Assembly (NCBI RefSeq): GCF_009730915.1
Contig: NC_052480.1
Span: 744,001-808,000 of the forward strand
DNA length: 64,000 nucleotides
Origin: Dioscorea cayenensis subsp. rotundata
Taxonomy: Eukaryota > Streptophyta > Magnoliopsida > Dioscoreales > Dioscoreaceae
Reading direction: 5' to 3'
Each line of letters begins with the position of its first letter. Position 1 is the first letter of the stretch. The position numbers and the translations under genes are program-made. Under the pieces are notes generated by a model that saw only the letters and a list, made by a program, of their open reading frames with translations, was not told the DNA's origin and ran no database searches. Shown here one piece after another: positions 1 through 64,000 of the stretch.

Positions 1-654
1 TCATGAAAATATCAATCTTTGTCATGTTTAATCACCAAAATTAAGATACAAAGCTTTCCTCTTAATTCTGTCTTACAACTAATTTTTGCAACAAAACATT
101 CATGGTCATTAATCACCATTGATCATGTCCATTAATGTTAGATTATTAGTTTTTTTTTTTTTGGTAAAAGTGGATTAACCAAAACTTTATTCAAATAGAA
201 GAACTTATTCAAATAATAGAAGGAATAAGTACAAGCAAGAAACATAAACTAAAATTCGGGAAAAAAAATGTGTTAGATTATTAGTAATTCTTGAGCTTAT
301 ATGTTTATTTTGTTGAGAATAATTAAGATTCAGCAAAACTTTGTGCCCCCTTAAAAAACAGATGGTTCTGATCCATTGTAAGCAAGTGGTTTGATTGAAG
401 TGCACTAGTGCATGTACCTACCAACTTAAATTATTCTTTGAATGTTTCAGTGATTAGAGAATTTGGCCAATTGAACCGAATCTATCAGTGTCTAATTATC
501 TTGCTCATATTGTCAGTCTGTCATGAATCATGCATGATCATCATGCAAAAGGACTTCGATCGTGTGCTACAGCATTAAAGTTTTTCTTTTCATATGAATT
601 AATAATTAATTAACAAATAAAACTAGATAGGGTAGTTAAAAGCACAAAACGACA
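1..654. other. Intergenic, one young retroposon
   Basis: No gene is visible. The only structured part is the poly-T-headed retroposon at 151-270, listed separately. The rest is AT-rich unique-looking sequence without a supportable ORF. Confidence 0.6.
151..270 (-). mobile_element. 5'-truncated retroposon with 15-bp target duplication
   Basis: A 120-bp insert begins with a run of 12 T and is flanked by perfect 15-bp direct repeats, TGTTAGATTATTAGT, at 136-150 and 271-285. On the minus strand it reads ...TTTGAATAAAGTTTTGGTTAATCC... followed by poly-A, which is the behaviour of a non-LTR retroposon 3' end inserted by target-primed reverse transcription. The AATAAA-then-GGTTAAT arrangement resembles the other LINE-like tails in this window. 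Too short to encode anything. Likely a recent insertion, because both flanks are identical. Confidence 0.75.
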
Positions 655-885
655 GTCAACCATTGGATAGTCCAATGGTATTACACCAAAATATAAAGGG
701 GGAGGTTATGGGTTCAAATCCCTCCCCCGGCAGTTCTCTGTACTGTTCATACATTGTTCATCCAGAATTCTTATATTATTCTTATACTGTACATACATTG
801 TACATCCAGACTTCAGTACTGTTCAGAACTATTTACATTCATAAAAAAAAAAACACTTGTCGCCTATTATTAAAAAAAATCACAA
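655..885 (+). mobile_element. tRNA-derived SINE, family 1, copy a
   Basis: The head carries an A-box-like TAGTCCAATGG and, about 45 bases later, a B-box-like GGTTCAAATCC, the internal RNA polymerase III promoter arrangement of tRNA-derived SINEs. The body continues with TACTGTTCATACA-type repeats and the tail is TTGTCGCCTATTATTAAAAAAA. The copy at 6349 begins with nearly the same 25 bases and ends with TTGTCGTCTATTTGTAAAA, so the two belong to one family. No clear target duplication was found. Confidence 0.55.
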
Positions 886-1968
886 AGCAAGACATAAACC
901 TTAATCAGAGTATCTAAGTAATAAGTGCCCAAAGATACAAATAAAAGAACCGAAATATCTAAAAGTATGTGTATATATATATATATATATATAGTAAATC
1001 AACTTCTTAAATTATAAGAATAGATATCATAAATACTCCATTTTACACACACATATATATCCTTGGGTAAATTAATGTTGTATTATTGCACTAAATCATT
1101 TAAACTACTTTTTTGAGAGGGAAAAAAATTATGCTCTCACTGAGATAGCAATAATTGATTTTAGAACTATAATTGTATGGATAAATTTATTTTCTTAAAT
1201 AATTATAACAAAAATAATGTAAAACAAAAATAATAAAAGATGCTCCATTTATTTTTATTAATTATCGATTGATTATGAGCATTTGATTTCAATATATGCC
1301 TTCTTAAAATTGCTATTTTGTGTATTTTTGATGATAGCTGACAGATTATCTCATCTAACAGTTATTTCTTATGCAATTTTTTTTTTTTGCTGAAAGTCAA
1401 TAAACCACTAATTTATTGAACAGAGCATCACATGGACACAAAGAAAATTTTATAGATTTATCCTTGATTATTGTGTTTCACTATTGTTTATTAATGTTTA
1501 ACACACTTTATAACTTTGTATAAGATGACAACATCCGCAAATCCAACGACACAGTTGGGCATCCTTACATGTTGTGCCCTCGCGCACGTGTGTCATCTTT
1601 CCAATTCAAACTTTATAATTCTATAACCTACACATAAATATATGCATAATTTTAAAATTTATAAGTGAGCATCTACTTTAATTCACAAAATTCACCAAAT
1701 CAACTGGGCTTCAGCCCACATTAAACCCCTGTAAAAAGCCCAGAGGCCTCAGGCCCATTATCATAAATGAAAATCAAAATTCTAAAAAAGTCATGTATTA
1801 TATTTAAATTCTAAAAATTTAAATATATACATATTGACAAATTTACCCCTCCTATCACCCCTAAATTACACCCCCAAAAAGTTCCAATTTTTAAAATCAC
1901 TGTAAAGAGATTCACAGAATCACATCTCTCTCTCTCTCTCTCGATCGATCGATCGATCTCCGGCCGCC
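886..1968. other. Intergenic plus promoter of the 1969 gene
   Basis: Contains a (TA)n tract near 974-993, a poly-T-headed LINE-like tail on minus at about 1378-1430 (reverse complement GTTCAATAAATTAGTGG then TTTATTG), and a CGCGCACGTGTG G-box-containing motif near 1578-1592. Immediately upstream of the next gene lie a (TC)n run and a (GATC)n run at 1924-1956, in its presumed 5' leader. No coding sequence is seen. Confidence 0.5.
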
Positions 1969-2367
1969 ATGAGAAGCGTCTCCAAGCTCGGAATCCCTTT
2001 GCTGGTAGTGTTTCCGTTCATCGGGATTCTCGTCTGCGTCGTCTTCGTCCGCCGGAGAGCACTGTTCGCGCATCTCCTACGTTTGAAGAGGAAATCCAGA
2101 GTGGAACCGGCGATCGCCATGGAGGAGATCGAATCGGAGAAGACACCGGTGGAGAATCTGAATGGCGGTAATCTATCGTTCTGGCTGGTGATGTCTGGGC
2201 CGTCGAGAGCTTTGTACACGATCAAGGAGGACGAGAGAGAGGGTCATGATGTGGAGCTCGAGATCGTCATCGATGGCGAAGATGAGGATGATGATGACGT
2301 GATGGGTTTTTCCACGCCGTGTGCCTCGCCGGAGTTCTACACCCCGGCGGCGTCTCCTGCTCGCTGA
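1969..2367 (+). CDS. Small single-pass membrane protein, plant-specific, unknown function
   Basis: A single-exon 132-residue protein. Residues 9-27 form a strongly hydrophobic segment followed by the basic stretch VRRR, so a type III-like N-terminal anchor with a cytosolic tail is likely. The middle is charged, with an acidic run DGEDEDDDDV near residue 105. The C-terminus ends in a Ser/Pro-rich TPCASPEFYTPAASPAR, a tail I recognise as common in small uncharacterised plant proteins. The codon and GC content (about 55 percent) contrast with the AT-rich flanks, which supports real coding sequence. The start is the first ATG after a TC/GATC-repeat leader, preceded by GGCCGCC. The overlapping minus-strand ORF at 1920-2225 is a shadow. 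No function can be assigned. Confidence 0.75.
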   Translation: MRSVSKLGIPLLVVFPFIGILVCVVFVRRRALFAHLLRLKRKSRVEPAIAMEEIESEKTPVENLNGGNLSFWLVMSGPSRALYTIKEDEREGHDVELEIVIDGEDEDDDDVMGFSTPCASPEFYTPAASPAR

Positions 2368-3539
2368 GCTTTTCTTTTTTCTTTTTCTTTTTAATTATTA
2401 AATAGTTTGCGTGTGTATTTATTTACTGCGAGAGATTTTCTCAGTTTTAGTTTAATAGTTTCTAAATTATTTATATTTATATTTTTATTTTTTTTTCAAT
2501 TTTTTATTTTAATTTTGATAGTGAAAGTACGAGGGAACGGCGCGCAATGAATGGACGAATGAATGACGGGTTGGTTTGAGGCTTTAATTTGTTAAATATA
2601 TATTTTTATATTTATATATATATATATATTAAAAAAAAGGTTAATTTTAAAATTACTCTATTAGAAAAATAATTTATTAGGAATATTTATTAATAATAAT
2701 AATTTATACATTTGTTATTAAGTAGGCTTATAAAATAATTAAATTTTACTTGAGAAAAATTATTGGTGAGATTACTCTAACATTCCTTTCCCCTCAACAT
2801 TTCAAATTATTTACTAAAAATGATTAATTAATATGTTTAAAGCATAGCCAATAAATTAAAAATTAAATTATAATCAGTGTTGTATGTTTTTGTGATTATG
2901 GTTTTTATCTAAATAAATGTGCTTTAATTTTTATAAAAAAAATTAATTAATTGATTCCCTAACCAAATTTATTTTTTTAATTATGGGATTTTCTATGTAA
3001 ATAAATTATATAAGATAAAAAAAAAATAATCCAAAAATCCAAAATTTATAAAACAATAAAAACACCAACCTTCCAGTGTTGGTTCATGTATACGGTACAC
3101 CAACCATGTCATTAAATGCATTTAAAGTGATGTCATTCAGTTGACGGTGAGGTATATCTTCATTTGAATTTATTACGCCTCATTTCCCACCCAAGTGAAG
3201 ATTTAGGAGGAAAATGGTTATTTTTTTTATATAAAATTAGATAATATTTTTTTTATTAACTCTATTTTAGTTTTAACAAAAAAATTTATAATTCTCAATT
3301 AATTTCATGGTTTACAATGTGAGAAACTAATATTGTGTGTCAGAGAAGTAGTGGAATAATAATTGATTGCATCTTTTAAAAAAATATATATAATTTTGTC
3401 TAATATTCCTAGAATTTATGTTATTAAACTTATATTATCTAATATTCCAGCAACAATTACTCACATAAATATTTTAGAAGATCAAGCACTTCCTTAATTT
3501 TATAAGCGCAAGAGGATTAGACTTCACCGGCAATATAGA

Positions 3540-3745
3540 GCACAATCTAAACCAGGAGTAGTCTACTCCACCTCTTGGCTTAGAAAGGTATTTGCTATCA
3601 GTCGTTAGTCATCGCCGACCTAGTCTTTCCTTATGTCTACTGAAAGACTGTTGTTGTTTTTTTTTGTCTTTTTTTTAGTTTGTACTGTCTTTTTTTTGTT
3701 CTTCTTTTTTTAATAAAATAGTGGTTTATTTATTTTTATTAAAAA
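3540..3745 (+). mobile_element. LINE-like 3' tail
   Basis: Ends in TTTTTTTAATAAAATAGTGG then TTTATTTATTTTTATTAAAAAA, a polyadenylation-signal and poly-A arrangement seen in at least three other places in this window (about 1395 minus, 23975 plus, 42385 minus). Upstream are long T-rich tracts and a short unique stretch, like an L1-type 3' untranslated region. The 5' part is absent or unrecognisable. Confidence 0.45.
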
Positions 3746-4926
3746 ATATATATATATATATATATATATAATTATAATATTAATAAAAAAACACTTACGT
3801 GAGAAAAGAATTAGTATAATTCATTTTAATGAAATTTTGTAAAATTAAAATGTATTAATGGAAATTTTTAAAAAAAATTGGTAAGGTAAGGGGTCATTGA
3901 ATATATATATATATATAGACGATATTTTTGGAATATATACAGACGATATTTTTGGAAGTAACTAGGAAGAAAAATTCAAATATGTGACTTAATCATTTTT
4001 TTACATGATTTTTTTTAAAATAAATGGGCAAACCTTAAGTATTCGTTAAAAAAATTACAGAATTAAAATGAACAATATAATATCATGATTGGATCAAGTT
4101 AAATTGGGTCTAATCTATATACACTAAACCATGCATATCAGGTATATATTTAACAACCTGGCCCACATACTAAGTTAAATTGAGCCAGTTTATTTTTCCC
4201 ATGCAAATTGATTTGTCCTATTGTAAATTCATATGAATAATTATTTAACCATATATATTCGACCAAAAAAAAAAATCAATAAGAAGAGAAGAAGGATGAG
4301 GAGATGTTAATTTCGACAAGTATCTCTTTTATGTTTGACTAATTGAGTCATGTTAAACATCTATCATTTCTAATTTGGAGTTTTTTCTTAATTCAATTGT
4401 TTAATAAAAATAAAAACAAGAAAAGTGTCCTCCAATTATTCATTACTAGTTTTCAATCCTTAGTGAAACAAAGAAATTAATTCTAATGCCCTTTCCTCTT
4501 TCTCTTACACTTGCCACGGACTTCTTCTTAAGCCAGACTTTTACAATTGTATGACATTTTCAAACAAAAAGAAAAAAAAAGGTTATAAGAAAAATGTCAA
4601 TCCATAGAATTCTGAAGCAAAAAAATATAGACAGAATTAAATCAACACTGTAAAAACAAACTTTAAAATCAAGGTCTTGTACAAACAATCATGAAGTACA
4701 GTTAACTATTTTGAGATCCGACTAAATCCTAAATTGTGTTGATCCGTGTCATTCTAAAGGAGGATTTTGCCATATTTATCTAGGGCATCATTGTTTATCT
4801 TTTTATTGTGTGTAATTAGACCTTTTATCTTGCCAATGCTAGTCGGCTTTATGTTTTACTAAATTTATTATTATTTTTATTTTATTTTTAATTTTTAACC
4901 TGAGGATCTCTCACTCTTTGATTGAT

Positions 4927-5049
4927 TTTGACAAATCGACGACAAAGATTTTTTTATTATTTTTTCGATTGTACTTGGGAGTGCTTTCGAATTCAAGACC
5001 TCCCAAACACAGTTAGCGAAGTAAACCACTGCGCTATGCCTTTGCTCAT
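4927..5049 (-). mobile_element. Short tRNA-derived SINE with 14-bp target duplication
   Basis: Read on minus, the 5' end has an A-box-like TAGCGCAGTGG and about 40 bases on a degenerate B-box (GGTCTTGAATTCGAAAG), then an A/T-rich tail. The 123-bp unit lies between perfect 14-bp direct repeats ACTCTTTGATTGAT at 4913-4926 and 5050-5063. Size, internal promoter boxes and target duplication fit a SINE. It differs in sequence from the family at 655 and 6349. Confidence 0.7.
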
Positions 5050-5832
5050 ACTCTTTGATTGATATACCTGTTTTTTTTTAAAAAAATTTGTCATCCAAAC
5101 TCACCAAATTTTGAAGGCTTAAACCATTATATAATTTTTAATACCATCACCATCTCACCGACCTCTCCTTCATTTTTTTAATAAATATGAATAAATCACG
5201 GTATTACCTCTCCTTTATTTCATAAACATATTTACATAAAATAGTACCATACATATGCAAAAATCAAGAAAAGAGAAACATGCCAATTAGTGTGTAGTTT
5301 GAAAGTAACATGAAATAGTGTGTTTAGAACATGAAGCTTGATCATGTACCCAATCTTTGGCTTGAAGCCATGAATCTTGAACATATATTCGAACCTTCAA
5401 TCTAACCTTTGTATAAAACATAAAGTAGAAATTCCTTTCTTTTATTTTCTCTATATAACTAGTTTCAACAGAGCTTAAAGGCACTATCTTCTGCTGGCGG
5501 CCCATGAAACTCATGCTAATTATAAGCTTCGAAGTATTCTTATGGCCTTGATAAAAAGATTTGAGGTTGGTGGACCCTAAAAATTAAGTCGGACATTTGA
5601 CTCTTAGGCATGACATCAAAATTTTGAATCTCTCTCAATATATAATTAATGGATAATAATAAAAATATGTATCAGTGATTTGTCCACATCGTAAATTATA
5701 TATATACATAAATATATATTAATATATATATATATATATATTGGAGGGAGAAGTTTTTTAGAATATTATTGGTGGTTTAAAGGATTTAAATTGGAATTTG
5801 TTGGAAATGATTTATTAGGACTTAATTATGAG

Positions 5833-6164
5833 GGTTTAAATTTTTGAATAATCACTAAAGTTTGGTAAAATTACAGTTTGCTCACTCAAGTTTGATTTGT
5901 TTCTAAATAATCACTGAAGTTACTAATTATTTCAAATATCAGTCACCGAACGATTACAGGCTTCTTTAGCTAACGTGGACACAGTTTTCTAAATGTTGAT
6001 TGGACTTTTCACGGTGTCCACATCAGCTAATGAAGCTAGTAATCATTCAGGTGATTGGCATTTGAAATAATTAGTAACTTCAGTGGTTATTTAGAAACAA
6101 ATCAAACTTGAGTGAGCAAACTGTAATTTTACTAAACTTTAGTGATTATTCAAAAAATTAAACC
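5833..6164. mobile_element. 332-bp foldback TIR element (MULE/MITE type) with 10-bp target duplication
   Basis: The two halves are inverted copies over roughly 145 bp: the left end, GGTTTAAATTTTTGAATAAT and onward, matches the reverse complement of the right end almost base for base. Perfect 10-bp direct repeats TAATTATGAG flank it at 5823-5832 and 6165-6174. Long terminal inverted repeats with a 9-11 bp duplication are typical of Mutator-like elements; this one is non-autonomous and non-coding. The transcript could form an almost complete hairpin. Confidence 0.8.
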
Positions 6165-6348
6165 TAATTATGAGCATGTAATACAATTTAAAGATGTGCT
6201 AATTAGACTTATATCTGTCAGCTTGACGTAACTGTGACACGCTAGAAATAGACGAGAAAATAAACTATTTTTTTAATTAAAAAAATAAGCATTCATTTGT
6301 TTAAAAAAAAGTGTTATACGTTGGCATATGAAATAAAAAAAATAAATC

Positions 6349-6660
6349 AACCATTAGATAGTCCAATGATAAAACACTTAAGTGGAAAAAAAAAGTAAAA
6401 ATTTAAATTTCTTTCCCGATAGTATTGTTCTGATACTGTTCATACAATGTACATCTAGGTCAGGTCAAGTACTGTTTATATACTATTCAAGGCCTGGTGT
6501 GGGTTCTTGTGGGAGAAACAGTGGTTTCACCCCTTTAAAGTTGCAGGGCAGGCGGATTTCGTAGGAGTTTTGTAAGCTATCGTAATTTGTGCAGCTTCGC
6601 ACCTTTTTTTAACAATCCCTTAAATAAGGGCCGTTTGTCGTCTATTTGTAAAAGTATTGC
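6349..6660 (+). mobile_element. tRNA-derived SINE, family 1, copy b
   Basis: Starts with ATCAACCATTAGATAGTCCA, matching the head of the copy at 655, and includes the same CTGTTCATACAATGTACATC body segment. It is longer, with an internal part ending TGCAGCTTCGCACC and then TTGTCGTCTATTTGTAAAA before a (TA)n tract at 6661-6686. The B box is degenerate. The short ORFs here are shadows. Confidence 0.5.
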
Positions 6661-6686
6661 ATATATATATATATATATATATATAT

Positions 6687-8332
6687 TTTATTTAGAGAGT
6701 AAAATACAATGTTTATATGAGAGACAATGGAGTGCAACCAATGGAACTTTGACTCAAACTTGGACTCAGAGTCCAAAGGAGACAGAAGACACGCCGGCCG
6801 GCAATCGCTGACCGGAGAAGAAGGCATTATCAGCCTCAAGCTAGTCATAAAAGGTAACTTTCATGTTCTTGTTAATGGAGATGTGTGGAGCTTGTGAAGG
6901 TGTAGTATAAAAGGAGCCTGAGGATGAGAATAAAACATGCCTATTTAAAAATAAATAAAAAAACACTAATTTATTAAAAATTAAAAATGTTATATAGGAC
7001 AACTGAAAATAAAAGGTATAATAATACAATAAATACCTATAGAGTCCACCTGATGTTTGTGGTCCATTTTAATACGTCAACGTTTTAATAAATGTTTTTT
7101 TGTCAATTTAAGAGATGTTAAGGTTTATGTTCAGTTTAACGGTTGAATATAAACTTCTCAATATAATAATTTTTTTTTCTCATTAATTTGAGATTGACCT
7201 GATAGAGTTGGGAAAAAAAATAATAATAACTCTCTGTGTGAAAATTCATAGAAGGAGAAAAATATATAAAAAAATATTTAGTGAAAATTTTATGTAATGC
7301 TTTCGTTTTAATTGAAGTAATTTATCTAATTTTTTTTAAAAAAAAATTATGTAATGAAACAAGCTCTAGATAAATATATGGTTTTTTTTTCTTTAATAGA
7401 ACAATGGGGAAGGAAAGTACACATGCAACCAATCAATCTCAAATAGTTAGAATAAACTGTTTATTATTGTTGTTGATGATTTGAGTGGTGTGTGTGCAAC
7501 CATAGTGAAAGCAAAAGAAAGATGAGATTCTTTTGAACAAGTTGATTTATTTAGAAGTCACTTATAATTTCCAAAATATGGCCACAAAATAAGGACCACA
7601 AACAAAAGCTCACATAAGAATGACACATAACTACAATATTAATTTGTTATATTAAACCACACCATGCACATTGGCTGCTGATACAAGCCAAATATCATCG
7701 ATCTACCTCCACTGTCTTATATATATATATATGGAACCAAAGAATGAGGTATTTTTTGGCAATAAAATTAACAAATTAAGAACAAAAGTATCATATAAAA
7801 ATTTTCAATTTTAAAAAAAAAAAACTGATTCTATGATTATATGAAAGTAGAGAGACACCAACCCACTTAATGAAGAAGGTGGTCGGTGCACTCAACAAAG
7901 CTATATATCTTCAAAGCTAAGTTTCCCATCCACTCAATTTATATAACAAGCCAAAAGTGATACAAACCCTTTTTTTGTTTTAACTTTTTAAAAATTTAAT
8001 ATTTCCAACCCATGATAATAAATCATTTAAAAATTACAAGCATGACTTTTTCCTGCTTTTTTTGGGGTCATTATATATTGTCTTGTTTTTCCACTGTGGT
8101 ATCTATTTTTATTAAAAAAAAAATCCACTCACACTATAATCATATATATATATATATATAAAGAAATAAGAAACTTAATCAAAAAGAAAACAGAGCACTA
8201 CTTCCAAATTATCAACTAATATACTGTTTTCCCTTTCCCATCCCAAGCACAAACTTCAAGCTTTCACTGGCCACTAATGGCCTGAAAACCCAAGAAGAGA
8301 ATTAATTAAGTAATTATTATACTAATTAAAGC
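6687..8332. other. Intergenic, 3' flank of NHL gene
   Basis: AT-rich DNA without a supportable ORF. Short (TA)n tracts occur near 7720 and 8148. The last 300 bases are presumably the 3' flank and terminator region of the minus-strand NHL gene. Nothing else recognised. Confidence 0.45.
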
Positions 8333-8635
8333 TCATACATCAACAGTGCAAGCAGAAACCTGCCGGAACTTAAGAGATGGCGAGTACCCACTAGCTTTGC
8401 CATTAACAAAAGTCAGCAAGGCTGGACAATTCACATAGATATGATAATGACCAGATATCCAAGACCCTACTTTCCATCTCAACCTTCCATCAATCTTGAT
8501 GAACAGCAACAACAATCCAGCATTCTCATCCTGAACAATAGCTTCACAGAGAGATGGAGCTATAGGAACTGTGTTACCGTACAAGAATGGTGACCATGCA
8601 TCCACATCACCATGTCCCTGTAAACAATTAAACCA

Positions 8636-8669
<34 letters not shown>

Positions 8670-9058
8670 GTATTAAGATGCCATGCATGTGCATGCATGC
8701 ATGCAAGTACGTAGAATGAGTATTTACATACCTGATAAGCAGGAGAGAGGGAGGAGGGGAGAGTGATTTGTTGGGACTTGTAGGAGATGAAGACGTTGAG
8801 GTTGTCATAGTAGATGCCGACGTGTTCATTAGGGTTGTGAGAGGAGATGGTGGCTTGGATGATGGAGGAGAGGGTGGACGAGGAGGAGAGGTTGAACTGG
8901 ATGATGTCGGTGTTTTGGAGGATGAAGCGAGGTTTTGTCGGCCGGAGAGCCAGCCAGACGATGAGGATGATGAAGAGGATGATGAGAATTACGGCAACCA
9001 CTAGCCAGAAAAGGCGGCGGTGGATCTTGTGGCGTTCGCACTTACAGTCTTTAGACAT
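8333..9058 (-). CDS. NDR1/HIN1-like (NHL, LEA_2) membrane protein, 2 exons
   Basis: Exon 1 is 9058-8732 and exon 2 is 8617-8333, giving 203 residues in frame. The intron has a GTATGT donor and TTTACAG acceptor and contains a (TA)n microsatellite at 8638-8668. The protein has a short Cys/basic N-terminus (MSKDCKCERHK), a transmembrane helix at about 15-38, and a LEA_2 domain with the NHL hallmark NPNEHVGIYYD at 75-85 and WKVGSWISGHYHIYVNCPA at 157-175. Members anchor in the plasma membrane and act in pathogen and stress responses (NDR1, HIN1, YLS9). I chose this ATG because MSKDC matches family starts. The reading frame stays open further upstream, through a (GGA)n-encoded poly-Leu tract at about 9062-9092, but that looks like leader. 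Its partner or trigger cannot be told from sequence. Confidence 0.9.
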
Positions 9059-9061
9059 AGT

Positions 9062-9092
9062 GAGGAGGAGGAGGAGGAGGAGGAGGAGGAGT
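9062..9092 (-). repeat. (GGA/TCC)n microsatellite in NHL leader
   Basis: About ten GGA units directly upstream of the NHL start codon; on the sense strand this is a CTC/TCC repeat. Pyrimidine-rich leaders are common in plant genes. Copy-number variation here could change leader length or, if translation began upstream, a poly-Leu tract. Confidence 0.8.
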
Positions 9093-9378
9093 TGGAGAAG
9101 AAGATGAGAGCTTGTGTAGTGGGAGCTGTTGGGAAGAATAAAGAGAGCTTCTTTAAAGTTCAAATAATTTGATAAGTGTGGGAATGTGGCCTGGAAAGTA
9201 GGTACTTCCATGGCTTTCTTTTTGTTTGATGTATTACCAAACATTGTGCCTACTTTTTATTTTGTTATACATAAGGAGTTTGGGAAAAGAATACCAATTG
9301 TATGATTGGATAGAATTCATGTAAATCATGAATATTGAGAAATATACTAAAATTGGAGATAATTCAAGTATGGTTTGG

Positions 9379-12300
9379 TTAGCGTTTCGGTTCGTTCCAT
9401 ACTTTTCCTTCGAAAAATTCACCTAACATTCGATCGAGGTCTTCTGGGGTGTACCGGATGTATTTCACTGGGTTCTTCCCGCTCTCGATCATTGGCCTGA
9501 TTAATAGATAGAAATTTAAATGGAAGGATCAATATGAAGCATGAACGTATCAAAAACTGAAGGAAGACCATACCCGAAACGTTTCAGGAAAGATCGATAG
9601 GCAGGTACTAAGACTTCACCGACGGCAAGCCTCAAGGACTCCCGGAGTTCTTGATCAGGTACTGTCCATTGGGACTGTCTTTGATGGAGCTCCTCAAATT
9701 GGACATTGAAAGATTTGAACCTGTTAATTTTAGGAACTAATTTGATCAAATTGTGATTCAACTTAGAAAGGATTAGTGGAATAAAGTGAGTCACTGACCG
9801 GTCTTTTACTGTCGCTCTTGAGACTCCGCTGGTACCACCTGAATCGTTACCCCCTACACCACTGCCACCACCAGAAGGCGCACCTTGAAAAGTGAGGGTC
9901 TGCAGAATCTGGATCGAAGTCCAAAAGGGCACAATTTTAGCCATGGAACATAAAAATTATACCTTCAGTTGAGCTTTATCAGACAGAGTAAACCTTAGCC
10001 CATGCAACCCTCTTGTATTGATTAGCATGTTGTTGTACAATCCTTCGGTGTCTTTGAACCCAGTCTTCACCCAATATATCCTTTGCTTCGAACCTGAAAC
10101 AATGGTAGTTACATAGATAACTCTGTTAGTATGAAATGTTACCTTACAGGAGATGATCAATTCCTCGAGGATGACACCTGCGCACAGATCTGACCATGTA
10201 ATGGATGTTGTTCATAAGGAATAGAGAGGTTAAAGCCTGGTCCTTGTATTGCTTTGATTTGCCATCCAAATTTGTTTGGAGAGCTTGCATTATTCGTGTT
10301 GTCAGAACAGCTAGTTGTGAATCTGATTCATTCCCAGTGTCAAACTCCTTGAAAAGCAAGTTCAGTGTAGTTTGATAGCTGTAGATACCAAATAGATATA
10401 GCCATAAATAAACATTGCTCTTCAGCCGGATTCTCTGGCATTTAGATCTCAGATGGGAAGGAAAATACTCACTCAAATAAAAATTTTACATAATTAAGAA
10501 CATAGCTGGTCAAGGGGTGGACAGTGCCATCAAGAACAGTTGTTTTTGATGCGTCTTTCTCGACCGCCTCCTCAAAATCACCAAAGGTTTCTTGGGCAGT
10601 TTGGGCCAAGCGTTTAATCAAATAAAGAGCAGAGTCCCGCATATCAAAACAAGCTTTTCCTTCAAAAATGGTTTGCATCTGATCAATAAAACCAAACATA
10701 ACAATTATAAAGAAAATCATAACGTCATTCTACTATGAAAACGTGGAGATTATCAGAATATAGCAACAGATGCATTTAACTCCAGTAAAAATCCTTACTA
10801 TTTATCTCCATTATATTTCACAAAAAAATCAACTCATGATTTAGATGTATAAATAAACAAATCAAACTACAAGCAGATGTGAACTTGAAACCAAATGCTT
10901 ATATTCTACATCAGCTACTTAGTTTGACAAGCATATGCACGTGTTGAATGGATACTTTCATGTGAAAGAAATAAAAGCATTTGGCATACCTCCCCATAAA
11001 GCTCTCGCATTATTTCATACATGTCTAGAAGCACAAACAACTTTTCTGGTGATCTTTTACTTTTGGCAATAGCCTCTCCAAAGCTAAGCAGAGTAGTAAC
11101 GCTGTTCGCAGTGACATCAGCAAAACATTGTTCCTTGAGATTGTTATCAACATCATCAAAGATTTCATCACAAATTTTTTTTTCGCCAGCAAATAGCAGT
11201 TTGACCTGGTTTAAGCATAATTAGATGACTGAAGATAACAATCACAAGCAAGAAGCTAACTTCAATTAAAACTTACAGCAATTCGCATGAAATGAATCCA
11301 GTTCCCAATTTTGGCCTCTAGGACTTCCCATTGCATCTTCTGAACATCATCTTTGTTCAGTCTCTCCACACCAAGTTTCCGGAGGCTCTGTTCTAAGGCT
11401 GAAGCACGAAAATCCCTGAATACCAAACAAGGAAACAAGCACACAAGTTGATCACACTCCCCCTACCTTAAGAAAAAAGAAGAAAAGAAAATTGGGCTTG
11501 TTAGCCACCACTTTTCTGGCATAATTGGCATTCAAATATCCCCTAGAGGTCCCTTTAGCTACCTATCTCAAAAGTTCTGAATAATGCAAGGGATTGAATA
11601 GATATATACCCATAGATCTTTAGACATTGCTGATGGCGACCAGCTTGAGCCATTTGCTGAGCTAAATCGTGCAGCAGAGGCACTATCCTTGGAGGAATGA
11701 GAGTTGGAGGCTTGTAAATGCCATTCTCCAAGCTTTTAGACTGATTCTCCGCATTGCTTGCACCTGCATTGATTTTACCTATATCACCTGAATGTTCTGC
11801 AGGTGTTGGACGTAAAGAGTTTGGAAGGCAATCAAACAAGCGGTCAGGCTCCACAGGTTTGCTGAAACAAAACCAAAACGAAGAGCTTAAACTAATTACT
11901 AAGCAATGGCTACCAGAACAATTTAGTGATCCAAAGTGAAAATGCACTGCTGAGCCACATATCATGCCTATGACTTTTAAAAAAAAACACCATTCACAAG
12001 CAAGTATACTACAAAGAATATCAGATTTCATAGAAGAATAAAAATGTTCATCATAAGGCCCCAATCCAATTTTCCTAAATTCATGTGAAACAGATTGCAA
12101 AATGAAAGGTTATCCACATAAACGGGAAACAACCAGACCTGTAACTAGACATAAGCAGCTTGAATTCCTCCTCCAGCTTCAGAATGGCTTTAGCCAGCAA
12201 ACCATTGATATGGTTAAGCACTCCTTCCCTGCTCATTAAGCTCTTATAGGAGCTGAAAAAATAGCCAATTTTTTTCAACTGATCAACAGCTTCCAAGTAA

Positions 12301-12781
12301 CTCTCAAGGTCTTCATGCGGCCCTCTCAGTATCTTGGCCTCAGCCTACAAAATTCAAAATTTTCCCCTAATTGCATCCATTCTATCCCTTATCTAACCCT
12401 AAATCAGCAAAAACCAACATCAATCCACAATAAACCTGCCGACAGAGATCGAACTGAGCAAGGATAACCTCAGCAACCTTCAGCGTCTTGTTGATATTGT
12501 CATGCGCCATCCTAATAGAACGCGTCCGCACCTGCAACTCATCACGCATAAATCAACCTAAGAACATTCACAAGATCGCATCTTTTTGTCATAAACCGAG
12601 AAACTACAATCGAGGAAACCTGGGTGGGGCGCATGGCGGTGTCGAGAGCAGAGAGGCGGTAATCGAAGGAGCCAAGAATGGCTACCATGCTCTCAGTGTT
12701 AGACTGGCTCTTCTGCAAGGACTCTCGCAGCAACATCGCCTTCTCGGCGAGCACCTCCATGGTCCCTCGTTGGGTGGTCAT
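9379..12781 (-). CDS. EXO70A1: Exocyst complex subunit EXO70A1-like, 12 exons, complete
   Basis: Exons (minus): 12781-12620, 12531-12436, 12344-12139, 11861-11610, 11415-11277, 11205-10990, 10678-10473, 10378-10178, 10093-9994, 9908-9799, 9720-9574, 9496-9379. They join in frame to 650 residues plus TAA; all introns are GT-AG. Arabidopsis EXO70A1 is 638 residues. The N-terminus MTTQRGTMEVLAEKAMLLRE, the block SKPVEPDRLFDCLPNSLRP, the stretch AQTAQETFGDFEEAVEKDA and the helix ELHQRQSQWTVPDQELRESL identify the A clade. EXO70 tethers secretory vesicles to the plasma membrane by binding phosphoinositides within the octameric exocyst; A1 is the housekeeping isoform for polar growth and Casparian strip and xylem deposition. 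The Gly/Ser-rich linker (GGGSGVGG) near residue 535 is a normal variable loop. The 12-exon structure fits the A clade, whereas most other plant EXO70s have few introns. An ATG farther upstream is out of frame. Confidence 0.96.
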
Positions 12782-13249
12782 CGTGGGAACAGAGTAGCCT
12801 TGCGAGAGGGGCAATGGGTCTCATTCCTTCTCTGATTGGAAGATTGAAGCCGAGACCAGCCATTGCTAGGGTTTGCGTGGAGGACGGGGCGGAGATAGCG
12901 GGAGGTGGATGTCCGTTCTTCTCGACGAGCTTTGAAACGTGGTCTCAATGGTGATTGTTATTTTGCACTTCAGACCTTATGAAAATTTATAATTTCTTTT
13001 AAAGATGAGTTTTTTTAAGCATATATACCCCTGTGAAATTAGTAATTATGTATCAGTTTTCAATGTACATATTTATTTATTATGTCTTAAAACCTTTGGA
13101 AATATCTAGATATTTATATATATGTTCACAATAAAGAAATATTGCTCACAATTATTAAAGATAGTTTTGGTATCTAATATTTTTGCTCGAAGGAATTGTG
13201 GATCAGGCCACTAATAAGTGGTAACTACTAGATCAGTTGTTCAAAATCT
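12782..13249. other. EXO70A1 leader and promoter region
   Basis: The 5' leader and upstream flank of the minus-strand EXO70A1 gene. An out-of-frame ATG (minus, near 12863) followed by a short frame lies upstream of the chosen start and could act as an upstream ORF. No other gene is seen. Confidence 0.4.
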
Positions 13250-13931
13250 CTGATTTTCAGTAGGATCCGATGAAAAAAATGGGATCATTTTTTATGAATT
13301 CATTGAGAATGATTCTGATCTAGTTCATGGCCTATTAGAAGTAGAAGTTGCTCTGGTTATATCCTCATAGACAGAAAAAATGGATCTTGTTCAATCATTG
13401 ATTAGAGATTTTAATATGAAAAATACGAATTGGAGTTTGCAGAAGGGGAAGGAAAAAGAACTCTCGACCCGCAACAGATAGAGGAGGATTTATTCAATCA
13501 CATAGTTTGAGCTCCTAGAATATGGCACCTGCGTGGCAATCTATTTAATTGTATTGAAAGGCCCATTGAATTGGGATTTCCTTATTGGATTGAGTCATTT
13601 CAAGACAAGCAGATCATTTATCATAAAGAGAATGAGCTTCAAGAGAATGATTTGAAGTTTTTACAGAGTGGAACCATGTAGTATGGATAAATCTTTCAAA
13701 GAACAAGGCTTTTTTCAAATAAGCCATTTTATTCAGAGCCAGTAGATCCATTCTTTTTTCTATTCAAAGATCGTCCCTTTGTCTCTTTTTTTTCATATTG
13801 AAAATTCTTTGCAAATGAAAAAATGTTAAAGGGACTTATTACTTCACAAACAAATCCCCCTACATCTATATATAAACGTTGGTTCATCGAAAATACATAA
13901 GAAAAGCACTTCAAATTATTGATTCATCGCC
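13250..13931 (+). pseudogene. ycf2: Nuclear plastid DNA insertion (NUPT): ycf2 fragment
   Basis: The stretch matches the middle of the large plastid ycf2 gene over about 680 bases in one orientation. Recognisable pieces include GATCCGATGAA near 13264, GAATTCATTGAGAATGATTC near 13297, CCGCAACAGATAGAGGAGGA near 13470, AGGCCCATTGAATTGGGATT near 13560 and TACATCTATATATAAACG near 13861. Relative to my memory of plastid ycf2 it has a deletion of some 70 bases near 13380, several C-to-T/G-to-A changes and in-frame stops, so it is a nuclear relic, not a gene. YCF2 in plastids is part of an import-motor ATPase complex. The right junction abuts a SINE-like sequence. Confidence 0.88.
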
Positions 13932-14145
13932 ACCATGGTTGTGATTAAGAAATCTCGAGTTCGAATCTTTCAAATTACAATTCACTTTCTCTGGTTTCCG
14001 TGGAGATTTTGTATAAAGAATTCCTCTTGTTCCCCCTTTCAGGGTTGCATGGGTAAATTAAGCCATCGTAACTATTGCACTCCGCATTTGCTTACCCTTT
14101 ACTTTATCGCTTGTCGACTTTATAATAAAAAATATTTTTTCCTCA
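13932..14145 (+). mobile_element. SINE-like sequence abutting the plastid insert
   Basis: Begins with a degenerate tRNA-like head containing GAGTTCGAATC (B-box-like) and ends with TTAAGCCATCGTAAC...CGCTTGTCGACTTTATAATAAAAA, resembling the 3' part of the family 1 SINE at 6349 (AAGCTATCGTAA...TTGTCGTCTATT). It directly follows the last ycf2 base. The A box is not clear, so this is a tentative assignment. Confidence 0.4.
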
Positions 14146-16315
14146 AAATATTTAATTATTTAAAAATATATTTTTATAATGTTGTTGATGTGGTTATTAA
14201 TGAGCTGACCGAAGATCATCATATAGTCACCACTCAATGTTAAATTTTAATTGGATATCTATGGCTCAAACAATAAGAGATGCATTTTTAACTCTAATAG
14301 AATCAAATTTCATAACATTTTTAATAATAGTTGTAATTCTCTTGATTCATATTAGAATTAATCTTATATTCCTATTTCACTATCTAATGTTCCCCATTAG
14401 AAGAGGCACAAGTTAAAAACTTCACTTTGTATAATTAAGTACAATTTGCACTTTTTTCTGTTTAATTTTTTATTAAAGAAAGCATTCTGATATTCACCTC
14501 AAATTCATTAATTAGTGTTTGATGTATGTGTTGATGGCTTTAATTTGGTATACATCATTTGTCAACCGGAAAATATCATGTTCTTCTTTATGTTTTTCCA
14601 TTTTTTTTTAAGTCTGATATTTTAATCATTACTAGTGGTTTGGGTCGGTTTATGGATACTGCTATTTTTAAACTTTAATATATTTATGATTTATTTATTT
14701 TAATAAATAATAATTTTTTTTAATATATAACTCTTTTTATAATAAAGGATATTAGTTAGAAAACCGATAGATAGCTTAGTGAAAAATTATCTTGAGTGAT
14801 AAATGAATGGTTCAAATTTAAATCTCTTGTGTCACAGTACTATGTAATACCGTACAAAAAAATACTATAGATAATCAGTACATAATAATATCTAGAGGAT
14901 TGTTAAGCCACTACTCTATAAAAATATTTCGTTAAACCATCGTAATTAATGCATCATTATATTTACCTCACATTTACCTCTTTCTTGACATTTATTTTTC
15001 AGGTGGTATTTGTCACTATTTGTTAAAAAAAAAATATTATTTGATTATTACTGTTATACTAAAAAAAATGATAATGGTTGAAAATTATGATTTTTCGATA
15101 TTTATCTTAAAGAATATATTATTTGTTTCAAAACTGGTTTCAGACATCATGCTATTTGAATTTATTTATTTAATTTTTCTTAAATTATGTTACCCACATT
15201 TCTAGATAGTATGAACATTCCTCTTATCTGGTATCTTTTATCCTTTATCTTCATGTTTCTATTTTTTGAGGCAGAATTCATGAATCTGGTGATATTTAAA
15301 TGGCTATGTTCATTTTTAAATAATAAATACTTATTTATATACTTTTTGTCTCAAAATAAAAACAAAACCATTAAAAAAAAAAAAGGTCAAATTTGGAAAA
15401 CTAGCCACCACTTTAAAGATAAATATGCCACATCAGCATTGAGCTCTCTGAACCATTGAATCTCATCTCTTCTTTTTGTTCCTAGATATTAATTTCAGTG
15501 GATGTCATCATGCAACACAATGGCTGGACAAGGATTAGATTTGAATAGGAAAAATTACTGTTCATCCATCGTAATTTTTCAAACTTCCCAAAACCGCCCT
15601 CCTACTTTTACACACCCCAGACAACCCTTCCGTTAGTGTTTAACTTCCCTTTTATCCCCTACCGTTCAATTTAAATGGGTCCATATTGTGAAATCTCATT
15701 TTTGGCTTTGAAAATGGTGGGAAAGGAAAGCGCCAAATCACATCATGTTCAACCTTTTCAAGGGCTTCCCGCTGGTTTCGATAGACAATGCCTAGGAGTT
15801 GCATTACATCTTGTTGTTCTCCTCATTTCTCCTCGGTTGAGTTGTTCGACTTCGACTCTGCGGTTTCGTGAATACTGGTGAGAATCTCTTCGTTGCTATC
15901 GGTTTGGTCCAGGGTGAAGTTTATCATACCCGAAATATATAAATCGGTTTCTCCAACAGAAAATGAAGTTGATTTCCATCGGATTGGTCAAGTGCACTTC
16001 ATCTTCAAATGAGACTGTAGTCGATTTTTATCTGTCGAGGCAGCATGTGCCATTGTTATCTCCGTTTGAAAACGAGTTCATTTCGTTGTAAAGTTCTTCC
16101 TCGCTTTATGGTTATCTATTTGTATATTTTTAAATAATGTTTAACTATTTGCTATTATCCGTTTAAATATATTACTAATATGTTTAATAATTGTCATATC
16201 CGTTTAATACTTGTCATCTCCGCTTTAACATTATCTTTACATGTATAACTTTTTCATATTAACGCTTTAAATTCACAAAAGTCTCCGTAGAAACGGTGAT
16301 TTTTTTCGCTTTGAT
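14146..16315. other. AT-rich intergenic DNA; possible SINE and MULE-like end
   Basis: A second degenerate SINE-like head lies at about 14770-14960 (ATAGCTTAGTG, then GGTTCAAATTTAAATC). Around 15545-15670 a stretch GAAAAATTACTGTTCATCCA followed by CCGTTAGTGTTTAACTTCCC resembles plant MULE ends, but no matching inverted end was found before the gap. The 68-codon ORF at 15675-15881 is unrecognised. No gene can be supported. Confidence 0.4.
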
Positions 16316-16360
16316 CCGAATTGTTGGCAGTGGCACGTGGCGGTGGCAAGGTTATGGTAT

Positions 16361-16402
16361 CCGTGCATAAGAATTAATGACGGCATTAATTCTTATGTAC
16401 GG
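16361..16402. repeat. 42-bp near-perfect palindrome
   Basis: CCGTGCATAAGAATTAATG at 16361 is followed by a four-base loop and CATTAATTCTTATGTACGG, its reverse complement with one mismatch. It lies about 15 bases upstream of a TATA-like AAATATAAATAT and could be a dyad binding site or a hairpin. Confidence 0.6.
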
Positions 16403-16549
16403 ACTCACTGTAAATATAAATATCCGAACACCCGCTCGTTAGTAATCATCAATGTCGGTCCATCTGCATGCTTTAATTTTTTTCTCGGATATGAAGAGTC
16501 AGCCTGCTTATGGACTTCACACCATAAATAACCAGGAAGAACCCTTCCC

Positions 16550-16744
16550 ATGGATAACCACTCGTCGTCGTCCTCATCATCATCCTCCTCCTCCTCCTCC
16601 TCTTCCTCCTCTTCCCACGGACAACCACTCTGTCTCGAAAGGATGTTTCGTGAACCTCCTTCCTTATCTCGAGAATCAATCGTCGTAATCACGCAACAAG
16701 TTAAACTATCTTTTTCTCCCCGCCCAGCCGAAATGCTCGCATAA
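16550..16744 (+). CDS. Uncertain Ser-rich ORF next to the assembly gap
   Basis: A 64-codon ORF starts MDNHS followed by about 20 Ser residues encoded by a TCC/TCA microsatellite, then SHGQPLCLERMFREPP, and stops just before the gap. It is preceded by a TATA-like AAATATAAATAT near 16412 and a palindrome. GC content rises here compared with the flanks. Two other frames are also open across the same repeat, which is what a microsatellite would produce, so coding status is doubtful. A real gene may continue or sit within the unsequenced 1,000 bases. Confidence 0.25.
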   Translation: MDNHSSSSSSSSSSSSSSSSSSHGQPLCLERMFREPPSLSRESIVVITQQVKLSFSPRPAEMLA

Positions 16745-16751
16745 TCGCCTC

Positions 16752-17751
16752 NNNNNNNNNNNNNNNNNNNNNNNNNNNNNNNNNNNNNNNNNNNNNNNNN
16801 NNNNNNNNNNNNNNNNNNNNNNNNNNNNNNNNNNNNNNNNNNNNNNNNNNNNNNNNNNNNNNNNNNNNNNNNNNNNNNNNNNNNNNNNNNNNNNNNNNNN
16901 NNNNNNNNNNNNNNNNNNNNNNNNNNNNNNNNNNNNNNNNNNNNNNNNNNNNNNNNNNNNNNNNNNNNNNNNNNNNNNNNNNNNNNNNNNNNNNNNNNNN
17001 NNNNNNNNNNNNNNNNNNNNNNNNNNNNNNNNNNNNNNNNNNNNNNNNNNNNNNNNNNNNNNNNNNNNNNNNNNNNNNNNNNNNNNNNNNNNNNNNNNNN
17101 NNNNNNNNNNNNNNNNNNNNNNNNNNNNNNNNNNNNNNNNNNNNNNNNNNNNNNNNNNNNNNNNNNNNNNNNNNNNNNNNNNNNNNNNNNNNNNNNNNNN
17201 NNNNNNNNNNNNNNNNNNNNNNNNNNNNNNNNNNNNNNNNNNNNNNNNNNNNNNNNNNNNNNNNNNNNNNNNNNNNNNNNNNNNNNNNNNNNNNNNNNNN
17301 NNNNNNNNNNNNNNNNNNNNNNNNNNNNNNNNNNNNNNNNNNNNNNNNNNNNNNNNNNNNNNNNNNNNNNNNNNNNNNNNNNNNNNNNNNNNNNNNNNNN
17401 NNNNNNNNNNNNNNNNNNNNNNNNNNNNNNNNNNNNNNNNNNNNNNNNNNNNNNNNNNNNNNNNNNNNNNNNNNNNNNNNNNNNNNNNNNNNNNNNNNNN
17501 NNNNNNNNNNNNNNNNNNNNNNNNNNNNNNNNNNNNNNNNNNNNNNNNNNNNNNNNNNNNNNNNNNNNNNNNNNNNNNNNNNNNNNNNNNNNNNNNNNNN
17601 NNNNNNNNNNNNNNNNNNNNNNNNNNNNNNNNNNNNNNNNNNNNNNNNNNNNNNNNNNNNNNNNNNNNNNNNNNNNNNNNNNNNNNNNNNNNNNNNNNNN
17701 NNNNNNNNNNNNNNNNNNNNNNNNNNNNNNNNNNNNNNNNNNNNNNNNNNN
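16752..17751. other. Assembly gap, exactly 1,000 N
   Basis: An unbroken run of N. A round length of 1,000 suggests a placeholder gap of unknown true size. Long open frames predicted across it are artefacts. Confidence 0.99.
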
Positions 17752-18689
17752 CATTTGACTCGGTGAGTCAAGTGAGTTGGTGGAGGATTGAGTGTCTTTG
17801 AGCAGGAGCACACTTCCTTCGCTTTATAACAGAAGAGAATATTAAAAATAATTAAGGGAAGAATTAAATATGAATTTAAATTGGATTAAATCTTAAAATT
17901 TCATTTATATATATATATGGGTAATTAGTGAAATCTGAGCTGGAAATCCATTGCCAACTATGAAATGAAGCCTCAACTCCTCAACACTGATCGTTAATTT
18001 CTTAATTAATTTAACATCACTCATGATAGATAGGCAATTCTGATAATCATATTTAGGTTTTTTTCCTACAATCATTAATTTTATTTAACTCTACTTCATT
18101 ACTAGTGGATTTTAACATATTCTACTATATTACTTATTTTAGTGTATTAGATTTTAGTATTATTTTTTATTTTATGAATCTTGCAATTGTTTTTTAAAAA
18201 TAAAATAATAATATTTTTTTTTTAAAAAAAATAAATAAATAGTCATCAATTTTCTTAATGGTTCTTTGACATTTTTATTTATTTATTTTTCATGTTTTTC
18301 AAAATATTCAATTTGAAACGATGCTTATTGTCATTTGTCACACCAATTTTATATTATTTATATTTTAAAATTCTTTTGACAAATGCAACAAGCACGACTA
18401 TTACAAGATATGCCTTTCGTAGTTAGACCAGTGTCATTGGACTATGTATCCTTTTGGCTATTAATTTTAACTTTAATAAAATAGATTTAAAGAAAAATTA
18501 AACCTAACTCAAATTAAGAATGTTCCAGAAAACCAAGTGTGGTTGCCTAACAACGAAAGGGTCCTACATCTCATCAAAGTATCAAACCCAACCAACATGA
18601 TCCAACCTACTCGCCCACAATCACACTCACCGGACCCATTAAACCCTTTCGGCCTCTCTCACTCACCCTCATCATGTGCGTGTCGCCAC
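17752..18689. other. Intergenic, right flank of the gap
   Basis: AT-rich sequence. The first 80 bases after the gap are more GC-balanced and contain the dyad GACTCGGTGAGTC near 17757. They could belong to a gene hidden by the gap, but no ORF can be supported. Confidence 0.4.
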
Positions 18690-18990
18690 TAATCCCACAA
18701 CTCACGTGAGCCCGACGTGGCTATTAAGCCAATCACCACAAAATCCCTTCCTCTTCCAATCATCTCTTTACACGTAAGCAAACTTCCATGACCCTTTCCA
18801 ATCATCTCTCGACACGTAAGCAAACACCATGATCCGTATCTGACGTGGCTTTCTATTTCGCGTTGAAAATGGTGTGGGTCCCTTTGGCGACTCAGGAAGG
18901 AATGGGACCCATGGGCCATGGATATGGAAATTAGAATGAATTTAGGCTCTGTAGTGGGTGTCCCCATTTTCTCCATATAAATATAATGGA
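18690..18990 (+). promoter_or_regulatory. Cluster of ACGT-core (ABRE/G-box) motifs with a TATA-like box
   Basis: Five ACGT cores occur within about 150 bases: CTCACGTGAG, CGACGTGGCT, ACACGTAAGC, ACACGTAAGC and TGACGTGGCT. Two of them sit in a direct repeat of about 40 bases, each copy holding TTCCAATCATCTCT then ACACGTAAGCAAAC (near 18754 and 18799). A TATA-like CATATAAATATAATGG follows near 18972. ACGT-core elements bind plant bZIP and bHLH factors in abscisic-acid, light and stress responses. No ORF begins right after the TATA-like box, so this may be a distal promoter of the ATL gene 900 bases on, or the promoter of a non-coding or unsequenced gene. Confidence 0.45.
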
Positions 18991-19156
18991 GGATTATTAA
19001 TGAGAAAGCTTAGTTAGTGGGTCTAAGAATACTAATGAATCTCTTGATATGAACCGTATTAATTAGTTTTTCTTATTCAATCCATTGCATTCCAGAACTC
19101 TCTTCAACTCGTTGCAATTTTTTTTTCTAATATCCAATGACTATTTTAACCAATTT

Positions 19157-19192
<36 letters not shown>

Positions 19193-19891
19193 TAATCTCT
19201 GATTTAGGTTTTGTTTGGATTTGATTTTTTTAAAAAAATATTTTTTTCAGTTTAGTAGAAGCTTTTCTTTTAGAATAAGTTAATCACTTTTTTTGTATTT
19301 TGTGTTTGAATTAGTGTTCTCAGAAAAATGTAGTTGTAAAAAAATAAACTAAAAATAATTTTTTTCGTAGTTCAGTACGACTAGCTACGGGATATATATT
19401 TTTCAGATTTTTTTATAACTTCTGTTTTTGAAAAAAACTCAATATAAATAATTTTTTTACCCAAAAGTACTTAACTTATATATAAAAAAAACACTTTTGA
19501 GTTTTCTAAAAGCTAATTCAAACAAGCCCTGAACCACTGATAATTAAAAATTATAATAATTTTATTACAAGTACAATATCATAGTTGAAAAAAAAGACGA
19601 CTTAAATACACAGTAAATGGACACAATTAGAACATGTCAAAAATCAATCAATTCTGAATTATTTTTACACAGATTTTGATTGAACAATATTTAGGTGGCC
19701 TCAGCATGGAAGTGGTTTTCCCTTTCCATCAATTTCACCATCTTGGAAAATCACTAATTAATTACAATTAAACCTCAAATAATCACAGTCAACAAAAGCC
19801 ATTAATTAAACTAATCCCAAAAGTTCAGGCTTTGTTGCTCTATATATAATACTCTTTGAAACCACCCTCAAAGAAATCCACACAGTGAACA
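18991..19891. other. Intergenic and proximal promoter of ATL gene
   Basis: AT-rich, with a long (TA)n tract at 19160-19190. A plausible TATA box CTATATATAATACTC lies near 19839, about 50 bases upstream of the ATL start. No ORF is supportable. Confidence 0.5.
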
Positions 19892-20530
19892 ATGGCTTCT
19901 CTAGACCTCTTGCAAACACTTGCAATCCATATGTATCCAAGAAGGCTATTACTACACCCTCTATACACACTACCAACTCCTCCGAACTCACTGGCTTTAG
20001 CTCCAACGGTTCAAAGAAACAGCGCCGGTGCTCAACCAGGTAGCAGCTTCGACGCAAATGTTGTAATGATCCTTGCCGTGCTCCTCTGCGCGCTGATATG
20101 CGCGCTGGGGCTGAACACCATAGTGCGCTGCGCTCTACGTTGCATGGACCGAGTTGGGCTTGGAGCGGACCAGGCTGAGCGAGTCACAAGGCTGGCTCAG
20201 TCCGGGTTGAGGAGAAAAGTCATAAGGGCTTTGCCAGTGTTTGTATTCTCAGAAGGGTTGAAGATTTCAGAGTGTTGTGCTATTTGTTTGTCAGACTTCA
20301 TGAATGGAGAGAGAGTAAGAGTGTTGCCAAAATGCATGCATGGGTTTCACGTTAAGTGTATTGATCGTTGGTTGATGGCGAGATCATCTTGTCCGACGTG
20401 CAGGCAGTGTTTGTTCCACACTCGGCAGAAGAGCTCCGGGTGTGGTGATGGACAGCAAGGACAGCAGCAGACTACTCATTCTGTTATTTTACCATTAGAG
20501 CCTGAAGGATTGATTGTTTCTTATAGATGA
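19892..20530 (+). CDS. ATL-type RING-H2 ubiquitin E3 ligase, intronless
   Basis: A 212-residue protein. Residues 54-78 form a transmembrane helix, followed by the GLD-type motif GLRRKVIRALP at 105-115 and a canonical RING-H2 domain at 129-170. Metal ligands are C129, C132, C148, H150, H153, C156, C167, C170 (C-x2-C-x15-C-x-H-x2-H-x2-C-x10-C-x2-C), and the conserved Trp160 that contacts the E2 is present. This is the Arabidopsis Toxicos en Levadura architecture: a membrane-anchored E3 passing ubiquitin from an E2 to substrates, often in defence and sugar or ABA signalling. The tail PLEPEGLIVSYR resembles the ATL8/ATL80 group, but I do not assign a symbol. ATL genes are usually intronless, as here. 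The start is the first ATG after the leader. The substrate is unknown. Confidence 0.93.
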   Translation: MASLDLLQTLAIHMYPRRLLLHPLYTLPTPPNSLALAPTVQRNSAGAQPGSSFDANVVMILAVLLCALICALGLNTIVRCALRCMDRVGLGADQAERVTRLAQSGLRRKVIRALPVFVFSEGLKISECCAICLSDFMNGERVRVLPKCMHGFHVKCIDRWLMARSSCPTCRQCLFHTRQKSSGCGDGQQGQQQTTHSVILPLEPEGLIVSYR

Positions 20531-21470
20531 TCTTTTATGGTTTGTATAATGCTTTGTGTTTTGTAAATACTCAGCTTTAGTTGGAAAAGAAGAAGGAATC
20601 AAAGAAGAAAAAAAAATTATGGTTCAGAGATTTGTTTTTGGGACCCACTGAAGATGTGTTTAATTTCCTTTGTTTTTGGTCTGGCCAATAGAGATTGAAA
20701 TGAATGGGAATCTGAGGGTGAGACCAACTTAACTGATTCTCATTTATCAGTTGTTTTAGGATCAAATTGGCGAATGAATGAATGACTGAATAATGAAACA
20801 TTAGCATCCTCATAATGATCTAAAGAGTAAGAGTTCTTTTTAGGAGTGGGGGCACTACGACCACCAACCAACCTTAAGAGACATGAGTTGGCACTTGGCA
20901 GTGAAACAGAGTTCCATGCTGGAACTTTGGTGTGTAGAGAATGGCTTGAAAGGGTCATCTAATAATTCACATTCTTTAGAGTTAGTTGATATTGTTGTCA
21001 TGGCCGACATCAGGCTAATGGAGATCCATTAAGCTAAGCAAGATGGGAAGCTTCATGGAAACCTGGATTTTTGGTTTTCCTGGAATATATATACCTGGAG
21101 GTTTTTTTTATAAATTAGTAGAGAAAAAGAAAATGGTTATTTTAGTTTTACATCAAACATATATATACAAAATAAGACTTATTCAGGCATTGTATCTTTC
21201 AGACTGCTGCAAAATAATTGTTAGAATAACCGGAGTTTTAACAATCCAAATCAAGTGATAGTTCAATATTAACGTATTGCAACTGCTTCTTTGAAGGTTT
21301 ACAATGGGGAAGGAAAACAACAAATAGTTCATTTCAAACAAGCAAAATTGTTTTGATAAGGAATCAGGCCAGGCCTTGGAACAATCAATAGTCCAGGAAG
21401 CATATTTATTGGAGATTGATGAATTTGGAGAACGCTCAGGAACTTTAGTCACCAAATGAAGTCAACTGTA
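20531..21470. other. Convergent 3' flanks of ATL and QCR6 genes
   Basis: Holds the 3' ends of two convergent transcripts: ATL (plus) and QCR6 (minus). Short ORFs on both strands have no recognisable features. Confidence 0.5.
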
Positions 21471-23298
21471 TCAGCGCATTTTCTCGAAAAGTTTTGTCGC
21501 AACCTGTGTTCCAAAAATTTGACTTTCTATGTAAGGAAGGAGCTAACATCACAACATTTGGATCAAATTTTTTTTATAAGGAAACAAGTAAAGAACAAGT
21601 CGGAGAATATTGTACTCACGCATTTGTCAATGCATGACCAATAATCGAAGTACTGGCCTGTACAGTGCTTGTGCCCAGTTTCATCATCTTGAACTCTTTT
21701 GACACATGCCTACACATCATAAATTTGTTTTAAGCATCATGATATCTAGGTATAAAAGCTTAGCAAATAAACATAAAGAAAAAAACCAACTACTCAAAAT
21801 AGAAGGAACCAGCGGGAAAAGAAAAAACAGCAGCACATTCATCTCAGATAATTTATCTATTGCATGCTGAGTTAATCTATCATAAAATATATCAGGAACT
21901 AATAATTGAAATCTCACATCTCCTAAACCATCTATGGCATAAAATGCACAAGGAAATAATGATAATATGTAACATCTAAAATTCAATAGTGTCCGCCATT
22001 AGCCTCTCTGCATGAGAACGAATACCAAATACTTCCCATGGGACAGGAACAGATTCTAGCAATTTATATATTCTCCATTGCAGGAGGCATGGTAGGAACC
22101 TTAAACTTCCATATCAGATTAAAATAAAAATGACTTGAAGATGCAGCTCACCACCATCTCTGAGATAATTGTAAACCAATTCATTATTTCAAGGCATGAC
22201 AAGCTGCTTATGGTTAGTGTTCAATGATGAGGATGACTAAGTCAACAAATGATGCCCAAAATTCCTTGACAACAATTAACAGCCACCTTGTTCAGGAAAG
22301 ACAATTAGAAGAAGTTAACATGTCATCTTCTTTTTTTTTTTCAGTTAATTTCGGGAATGCGGCCATGATAAATGACACATTGAGTACAGTATATCTAAAT
22401 CCATTCTAAAATTCATACAAGCATTTCATGTCTATGCCTAGCAGATTTGAGATATTAGCTCCCTAGGTCCCAAGAAACATAGAAGTGAGAATGCATTCCA
22501 CTAGTGACAAACAGAACAACATTAGATATTGCAAAATAGAGATAAAAACATAATTTTCCAAAGGAAGAGTTCACGACAATAGTAACAAATTAGCAAACAG
22601 CACAAACTTAACAACACTGAAACAAAGCTCATGATGAAGACATACCTGATACTCAAACAATGCTTTAACACACTTTGGCTGGCAACGGTCCTCGAGATAT
22701 TTCTTTGGGTCAACAATTTCATCATCCGCCCTGAACATGGGAAGAAACACAAGCTTCCAATTCATTGTCTTCACAATTGACACACTCATATACAACCACA
22801 TACAGATTTTTCAAAAATTAACTTTTACACCATGCCATATTTTTTAGAGCTCAGTAACATGAGAATAACTCCTTTTTGCTACTGATTTCATCTCCTGATA
22901 CTAATTCTTCAAAATAATCCCCTTGATGTAAAACAACGTAATCTTTTTGTTCTTAATCAAACCTTTCATGCAGCTATGAGAAAACCAGTGGTTGCCATGC
23001 AAGCAAACCAAGTACGATGAATTAGTATATGATCTGTTCCATTTCGTTAAAATAAAACTAAAATTGAAATCTCCTAATCAAGAATGCACATCCTAACAAA
23101 GACAAAATCCTATTTTTCTACTCAAACATGCTAGTGATCAGTAAAAATCAACCTAATTGACTCTCGACATGGATTATATAATTAGAACTCGGCGAAATTT
23201 TCGATTTTTGAAAGCATTTCAATCCAACTAATGTTTTAAAAGATTTAAATTTACAGAAAAAAAACAGCAAATGATGGAAATCAAACGAGTACTGACAT
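21471..23298 (-). CDS. QCR6: Cytochrome b-c1 complex subunit 6 (QCR6, hinge protein)
   Basis: Coding exons (minus): the first two bases AT of the start codon at 23298-23297 end a leader exon (23331-23297); then 22730-22646, 21709-21620 and 21503-21471. Joined, they give 69 residues: MADDEIVDPKKYLEDRC..., ...DETGHKHCTGQYFDYWSC..., ending VATKLFEKMR. The six cysteines C17, C21, C31, C45, C55 and C59 match the two C-x3-C pairs of the family, which are disulfide-bonded in the intermembrane space. The acidic hinge protein helps dock cytochrome c1 and cytochrome c in respiratory complex III. A further upstream leader exon ends at 23477 (CAAAG|GTAAGC). The start codon is split by an intron, so translation is possible only after splicing. 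Plant versions are usually about 69 residues, so it is complete. Confidence 0.94.
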
Positions 23299-23560
23299 TG
23301 AGAGGAGATTGGAGCCTGTTGACGACTTCTCCTGCAATGATCGGTGAAATGAGACTAGAATTAGCAAAATGAGATCTGAAATCCATTGGAAACACCAGCT
23401 CGATCCGCGTAATTCTCTGGTCCATGGATCGGCATGAACTCTGGAAAAGAACAGCTAGGGTTTGCGAAGTGCTTACCTTTGATTTCTCTCAGACGAACTT
23501 CTCGAGAGTGGGATCGAAAGGAGGAGGCTGTCGGCGAGAAGTATAGAGGAGATTTGATTA
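23299..23560 (-). promoter_or_regulatory. QCR6 leader exons and leader intron
   Basis: A non-coding first exon (about 23560-23477) ends CAAAG|GTAAGC. The second leader exon 23331-23297 follows an ATTGCAG acceptor and ends with the first two bases of the initiator codon. The region is GC-richer than its flanks. Transcript start is estimated only. Confidence 0.6.
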
Positions 23561-24960
23561 AGCTCTATTGCCAAGGATGGTGCAATCCTAACCGTCCATT
23601 GCTCAAGATCTGAAAAAAATTTCTCACCCTTTTTTTTTTTGGTTTTTTATTATCAGTGATATACAATAGTATTATTATAATTTTTTAAAAAATCTCAAAA
23701 TGAATATTGAAATGTACCACCCCACAATTCATACCCAAAATTTGTTGATGTAGGTCATATTTCTCAATATATATATACATATATATAATAAAAAAATTAG
23801 TAGAAAAAGGAGTTTGAATTTATTCTATATTTGATTCATATTTCTCAATATATATATATATATATTATTATTATTATTATTAAAATTTTATCAACTATTT
23901 AAATAAAAGTTGAAATCATTTTCTCAATAATGTGTGTATAGCTGAGAATAGATCATCCGATTATGCATTATTACTTAATAAATTAGTGGTTTATTCACTA
24001 TATTCACATGACATTAATAATTTTTCCAATAAATCAAATGCAAGTCCTTTCACAATCAATTCAGTTTGTTCAAACCTTCCTCATCACATGTTCTGCTCAT
24101 TAGAGAGATAAAAAAAAAGGATGAATAGAGATTAATAATAGAAAACACTTATTTGTTTTCTCTCAATTATTTATTCTCATTTGGAAATGAAATTAAGACA
24201 ACCAGAAAAAGCCAGCTCTCCCAAATGCACTAGTCTGGTCAATATAAGACTTCACATAAATTTATAAAATTCCCATTTAATGAAACAACAAAATAATAAG
24301 TAACTAAAACTCCTCCAAAGTTATAATGTAAAACTCTTTATAAAATGAATGATTCCATGTAGAAAATTATGGAAAGCAATATATATTAGAAAACCATAAA
24401 ATGCCAAACAGAACCTGGGCCATGCAATGAAATGCAGGCCGTTTTCTATTAATTAACATAATGACTTGTTCTAACTTCTAATTATTTAATTATTTTATTT
24501 CAACAATTGAACTCCAATCAAACAAGCCCTTTCAAATGTCCGGAAAAAAATCCAGTCAAAATTATCAGCTGTTCACAAATGCTTTACATTTAGCAACCAA
24601 TAAAATATAATAATAAGTTATAAGACTGAGTATTAATATATTTTCTTAACGATAGCGGGTCTCGGACCCGCAGACCCGAATCCGCAAATTCAAAGAGAGT
24701 GAGCGCACGCATTTGGTGGTCCCACCACACGTCTCCTTCCTAGCCGTCCATCTGACGCGACAGGGCCCATCCGGGCGGCCGAAAGCTCGATCGGGCGGTC
24801 AATATCACACCGTAGCCGGTTCATCCGACGGCTACTTTTTAATGGTGCTTTTTACATGGTCCAACTCACCATCGTGAAATAAAAGTTTTATTAATTAATT
24901 AATTTATTAATTATTGTCATTTAATAAATAAATAATTCAAAAGTTCATTTTTTTTTTCAA
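23561..24960. other. Divergent intergenic region between QCR6 and actin
   Basis: AT-rich on the QCR6 side, with (TA)n/(TTA)n tracts near 23775 and 23855-23880 and a short LINE-like tail motif AATAAATTAGTGGTTTATT near 23977. From 24650 to 24840 it becomes GC-rich (GGTCTCGGACCCGC, GGGCGGCC), consistent with the actin promoter. The two genes are transcribed away from this region. Confidence 0.5.
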
Positions 24961-26096
24961 AGGCTTGCTATATAATATATCTATAAATGACCTCGAGCCA
25001 TCTTTCTCTATACTTCGCTGCCATTTCCCGATTTCGTGGAGAGCTCTCCGACCTTGGAATTCGAATCGGAGGGGAGTAATCGCCGCGGATCGTCGCTTGT
25101 TATTTTGCGTTTTGGTTAGTGTCCTCTGATTCTTCATTTATTTTCTTTTGATTCATTGTTTTTGAGTCGATCTGTGAGGTTTTCAGAGCTGGATTTTGGA
25201 TATTTGAGCGGCGTTCGTTGTTCTTTTTGATTTGGGGAAGTTGATGTTTATGCGTGATTATGCTGTGTTTTTAAGTGATTTGAGAGTTGTTGGCCTTTTT
25301 TTTGGGTGCGTGTTGTGTGATTTTCATCTGTGGCGGTCCCAATTGTCCGGATCTAGGCTTCGTTGCGTTTGTTTGATCGGATGATTCTTTTTGGTGTGAG
25401 ATCTGAAGTTTTTTTTTGGTTGATTTATAGTTTGTTGGCGGTGTGGTGTAATTGGTTCAGGATCTGATTTATCTAATTAGTGCTTTGCAATGTCACTCTT
25501 TGTCTGGACATTGCTTACGTTTAGTTTTTTACTTCTTTTTTTTCGGGGAAAGGTGCCGTCTTTGATGGTCGTATGAATTGGATTTGGAGCATTTCATGTG
25601 TATTTTCTTTGTATCCCTATGCTAATTTATTTTTTATTTGGTGGTGGATGGTAAGACTGGCAATCCCTGCTTTTAATTGTTCTTCTTTGAAGCATTCATG
25701 CATACTTTGTTAATATTTCAAATTGTTTGTGGATGAACAGTGTGTGCTTTGATATGTTTGTTAGCTTGAAAACATATGGTGTTTCCTGGAAGTTCTTTAC
25801 CATATACTTCATTAATTGCTGAGAAGAGTGAAAGGGTTTACATCTTTGTGTCATCTTTTTCGAGGGATTGCACTCTATAATTTCTTAACAATGATAAAAG
25901 TCACACAAAGGCTTAGTTGTGTTCTATACTTAATCAGTGCATTTGATACTCTTACCTTTTTATTTGATTTATATTTTTATTTGTTGATGTTCATTCTCAG
26001 AACTTTACTATTATAAAGGATATATGGATCACAGATTATAGATACTTTGCATCATTAAATGATTAGTGGATATGAATAGCTGATTCTATTGTGCAG
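24961..26096 (+). promoter_or_regulatory. Actin core promoter, non-coding leader exon and leader intron
   Basis: A TATA-like CTATAAATGA lies near 24981, followed by a pyrimidine-rich leader. A leader intron of about 1 kb, T-rich, ends with TTGTGCAG at 26089-26096, 11 bases before the start codon. The donor is probably near 25110 (TTTTG|GTTAGT) but is not certain. A 5' leader intron just upstream of the ATG is a standard feature of plant actin genes and often raises expression. Confidence 0.6.
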
Positions 26097-26107
26097 ATCT
26101 CTAGAAA

Positions 26108-28122
<2,015 letters not shown>

Positions 28123-30180
28123 GTTTTGTTGATCAGCGTGCAGTTAAAATCACCTAGCTGTTCAATTCTACTGAGGTTAATAGTTGAGATTGTTGTGGCT
28201 TTATATTGAGTTGTTTGTGTACTTTTATACAAATTCCATACATGCAATGGATGACAACCCGGAGGGTGCATCAGTTTTCTGTTTCTTCTTTTAGTCATGT
28301 AGGTTTTCAGTTTGGTAGCCCTAGTAGGAAAACATTGTCCTTTGTCCATTTGATTTGTTGTTGTTATTAGTGATGACAGTTCAGTGTGTTTTTCTTTTGC
28401 TTTATTTATGTTCGGATTTAGCTGCTGTTTTAAATTTTTAATGCATTGAGTGATTGCCATATATTCTTCCCATCCTAAAGATCTATGCCTTTCTCATGTT
28501 TGTATTATTCTTTTTTAATTTCCTTGTCTTCTAATTGGCTTTTAGTCATTGTTTATTGTACTAAAATCTAATTAAGCTGATATGTGTCACATTTATCTGT
28601 TTGAAAATAAATGCCATAGGTTATTTAAATCTTAGATAATTGGTAATGAACAAATAGTCCCTCTGGAGTAGATATTCATAAAAAAAAATTATGATTTTAA
28701 GTATTCCTAAAAGATCTTTTCTTTTTCTGACATGTTACTTTTTAGAGCGTTTTTAACATAAATATAGTTGATGTTAACAGAATTGCCTCTCGATTTTTTA
28801 AACAAAAACCCATAATTTTAATAAAAAATTTATAATTTTAAGCGGAAACCCAAAGTTTTAAGCGAAAATTCATTAGTCGAAATTTATAATTTTAAGCATG
28901 AAGTACATGTTGTAAGATAAAATAAACTAATGGAATAAGATGTATTAAATAAAAAAAGAGAAATTATTTGACAAATTCAAATGTCAGAGGGTCTGAGATA
29001 TTTTGAAATTTTTATGGAGTTATAATTAATTTTCTTTTTATATAATAAGGTAAGATATTTATTCAACTGATTGGTAGTATGAAAGATTTTCTTTATTATT
29101 TTTTTACAACATATTTCTAGGTTCATCTAGAAATAGTTTTAAATTTCAACTCAAAATAATATTGAAAATATAGCAAAAGTTTAGTATATCGAGATTTAGA
29201 CCCCCTTTTGTTAGTGTATTTTTTCCTCAAGATACTACAATAATAAAAAAAATTCATTGTTATATTTTTATTTTATAAAAAAATTAATTCATCAATTATA
29301 ACGACTAGATCGCAAGCAAGCCTTGCAGAGGAAAGCATTTAACAAATTAGCTTAATTATTTTTTGAGGAACCATCCTTGATTCTTTTCCAGAATAGGAAA
29401 AGAAAGTGTTTAATTTATTTTTTATTTAATTGACACTGTAGTATTTATTTATTTTATTTAAAATGATTTTGTTGATAAAATATTTAAATAAATATTGTCT
29501 GAAAATAAAATGATTTTTAAAAACAATCTTTTTCCTTAAAAAAAGCAGCATCAATTTTGATCCATTTCCTCCCTGATTATTATTTTTATTTCCGTGTTTT
29601 AACAATATTCAATAGTGTTGGTAAAATATTCACATAATTAATTTTTTCTTTTTAAATAATTCATAGAAATATTTTTAAAATAATAATGAGAAAAAGTAGA
29701 CCGAGTGCAATGTTAAACAAAAAAAAACCTGAAATGGCCTTTTCTCTCTAGTAAACTCATGTGATGAACAGTAAACACAAACAGGCAAGCTTATGATTTA
29801 GCCGCCCACACTTCTCATTTAAACACACTGCTAAGGGAACTTTGGGTGACTTAAAAGAAAGAGCAACAACCTAAGTTATTAGAAGTCCTGTTCTATTTCA
29901 ATTTATATTTTCCTATGGTACTCCCAATTAAACACAATAGTTTAATAAATAAAAAAATTGCAAATTGATCCAGAGACTGTATTAGCATTTAACTATCTCA
30001 GTATTTCTGACCAAACAAAAAACACAAAGTATAGCATGCCATTTATAGCACCATTCAACAGAACCCAAAATTTTTAATGATCTTGCTGCAACAAAAACAG
30101 TGAGAAGTAATCTAAAGCATAAACTAACAGATTCTGTACTGCTGCAGAAGGCAAAAAAATTCAGAGTCATGTTGGAAAAA
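28123..30180. other. Actin 3' region and AT-rich intergenic DNA
   Basis: The first 350-400 bases are the likely actin 3' untranslated region. The remainder is AT-rich without ORFs. From about 29510 to 30070 it is a diverged copy of 50155-50830 (shared elements include TTTGATCCA and GACCAAACAAAA followed by an ATTCAA-ended block). Confidence 0.5.
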
Positions 30181-30214
30181 TTTTCAGACTAATTGTGTAA
30201 GTTCAGCAGTGTGA

Positions 30215-30420
30215 AGGACCTGTCATCCTTTACCGTCACAACAAATACAACCCAACAATGAAGATAAAGAGCGTAACCAAATTTGAAAGCAAAGGAAAAC
30301 CATTTCTCAGGACATCCTAACAAAATTTGAACTGAAAACATGATCACCCACCTTGGAGTCTGTACAAGCCAGTTAGGGATGATGGCTTTGACACTGACTT
30401 TGGTCATTCACACAACATTT
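30215..30420. repeat. Segment duplicated at 52040-52270
   Basis: Shares, in the same order, CACAACAAATACAACCCAAC, AAGATAAAGAGC, AAAGCAAAG and GATGGCTTTGACA with 52050-52245. With the 29510-30070/50155-50830 pair, it indicates that a block downstream of the MINDY pseudogene was copied to the pyrophosphatase neighbourhood (or the reverse). Confidence 0.55.
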
Positions 30421-30559
30421 GTTCATGGTACAATGTTTAGATTCCTAGTATTATGAGTGTACATTCACTGCATTACAATTGTTTGGGAGAAGGGCAGTAG
30501 GATTAGAATAATGCCAGCACAGGGATGCGAGAACCGCCTCTTTTTGGAAATCTGATGAC

Positions 30560-31110
30560 GGCCGGCTGTGGCAGAAGGCGTAGAGTTTGCTTTTATGTCA
30601 TTTGTTCCAATCAATGACGGGGGCAGGTCCAACCCATCTGCAAAACGCTTTGGGCCATCGAGTTCTAATGCATCGCACTACAGATGTTGTAGTAGCAGGT
30701 ATGTCCAGATTACTATCTTTAAAAGTCGAAACACCTATTTTTGACAACTTAGGCACCTTACTGCCATCTGCCATTATGACCCCCCGTTGATATGAAACAG
30801 ATTGAAATCTTTATTGATTAAATGACCTTGATCCTCATCTTGGATTGAGTGGTCAACTGCAAATAATACTGTGAAGTGTGCCTCGCCTGCCACCAGATGG
30901 GCTTTTCCGGGTGTTTAAAAACTTTCTTGCAATTCTGAAGAAGATAAAATCTTCTATTGAAAGTCTCTCAAGTCTTCTGCTATCTTTTTGCAATTGACTG
31001 GAAAAATACTAACTGTTGCAATAGCAATCCTTTTGTCGCTCACACAAGAGAATAGAATCTCGACAATTGCACCAACAAAACATCTAAACAATGTAAAATT
31101 TGTCGTTACC
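30560..31110 (-). pseudogene. Truncated MINDY-3/4-like pseudogene
   Basis: Conceptual translation on minus matches the intact gene at 35446-39792 in three blocks. The first is the end of the exon-4 equivalent (near 31110-31020, CFVGAIVEILFSCVSDKRIA), ending at a GTTAGT donor. The second is the start of the exon-5 equivalent (near 30985), which carries a TAG where the intact copy has Arg. The third is the C-terminal part of exon 7 (GEAHFTVLFAVDHSIQDEDQ, then GGVIMADGSKVPKLSK and CIRTRWP), ending PVIDWNK-stop near 30590. Everything between exon-5 start and the catalytic-His block is deleted, and the joined frames do not agree. It is therefore a decayed tandem paralogue. Confidence 0.8.
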
Positions 31111-31707
31111 AAAAAATTAAGAGCAAACATTTAATTATAAATAAAATGATTTATTTTGTAATATAATTTTTTTAAATATATTGACAAACTGACTGACAGA
31201 CAGACTAACTGACAGACAAATAAGATTTGTTGAGCTTGTTAAAAAAGAATAGTTTTCTCTATTCTATGGCAAGATTCTACATGACAATAGAATTAAAATA
31301 ATATTTTGAATGTATTAGCTGCAACGAAACTGTGCAGAATAACTGAACTAGTAGAAATGAGATACAAGGTTTTGATAGCTCAAATTGAAATTTTAATGTG
31401 CTTTTGACTTAAATGCAATGGTGATATCAAAAACCATATCCCATTCCCATTTTACAGATCATTTTCTTTGGAAAAACTTAAACGTTGTGTTCCTCGTTGC
31501 TTGACATTATGTAATATATATATTCATGTCGGCTCTTGTGCAACCACAAGAGTGAGAGGAATTAATAATGACAAGATTCATAGTTTTACTAAATCCTATT
31601 TTGACCGTGGAATAAATCTGTTAAGCATGAAAATTTCTTGAAGTAGGTACCTCAACAGTTTGATATAGTTATATGTAGAAAGATTATTAATTTCTTCAAT
31701 CTTTCAG
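31111..31707. other. Intergenic between pseudogene and coiled-coil fragments
   Basis: No ORF. Contains a short near-tandem repeat CTGACAGACAGACTAACTGA near 31191. Nothing else recognised. Confidence 0.4.
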
Positions 31708-31916
31708 GTAAAACAAGTTGAAAGTTTGACGCAAGAGCTATCTAAGCAACTCCAAGAGGCTTCAGTATGTAATCACATTTATGATCTTCAGATGCATTAT
31801 GTCACAATATGGTTTAAATATATATGAACTTAATGTTGATTGTCAATTATTAGGAAGCCAATGAGGAGTCTAAGACTAAGACTGTCACTCAAGCTTTGAC
31901 AATGAATGATTTATAG
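31708..31916 (+). pseudogene. Two exon-like coiled-coil fragments, source uncertain
   Basis: 31708-31764 is an open 57-base block between CAG and GTATGT and encodes VKQVESLTQELSKQLQEAS. 31854-31916 follows TTATTAG and encodes EANEESKTKTVTQALTMNDL, then a stop. Both are Glu/Gln/Lys-rich heptad-like segments. The wording QVESLT and KQL-EA recalls the coiled coil of plant PRAF (PH-RCC1-FYVE) proteins, but the match is short. No other exons were found, so this is probably a gene fragment. Confidence 0.3.
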
Positions 31917-32079
31917 TATATGACTTCTTTTTATCACTAACAAGATGAAGTATTATAGCTTGATATCTATCTACTAAAAGTGTCTATTATGATGTATTCA
32001 CAGAAATCAAGCAAAGAATGGAGAAAGATCTGGATGACAGATGCAAAGTTGCCCTTAATTCCTCATCATCATGGATGAC

Positions 32080-34320
32080 TAACTAGATTTTTTACGCTTT
32101 AGCATAATAAAAATATATCAAATTATTATATGTTATTGGGATAGATGCAAATGGCTGCATCTATCCTAGGTGAACTATGTATATCCTGCTTTAGTAAGTT
32201 CATTATATGCTTCTTCAAAAATTAAATTTAATAAAATTTGGGAATCATCATCTAGGCTACATATTTGAATTTCACTATGATGTTCATACAATCTATTTTT
32301 AAATTCTAATATACCATGCTTATATAATTGATCTCCTGAAATTAATTGTATATTTTTTTCTCTAACCCATATCTATTTGTTTTTGTGGAGGTAATAAATT
32401 TTTCTAGAGTTCTAATTGGTTTATTATTTTTAGATAAATTCCAGATTGAAAATCTTTCTAATATTAATTATTTGTATTGGTAGTGGTATAGGTGGTGCGG
32501 ATTCATTTAATTTTTTATCCATTATCCTTTAGATCCATTTTAACAGTATTTTGCTTGTGTTTTATCCCACTTTGTTTCTAAATCTTTTTTTCCATGTTTT
32601 GAGATTATTTTTTGCCAGTTTAATTTCTTTTGCATTTTCTAAATCTCTAAATAAACTTTGTTTTAAAATAAGATATCTAAATCTCTAAATAAACTTTGTT
32701 TTAAAATAAGATATTCATGAACTTCTTCTAACCAAGCTAATTGTTGTTCTTTTGTTTGATTTTGTAATTTGTATGGATTTATTTTATCATATCTTCTTGT
32801 ATAATCTAAGTTTATTATCATTTTTTGTATTGTCCTTGAATCTATGCAATTAAGTAAATATTTCATTTTTCTTTTAGAAATTCTTTAGGAAATTTTATTC
32901 TATATTCAGGTGGAGCAAAGTGGAGATATTGGTTATTTTTTATTTTATTTTCTTTTCCTAATGTTAATTTTTTTCATAAAAGTACATAATTCATTTATTC
33001 ATTATTATCTTTATTTTTATCTATACTATTTTTATATGGTCTAGGTTTATCATTATAGTTTCTATTTTTTCTAAATGATTTTCTATTTCCAATAATTTTT
33101 TTAAAAATAAAATCTACTTTATCTATTAAACTATTTATTTTTTCAACTAGTTTTTCTTGGTTCATCAAGACTTCAGATATTTTTCATGTACTTGTTCTCT
33201 GAGGAAAAGTGTTGTGTCTTTCCTTTCCAGATTAGAGAAGGGTCTTCCCTTTCCAGCTTAGAGAAGTAACTGGACCAGGCCAGGCCTCCATTTTCTTAGT
33301 ATAAAGACTGGTTCTCTGTAATGAACTATATACATGAATATTTTCTGAGAATCCTTTGAACCTTTTTTATACCATTCGATACTAATTTTAAGATGATATT
33401 TTTTTGATAATTATTTTTTACTATAATATTTTGATAATTTGTAAGTGCTACTTCGTAATAAGTGATACTATTTTTATATTAATTCATCAAAAGAGTAAAA
33501 TATTATTTTCATCAATTCATAACAAAGAGATATGCTATTAAAGAGACTTTGTCTACGTACTAAATCTTCTTCTTTAGTATATGCATGATATAAATTTAAG
33601 TACCTACTTGAAATAATATCATATAATTCTATGATAGATATCATGCAAGGAAAATAAATATTTTTGATACTTTTTTTTTACAGAAAGTAAATTTGCTAAA
33701 TTAGAAAGACTGAATTAAAATTCTGAAAGAACTTCAAGAGAGACTACGGGACTCTCCCCTAGACAAGAACATAAGAGAAATTGTTATTAGTTCTTTGGTT
33801 TAGTAATCTAGAGTCAAGAACAAGTCCAACTGGAAATGGTTCTGAATACCAGCTATCATGTTTGCATCCCACTATTCCCCTTTTTCCCACTTAGGTACTT
33901 AGGCAGGTACTTCTCGGAGATCAAACAAGAACTTATTAATTCAGCTAGCTAATAGCCAGTACTTAACTCATAAAACTAAATAAAGAGTTTCATAACCTAT
34001 GAAAACATTGTTCTTGAACTAGAGAAGGGATCTATTCCCTGAAAGCCATAAGACTTCACAAGAGTAGAGGTTTTATTTTGATCGGAACAGTGGCTCTGAT
34101 ATCAGTAAGCGGGAGTTGGCTCTTCAAGGTCGATGACCTAAGAGTTAGCTCAAAGTTGAAACAACAGATGAAAGAAAGAAATGGAAAGAGGTGGTTACAG
34201 AAAGATGGAGTTTATTGCAAGCTCAAGAGGTTTCTTACAAGTGATGGATCGATTATCCTGGATACATAAGAGGGAGCTTCTTATATAGAGAGAAGCTCAA
34301 ACCTTGCATGGGTAAAAGAT
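32080..34320 (-). mobile_element. Degraded endogenous pararetrovirus-like (or LTR retroelement) remnant
   Basis: Read on minus, a promoter-like CTCTATATAAGAAGC lies near 34290. It is followed by CAATAAACT near 34215, a primer-binding-like TATCAGAGCC (initiator-Met tRNA type) near 34095, then coding-like debris. One stretch (33170-33000) encodes a Lys/Asn/Arg-rich basic region; an open 67-codon segment lies at 32866-32663; and 32500-32080 shows a stop-broken stretch whose end loosely resembles the core of Caulimoviridae movement proteins. Upstream of the promoter another frame ends, as expected if it was linearised from a circular genome. No reverse transcriptase is seen. Frames are interrupted by stops and shifts, so it is non-functional. 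A gypsy or copia LTR element is the main alternative. Confidence 0.45.
32640..32716. repeat. Tandem duplication of about 41 bases
   Basis: TAAATCTCTAAATAAACTTT followed by GTTTTAAAATAAGATAT occurs twice in a row inside the retroelement remnant, extending its open frame. It looks like a recent replication-slippage duplication. Confidence 0.75.
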
Positions 34321-35445
34321 TACCCGCACTACAAACAATAGTACATAGTAATATTCTATTTCATACAAATAGTGCTAACAGCACTCACACAAAGCCTTAG
34401 TAATTAAGATAGGCTATGTACAGGCAGTTATTCTCCCTAGGGCTACATTGCTTTTAGTCTTCCATCAGATTTAAAAGATTCTTGGCCCTTTTCTTCATCA
34501 TCATCTAAGCGACCTACTGGGAGTTGGGAGATTGTTCACTAAATTAGAATTAATCTCTCCAAAATGAGATTCCATTTGTTGCATCATGAATCTTTTACTG
34601 ACCGGACTTTAGATACATCCCATAATTCATATATATATATTCATGTCATCATCCTGATTTGCATCCCATAGACATAATATACTAGCCGTTAAGGCAGGTT
34701 ACTGATTCAATTCGCCAGATTGGGGAAAGCCCAATGTGTCATCGGCTCCGCTATAATGCAGGCCAGTTACGAGTTTTTGGCCCAGCCCATGGGATTGTTT
34801 TAAATCACTTCTGAGTAGCCGGATCGGGTTAAAAACTGGCCCATGCTTTAACTCTAATAAATTTCACCTGTTGAAATATTGAATTTGAAAATTGATGGCC
34901 AAAATTCGCGATTGGCAAAATTGATGTAGCATATAGCTTTACAAATACAAACAAGTGTGGTTAGTAATTAAGAGACTTACCATAATATTTCTAGTCTTTG
35001 ATAACATAAAAGCACCAACAATCCACAGGGCAGGAAATTCTTATATTTTGCATCTTGAAGTTGTTCCCTAGCAACCACTGTATGAGGTCTGTTTTATGAT
35101 GTGTACTGTTCTGATCATTGAAGCTTTAAAAAACTCATGCAAATTTAAATTATGTTTTTCTTTTTTTTTAAAAAAAAAAAGTCTATAGCACAATAATTTT
35201 TCACATCACAATTTCTCTCATTTCTCAATGAGGTTGAAGGTTCTTGCAGGTCCAACCAAAACTATTATAAATATATATATATATATTCTGTTTAAAGTGA
35301 GAATAAGCCTATTAATTTTATTAAAATCTTCCCTGGTACTTAATGCATGAAAGACAAACTAGTTATTGGATAAGACAAGATAATATAGATATTCTCTTTA
35401 ACATATTGACCAATTCCTATGCTTTGCAAACAGATAACAAAAATA
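34321..35445. other. Intergenic, 3' flank of MINDY-like gene
   Basis: No gene is seen. 34321-34620 may belong to the retroelement remnant; a short frame ends there on minus. The segment 34690-34860 is GC-richer (GCCCAATGTGTCATCGGC) but has no supportable ORF. A (TA)n tract lies near 35275. Confidence 0.4.
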
Positions 35446-38400
35446 CTAACTAATGCAAAACCAACTAAGCATTATAGTCCACGTCATATGCTGACTTAAC
35501 TTATCAACCTCCCTGTATACACACTCCACAAAATAATTCTTCCAGTCTATAATGGGAGGAAGGCCAATCCAACTACAAATAGCTCCAGGCCAACGTGTTC
35601 TAATGCAATTGATCAATGGTGTTGTGGTAACAGGCCAATTCATTTCATTAGAAGAACCAATGTTTAGAAGGGCTGAAATACTGATCTTGCACAGCTTGGG
35701 GACCCTGACGCCTTTTGCGATTTTTACACCCCCATTTATGTGATAGACATCAAAATACTTCATGGTTGGAGGCCCTTGTGCATCCTCATCTTGCAGTGAC
35801 TCATCTAGAGCGAAAAGCACAGTGTAATGGGAATGACCTCCTACCACCCAAATTGGGAATCTTGGTCTTTTGAGGTTTTGGCCAACTCCATTCCTAGAAA
35901 GGAATCCATGGGTAGCTCTCTCGGTTATGCCTTTGCATGGTGCCACACCACGATAAAGTGTTCCATCAAACGTTTTAGTGAGCAACAGATTCACTGCATC
36001 CTGAGAAATGAATTAACCATGGTAAGGATTTTATGTGTATGCTACCACAACAATGGATTAATATTACTGAGGCATGAGCATGGCTTATTTAGAGATCCTC
36101 ACATTAGCAGGTGGTCATGTGAAAAAAGGGTTGTGATCATTAGTAGCTGTAATTTGACATTGTTTACCTGTGAGAGATGCCCATCCGGAAATGAAACCAA
36201 TGGAAGGCTTGAATATCTGTCATTCCGAATGGAATCCTGTTCCCGAACAGAGAAAACTATTACTTCTTAACAAGTTCTCAGAAACATATATATTGAATCT
36301 TTCTACTTAATCTGTCCTCTAGAGTATAAGGCAGAAATTCCTAAGATCTACTGGAAAATGCACAAACAACCAAATTGCAATGGAAGAAAGCATTGTGAGA
36401 ACAAGGGGAACAAGGCATATACCAATCCTCGTGAAAGTAGAGCAGAAACAAGGAATAAGAATGCCCCCACTGGACTTTCAAGAACTTCAATCTCTTTTGT
36501 AAACCGAAAGTAAACAGAGGCCAAATCAGTGCACTCCTTAGCTCTTAAAACTTTCTGTAATTCAGAGGGAGATAAAATCTTCCTCTCAAAGTCTTTCAAG
36601 TCTTCTCTTCTTATCTATTTAGAAAACATATTTGTAGCACAAGTAAGACAAACATAGTGTGAATAAGGAGGAAAAAATATGAGAAAATTGGTCGAAAGAG
36701 TGTCACTTTGGTCTTCAGATATATCGGCATCCACCCTTATTAAGGAGGGTTGAAAAACAACTTACTGTTGCAATAACAACTCTTTGACTTCCGCATATGA
36801 ACAAAATTTCACACATTGCAGCAGCCAAACAGCTAAAAGTGCAAAATTTATAATCAGCAACAGACTTGAGAGCTGAAATTTAATTATAGATAAATGAATT
36901 ACTTTGACTTGTCAACATCGCTTATAGCATTAAAAGGTTTTTTCCAATATTCTGAACTTCGCCTGGATCTCACTGCAGTTATTATATATTCTGTTTTCTT
37001 GTTCATGAACAGAAGATATATAATCGAGGAAAACTGCCTGCAGAACCAAGAGAATGTACAAAAAATTACCTTGAATGCTTCAAACCTTTACTTTTACCAC
37101 TACAAACATCAAGAAATATTTTATGAGCAATATCATCTTTAAATGGAATACTCATCAAGACAACCAAGTATAAAAATTTCATGTTCATATGGAGAATGAA
37201 GTTTGTAAAATTATACTAGTGAAAACGTTAGTCCTTTAACATGCATTTCCCGCATCATATGTCCATATGTGCTACCACTGAAATTATATAACAGTAATTA
37301 CAAAGAAAATTGGCTCATCATGGGGATCCTTCCACCATTGAAATGATTAATACAGTTGAGTGTCACATCATCAACAGAAGCATCAGCTTGAAGAAAAAGT
37401 AGGGCACATGAAATCTTACCTACTAAGGTCATCTTTTTTTTCCCAGATAAATACATTGATCATTGATGAAAATTTTTGAGTTAGGTGGTTCTAATCTATG
37501 ATTATATCTATTACAGATCAGGATTCTGCAATAAATAACAAGTTCCATCTAAACAATAAAAAATTAAATTAAATGCATGATACATGTGCACTTCTATGCT
37601 CAGTTTCTTCTTTTTAAAATTTCTTTCATATTTAAAGTAATTATTTAAATAACATAATAGGCAAGCAAGGCCACAATAAGAAAATAATACCTGTATGGCT
37701 GCTACAATGCCAGAAGGACCTATTTCTTGTTGCACCAAGCATATGTTATCCTCTTGAATCTCAGTAAACCTAGATGTAAATAATGGAAATGATGTCAAGA
37801 TATTAAGCACTAAGTACTGCCAGCTTGTGAAGTGGGTGAAAGAGAATGTTGTAACAGTTATTATACAAAAGAAACATATTACTGTGCTCTTGATAAGCCA
37901 AGAAAATCTACTCCTTGAGATTACGACAACTAACCCCAATAAATAAATAAATAAACTTTCAATAACTGAGCCACCCACAAACACACAGAAAAGAGAAATT
38001 TTGAATCAGAAGTAAAATTAAGAACCTTGTGATTGAATTTGACAAGGATGAAACTTGGCCAAGCAAAATTCCAAAGTCACAAATCATGCAGAATTTGATA
38101 ATTCAAAACACAAAAATATTAAATAGGTCACATATATAAATTCTTATATAAAAAGGTAGGATATAAAACCACTAACTTTTGGAATAAACATTAAGAACTG
38201 CCAGAATATCGAGAAAAAGAATGTTGTTACAGTTATTAAATGTTCCTCTTGCAAGAATAAGCATAAGTTCCAAATAGAATTTGCGGGGTCATGATAAGCA
38301 ATGCATATGCACTCCTAGAAGAAAGAGATGACACCTAAACAACAGAAAATATTCCAACAACTTAGCTAGCAACATACACCCACATACGCGCGCACACGTA

Positions 38401-39792
38401 CCCGATTGAAAAAAAGTGCTAGATAAGATGAGAAATGTCGATTGCCTATAGATTATATAGAATAAAAAAAATTTGTGATTGAATATGACAAAGCTGAAAC
38501 TTGGCCGAACAATATCACAAGTCACGGAGATGGTTCACTTATAACAAGTTCATGAAAACTTCTTTTATTAAAATTTAAATTCATCTAGGAAAACCATGTA
38601 AACCTTCTGCAAATTACACCTCCTGATAATACAAAACCCAAACATGCTAAATAAGTCACATGTAGAACAAACACTAACAGCAATCAAGAAATTCGCAACC
38701 CTACTCACTAATAGACCATTGAACATCCATAATGCCTGAGACACTCTAGCCTCCAAAAACCTGTATGTGACCCACAATTATACTCCTGTGAAAAATCCCT
38801 GAACCAAAACAACATTTACAGTAAGGTCCCAGACAACAACTCTTTCGAAAATTTGAGCATCCTTGCTACCACTTGATGCAGCATATGAATTAGTCCCTCC
38901 AGTAAATGCTATAATTAAGAATCAGAAAGTCTTCTTAATATCTTACTCTTAGTAATCACAACTACAACAGTCAATGAATTTCCAATCTTTAAGACTAAAA
39001 AGAGATCCAACCTTTATAATGCACAAGAACATTCTAACCTCCAAAAACTCATAGGAAACCTAAAATTATAATCCTTTCTGGAACCCCTGATTCACCAACA
39101 ACAGGTCTCATGCTGCAACTCTTTCAAAAATTTAACCAGCTTTCTTACCTATCAATGTATCATCTGAATTAGTTTTTTTTTTGGGAAAGAGAAGCGGGGC
39201 GAACCCACTAGAGACCCAGGGACGTGCACAAGTCTCGGTGGAACAGTGGGAGCAGGGCCACGTCATGGCATTTGGAACCACCCGTACACAACCACTATTC
39301 ACAACTCCCAAAAATGTGCCCTCAGCCGAGAATCGAACTCTCACCGCTCGGTGAGAGCTCTATTGACGACCCGTGTACCAATAGACCCGAAGGTCGTTGG
39401 CATATCATCTGAATTAGTTGCTCCGAGACATGAGACATTAGCATTCTTAAATAAGGACTTCAAAGGTTTCTTGCTCTCTTATAACAACAAAATCATGCAA
39501 GAATTGGTGATAAAAACTAGTTTCTGTGGCCATCCAATTGAAACTTAACATTCTCATTCATTCCCAGACTAAAGCTGAAATTTCAATAGCAGAACATCCA
39601 ACAATCAAGATAAAGATAGATCAACCAATCTAACCTGATACCATGGTTGTTCCACCTCCTCAAGATTTCCTGTGATGGGTTTCTGCCAAAGATCATCGTG
39701 AAAAGCTCGTTCACCATCTCCGGCGATAGCTTCTCCCCTACTTCACCCCCAACCTTTTCTATCTCCCTCAAGTTCAGCATCCTTCGTGTCAT
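35446..39792 (-). CDS. MINDY-3/4-like (DUF4205) deubiquitinase homologue, 7 exons, catalytic Cys replaced by Ser
   Basis: Exons (minus): 39792-39635, 37769-37691, 37037-36974, 36872-36766, 36614-36423, 36236-36168, 36000-35446. They join in frame to 407 residues with GT-AG introns. Recognition comes from DAVNLLLTKTFDG, RFPIWVVGGHSHYTVLF (catalytic-type His281), the FDVYHINGG block and CIRTRWPGA, which follow the order of human MINDY-3 and MINDY-4. MINDY enzymes cleave Lys48-linked ubiquitin chains using Cys and His. The active-site loop, normally GGPCGVLAA-Q, reads EIGPSGIVAAIQ, so Ser72 (TCT) replaces Cys and the protein may be inactive or a ubiquitin-chain reader. The C-terminal 30 residues after IIDW exceed relatives; another splice or stop is possible. 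Intron 1 holds a SINE. A broken paralogue lies downstream. Confidence 0.85.
39175..39402 (-). mobile_element. tRNA-derived SINE with 17-bp target duplication, in MINDY intron 1
   Basis: On minus the head reads GGTCTATTGGTACACGGG (A-box-like) and about 40 bases later AGTTCGATTCTCGG (B-box-like), then a GC-rich body ending in poly-A (poly-T at 39173-39181 on plus). Perfect 17-bp direct repeats TATCATCTGAATTAGTT lie at 39158-39174 and 39403-39419. It is same-sense to the host gene within its first intron. Sequence differs from the other SINEs in the window. The ORFs here are shadows. Confidence 0.88.
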
Positions 39793-39861
39793 TGGCCGCC
39801 TCCTCTTCTCGGTCCACCGTCGTTACGTGGCGAAGGAGTTTAGATTTTGAAGTAGTTTTGG

Positions 39862-39866
<5 letters not shown>

Positions 39867-39903
<37 letters not shown>
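39867..39903. repeat. (TTA)n microsatellite upstream of MINDY-like gene
   Basis: About a dozen TTA units some 75 bases upstream of the MINDY-like start codon. It encodes an artefactual poly-Leu or poly-Asn ORF. Confidence 0.9.
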
Positions 39904-40533
39904 CTTTTAAAAAAAATTTGAAAATCAAAGTGGTTTATCCCTTTAAATTTTTTTTTTTTTTGAAAATAACCCCACCTATGTTTGTTTTAGGAAGCAGTGG
40001 AATGAAAATTAATCTTCTAATCTGAACCCCTCTAGTCAAGAACCATCAAATTACAACTGACTAGGCATTTTAAAATAGGTATGATTCCTTTAACAATATC
40101 TTTATTTTTCCTATTTTTTTACTTTAAATAGAAACTATTTAATTATTTCACTATTTTGAAAAAGTAAATGAATTAAAAATTATAATTTAACTAGAGAAAC
40201 TTTAAAAAAAATATTTGAAAACGTAGAAAGATTATTCATAAAATTACATGTGGTGTCTCTTTCTTACGGTTTGAGTCTTTCCTTTATATTTAATAAAATA
40301 GTCTATTTTTGGTTTTTTTACCACTTTTTAAAAATTGTTATTTGTTTTTTCCACTTATTAATTTTGTTGAATAAACCCCTTTTGTTTTTAAACATATATT
40401 ATTATTATTATTAAACTAGGCTGCATTTTTTTGAATTTCTTTTATAAAATCTATTTATATTTTAATTTACCTATAACCTATTTGTTTTTGAAAAAAAAAA
40501 CTTTTTAGATATGTGGAGATAGTTTTATTTTTT
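39904..40533. other. AT-rich intergenic DNA
   Basis: Long T and A runs, with no ORF or element recognised. Confidence 0.45.
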
Positions 40534-40934
40534 GGTTTTTTACCTGCATACCCCTTAAAAACATGAATTTACTTAAATACCCTCATAAAAAAATGATATT
40601 TGCTTGTATACCCCTACACATCAATTATATTTGCTTATATGCCTCTATGGTTAAGTTGTCTCTTAATGATATTAAATCAATCGATGGAATAAGGGTAAAT
40701 CCAAAATGGGTTTGCTTATATACCCCTCTAAATTTTCTTTTCCTATTTTGTAGACATTACTCATTTCAATGATTTCATTCAACAAATGACCATTGAGTTT
40801 GTTAATATACCAATCGATTTTTTTAATTATATTTTATAGACTTTAAATTATTTAAATTATAGATAACCAATGTAATTTTTTTATATATGCTTTAATTATT
40901 TTTAAAAAATCATTAAAAATCATGAATTTTTTGA

Positions 40935-41050
40935 GTGATAATGTAAAATTTTTTAGAGATATTTATAAAACCTTAAAATCATGAATTTTTTTGAGTAAAA
41001 TCATATTTTTAAGGTTTTATAAACATCTCTAAAAAATTTTACATTATCAC
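40935..41050. repeat. 116-bp foldback palindrome inside the Pack-MULE
   Basis: GTGATAATGTAAAATTTTTT and onward at 40935 is mirrored by the reverse complement ending GTAAAATTTT-type sequence at 41050. The stem is about 45 bp with few mismatches, around a loop of roughly 25 bases. If transcribed it would form a long hairpin. Confidence 0.75.
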
Positions 41051-41439
41051 ATGCTCTTTACAAACACAACCTAAAAAAATTAAAAATTACAACATTAATA
41101 ATATATAACAAATAATTTCATGCACCTACTCAAAATATAATCACATGTGAAATTTATAAGAAAGAAGTCCAATAATTTTTAACATCCATCCAATATCAAG
41201 TTTTTTACCATCAAGTTCTCTAAAAGACATCAAACTTTTTGAACAAACAAGTTTCCCATAAAATTCTTTAAAACAAATTACATCCAACACCAACTTTTTT
41301 AACATCAACTAAAATAATACATATGTTCATTAATGCAAAAACACATTAAACTTCTAAAAAACAACAATCTCCAAATAACACAAATAACAACCTCAAACTC
41401 CATTCTCAACATCAACCTGAAAAACTCCTTCAACACCGT

Positions 41440-41910
41440 TGATATCACATGCACCACCAATCACCTCATGCGCATCTTCCAAATGATTCACAATGGCTTG
41501 TAATCCATATCGGCAGTAATCACATCGCTACCAAATAACACGAACAAAAAAGAACGAAGTGGGGGTGACGGGATCCATACTTGCTAACAAGTCACTACTC
41601 AAAAACATCATATCTCCTAAGAAAAATCCAGTAATCCGATAGTGTGGCGTAGGATCCAATTAGTATAGTAGTCATTGGTGTTTAACCCGCCGATGATGAA
41701 TCTGATTGGGAGGTTCTCCGAGTAAGCTCCGGCAACGGTGTTGATCACGCTGAGACCTCTGATGGTGAAGGTAACGGTACATGCGCAGATGCCATGGCGC
41801 CAGGCATAGCCGGCGTTGAGATGGTCTAGTAGGGTTAGGTTGAAACCTCCGAGGACGGCATAGATATCTCGGATACTCGATTTGAAAGATGACGGAATTA
41901 GGTTGAATGA
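41440..41910 (-). pseudogene. PDC: Captured pyruvate decarboxylase fragment
   Basis: Minus-strand translation gives GGFNLTLLDHLNAGYAWRHG, then TVTFTIRGLSVINTVAGAYS, ENLPIRFIIGGLNTNDYYTN and ILRHTIGLLDFS before a stop. A second frame downstream gives LQAIVNHLEDAHEVIGG. This is the N-terminal thiamine-diphosphate-binding part of plant PDC (family wording GDFNLTLLDHL, NAGYAADGYAR, GAYSENLP, GGPNSNDYGTNRILHHTIG), with an internal deletion of about 15 residues after LLDHL and a frameshift. PDC makes acetaldehyde from pyruvate in fermentation. The fragment cannot make enzyme. Confidence 0.85.
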
Positions 41911-42116
41911 TGTTGAGGGTAATTGGGTAATTTTGTTAAGTTGAGTTAAGTGGGAACTATGGTTAATTTCATAAACCCTAACGGTGACTAACGGTAACTA
42001 ACGACAGAAAATATAAGTAAAAAAATAAGTTTTATGGGGGTATGCAAGTAAATAGTATTTTTATGGGGGTATTTAAGCAATTTCATGGTTTTTGCAAGAA
42101 TACGCAACAATTTTCC

Positions 42117-43364
42117 ATTTTTTTTTTTAAAAAAAACCTCATTTGCCACATTTAACTGATTTTGAAAGATTACATTAGCTTACTGTTTAACTCTACACCT
42201 ACATTCTATCTAGCTATTGCGCTATCCATGCCGTTGTTTCTTATCATGCAAATATGCATATAATTTGAAAAGCCTCTAACATACATATTTAAAGGTAAAA
42301 AAAAACTAATTTTATAAATGATTAAACTCAAATTTTAAAAATACAATTGTTTACAAGAATGCTTCAATTTTTTTTTATAAAAATGAATAAACCACTGTTT
42401 TATTCAAAGAAACAAAACAAGTACAGAAAAAACAAACAGCTACTGAAAGTAGGTAAGGAAATCAAACAGACAGACAAGTTAGGCAATTATCACCAGAGGT
42501 GATAAAACACCCAAAACTTGTTTACAACCAAACTCGCAAACAGAACAACAACAAACAAAAAATAAAACCACAACTAGGGAAGATGAAGATCATTAGATGG
42601 TGCCAAAGGCCTTCACCAGCTAACAAGGGCAAGTGAAACAAGGGGTGAATTATTCGTGAGTCGATGATGCCATGGCGGAGTTGTTCTTAGCTGACCGAGT
42701 GCTTAGGAAGCCTAGAGAGCGGTTGTCTTTTTCACGCTGAATCCGAGGATAAATGTTGAAGGAGTTGGGCTCGTGCTACAGAAATTCAGCCAAGAAGCAT
42801 ATGAATAATTTTAGTAGTAATTGATGAAAACATTCTGAAAAAGAGAGTTAAACAAGCAATTATTTCTTTCAAGCCAAATATTCAAGCAAATGACTTTAGA
42901 AATTAGACCCTACAAGACTTGCTACTGATCATTTAGGGATAGAATCCAAGAAGTCCAGATTTTCGAAAGAAGATAGTATGTGCATTTAGGGTTTGTTCAA
43001 AGAACACCCATATAGTCAGGCATTCAGTTTTCTAGTACTGAGGGTATAACGCACTTTTAAGGCCCCCATCAATTAGAAATTTGTAAAAAGAGTGAACTAA
43101 AAAAGTTTTAGAGATCTCCAGCTTCCAATTCTTTAAATCGCTGTGATTATTAGAGAATTCTAGAATAGAAGAGAGAAAATGCAATCTTTCTGAAGGAGTG
43201 GATGCTTCATATTTTGATAAATATTAATAATTTTAAAAAATATATATATATTTGAAGTGAGGGCCTATTCCTTCAAATGGGGTTTCTAAGAATCAAAAAT
43301 AGTGAGGGAGTTAAGAGAACCAAAACAGTCTGGGATTAGAATTTGAAGTGAGGTAAATTTTTTT
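42117..43364. other. Intergenic with LINE-like 3' region
   Basis: No gene. 42365-42780 on minus reads as a LINE-like 3' untranslated region ending GAATAAAACAGTGGTTTATT then CATTTTTATAAAAAAAAA. The rest shows no recognisable feature. Confidence 0.45.
42365..42780 (-). mobile_element. LINE-like 3' end
   Basis: On minus it ends in AATAAAACAGTGGTTTATT plus an A-rich tail, the same tail motif as near 1395, 3715 and 23977. Upstream is T-rich, non-coding, 3'-UTR-like sequence. No reverse transcriptase remains, so it is a 5'-truncated copy. Confidence 0.5.
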
Positions 43365-44646
43365 AGTAGGCACTCAACTTTGTTCTATCTTCAAATTGGT
43401 CATCCAACTTAAAATGCATCAAAATGATCACCCAAATTATTTTTCTTTTCATAGGGCAGTCACCCGATACTTTCCAGCAACTAATGTCTTATGTGGCGGA
43501 TGGAAATCCTGACTCAGCTTTAAATGGCCATGTCAGCAAGCCATGGCATGGACATATCACTCGAATTAACGTCCCACGTCATCATTGACTTTCCTCTTCT
43601 TCACTCCATTGAACATATAGTAGAAAGAAGTTCATCTTCTACTCAGAGCTTCATCTTTCCTCTTCTTCACCACCGGAACTAGGTTCTATTGTTGTGAGAA
43701 ATCAACCATAGTTTGTTCATTTAATTTAGTTGAGTTATTTTAATGCTTTTCTCATGAATGAGTGTGTATTTAGTTGTTTAGTTCTCCCTTTAGAACATAT
43801 GAGAGACGAAAACAATCATATTTATGCAGACATTTCTTTGTTTCTGTGTGCATTTATTTGCTTGGTTATATACAGATCAGTATCATTCATGAGACAAGAT
43901 TTTGTCATGAGATTTCAATAACCTATCCTGGAATTCATCCATGCCTGTTCATTTACAAATGTTGACCCAATATGAACTCTTTATCAAGCCAGTAGTACCC
44001 CCACCGCAAGGAAATACAACAAAGCTGCTAGTGATTCAACAAACAGAGCACACACTGAAACAAGAAAAATAAGATTACAACAGAACATCTGAAAGTAAAT
44101 TCCAACTAACTTGAAAGGAATGGCAATAAGAGCATCTACATGTACAACAAGAGGTTCTTAGTCTACAAAGATCGGTAACCTCTACTCCATGGTCAATTGA
44201 AGCTGGTCCACTTTTGGGCATTACTAACATTTTCAAGTGGAGATGTATTGAAGTTTTCAATGAAAGCTCCAATTACTGACATTTTCATTCAACATTATCT
44301 AATCTGGAAAGAAGCTTCTTGCTATGCAAACTAACCAACTAAAGCTTCACTAAGTTTTTCCCTTGCCCTAATTCTTCGTGTTGCTCCTGACTGAAGGATA
44401 AAGAAGAGCTGATTTGGAAACTTCTTACTGACATGGCATCTGTAGGTGATGTGTCCATACCAAGGAGGCTTGTTGACATGGCCATTTAGAGTTGAGTCAG
44501 GAATTTCGGCCACCACGTAAGACATTTGTTGCCGGAAAGCATAAGGTGATTGCCCTGTGAAAAGAAAAATTACTTGGGTGACCATTTTGATGCATTTTAA
44601 GTTTGGTGACCAATTTGAAAATAGAGCAAAGTTGAGTGTCCCTACT
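43365..44646. mobile_element. Long-TIR (about 200 bp) MULE-like element, 1.28 kb
   Basis: The left end AGTAGGCACTCAACTTTGTT and onward to about 43565 matches the reverse complement of 44646-44450 (AGTAGGGACACTCAACTTTG...). Shared blocks are CTTAAAATGCATCAAAATG, CAAATGTCTTA/CTAATGTCTTA and AAATGGCCATGTCA. The interior (43570-44440) has no recognisable transposase or captured gene; small ORFs there carry no known domain. A clear target duplication was not found because the flanks are A/T runs. The TIR sequence differs from the elements at 5833 and 40534. Confidence 0.75.
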
Positions 44647-45807
44647 TAAAAATAATCTAGTTTTTGTTTTTTTATTAATAATTTTCAAAATAGCCCCTCC
44701 CATTTTAGTCAGGCGTGGAACCATCAAATTACAGTTGGCTGCTCACTCGATATTTTAAAATAATTTTTTAAACAATTCTTTTACTTTCCCGAACTTATTT
44801 TTGTTACTCTTTTATTTTGAATTGAAATTTATTGATCTTTTTTCTATTTTAATTCTGCTTAATGAGTCTCTTAAATTATAAACCCTAATCCTAAACTGTG
44901 AAAATGAGGGACTGTTAAATAATATTGAATATGTAAGAAAATTGAATTGATTAGAAGATAATTGAATTGTATGTTCATAAGTGCGTGTGATTACAATAAG
45001 GTTTGAATCTTAATACATAGATTACAAATGAAAAATTACCCCAACTTTCTGCCCCCAAGTTACTCCCAATTATCTCCATAATTAACCCTATAACAATTTT
45101 CAATTAATATCACCATAATTATCGCGTTGCCATAAATGACGCTATGAATTAGATCTCAAATATTTTCTTAACATAATCAACACAATTATTTCCTTAACAT
45201 TATTAATTATAAAATACATCGTTATATTTTATTAATTATAAAATAAAAAAATATATTTGATTAATTTAATAAATTATTATGTTTTTATGTATTAATTCCA
45301 TTTTATATGTTTAATATTTATATTAAATATAGTATATACTATCAATCAATTATTGTTGAAGGATGAGACGTTTTTAAATTTAGTTATAAAAGAAAATATT
45401 TTTAAATTTTTTATAATTTTTAAATTAAGATATACAATTAATTTAAATATTTCTAAAATAACTTTTAAAATATTAAACAAATAATAATAAAAATGGATAT
45501 TTTTCATGCCTCACGCCAATCGCATGACTCGTGATGAGTATTTAAAATCATGGATTTTGGAATATGCTTTAAATTGGTTGTATTCCAAAATCCACTCAAA
45601 GGTAAACCCATTGTATATCAACTTATAAACTCCACTAAACAAACAAACAATAGTTAAGTGTTTATTTGATTTTGTTCTTGCTTTTATGTTTTTAGAACAA
45701 TTTTATGAAATTGTTTTTTAGAATGAGTTTTGGAATTTAAAAAAAAAAAAATAAAATAAAAACTTGTATAAGTGAAAGTATTTTTAAAAAAAAAAAAAGC
45801 TCATTCA
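44647..45807. other. AT-rich intergenic DNA
   Basis: No ORF, repeat or element recognised apart from A/T runs. Confidence 0.45.
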
Positions 45808-46590
45808 GCAAAAGTGTTGAAACGGTTTAATATGGATAAATCGTATCAGTTGACAATCCCAATGATTGTAAGGTCACTAGATGTAAATAAAGATTTTTTT
45901 TGGTCTCGAAAAAGCGATGAGGAACTAATTGGTCTTGAAATACCATCTTAGTGCAATCAATGCACTATTGTATCTTGCATGTCATACATGACCCCGATAT
46001 ATAATTTATTATTACTTCATTAGCAAGATATATCATTTCTCCTACATGAACTCACTAGAATGGAATAAATCATATACTCACTACCTTCTTGGTACAATGG
46101 ATATATGCTTATTTTTTTCCCAAATATACATAAGTAAGATTTAATTAATTATGAAGATGCAGGGTATTTATCTAATCTTTATAATGGTTGGTCACAAACA
46201 AGCTACAACCATTTTATTGCAATCTACAAAAACAAACCATAACAGCCACATCATCCAACCATGCAGGCCGAATTTTAGTAGTATATAAGGCAAGTAAAAA
46301 ATATGCTTGGTTAAGATCTATGATTCAACACATTCTAGTGGTTTCCAAAAAAATGATTTCAATAATCTTATGTGAAGATAATATTGCATGTATCACCCAA
46401 CTGAAAAATGGATATATCAAAAGAATAAAACATATTTTACCAACATTCTTTTTCACTCATAATTTTTAGAAGAATGATGATATTAACATTCAACAAGTTC
46501 ATTCAAATGATAATTTGGTAGATTTGTTTGTGAGAGCAATTCCCACTTCTATAATTGAAAAGCTAGTCTATAATATTAGAGTTTGTTGAC
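45808..46590 (+). pseudogene. Ty1/copia pol fragment (RT end and RNase H)
   Basis: Translation in shifting frames gives VLKRFNMDKSYQLTIPMIV, then SAINALLYLACHT, then KQTITATSSNHAGRILVVYK with YAWLRSMIQHI, LCEDNIACITQLKNGYIKR and the RNase H end QVHSNDNLVDLF. These are hallmark blocks at the end of copia polyproteins. Several stops and shifts interrupt the frame, and no LTRs were identified. Only the 3' third of pol remains. The ORF at 46188-46469 is the best-preserved piece. Confidence 0.8.
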
Positions 46591-46771
46591 TCACAAAGAT
46601 TTCAACTGATATTATTATGAGTGAGAGTTAATATGTGTTGCATTGTTTCTAATGAGACAACAATTACAACATATACTAAAGATCTTTACTAGATTTTTAT
46701 CCTTAGGATTTTAACAAGTCATTTGGCATCCAAAGGGGACTATTTATACTCCGAAATTATATATATGGAGA

Positions 46772-46983
46772 GGGTTTCACAGGAGGTTTTAAATTTTTTT
46801 TAAGAATTCCTCTATTACGATTAATTCCATTTATTTGTTTATATTATATTCCATTTCAAAACAATTATAATTTAGAGGGTTTTATGGAAGGTTTTAAATA
46901 TATTTTTAAGAATTCCCCTATTATATTTAATTCTATTTATTTGTGTGTATTAAATGTTTCATTTCAAAATAATTATAATTATT
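46772..46983. repeat. Tandem duplication, about 105-bp unit, 2 copies
   Basis: GAGGGTTTCACAGGAGGTTT and onward at 46772 is repeated as GAGGGTTTTATGGAAGGTTT at about 46877, and both units end CATTTCAAAA(C/T)AATTATAAT. The copies have diverged by roughly 10-15 percent. Confidence 0.7.
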
Positions 46984-47399
46984 AAAAATATTTTTATTTT
47001 TTAGGAAAAAATAAACTAAAAATTTGTCTATTGTTTAGAGTAGAGTTACTAGTCATTTAGATAAATGCTACGTTAATAAAAATATTTATAAATTATTTTT
47101 ATTTATTATATGATATGTAATAAAATATCATTAACATTTGTTAGTTACAAAATAGTTTGCAAATAAAATTTATGAAATGATTAATAACATTTAATTATCT
47201 TCCCCATAGTTTTCACAAAAAAATTAATTAATTGAAAATCAATTATAGCACTAAAAAATATTTTGAGTATGCTAATAGTTTGCAAAAGGAAACCGGTTTT
47301 AGTTTCCTTTTATGTGCCAATATGATATGTTGTATTTTTTTAATATTGATCAAGAGATGTTATAATTGGAAGATAATTAAATTTAATAAGTAAAAAAAA

Positions 47400-47910
47400 C
47401 TGATATTCTTTTAAATGTGGAAATCTTTACAATTTCTATATATGTTATTTAAGAAAAACATATGTTCTAATTTAATTATTGTTAATAGAAAACATTGAAT
47501 GCCATTAATTATGTAAAGCCCATTAAAATAGTTTATCATTATAAATTTAGTAAGCCGTTTAAGTTCTCTTTTATGTGCAAAATAAAATAAAATAAAATAA
47601 AAAACAGTTTGTTATTTTTTTTATTGTTACAATAAAAAAGATTTAATGGGGCGAATTTTGTTAAGGGTATTAAATTACTCTATCATTAAAATTTTAACAG
47701 GATTATCCAAACAAAAATGTTCTTAGGAATGTGGAAATCTTTCAAGAATTCAATTTCCATAGATGTTATTTAAGATAAATGTATGTTGTAATATAAACCG
47801 TTTAATATAAAACATTTGATGCCATTAATTTTGCAAAGTCCAATAAAATAGCTTACCATTAAAAATTTAGTATGCCCATTCAAGTCCTCTTTTATGTGCA
47901 AATATGCTAA
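47400..47910. repeat. Direct repeat, period about 325 bp
   Basis: TGTGGAAATCTTTACAATTT through CTCTTTTATGTGCAAAATA at about 47416-47583 recurs, diverged, at about 47730-47908 (TGTGGAAATCTTTCAAGAAT...CTCTTTTATGTGCAAATATG). Another partial relative lies at about 47305-47365. Non-coding. Confidence 0.6.
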
Positions 47911-48238
47911 GTTTTATTTTTAAATCCCCATCAAGAGATGTCATTTCACACATAAACATACACATGAAGTGAATAAAGAAGTTAGCTATTTCTCTTGTTT
48001 CTCCACTTTGGATATTATGTTGTCTCTTATAATTTTATAACAATTCCCCATATATTAATTTTCATGCAATCATAACAGTGATTAAGCAAACAGAAACACT
48101 TCCAAAAGGATCATCCAATAATATATAAAGCACACTCTAAATAAACATAACATCCAACCAAACAAGCAGCTTGTAGATGAAAATCTCCTTTCTTATTTAG
48201 TTTCTCTAGCCATGCCTACTGTAAGGCCAGCCAGTGTC

Positions 48239-49681
48239 CTACTGCCTCAGGCTCTGCAAAATATATTGAGCATAGAGATCCCTGAAACACAAGAAAGGCA
48301 TTATCTTTTTAAGCTACAATTAAGCTAATCAGGATTTGTTTGAACTTTAGAAATGTTCAATGAAGTCAAAACTCACATTGAGTATTGAATGGCATCAACA
48401 GCAGTAGATGAAGGCAAGAACTCATCGACGGCAACAGTTTTGTTCTCATTCTTCTTGTCTTAATAGCAAGTCAAGGATTTCATGATATTTATAGCCCAGA
48501 AAAAAGAACATATTCTTACAATTTAAAATCTATTGAGAAAGGATACAATCTTCAAAGAAGCGACGGATTTCAGCAAGACGATGAGGAGATAGTTCTTTGA
48601 TATCAGTGTAGTGGCGATACTCAGGATCATCAGCGCAAACAGCAATTATCTTATCATCTTTCTCCCCCTAGTCACAACAACAAATACATCATCTATTGAT
48701 CAATTAACAACCTCAATTAATATGAGGTAACATGCAATACCTGATCAATCATTGGCATAAGACCAATAGCTCTTGCTCGAAGAAAGCATCCGGGGAGAAC
48801 TGGTTCCTATTGATTTTTATGACAAAAAGAATTAGAGTTCTTCTGCATTCTAGCTTAACATATGAGTAGAATGTTGCCATAAAAACAATATTGAATATAG
48901 ATAAGATGATCGGTCCCGTAACATGATTTTTGGTTACAATTCGTATTGTTTAAACTCTTGCTTGATGTGGAGATTCTAACCATCATTTACTAATGTAAGA
49001 AGAGCACAAGAACATATAAATTATACTTTGCCAGTATTGCAAACATCCATCAAACATTATATAATAACACAAATTGGTGGCAAGTACTAAACTCACCTGC
49101 ATAAGGACCAAAACATCCATTGGATCATTATCTTCGCAAAGAGTGCGCGGAATGAAACCATAATTATGAGGATACACAACCGAAGAATACAACACACGAT
49201 CAACCTAAAACAAGTCATAACATCTCAGCATCAAATGATTGAATTTGAAAATGTTTGTGAGATGAATGACAAAGAATTTATACACACCTTGATCAGTCCG
49301 GTTTTCTTATCAAGCTCATACTTAACTTTACTTCCTTTTGTGATCTCCACAACCTAAATCAAGCAAGCAACTTTCTTCAAAAACTCAATTAAACAAAAGC
49401 AATCAAACTACTCACAACATGTTAATATGAGATAACACTCACAACATTGAAAACAGAAGGAGCTCCAGGTCCTGTACACAATGTCATGCAATCAATCAAC
49501 TAGTTTAACACATTTTATACACAAATCAGTGAGATAAAAACACAAATAGATCAATACCTATTTCAAGATCATGCCAAGGATGAGCAGCAACTGATCTCCT
49601 TGATAATGATGAGAGAATCCTCTCATTCAGCCTTGGAACAGGACGGTTCTGATAAGTTGGATTCTCATTGTTTTCACTCAT
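48239..49681 (-). CDS. PPA: Soluble inorganic pyrophosphatase, 8 coding exons, complete
   Basis: Exons (minus): 49681-49558, 49471-49443, 49353-49288, 49204-49097, 48806-48741, 48667-48547, 48458-48377, 48281-48239. Joined they give 212 residues, the usual plant family I length. The signature D98-N-D100-P-M-D103-V-L binds the catalytic Mg ions. Other family blocks are [54 protein letters not shown] and [20 protein letters not shown]. The cytosolic enzyme hydrolyses PPi to two Pi, driving biosynthesis and controlling PPi-dependent sugar metabolism. The start follows a TTTCAG acceptor by four bases, so there is a 5' leader intron. A leader exon ends near 49825 and a TATAAAAGGGG-type box lies near 49895 (minus). 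A truncated duplicate lies 1.4 kb upstream of its promoter. Confidence 0.96.
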
Positions 49682-50000
49682 GGTTCTGAAACAACAAAGA
49701 CAGAATAATCTTTTGATCTAGAACCCAAAGAACATAGAGACCAATCCATGAAGAAATCAAATCAAAATGAAGAAAATTACAGAAATTAAAAACTAAAAAG
49801 GAAGCTAAAAATTGAAAATTTACCTGATGACACTGATGGCGGCTATACAAGCAATGAATGGGAATTGGGAAGTTCGCTTCTGGCGATCCCCTTTTATAGA
49901 TTTTAAAAGGGTTTTTGGACAACCTTTTGCCTTTTGGTTTGACTTTTGGCACGTGACACTGTCCATTGTGTGGTGTTGTGTGGGCCCGGGAATATGATGT
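49682..50000 (-). promoter_or_regulatory. Pyrophosphatase leader exon, leader intron and core promoter
   Basis: The leader intron has a GTAAATT donor near 49824 and a TTTCAG acceptor at 49691-49686. The leader exon is about 49825-49880. A TATA box (CTATAAAAGGGG on minus) sits near 49888-49900. The same block is duplicated at about 51450-51760, including CTATAAAAGCG. Confidence 0.6.
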
Positions 50001-50154
50001 TGAACTGTGATGTGAATGACGGATTAGAGTCATTAAATTGTGGGAATAATTGTACTTGATTCGCTCTTTGATAGAAAAAAAAAACAAAACAAACAAAACA
50101 AAAACATTTTCGTTCTATTAAAGTGAAGAGTTTGTTGTTTTTTTTTAATTATAA

Positions 50155-50830
50155 ATATTTTTAAAAACAATCTGTTTTTTTTTCCTTCCGCCGCATCATG
50201 TTTGATCCACTTGTTTCGCCAGATTTTTATTTTTATTACTGTATTTTTAATGATAATTAATAGAGAGAATTGGGTTATAAACCCCTCAAAAATTCTATAA
50301 TTGCATATTTACCCTCCGAAAAAACATAATTATATATATACCCCTGAAAAATATAGGAATTGAAGATATGCCTTTATTGTCTTGGTAAAAAATTCACATA
50401 ATCGAAATTTATTTTATTTAAAGTTATTTTAAATAATTTATTAAAATGTCTTTAAAAAAATAATGAGAAAATAAAGACTGGGTGCAATTTGGAAAAACTA
50501 GAAATGACTCTCTCTCTCTCTCTCTTTCGTGAACTTATATAATGATGAAAGTAAACTTTATTTTTCAAAAAAAAATAATAATAATAACTTATACACATTC
50601 TATTTTATTAGAAGAATGGATGAAGATCCATCCAAGTGTAAACTTTATACTGCAAGGGGGAACTTTCGGCGGCTTCAACCAGCCGTGGTATCTCAACTTT
50701 TTCTTAAATAAAAGAAAGCCTAAATAAACACAATAATTCAATAAATAAAACATTTATTGGGATTTTAACTCCCTGACCAAACAAAAGACCTCAAATATAA
50801 CATGTCATGTATGACACCATTCAAATACAG
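50155..50830. repeat. Diverged copy of 29510-30070
   Basis: Matches in order with the segment downstream of the MINDY pseudogene: GTTTGATCCACTTG, a GGGTGCAATTTGG/GAGTGCAATGTT block, a CTCTCT tract, and CTGACCAAACAAAAGACCTC. No ORF is preserved. A (TC)n tract lies at 50505-50524. Confidence 0.55.
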
Positions 50831-51079
50831 ACCTCAAATATTGTGCCATGAACTTGAAATTTGAAAGTACATCCCTTATGTCTATATCTGTTTTTTGATG
50901 TTTCAATGGTCAAACAGCACACACATCATTGAACATATCTCAGAACAACTCCATGATATAAAGAAATTTTCAATGTAGGAATTATGTTAGTGCATGCGCT
51001 TAACATGAATAATTTTGATCCATAAAAAAAAAAAAATTTGAACTCCTAATTTTTTTTTAAAAAAAAAGAATGTAAGACA

Positions 51080-51760
51080 CAGGTTAACCTAAAACAATTC
51101 ATAACATTTCACCCTCAAATGATTGAATTTGAAAATGTTTCTGGGATGAATAACAAAGGATTGTTTACACAATTCAATTAAACGAAAGCAATCAAACTAT
51201 TATAACATGTTTATCCGAGCGAAAACTCACAATATTCCAAACAGAAGGAGCTCCAAGCCCTGGCCACATTGTCATGCAGTCAATTAATTAACTAGTTTAA
51301 CTCGGTTTATATACAAATCAATGAGATTAAACACAAATAGAATACCGATTTCAAGATCATGCTGGGGATGAGCAGCTACTGATCTACTTGATAAGAATGA
51401 GAGAATCCACTCATTCAGCCTTGGAACAGGATGGTTCTCAGAAGTAGCATGGTTCTGAAACAACAAAGAGAGAAAAATCTGTTGATCTAGATTTCAAATC
51501 CAAGAATTATGGAATTAAATAACTAAAACAGAACATAAAAATTGAATTTTTACCTGACAAGGGTCGTGGCCAGATTCAATGAATGGGAAGTGAGTTCCTT
51601 TCAACGCTTTTATAGAGTTTTGAGGGTTTTGAACCTTTTGGTTAGACTTTTTTGGCGGTTGACACTGTCCATGTTATGGTGTGTGGGCTTGGAAATCTGA
51701 TGTTGAACTGTGATGTGAATGGTGGATTTGGGTCATTAAATCATCGGAATGATTTTTTTC
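51080..51760 (-). pseudogene. Truncated, frameshifted duplicate of the pyrophosphatase gene
   Basis: On minus it repeats, in order, the PPA promoter with TATA box (near 51612), the leader, leader intron and exon 1 (about 51456-51346, VPRLNEWILSFLSSRSVAAH), then exon 2 (51264-51236, GLGAPSVWNI). It continues with part of the introns up to the acceptor of exon 4, where it ends. Exon 3 is deleted. The first ATG is out of frame with the rest of exon 1 because codons 2-8 have been shortened with a shift. Splice donors for both exons survive. It cannot make pyrophosphatase, since no active-site exon is present. Confidence 0.88.
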
Positions 51761-53251
51761 TTTGCACCACATAGTCAATAAACCTCAACCATGCCTTGGA
51801 ATAGAGTTGACCTTGACAAGAGTTTGTTCAATGGTTCCATGTCCAATCAATATGGCAGCATTTTATCTGCAAAAAGTTGAACCTGATAAGTTCTAATTGT
51901 ATAATGCCTAAAATATACATTACAGGAACGGAGAAAATATATGGTTAAGTTGGGCCTCTAGAAAAAGTCTAAGCAGGCTAGGCATTCTGTCATATGCTTC
52001 ACATTTTCATGACTCCTACCAGTTTATCCTCTCAAGGATTTCACATTTTTCACAACAAATGCAACACAACAATTAAGATAAAGAGCCTATGCTAGTAAAA
52101 GCAAAGAAAAAACAAGTCTCTAGACATAGTGATTCTACACATGCCTCAGTGTGTTCAACAAACACATCAGCCCAACCAATTTAGAATTGAAAAAGGAAAA
52201 CCATATTTTCTTATTTCTTGATTATTTTTGGAAAAAGATGGCTTTGACAAGAAAGGAGCCGTTCTTGACCTTTTACAGCGGACATTCCTCTCCTACACTA
52301 GTGGTGCATTTCAGACTGTAGAATAAATAGACGGTTCTGATGATAGAATAAAATTCCTGTCAATTGGAAAATAATGTATACCTGTCCATAATAAAGAAAA
52401 CTCCTTTGCATTAAAAATAGTACCAAACATAAGACAAGTATTGAAAATTGAAAGATGACAATATAGATAACCATGCCTATTTAAAGGTTAACTCGGCCAT
52501 AAACTGTGAACATATTATATATAGAAATATATCAGCATAGGTGCAAGTTCAACAGCCTTATAAATATAATACATGCACTACTCAATTTCATTATTAATGA
52601 AACAGCTAGTAATGATACAACAAGTGAGGAGGGTAGGAAGGTACTGCAAGGATCACCTGCACTATTAATTCTTGATCAAAATGAGCTGACTTGACATAAA
52701 AAAGAAACTCTCAAAGAACTCAAAGATGATGCTTTCTTTCATGGATGCCTCAATCTCAGAAAAACTTTAAAGAGATTTCACAGGATAGATGATCAATCTT
52801 CCTTTTTTGAAAACAAGAGACCATTAGCAAAGACTTACCCACGCACATTGCTAGGCTTGTATAATCATTATACAATTTTTGCCCTAACATTATTATTTTC
52901 AGATTTGATGCCATCAAAATGCATCCTCCATGGCATCAAATGGACAATTCTAGGCTGAATGGAAGAATAAATCCTAAACTCAATGTTCTTACGTAAGAAC
53001 TACAAGTCAGGTTCCCCTTCAATGCCAGCATTCATGAAAGATCCATGTTCTCCCAAATACTAAGTGTCAAACTACTAAGATTCAAGCTTGTTCACCTATT
53101 ACTCTAACGAAAAAAAAAATACATCAATTAATGCAAAAGATATATCAACTTTCACAAACATCAATCAAAATAGCAAAGTAAAACCATTAAAAATGAAACC
53201 AAAGATAATTTCAAACTGCATTCTAATCCATACCTCTGGTTATGAATCTTC
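51761..53251. other. Intergenic, includes copy of 30215-30420
   Basis: 52040-52270 matches 30215-30420 (see there). The ORFs at 52506-52694 and 53088-53282 show no recognisable features. Part of 52700-53250 will be the 3' flank of the PORR gene. Confidence 0.45.
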
Positions 53252-54501
53252 TCATGGATTTTCATCAAAGAGAACCTTATAGAACCTCTTCCTCTCCTCC
53301 CTCTTCTCCACACTATCCACTTCCTCCTCTTTCTCTTCCACCTTCTTCTCTTTCACTAAAATCTCCCCTTTTTTCCTCTTCTTCTCCAAATTCACCAAAC
53401 ACCGTCTTCTATTATACTCATGCAACCCCTCCTGCATCAATTCCCCAAATTTATCCTTCACCACTACCAACGGATCCTTCTCCACAAGCTCCGATCCCTT
53501 ATACCCTTCTCTAAGTACCAAAGTATATATCTTGTATCGATTTGACACATAGAACAAGCATGGATGCCGAAGCAGCATCCCTCTCAAATCCTCCGGCAAT
53601 CCAAATTCCCTTTTGAAATGCTCCAACTTCACAATAGACAGCTTCTTCCACAATGTCAAAGAAAGCAACTCATGAACCACTCCAACCAACCCTCTTCTCC
53701 TCCGACTCCATCTCCAACCGATGATCACCGGCGTACGGCGACACATACGGCGTCCGATCATTGAACTCCCGAAACTTCTCTCTAGTCTTGATCCAACTCA
53801 GAGGCAACGCGCACTCGAACCTCGTCTCCGTCCCACGCTCCATCGCCACAGCCTCCACGGCGGAGACGGCGAGCTCCGGCTGCCACCGGAGAAGCTGGAT
53901 CTCCATCGAGTTCCGCCGCCCAATCGGGTTTCGGATCCGAAAAGTATTCGGATGTTTCGGGAGGATCCGAAGAAGGTAATCATCCGGAAACCCGAAGCTC
54001 CGCTTCAACTCGTTGAGTTTAACGACGTTGAGACGGTGATCACGTGAGAGCATAAGAAGCTTAGCGAGACGGCGAACCATAACGGGTTCTTGGGCTTCCA
54101 TAACGGATCCTTCTTCTTCGATTAAAGCAAACATCCGTTTAGAGAATCCGAAAAGGAGCTCGGTGGAGGGCGACTCTGTAAATACAGTGAAACAGCAAGG
54201 GTACTTGTTGAGCCAGTTGATGGGCGCGGCCTTGAAGATCGAGGGTCTTGAATCGCTTCTGGAGAGATCGGACGGTGGAGACACGGCCGGGGGAGCGGAG
54301 GAGGATTTGCTTGATCTGGTTGTTGACGATCCAGCGGCGGTTGCGGGAGAGGGCAGACTCGAGGAATGGGTCTTTGGTCATTGACCACGTGGTGAAGCGG
54401 TGGTGGTGGTGGTGGGTGGCGGTGGCGAGGACGTTGCCGGCGAGTCTCGCCGCCATGGATGGTGCTTCTTCTTTGTCTTCTTCGCAATCAAATAGGTTCA
54501 T
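53252..54501 (-). pseudogene. PORR-domain (WTF-type) organelle RNA-binding gene with two +1 frameshifts
   Basis: Three overlapping minus frames together encode one protein of about 416 residues. 54501 to about 54228 gives MNLFDCEED...MAARLAGNV...LQKRFKTLDLQGR. About 54227 to 53690 gives INWLNKYPCCFTVFTES and SRDHRLNVVKLNELKRSFGF. About 53690 to 53252 gives VVHELLSLTLWKKLSIVKLE, RGMLLRHPCLFYVSNRYKIY and a Lys/Glu-rich tail. PORR (DUF860) proteins bind group II introns and aid splicing in chloroplasts or mitochondria; the Arg/Ala/His-rich start (MAARLAG, possibly the true start at 54456) fits an organelle transit peptide. Each frame change needs removal of one base, in GCGCCC (near 54225) and AAGAGGG (near 53695). 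Both are homopolymers, so sequencing error is as likely as true mutation. The rest is well preserved and intronless, as usual for the family. Confidence 0.82.
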
Positions 54502-55149
54502 CTGGTGAAATGGTCTGTGGTTTAATCTTGGCCGTTGGTTATTTTTATTAATATTTTGTGGATATAGAATTATTGTAGGTTTATTTATTTGTTTATTTTT
54601 AAGTATATTTGCTAAATTTCATTTCTTTGGGATCAAAAAAAAAAAGTTATTTATTTCAAATAAACTTGGTGGACATCTTCATAAAAAATAAAATAAATAT
54701 GGAATGCGTGTATGTGTAAAATAAACTTGGTGGACATCTTCATAAAAAAGTGGGATGTACAGTAAAAACAAAATTAAAACTAATGAACTCATTAATCTAA
54801 GATTAGCTCTCACTATAGCTAAATGTTAGTATTACTGTAGCTCTCTGTGGACGTCTATGCACGTTCACAGAGAACCTTTTCTCATATATATATATATATA
54901 TATATAAGCCTTTGTTAATTGTAGTTTTTTTATATTCTCTTTTGTATACAATGATTAATTTATCCTTATTAAAGGTTTAATTTAAAAAGCTTTTTAAAGA
55001 TGGATAAATGAGAATAAGAGTATACACAAGAAACAGAAGAAGCACAATAAGTTCATTATGAGAGGGAAAACAAATAGGAATAATGACACAAACAATGACA
55101 AAAGAAAAACATACAAACTGACCCTCATGGGAGGAGATGAGGTAGAGTA
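54502..55149. other. PORR gene promoter side, AT-rich intergenic DNA
   Basis: Contains a near-direct repeat (AATAAACTTGGTGGACATCT, then TCATAAAAAA, at about 54659 and 54721) and a (TA)n tract near 54886-54904. No ORF is supportable. Confidence 0.45.
54659..54752. repeat. Short direct repeat near the PORR gene
   Basis: AAATAAACTTGGTGGACATC followed by TTCATAAAAAA occurs at about 54658 and again at about 54719, separated by a unique 30 bases. No function inferred. Confidence 0.7.
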
Positions 55150-56230
55150 TTCTCTGTGAGGCTTCAAAAACAACATCACTCTAATAGTTGGGGCTTCAAG
55201 TGGATGCTTACTCTTCAGGATTACTTGTATCTCCCTTTTGAGATCTTAAAAACTCCGAGCCCTTTTGAGATCTTAAAAACTCCGACCCAAGTTTTACTAT
55301 GTTAACCATATCTACCAGGTCGATCTTTTTTTTATCAGAATATGGTTATCATTGTTGACATGGAGTATGAAAGCTTGATCATTTCTTACAATCCACATGT
55401 TTCAGATTAAAGCTCTAGCTAAGATGCCCCACAAGTCTTTTGCAATCCTCGGAGACTATTTCTTCCAGATTCCCAAAGATCCTCCATAGCAATATGTGAA
55501 CAAGGTAAATGAAATGAGTAGCTAGAAAAACCCAAATTAGTGAGGTAAATTAGTACCTAAGGAACGAGTGGTCCATAGTTTTAATTGCAATGTGACAAAG
55601 AGAGCAAGTGGTAGTTGGAAGTTTGTTACATCTCTTGACCGCTAGATTTGCAAGTGTAGAATCTTATTATCACAAGCCAGTTTACAGAAACAAGTTGACT
55701 TCCCAGGGGTAGGCACATTCCAAATGCAAGGAGTCACCCTACACCTTTGCCCACCATTAATAAGGAATTTATTGAAAGATTCAATTGAAAAAAACCTAGA
55801 AGCTCAGGCTCCACAATTTGTAATCGTTGCCAGTTACTGAACAATCAAAGATGTTTGGCACCCTCTCGAGTAGGAAAGATGCGATAGTAGGATGATTTGT
55901 CATCATAAAAGGGAAAACATCCTTGGTGGTGTCCATTTGGAAATGTGAGGCCCTAAAGGTATCACGCCAAAGAGACAATAGAGCAAGCTCATTCACCCAT
56001 CGTTCCCACCAAAATAAGGTGGTTTCGCCATTTTAACTATTGAGGTTATGCAGAAATCTAAATGGGGAAAAGACAACAAAGAATTTCTTTCTAGAAGTAT
56101 TATATCTAAAAGGGATGGTTGTTGTAAAGGTTCCAAGTGTGCCCATTTCAAAAGTAGTTGAATTATGTTACTTTGGAGTACAAAATTATGCCTCACACAT
56201 CCTCCTTGAAGTGACACATCTTATACAAAA
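55150..56230 (-). pseudogene. L1-type LINE 3' ORF2 remnant (zinc-knuckle/RT C-terminus)
   Basis: Minus-strand pieces resemble the end of plant L1 ORF2: a Trp/Leu-rich block at 56217-55796 (LALLSLWRDTF, FPFMM), then about 55740-55560 with VPTPGKSTCFCKLACDNKI and the Cys-rich knuckle region SRDVTNFQLPLALF, and about 55490-55420 with MEDLWESGRNSLRGLQK, LARAL-like. Frames are broken by stops. The order matches the zf-RVT region that follows LINE reverse transcriptase. A small tandem repeat (TTTTGAGATCTTAAAAACTC twice) lies at about 55237-55285. Confidence 0.6.
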
Positions 56231-56329
56231 GTTTTTCTCATAATTTTCACTCTCAGTTGCTTATTAAGAACTCACACTTGAAAATAAGTTAATTAATCAC
56301 CATGTCTTCACTATAACAACAACGGCTCC

Positions 56330-58440
56330 ATTGTATCCATGGAGAAGTCCAATTGAAGTTGCATACAACTTTAGTTTCTTAAGGGGAATAGGCTTAATCA
56401 ACATGTCTATTAGATACTAACTAACAAGAATCTTCTCAAGTATCAACACTTCATCCTTCAAGGTCGTTTTGATATGATGGTATCTTATTTGAATGTGCTT
56501 TGTTTTAGCATGATAAGCAGGAATTTCTTCATTAGGACTGTGTATATATAGTACTTTAAATTTTGTTATAGTATAAAATCCTTTTTCCTTGTTTCCAACC
56601 AAGTTCTTCTAGGAAAGACTGTAGCCACACCATCTCTTTATTAGCTTTAGTATTTGCTACATACTTTGCCTATGTTGTTAAAAAGTTACTATTGTTTGCA
56701 GTTTAGAGACCTGGCTAATGAATGTTCCTCTTAAAGTATAAATATACCAGGTAGCTAGTACTATTTTTGCACTCTGTCTCCTAGAATATTTGCATCCATA
56801 AAACCCTGTAATTCAAAAACCGACCTTTTGAAGTGCAAAGTATACTCTATTTGCACCTCTCAGATATCTAAATAATCATTTCACAACTTCATAATGTTAC
56901 TTCCTTAGATTGTTCATAGATCTGCTCACAGCTCTTACTACATGTGCAATGTTATGTTTGCAATAAACCATGACATGTATAGGCTTCTTTTCTGCTCAGT
57001 AATGGGTGAGAATTCCTTAGGTATGTTAAATTGTTGTGGCCATGACATATATAGGCTTCTTTTCTGCTCAGTAATGGGTGAGACTTCCTTAAGTATTTTA
57101 AATTGTTGTGACCATGACATGTATAGGCTTCTTTTTCGCTCAATAATGGGTGAGAATTCCTTAGGTATTTTAAATTGTTGTGATAGAGGAGTACTTACCA
57201 TCTTTGCATTCTCTATGTGAAATTTGTTCAAGACCTTCTTTATATATTTGTCATGTGATAGTGTTAAGATACCATTCTTTCTTTCAATTTCTTACCAAGG
57301 ATTTGTTTAGCAACATCTAGGTTTTTCATAGCAAACTCCTTTGGTAGCTCAGTCTTTATCTTGTTAATCTCTTGTTTTTTTTAACTATTATCAATATATC
57401 ATCAACATAAAACAGTAATATATTTAGAGTCACCCATAAATTTAATGTAGCTATAGTGATTTGCTTGACATCTGTCAAATCCACTATTGCTCATGAAATT
57501 ATCAAACTTCTTATACCACTACTTTGGGAGCCTGTTTAAGACCATACAGCTTTTTCCTAAAGTTTACAAACCATTGTCTCATTTCCTTGTATTTCAAATC
57601 TTTGTGGTTGTACCATGTGAATATCTTTCTAGTTTTCCCTGTATTTTAAATCCTTGTAATTATATTATGTAAATATCTTTCTCCAAGTCACCATAAAGAA
57701 TTGTTGTTTTCATATCTAATTGTTCTAGGAACAAGTTTTAATGTGCCAATATTGAAAGTACAGTTCCAATGGTAATCATTTTAACAACAACAAAAAATAT
57801 TTCAGCATAGTCAATACATTCTTTTTGCTAAAACCCCTTAACTACAAAACCTTGGTTTATATGTTTTGCTACCAGTTGGTCCTTGTTTAAACTTGTACAC
57901 CCATTTATTTTGTAGGGCTTTCTTACCTCTTGGTAATTAAGCAAGTTGCCATGTGTTATTTGCTATCAGCAAGTTCATCTCATCATTCATGGCTAAATCC
58001 CACTTAACATATTCTTTTACTTGGATTGCTTCTTTATAACATTTATATTCACCTATATCAATCAATAAAATACAATAAAGGGAAGGGGAGTACATCTGTG
58101 GTGGTCTAATAGTTCTGCTAGATTCTCTAATAAGCTATAAGAGGAGTTCTTTGTATATCTTCTTGGAGAGCTATATTTTCTTGACCTTTAGCTTTTTATA
58201 TTACCTGTCTCAACTTCATGAAGGTCTCTTTAACGGAATCTTTCAAGTGAACTTACCATTTATTTCTGAACTCTTTGAATTTGTAGTTGTTTAGTCTTTA
58301 TACAAAACTTTTTTATTAAAGATCACATCTTTACTTCGATAATTTTTTTTTTTGGCTCGGTTATCTCGAAAAACTGTAACCAATCTCATAATTTTTATAT
58401 CAAAGAAATACTCATTTCCTTTTATTGGGTTCATGGATTC
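56330..58440 (-). pseudogene. Ty1/copia pol remnant
   Basis: Minus-strand debris follows copia order. Near 58330-58210 is an integrase C-terminal SKDVIFNKKVLYKD block; at 57960-57500 an RT start (WVYKFKQ...) leading to KKLYGLKQAPK; near 57400-57380 a YVDD-type catalytic block, with DDILI legible; near 57360 ELPKEFAMKNLD; at 57231-56950 NKFHIENAKMVSTPLSQQFK; and at 56600-56410 the RNase H end KHIQIRYHHIKTTLKDEVL. Numerous stops and shifts are present. No LTR pair was identified. Confidence 0.75.
56975..57190 (-). repeat. Triplicated 72-bp unit inside the copia remnant
   Basis: CATGACATGTATAGGCTTCT followed by TTTCTGCTCAGTAATGGGTG and GAGAATTCCTTAGGTAT occurs three times in a row at about 72-bp spacing. 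The reading frame is kept across all three, so one open frame reads SQQFKIPKEFSPI-like segments in triplicate. The copies differ at only a few bases, so this expansion is younger than the decay of the element around it. Confidence 0.8.
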
Positions 58441-58584
58441 ATCTCTTTAGGCATTTTTTATTCTTATCTCTAGAGATGCTACATTGCATAATGATTGGGT
58501 GTTGCCGTGTTGGTGAGAGAGATGAATGGCTTTAGAGCATCCATCTCTTGACCGTTGATTTTATGGACAACATCTTCGTGGGTA

Positions 58585-59640
58585 AGAAATGACTTTTACC
58601 TTAATATTAATGCATCTCCATCATTTCCAAGATTAGCTCTTTTTGAATGTCTGCAAGAAATATTTTTTAAAAATATTAAGATGTTTGGCTAAAAATTTAG
58701 ATAAAATTTTAAAAAAAAAATGAATCTCAACATCAATCATCATAGTAATTTTTTCATGATTTTTTATAATTTTAGTTTGTAAAAAATTAAAAATCTTAAA
58801 TTTAAATTTAATATCAATTCGTTGAATGCTTCCTTTTGTAATCCACTCCATTACATATATTTTTAAATTCAATGTTTTAATTTTTGATTTGAGTATCACA
58901 AATGAATAATTTAATTTACTAAGAAATATTTTTTAAAAATATTAAGATGTTCGGCTAAAAATTTAGATAAAATTTAAAAAAATGAATCTCAACGTCAATC
59001 ATCATAGTAATTTTTTCATGATTTTTTTAATTTTAGTTTGTAAAAAATTAAAAATCTTAAATTTAAACTTAATATCAACTCTTTGAATGCTTCCTTTTGT
59101 AATCCACTCCATTACATATATTTTTAAATTTAATGTTTTAATTTTTTTGATTTTAGTATCACAAATGAATTATTTTTCAAAGGTATGTGAAATGACTTTT
59201 ACCTTGGGATTAATGCATCTCCATCATTTCTAAGATTAGCTCTTTTTGAATGCTTCCTTTTGTAAAATTTTAATCACTATAAAAAAACTTAATATTTATA
59301 ATATATTTTGATATATATATATATATCATTTACTATTTTGGTTCATTATTTTACTTTATTTTATTTAAAATAATTTAATTTAGTAAGAAATATTTTTTAA
59401 AAATATTAAGATGTTTGGCTAAAAATTTAGATAAAATTTAAAAAAATGAATCTCAACATCAATCATCATAGCAATTTTTTCACGATTTTTTTTTAATTTT
59501 AATTTGTAAAAAATTAAAAATCTTAAATTTAAACCTAATATCAACTCTTTGAATGCTTCCTTTTGTGATCCACTCCATTACATATATTTTTAAATTCAAT
59601 GTTTTAATTTTTTATTTTATTATCACAAATGAATTATTTT
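58585..59640. repeat. Three copies of a repeat of about 260 bp
   Basis: Copies start AAGAAATATTTTTTAAAAAT at about 58657, 58920 and 59385 and run through ATGAATCTCAAC, TTTTTTCATGATTTTT, GAATGCTTCCTTTTGT and CCACTCCATTACATATATTT to ATCACAAATGAAT. A second module (ACTTTTACCTT...TTAATGCATCTCCATCATTT) precedes the first copy near 58590 and recurs near 59190. Non-coding; possibly a satellite-like or nested element array. Confidence 0.75.
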
Positions 59641-59990
59641 TCAAAATAATATAATAATATATTATTAACATTTTAAAAAATTACATTTATTTTCAAGATT
59701 ACCCTTAATTAAAATATGTTTTAAAAAATAAAAAGGTAAATATAATTTATTAAAAGTTGTAAAATATATTAAATATGAAAGGTAACTTTAAAAAAATTAT
59801 TTAATAGTTTATAAATTTCTAAGTGATTATAATTATGAATGAAAAACGGTTCATTAAAAATGAATTAAATCATAATTATAAATTATTATAAATTCATAAT
59901 TGAAAATTATAAATAATTAAATTAATAAATAAATTTTAGTTGTTAAATACTTAAATAGGTTTTCAAATAACTTGAAACTCCTTTTGATAA
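59641..59990. other. AT-rich intergenic DNA
   Basis: Over 80 percent A/T, with no ORF and nothing recognised. Confidence 0.5.
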
Positions 59991-60150
59991 CCAAAATTTC
60001 AAAAACATTGTCCACATCGCCCATCTCGATTTCGCAGTCTGCATTTGCCGTTCTCTTCTCTCTGTCTGATTTTCTTCACTCGCGATTCGGAGATCTGATA
60101 AAAGTTTCACCGCAGATTGAATTTTAGCGTTTCCCGCTAAGGTTCAGGTT
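59991..60150 (+). promoter_or_regulatory. Possible non-coding first exon of an unseen gene
   Basis: A sharply GC-richer patch with pyrimidine tracts (GTTCTCTTCTCTCTGTCTGA) like a plant 5' leader, ending TTCAG|GTTAGG, a plausible donor. The sequence after it is T-rich like a plant intron. No coding exon was found downstream before the window ends, so the gene would continue beyond, be non-coding, or be a relic. Confidence 0.3.
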
Positions 60151-60723
60151 AGGTTTTTACTGCTGGTTTTGGGAAATTGAACTATAAGTGGTTTCATTGA
60201 ATAATTCCTTCATTTGATTACTGTTTTCATGGTAGTACTCATTGAGTTCTTTGTTGTTAGTCTTTCTATTTGAGACTTGTTGAGATGTTAACCTAGTGAG
60301 TAATGGAGGTATGTGGTTTGTTCTGACATAAAGATGTGGGTTTTTGTTTTTCTTGCCATGGTTAATAAGTCATCCACTATTTTCCACCAACAAATTGTTG
60401 TCAATTTTAGTAGTTAGCTTATGTTATGTTGCAATGGTACATATTTCTGTTTAGACGTCGTCATCTTTTGATGTAGCTTATGTTAATGTGGCACAATCAT
60501 CTGAATGAATGTTTGTATTGCTAATAATTTTTTGTTGATGCTACTTTGATATTACTTGAAATTTATTATACTGCCTACATTTCTGTTGGTGTCACTTTGT
60601 ACATTTCTATCTCTTGTCCTTAATCAATTTACAATATTTTTTTTTTTTAGATAGTTCATTGATCTAGCTTAATCCATTAAAATCTAAAATGTGATTGAAT
60701 TGAGAAGTACAATAATATAATTA

Positions 60724-60849
60724 GAACACCTGACTTGGGTGCCAGTTTCACATGGGAAAGGGGGACCATGAGATTTAGCATTTGGTGAACACCTGACTTG
60801 GGTGCCAGTTTCACATGGGAAAGGGGGACCATGAGATTTAGCATTTGGT
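60724..60849. repeat. Perfect 63-bp tandem duplication
   Basis: Two identical 63-bp units beginning GAACACCTGACTTGGGTGCC and ending TTTAGCATTTGGT, directly adjacent. They are GC-richer than their surroundings. Complete identity suggests a recent duplication or an assembly artefact. Confidence 0.9.
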
Positions 60850-61857
60850 AGAGTCAATACATTAGTCTTAATTAATTTCTTTATAGTGCATATGTCTATA
60901 TGCCTGAACATATGGACCATATTCTCTCATGCCTTAGCTCCCTTCTTTTTTTTGTAATCACTCATGCTTTTGTTTTATAGGAGCTTAACACCTTCACATA
61001 AAATGTAATTTGGTGGTCATAGTTATAAAACTAGGGTGAGAAGAGTATCTCTTCTCCGTAGGTACTTATTGTTAGCCATGAAATGATTCATGACAACAAA
61101 AAAATATCAACTTCTCATTATCCATGTAACATTGGTCTTTATTTAACATTGGTCTTTATTTATGTATATATAGATTTCAATTCTTCTCAGTATTTTTTTC
61201 ATAAAGCAATATAGTATAACATCTTATTAGTATTTATAAACTTATCAGTCATTTTATTCATAGCTAGGTATTTCTAGTGCCAACGATCCAAAGAGAGAGA
61301 AAGGAAGATATCAGTTGAAACTATGACATGATAAATTATGTTCAAATTAAGCTAGCTAGCTAATAAATAAGGTTTTCATACTTACAAGCAGTAACAACAT
61401 AAGCGATGATCATTGTTCAATTTCATTCATTGCAAGAGGGTTAAGAGAGAGACAACATAAATGTTCCAATTACATAAGCTAATTAATGATATAAAATATG
61501 TGTATTATATTCCCATGAAGAATAAAAGCACATAAACAAATGTATTTGAAAACTTGTGCCTACGCCTCTTTCTCCCTATGGTGGTGTTTGGTTCGTGGTA
61601 ATGTGCAAATATTATTGAAAATCTCATAATAATGCTTGCATTACTGATGTTTAATTCTATGTAGCGATGGTAATGTAAGATTCTTAATAGTAAAAATATT
61701 ACAAAGTAAGGCTGATGTCAGCATTCTACCAAAAGCAGTGCTCATCAGATTCTGGGGTTGGTGGTAATCTGCCATGTATTTTTTTTCCAATTATACTCTA
61801 CTTATTTAATTTAATTCTTTATTACATTCCCTAGTTTTTATTTTCCCTTATTATTTT
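60850..61857. other. Intergenic DNA
   Basis: No gene. A short direct repeat ACATTGGTCTTTATTTA occurs twice near 61130-61160. From 61580 (GGTGGTGTTTGGTTCGTGGT) the sequence looks like the start of a larger repetitive element that contains the tandem array. Confidence 0.4.
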
Positions 61858-62560
61858 TGATATTATAATTTATTTATTTATTTATCTAAATACTTTAAAT
61901 TAAGTTTCTTGAATTTTTACACGTAGGGGTATTTTGGTAAATACAAAGATATTATAAAAAATTTTAAATTTTTTTTTGATATTATAATTTAATTAATTAT
62001 TTATTTAAATATTTTAAATTAAGTTTTTCAAATTTTTATACGTAGGGGTATTTTGGTAAATACACATGTATTTTAAAATTGTAAAAAAAATAATTTTTAA
62101 TATTATAATTTAATTATTTATTTATCTAAATACTTTAAATTAAATTTTTCAAAATTTTATACATAGGGGTATTTTGGTAAATACAAAAGTATTTTAAAAA
62201 ATTATGAAAAAAACAATTTTTGATATTGTAATTTAATTATTTATTTACCTAAATACTTTAAGTTTTTTCAAATTTTTATACTAGGAGTATTTTGGTAAAT
62301 ATAAAGGTATTTAAAAAAAAGTAAAAAAATAATTGTTGATATTATAATTTAATTATTTATTTATCTAAATACTTTAAATTATATTTTTCAAAATTTTATA
62401 TGAAGGGTTATTTTGGTAAATACAAAGGTATTTTAAAAATTTATGAAAAAATAATTTTTAATATTATAATTTAATTATTTATTTATCTAAATATTTTAAA
62501 TTATATTTTTAAAAATTTAATATGTAAAGGAGTATTTTTAGTAAATTTGATATATTACTT
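61858..62560. repeat. Minisatellite-like tandem array, about 6 units of about 120 bp
   Basis: Each unit has ATATTATAATTTAATTATTT, ATCTAAATACTTTAAATTA, a TTTTTCAAATTTTTATA block, the landmark GGGGTATTTTGGTAAATAC and a poly-A/T tail. Landmark copies are near 61925, 62043, 62166, 62284, 62405 and 62528, the last diverged. Units differ by 5-15 percent and one is shortened. Flanks at 61580-61850 and 62560-62720 contain related TGGTAAT/ATTCT words (GGTAATCTGCC, CGGTAATCTCATTCTGG), which hints that the array lies inside a transposon. Confidence 0.85.
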
Positions 62561-62720
62561 TGAGGTGATTCTAGCAGTAGCTAAACATGGCGATGAAAGA
62601 TTCTAGGGTAATATAAATTCTCAGACCAAACATGAGTAATCTCGCATTCTTCTGATATTTCGGACGTATAGACGTTTCTCGATCAGCATTCTTACGGTAA
62701 TCTCATTCTGGTAGTAATAT

Positions 62721-64000
62721 ATCATTCTTGTGAATCGAGCGCTTAATGTAATTTAGGTATGTCCGGGATGTCTTTTTCTTGGATTCATCTCTCATAGGCA
62801 TTTGTAATTCTTATATCTTGAGATGTCACATTGCACATACATTCAAACAACTAATAATTGCTTGCAAAATCATCTAACACCAACTTTCGCCCATCTACAG
62901 TGTAATGTTACAAAAATTCAGTAAAACATTATACATAATATAGATAATATTAAAAAAAAACTCTTAGCAATATTATCTATATGCATAATATAGATAATCT
63001 TCTCATTATTTATGAAATGAGAAGATTGAAAATGAAATTAACATAGCATTGGTTTAAATTAGTATAAAAACTCTGAAAAGATAGGAGAAAAATTATACCT
63101 TCACCGATATAATAAGATAATGTATTTTTATGATTTGTACCTCCAATAATGAAAAAAAATAATTAAAAAACTATCAAAAATAAGAAAATATCCTAAATAT
63201 AAAATATGAATTAACAAGGGAAACAAATAGAGGAGACTGATCATTTGTTTTGTTATAATGCAACTGGGAAAAAAAATTTTCATTTAAAATAATAAGATAA
63301 ATATAATAGTTGATATATATAAAGTAAAAAAATTTTAAAAATATGGTTAAACTATATTTATTCATTAAAGTTAAAAAAACATAAAAGTGAAAGATAAACA
63401 GATGAGAAGACTACACATGCAAAATAATGCAACAAATCAAGAGAAAAAAGAAGAACATCACAAAACAAAGAAAAAGAATAAAACAACTAATTTAATAAAG
63501 ATAAATCACCAAGACAATAAAAAAATTTCTAAGAAATTAGAACGCATGCATTAGTTGGTCTAAAATTTTGCTCATTAATTGCCTGCCAATGGTAAAATTA
63601 AATTAATTTATAAATACAAGTCCAATTAACTATATATTATTATATTTTAGGATGTAATTAATGTGGCTTTCTTTCTTCATTCCTTGTATCAATCTAAGAT
63701 AAATGATTTAAATTCAAGAGAAAAAGAAAAGAAAAAAAGAACCAAGATAAATAATAATACGAAAAAAATATATATATATATATATATATACCATCACTAG
63801 CTGGGCAAATTTATTTATTTAAGCTAGAGCAAGCTCATCACTTACTTCCTCCACATCTGAGGATTAAGAAGAAAGTAGCAGCAGCTGTATTCTCTAGTTA
63901 GCTAGCAAGCCAAACAGATACAAGCCCCGCCATGCAAGAACTTAATACAGTACAAATAAAACATGCAGAACTTAAGACAGAACAAAGGAGCACAGATCGA
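62721..64000. other. AT-rich intergenic DNA to window end
   Basis: No supportable ORF. A (TA)n tract lies at 63769-63791, and an inverted pair AGATAATATTAAAAA / TATTATCTATATGC sits near 62941-62985. The final 150 bases are less AT-rich but not recognisable. Confidence 0.45.

Follow-up and report, generated by a model that had tools for sequence, protein, structure and literature searches.

A MINDY-3-like plant gene with serine in place of the catalytic cysteine

Human MINDY-4B is annotated as inactive. In the excerpts cited from two reviews, MINDY4B is tabulated as a K48 cysteine protease (PMC8424594), and pseudo-deubiquitinases are described as common, making up about 13% of deubiquitinases (DUBs; PMC10919355). 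Among the closest known counterparts of the gene reported here is human MINDY-3, also known as FAM188A (PDB 9rmd; PMC13354579, PMC4942677). In the cited portion of PMC13354579, the C51A and H287A substitutions abolish the activity of human MINDY3, in line with the need of MINDY DUBs for this Cys that the initial annotation of the locus had stated; Gln45 is essential, L245A is inactive and N386A is active. The same portion describes the EF-hand as a ubiquitin-binding domain that also binds RAD23. For plants, the cited part of a potato DUB survey identified MINDY proteins by PF04424 (PMC10539648), so that the PF13898 family was probably missed there, and the cited part of a Populus survey refers to MINDY in two places, the background and the abbreviations (PMC8281628). 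A full-text literature search yielded no description of a plant MINDY-3/4 pseudoenzyme among the matches listed.

The gene described here, referred to in the following as W, lies in a 64,000-nucleotide stretch of a 584-Mb plant genome (C10:744001-808000), which we call the window. Its features are collected in Table 1. When the predicted protein was compared with the Pfam profile PF13898 (MINDY-3_4_CD, cut-off 27), it scored 147.3 bits in splice model M2 and 144.3 bits in model M1, so that M2 barely outscored M1; both lie far above the cut-off, and the likeness to MINDY is not due to chance. The M2 match covered profile positions 3–343 of 344, showing that W belongs to the MINDY-3/4 family by descent. 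Against human MINDY-3 (9rmd), W gave an E value of 4.7e-23, and the M2 protein 4.4e-23. No homologues were found in viral contigs (50 pattern matches) or prokaryote contigs (58 pattern matches). Intron 1 contains an insert at 39158–39419, bounded by an exact 17-bp repeat, TATCATCTGAATTAGTT, at 39158–39174 and 39403–39419; in appearance, the insert resembles a tRNA-derived SINE. Pieces similar to it occur in three places in the C5 stretch described below.

Table 1. Features of W and of the neighbouring fragment W2 (window coordinates).
Feature	Coordinates	Strand	Remarks
W, MINDY-3-like gene without catalytic Cys	35446..39792	(-)	M2 model, 7 exons, 416 aa, frame open throughout
W exon 1	39635..39792	(-)	begins MTRRML; UIM-like stretch absent
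W exon 2	37691..37769	(-)	carries LVQQEIGPSGIVAAIQ
Ser72 codon TCT, catalytic Cys position	37712..37714	(-)	aligned to 9rmd Cys51 and C5 GGPC
W exon 3, model M2	36903..37033	(-)	acceptor 4 nt downstream of ancestral; GCAGGCAG; frame agrees with W3 and C5 exon 3
W exon 4, model M2	36766..36832	(-)	donor ACA/GTAAGT (slash marks the exon border); W3 has ACA/GTAATT
W exon 5	36423..36614	(-)	
W exon 6	36168..36236	(-)	
W exon 7	35446..36000	(-)	His block SHYTVLF (His290) and Asn321; without EF-hand segment
W2, broken tandem fragment	30607..31178	(-)	exon 4, exon 5 start, second half of exon 7; in-frame stops; no EF-hand segment

A PF13898 family search of the genome identified two places, W and a gene of canonical MINDY-3 type, referred to as C5 (C5:1377523-1382242, 605 aa), which carries the sequence VQHEGGPC. 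The coding sequence of both genes is divided into seven exons whose borders mostly agree, apart from an exon 4 donor that is shifted in W, and the proteins share about 50% amino-acid identity (315 codons, exons 3–4 excluded). Unlike W, C5 has the GGPC motif, an N-terminus resembling a UIM (18.4 bits against the Pfam UIM profile, below its cut-off, 21) and a segment that can be aligned to the human MINDY-3 EF-hand region. Collinearity was assessed by tblastn of the 1,068 stop-to-stop frames of the window (at least 30 aa) against 209.9 kb around C5, which gave 68 rows of matches; frames with more than four matches were left out of those inspected. Among the matches listed, a RING-type gene (19889–20527), an actin gene (26.1–27.4 kb) and W recur on C5 in matching but inverted order, whereas a few other matches did not fit it: those between window positions 15.5–16.0 kb and C5 1311–1314 kb, and those linking C5 1457 kb to window positions 42.8 and 55.6 kb. 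The synonymous distance (NG86 dS) between W and C5 was 1.05 (315 codons outside exons 3–4); for the two neighbours it was 0.68 (actin) and 1.38 (RING). The shared inverted neighbours and these dS values fit a block duplication, from which W apparently arose as a divergent copy of C5. Two pieces of the actin gene (26237–27437) showed 97.1% and 98.5% protein identity to the C5 duplicate.

Exon 2 of W is 79 nt long, has AG/GT borders, is in frame with its neighbours and reads FTEIQEDNICLVQQEIGPSGIVAAIQ. The initial annotation had placed a TCT codon for Ser where MINDY-3/4 enzymes have the Cys of GGPC, and this was borne out by two alignments, in which the codon corresponds to Cys51 of the GGPC motif of human MINDY-3 (9rmd) and to the Cys of VQHEGGPCGV in C5. 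W thus lacks the catalytic Cys (human Cys51) that an active MINDY-3/4 DUB requires. The oxyanion residue Gln45 and the catalytic His287 are retained as Gln66 and His290, the latter in the SHYTVLF block that had also been pointed out before, and Asn386 corresponds to Asn321. No Leu is found at the position of the S1 ubiquitin contact Leu245 by either alignment: the position is a gap in the phmmer alignment and is occupied by Cys254 if the alignment with C5 is anchored on KGI. An alternative exon supplying GPC had been named as a finding that would overturn this picture. When the window was searched by tblastn with W and C5, no such exon was seen; the exon 2 region matched at 37.7 kb, and the sole extra was a chance match of W at 20368–20502, on the opposite strand, with an E value of 0.29 and without GPC. 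Since C51A inactivates human MINDY3, Gln45 is essential there and the Cys is absent from W, the conclusion that W has lost catalysis is well supported.

A search of the genome with the W protein returned at least 23 matching stretches (E up to 1), comprising exons of W and C5 and pieces of three further loci, W2, W3 and W4. The C5 protein matched at least 16 stretches, and, among the matches listed, the Cys-bearing exon 2 was matched at C5 only. None of the three further loci is intact: stops, missing exons or the loss of a splice site have broken them. W2 is the fragment next to W, W3 is located at C10:482.4-487.4 kb, and W4 at C6:20.128 Mb, where an insert of about 555 bases divides exon 7 (C6:20128190-20128746). 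The ends of this insert look like inverted repeats (TAGGGGTGGCA ... ACCACCCCTA). In W3, five similar pieces of exon 5 follow one another (C10:484881, 485246, 486204, 486600 and 487006). Between W2 and W, the window contains an apparent degenerate retroelement (around 31200–34200), with a TGATATCAGAGCCA stretch near 34100.

The loss of the Cys is probably old. W3 reads DERSPSGVIAAV at the site, with Ser encoded by TCG, and it is the only one of the sister loci found that keeps the site (1/1 with Ser); no exon 2 was found in the stretches of W2 and W4 that were read. W3 is also linked to W by its introns and by a shifted exon 4 donor common to the two: the alignment score of intron 4 was z = 9.2 for W and W3 vs. 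1.0 for W and C5, and that of intron 3 was 8.4 vs. 6.1. In amino-acid quartets that include human MINDY-3, the pairing of W with W3 is only just favoured (8:6:3). From these comparisons, W and W3 look like sisters, and since W3 has Ser as well, the Cys was probably lost before the two split, which would give the Ser of both a common origin.

The initial annotation considered the rest of the fold intact, which is too strong, because W has lost more than the Cys. In comparison with C5, the UIM-like N-terminus is missing, as are about 80 residues that make up an EF-hand-like segment, the final part of exon 4 and, within exon 7, two stretches of 5 and 6 residues. The EF-hand insert, which binds ubiquitin and RAD23, characterizes the MINDY-3 subtype, and the EF-hand region of 9rmd was also left unmatched in the alignment with W. 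The EF-hand segment is absent from W2 and W4 too, and W4 shares the 6-residue gap in exon 7. Without the Cys, an equivalent of Leu245 and the EF-hand, W would be expected neither to cleave ubiquitin chains nor to bind them more than weakly, if at all. Of the earlier proposal that W is a pseudo-DUB that binds chains without cutting them, the loss of cutting thus stands, whereas the absence of the UIM-like stretch, the EF-hand and Leu245 speaks against the binding. As the known ubiquitin-binding parts are gone from W, binding of a MINDY-3 partner or a scaffold role appears more likely than binding of ubiquitin chains.

The description of W as seven well-spliced exons held in part: seven exons can be drawn, but exon 3 contains a 4-nt insertion relative to C5 and W3 (DNA alignment), located in a short TA run (TATATAT), so that an open model demands either an acceptor 4 nt downstream or two cryptic sites. 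The exon 3 acceptor, GCAGGCAG, has two AGs 4 nt apart. The upstream one appears to fit the plant acceptor pattern more closely; splicing at the second brings the exon back into frame. Model M2 (416 aa) uses this downstream acceptor while retaining the ancestral donor and the next acceptor, and has no stop in any exon. Model M1 (exon 3, 37037–36974; exon 4, 36872–36766) is also open, but needs the two cryptic sites, truncates exon 3 and makes the end of intron 3 coding. Since the alignment with C5 and W3 shows the tail of exon 3 to be conserved in another frame, M2 is the preferred gene model, with M1 as a possible alternative. The simple notion that W is dead, because ancestral splicing runs into a stop in exon 3, was abandoned when the downstream acceptor came to light.

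A serious rival explanation, to which we assign a substantial though lesser probability, is that W died recently or is dying: the Ser would be old, the frame-shifting insertion in exon 3 would mark the point at which function was lost, and the second acceptor would restore the frame fortuitously or to a minor extent. Splicing at the upstream AG, with all else as in M2, leads to a stop after 114 aa, and the three other W-like loci found are all broken. In M2, however, every exon is free of stops, and the 4-nt insertion is exactly compensated by the new AG 4 nt downstream.

The rates of codon change bear on the same question. The pairwise dN/dS of W and C5 was 0.41, a value that averages both branches. 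A codon fit on three branches that included W3 (208 codons, exons 1–6) gave omega values of 0.78 on the W branch, 0.445 on that of W3 and 0.54 on that of C5 together with the stem; omega = 1 could be rejected for W3 (2 delta lnL 7.2) but not for W (0.16). The corresponding fit with W2 (146 codons, exons 4, 5 and 7) gave an omega of 0.25 for W, for which omega = 1 was not rejected (1.42), and 0.196 for W2, for which it was rejected (8.0). The omega values below 1 of W3 and W2 indicate that these copies, now broken, were constrained for a time after splitting from W. On the W branch itself, omega is indistinguishable from 1, as a dying gene would have it. Two further observations count against the explanation that we favour below: the branch lengths of W (0.19) and W3 (0.64) differ threefold and are not clock-like, and, with human MINDY-3 as outgroup, W had 37 unique changes vs. 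20 in C5 (chi2 5.07), so that W evolved more quickly than C5, a pattern of relaxed genes.

The open frame is a stronger sign of selection on W than dN/dS is. Neutral evolution of the 416 codons was simulated (2000 runs each, no indels modelled) at 0.13 and 0.15 neutral substitutions per site, close to the two values (0.129 and 0.15) obtained for the W branch with omega fixed at 1. The probability of finding no stop was 0.0015 at 0.13 and 0.0005 at 0.15 substitutions per site, and 0.002 and 0.001, respectively, without exon 3 (372 codons); the test is somewhat biased, as M2 was picked partly for being open. Drift along the entire branch is therefore unlikely, and selection probably acted on W during most of the time since it split from W3, which would place this selection after the loss of the Cys. 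When drift was confined to the last 0.05 substitutions per site, 5–7% of runs had no stop (4.9% with the 416 codons), and a death no longer than about 0.05 substitutions per site ago agrees with the stop-free frame. The two possibilities raised originally, a pseudoenzyme or a gene in early decay, thus both stand, the Ser in W3 and the open frame on one side, the broken sisters and the frame-shifting insertion on the other.

It is improbable that W is an ordinary gene, intact except for the Ser, whose exon 3 reflects an assembly error in the TATATAT run or some other splicing. The insertion does lie within that short TA run, but the Ser, the loss of the EF-hand and the other gaps are outside it and are partly common to W2, W3 and W4, and the tblastn search of the window showed no other exon supplying GPC. 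That W is still an enzyme, with Ser72 or another residue as nucleophile, is scarcely credible: Gln66, His290 and Asn321 are retained, and USP53 and USP54, annotated as pseudo-DUBs, proved active according to the excerpt cited (PMC12037411), but human MINDY3 with C51A is inactive and needs Gln45 and Leu245 too (cited portion of PMC13354579), and W is also without the EF-hand segment and an equivalent of Leu245.

The explanation that we favour, with moderate confidence, is that W is a catalytically dead MINDY-3-type paralogue, born in a block duplication and long kept by selection as a non-catalytic protein. In such a course of events, a chromosome block would have been duplicated, the copy on C5 remaining canonical, while in the W line the UIM-like N-terminus and the EF-hand segment would have disappeared and Ser would have taken the place of the catalytic Cys. 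The gene would then have been copied several times within this line, the other copies found now being broken, while the frame of W was kept open beyond the expectation of neutral drift and the protein served in a non-catalytic role, at least until recently. A more specific version we put forward tentatively and consider rather doubtful as a whole: after the block duplication, a MINDY-3 DUB would have shed its Cys, its ubiquitin modules and its S1 contact to become a non-enzyme kept by selection that may not bind ubiquitin, the 4-nt insertion having been rescued by the new acceptor.

If W is decaying, it represents an ordinary fate after duplication. Should it prove to be expressed and conserved, this plant genome would have both a MINDY pseudoenzyme and its canonical paralogue, and W and C5 would form a clean pair for studying the role of a DUB fold without catalysis or ubiquitin binding. 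Compared with human MINDY-3, W has the same catalytic domain with equivalents of Gln45, His287 and Asn386, but differs in having Ser at Cys51, no EF-hand, no Leu245 and a different exon 3–4 region. With pseudo-DUBs in general, as described in the cited excerpt of PMC10919355, W shares a DUB fold minus a needed catalytic residue, whereas it differs in being a lineage copy with broken sisters and a putative non-catalytic role.
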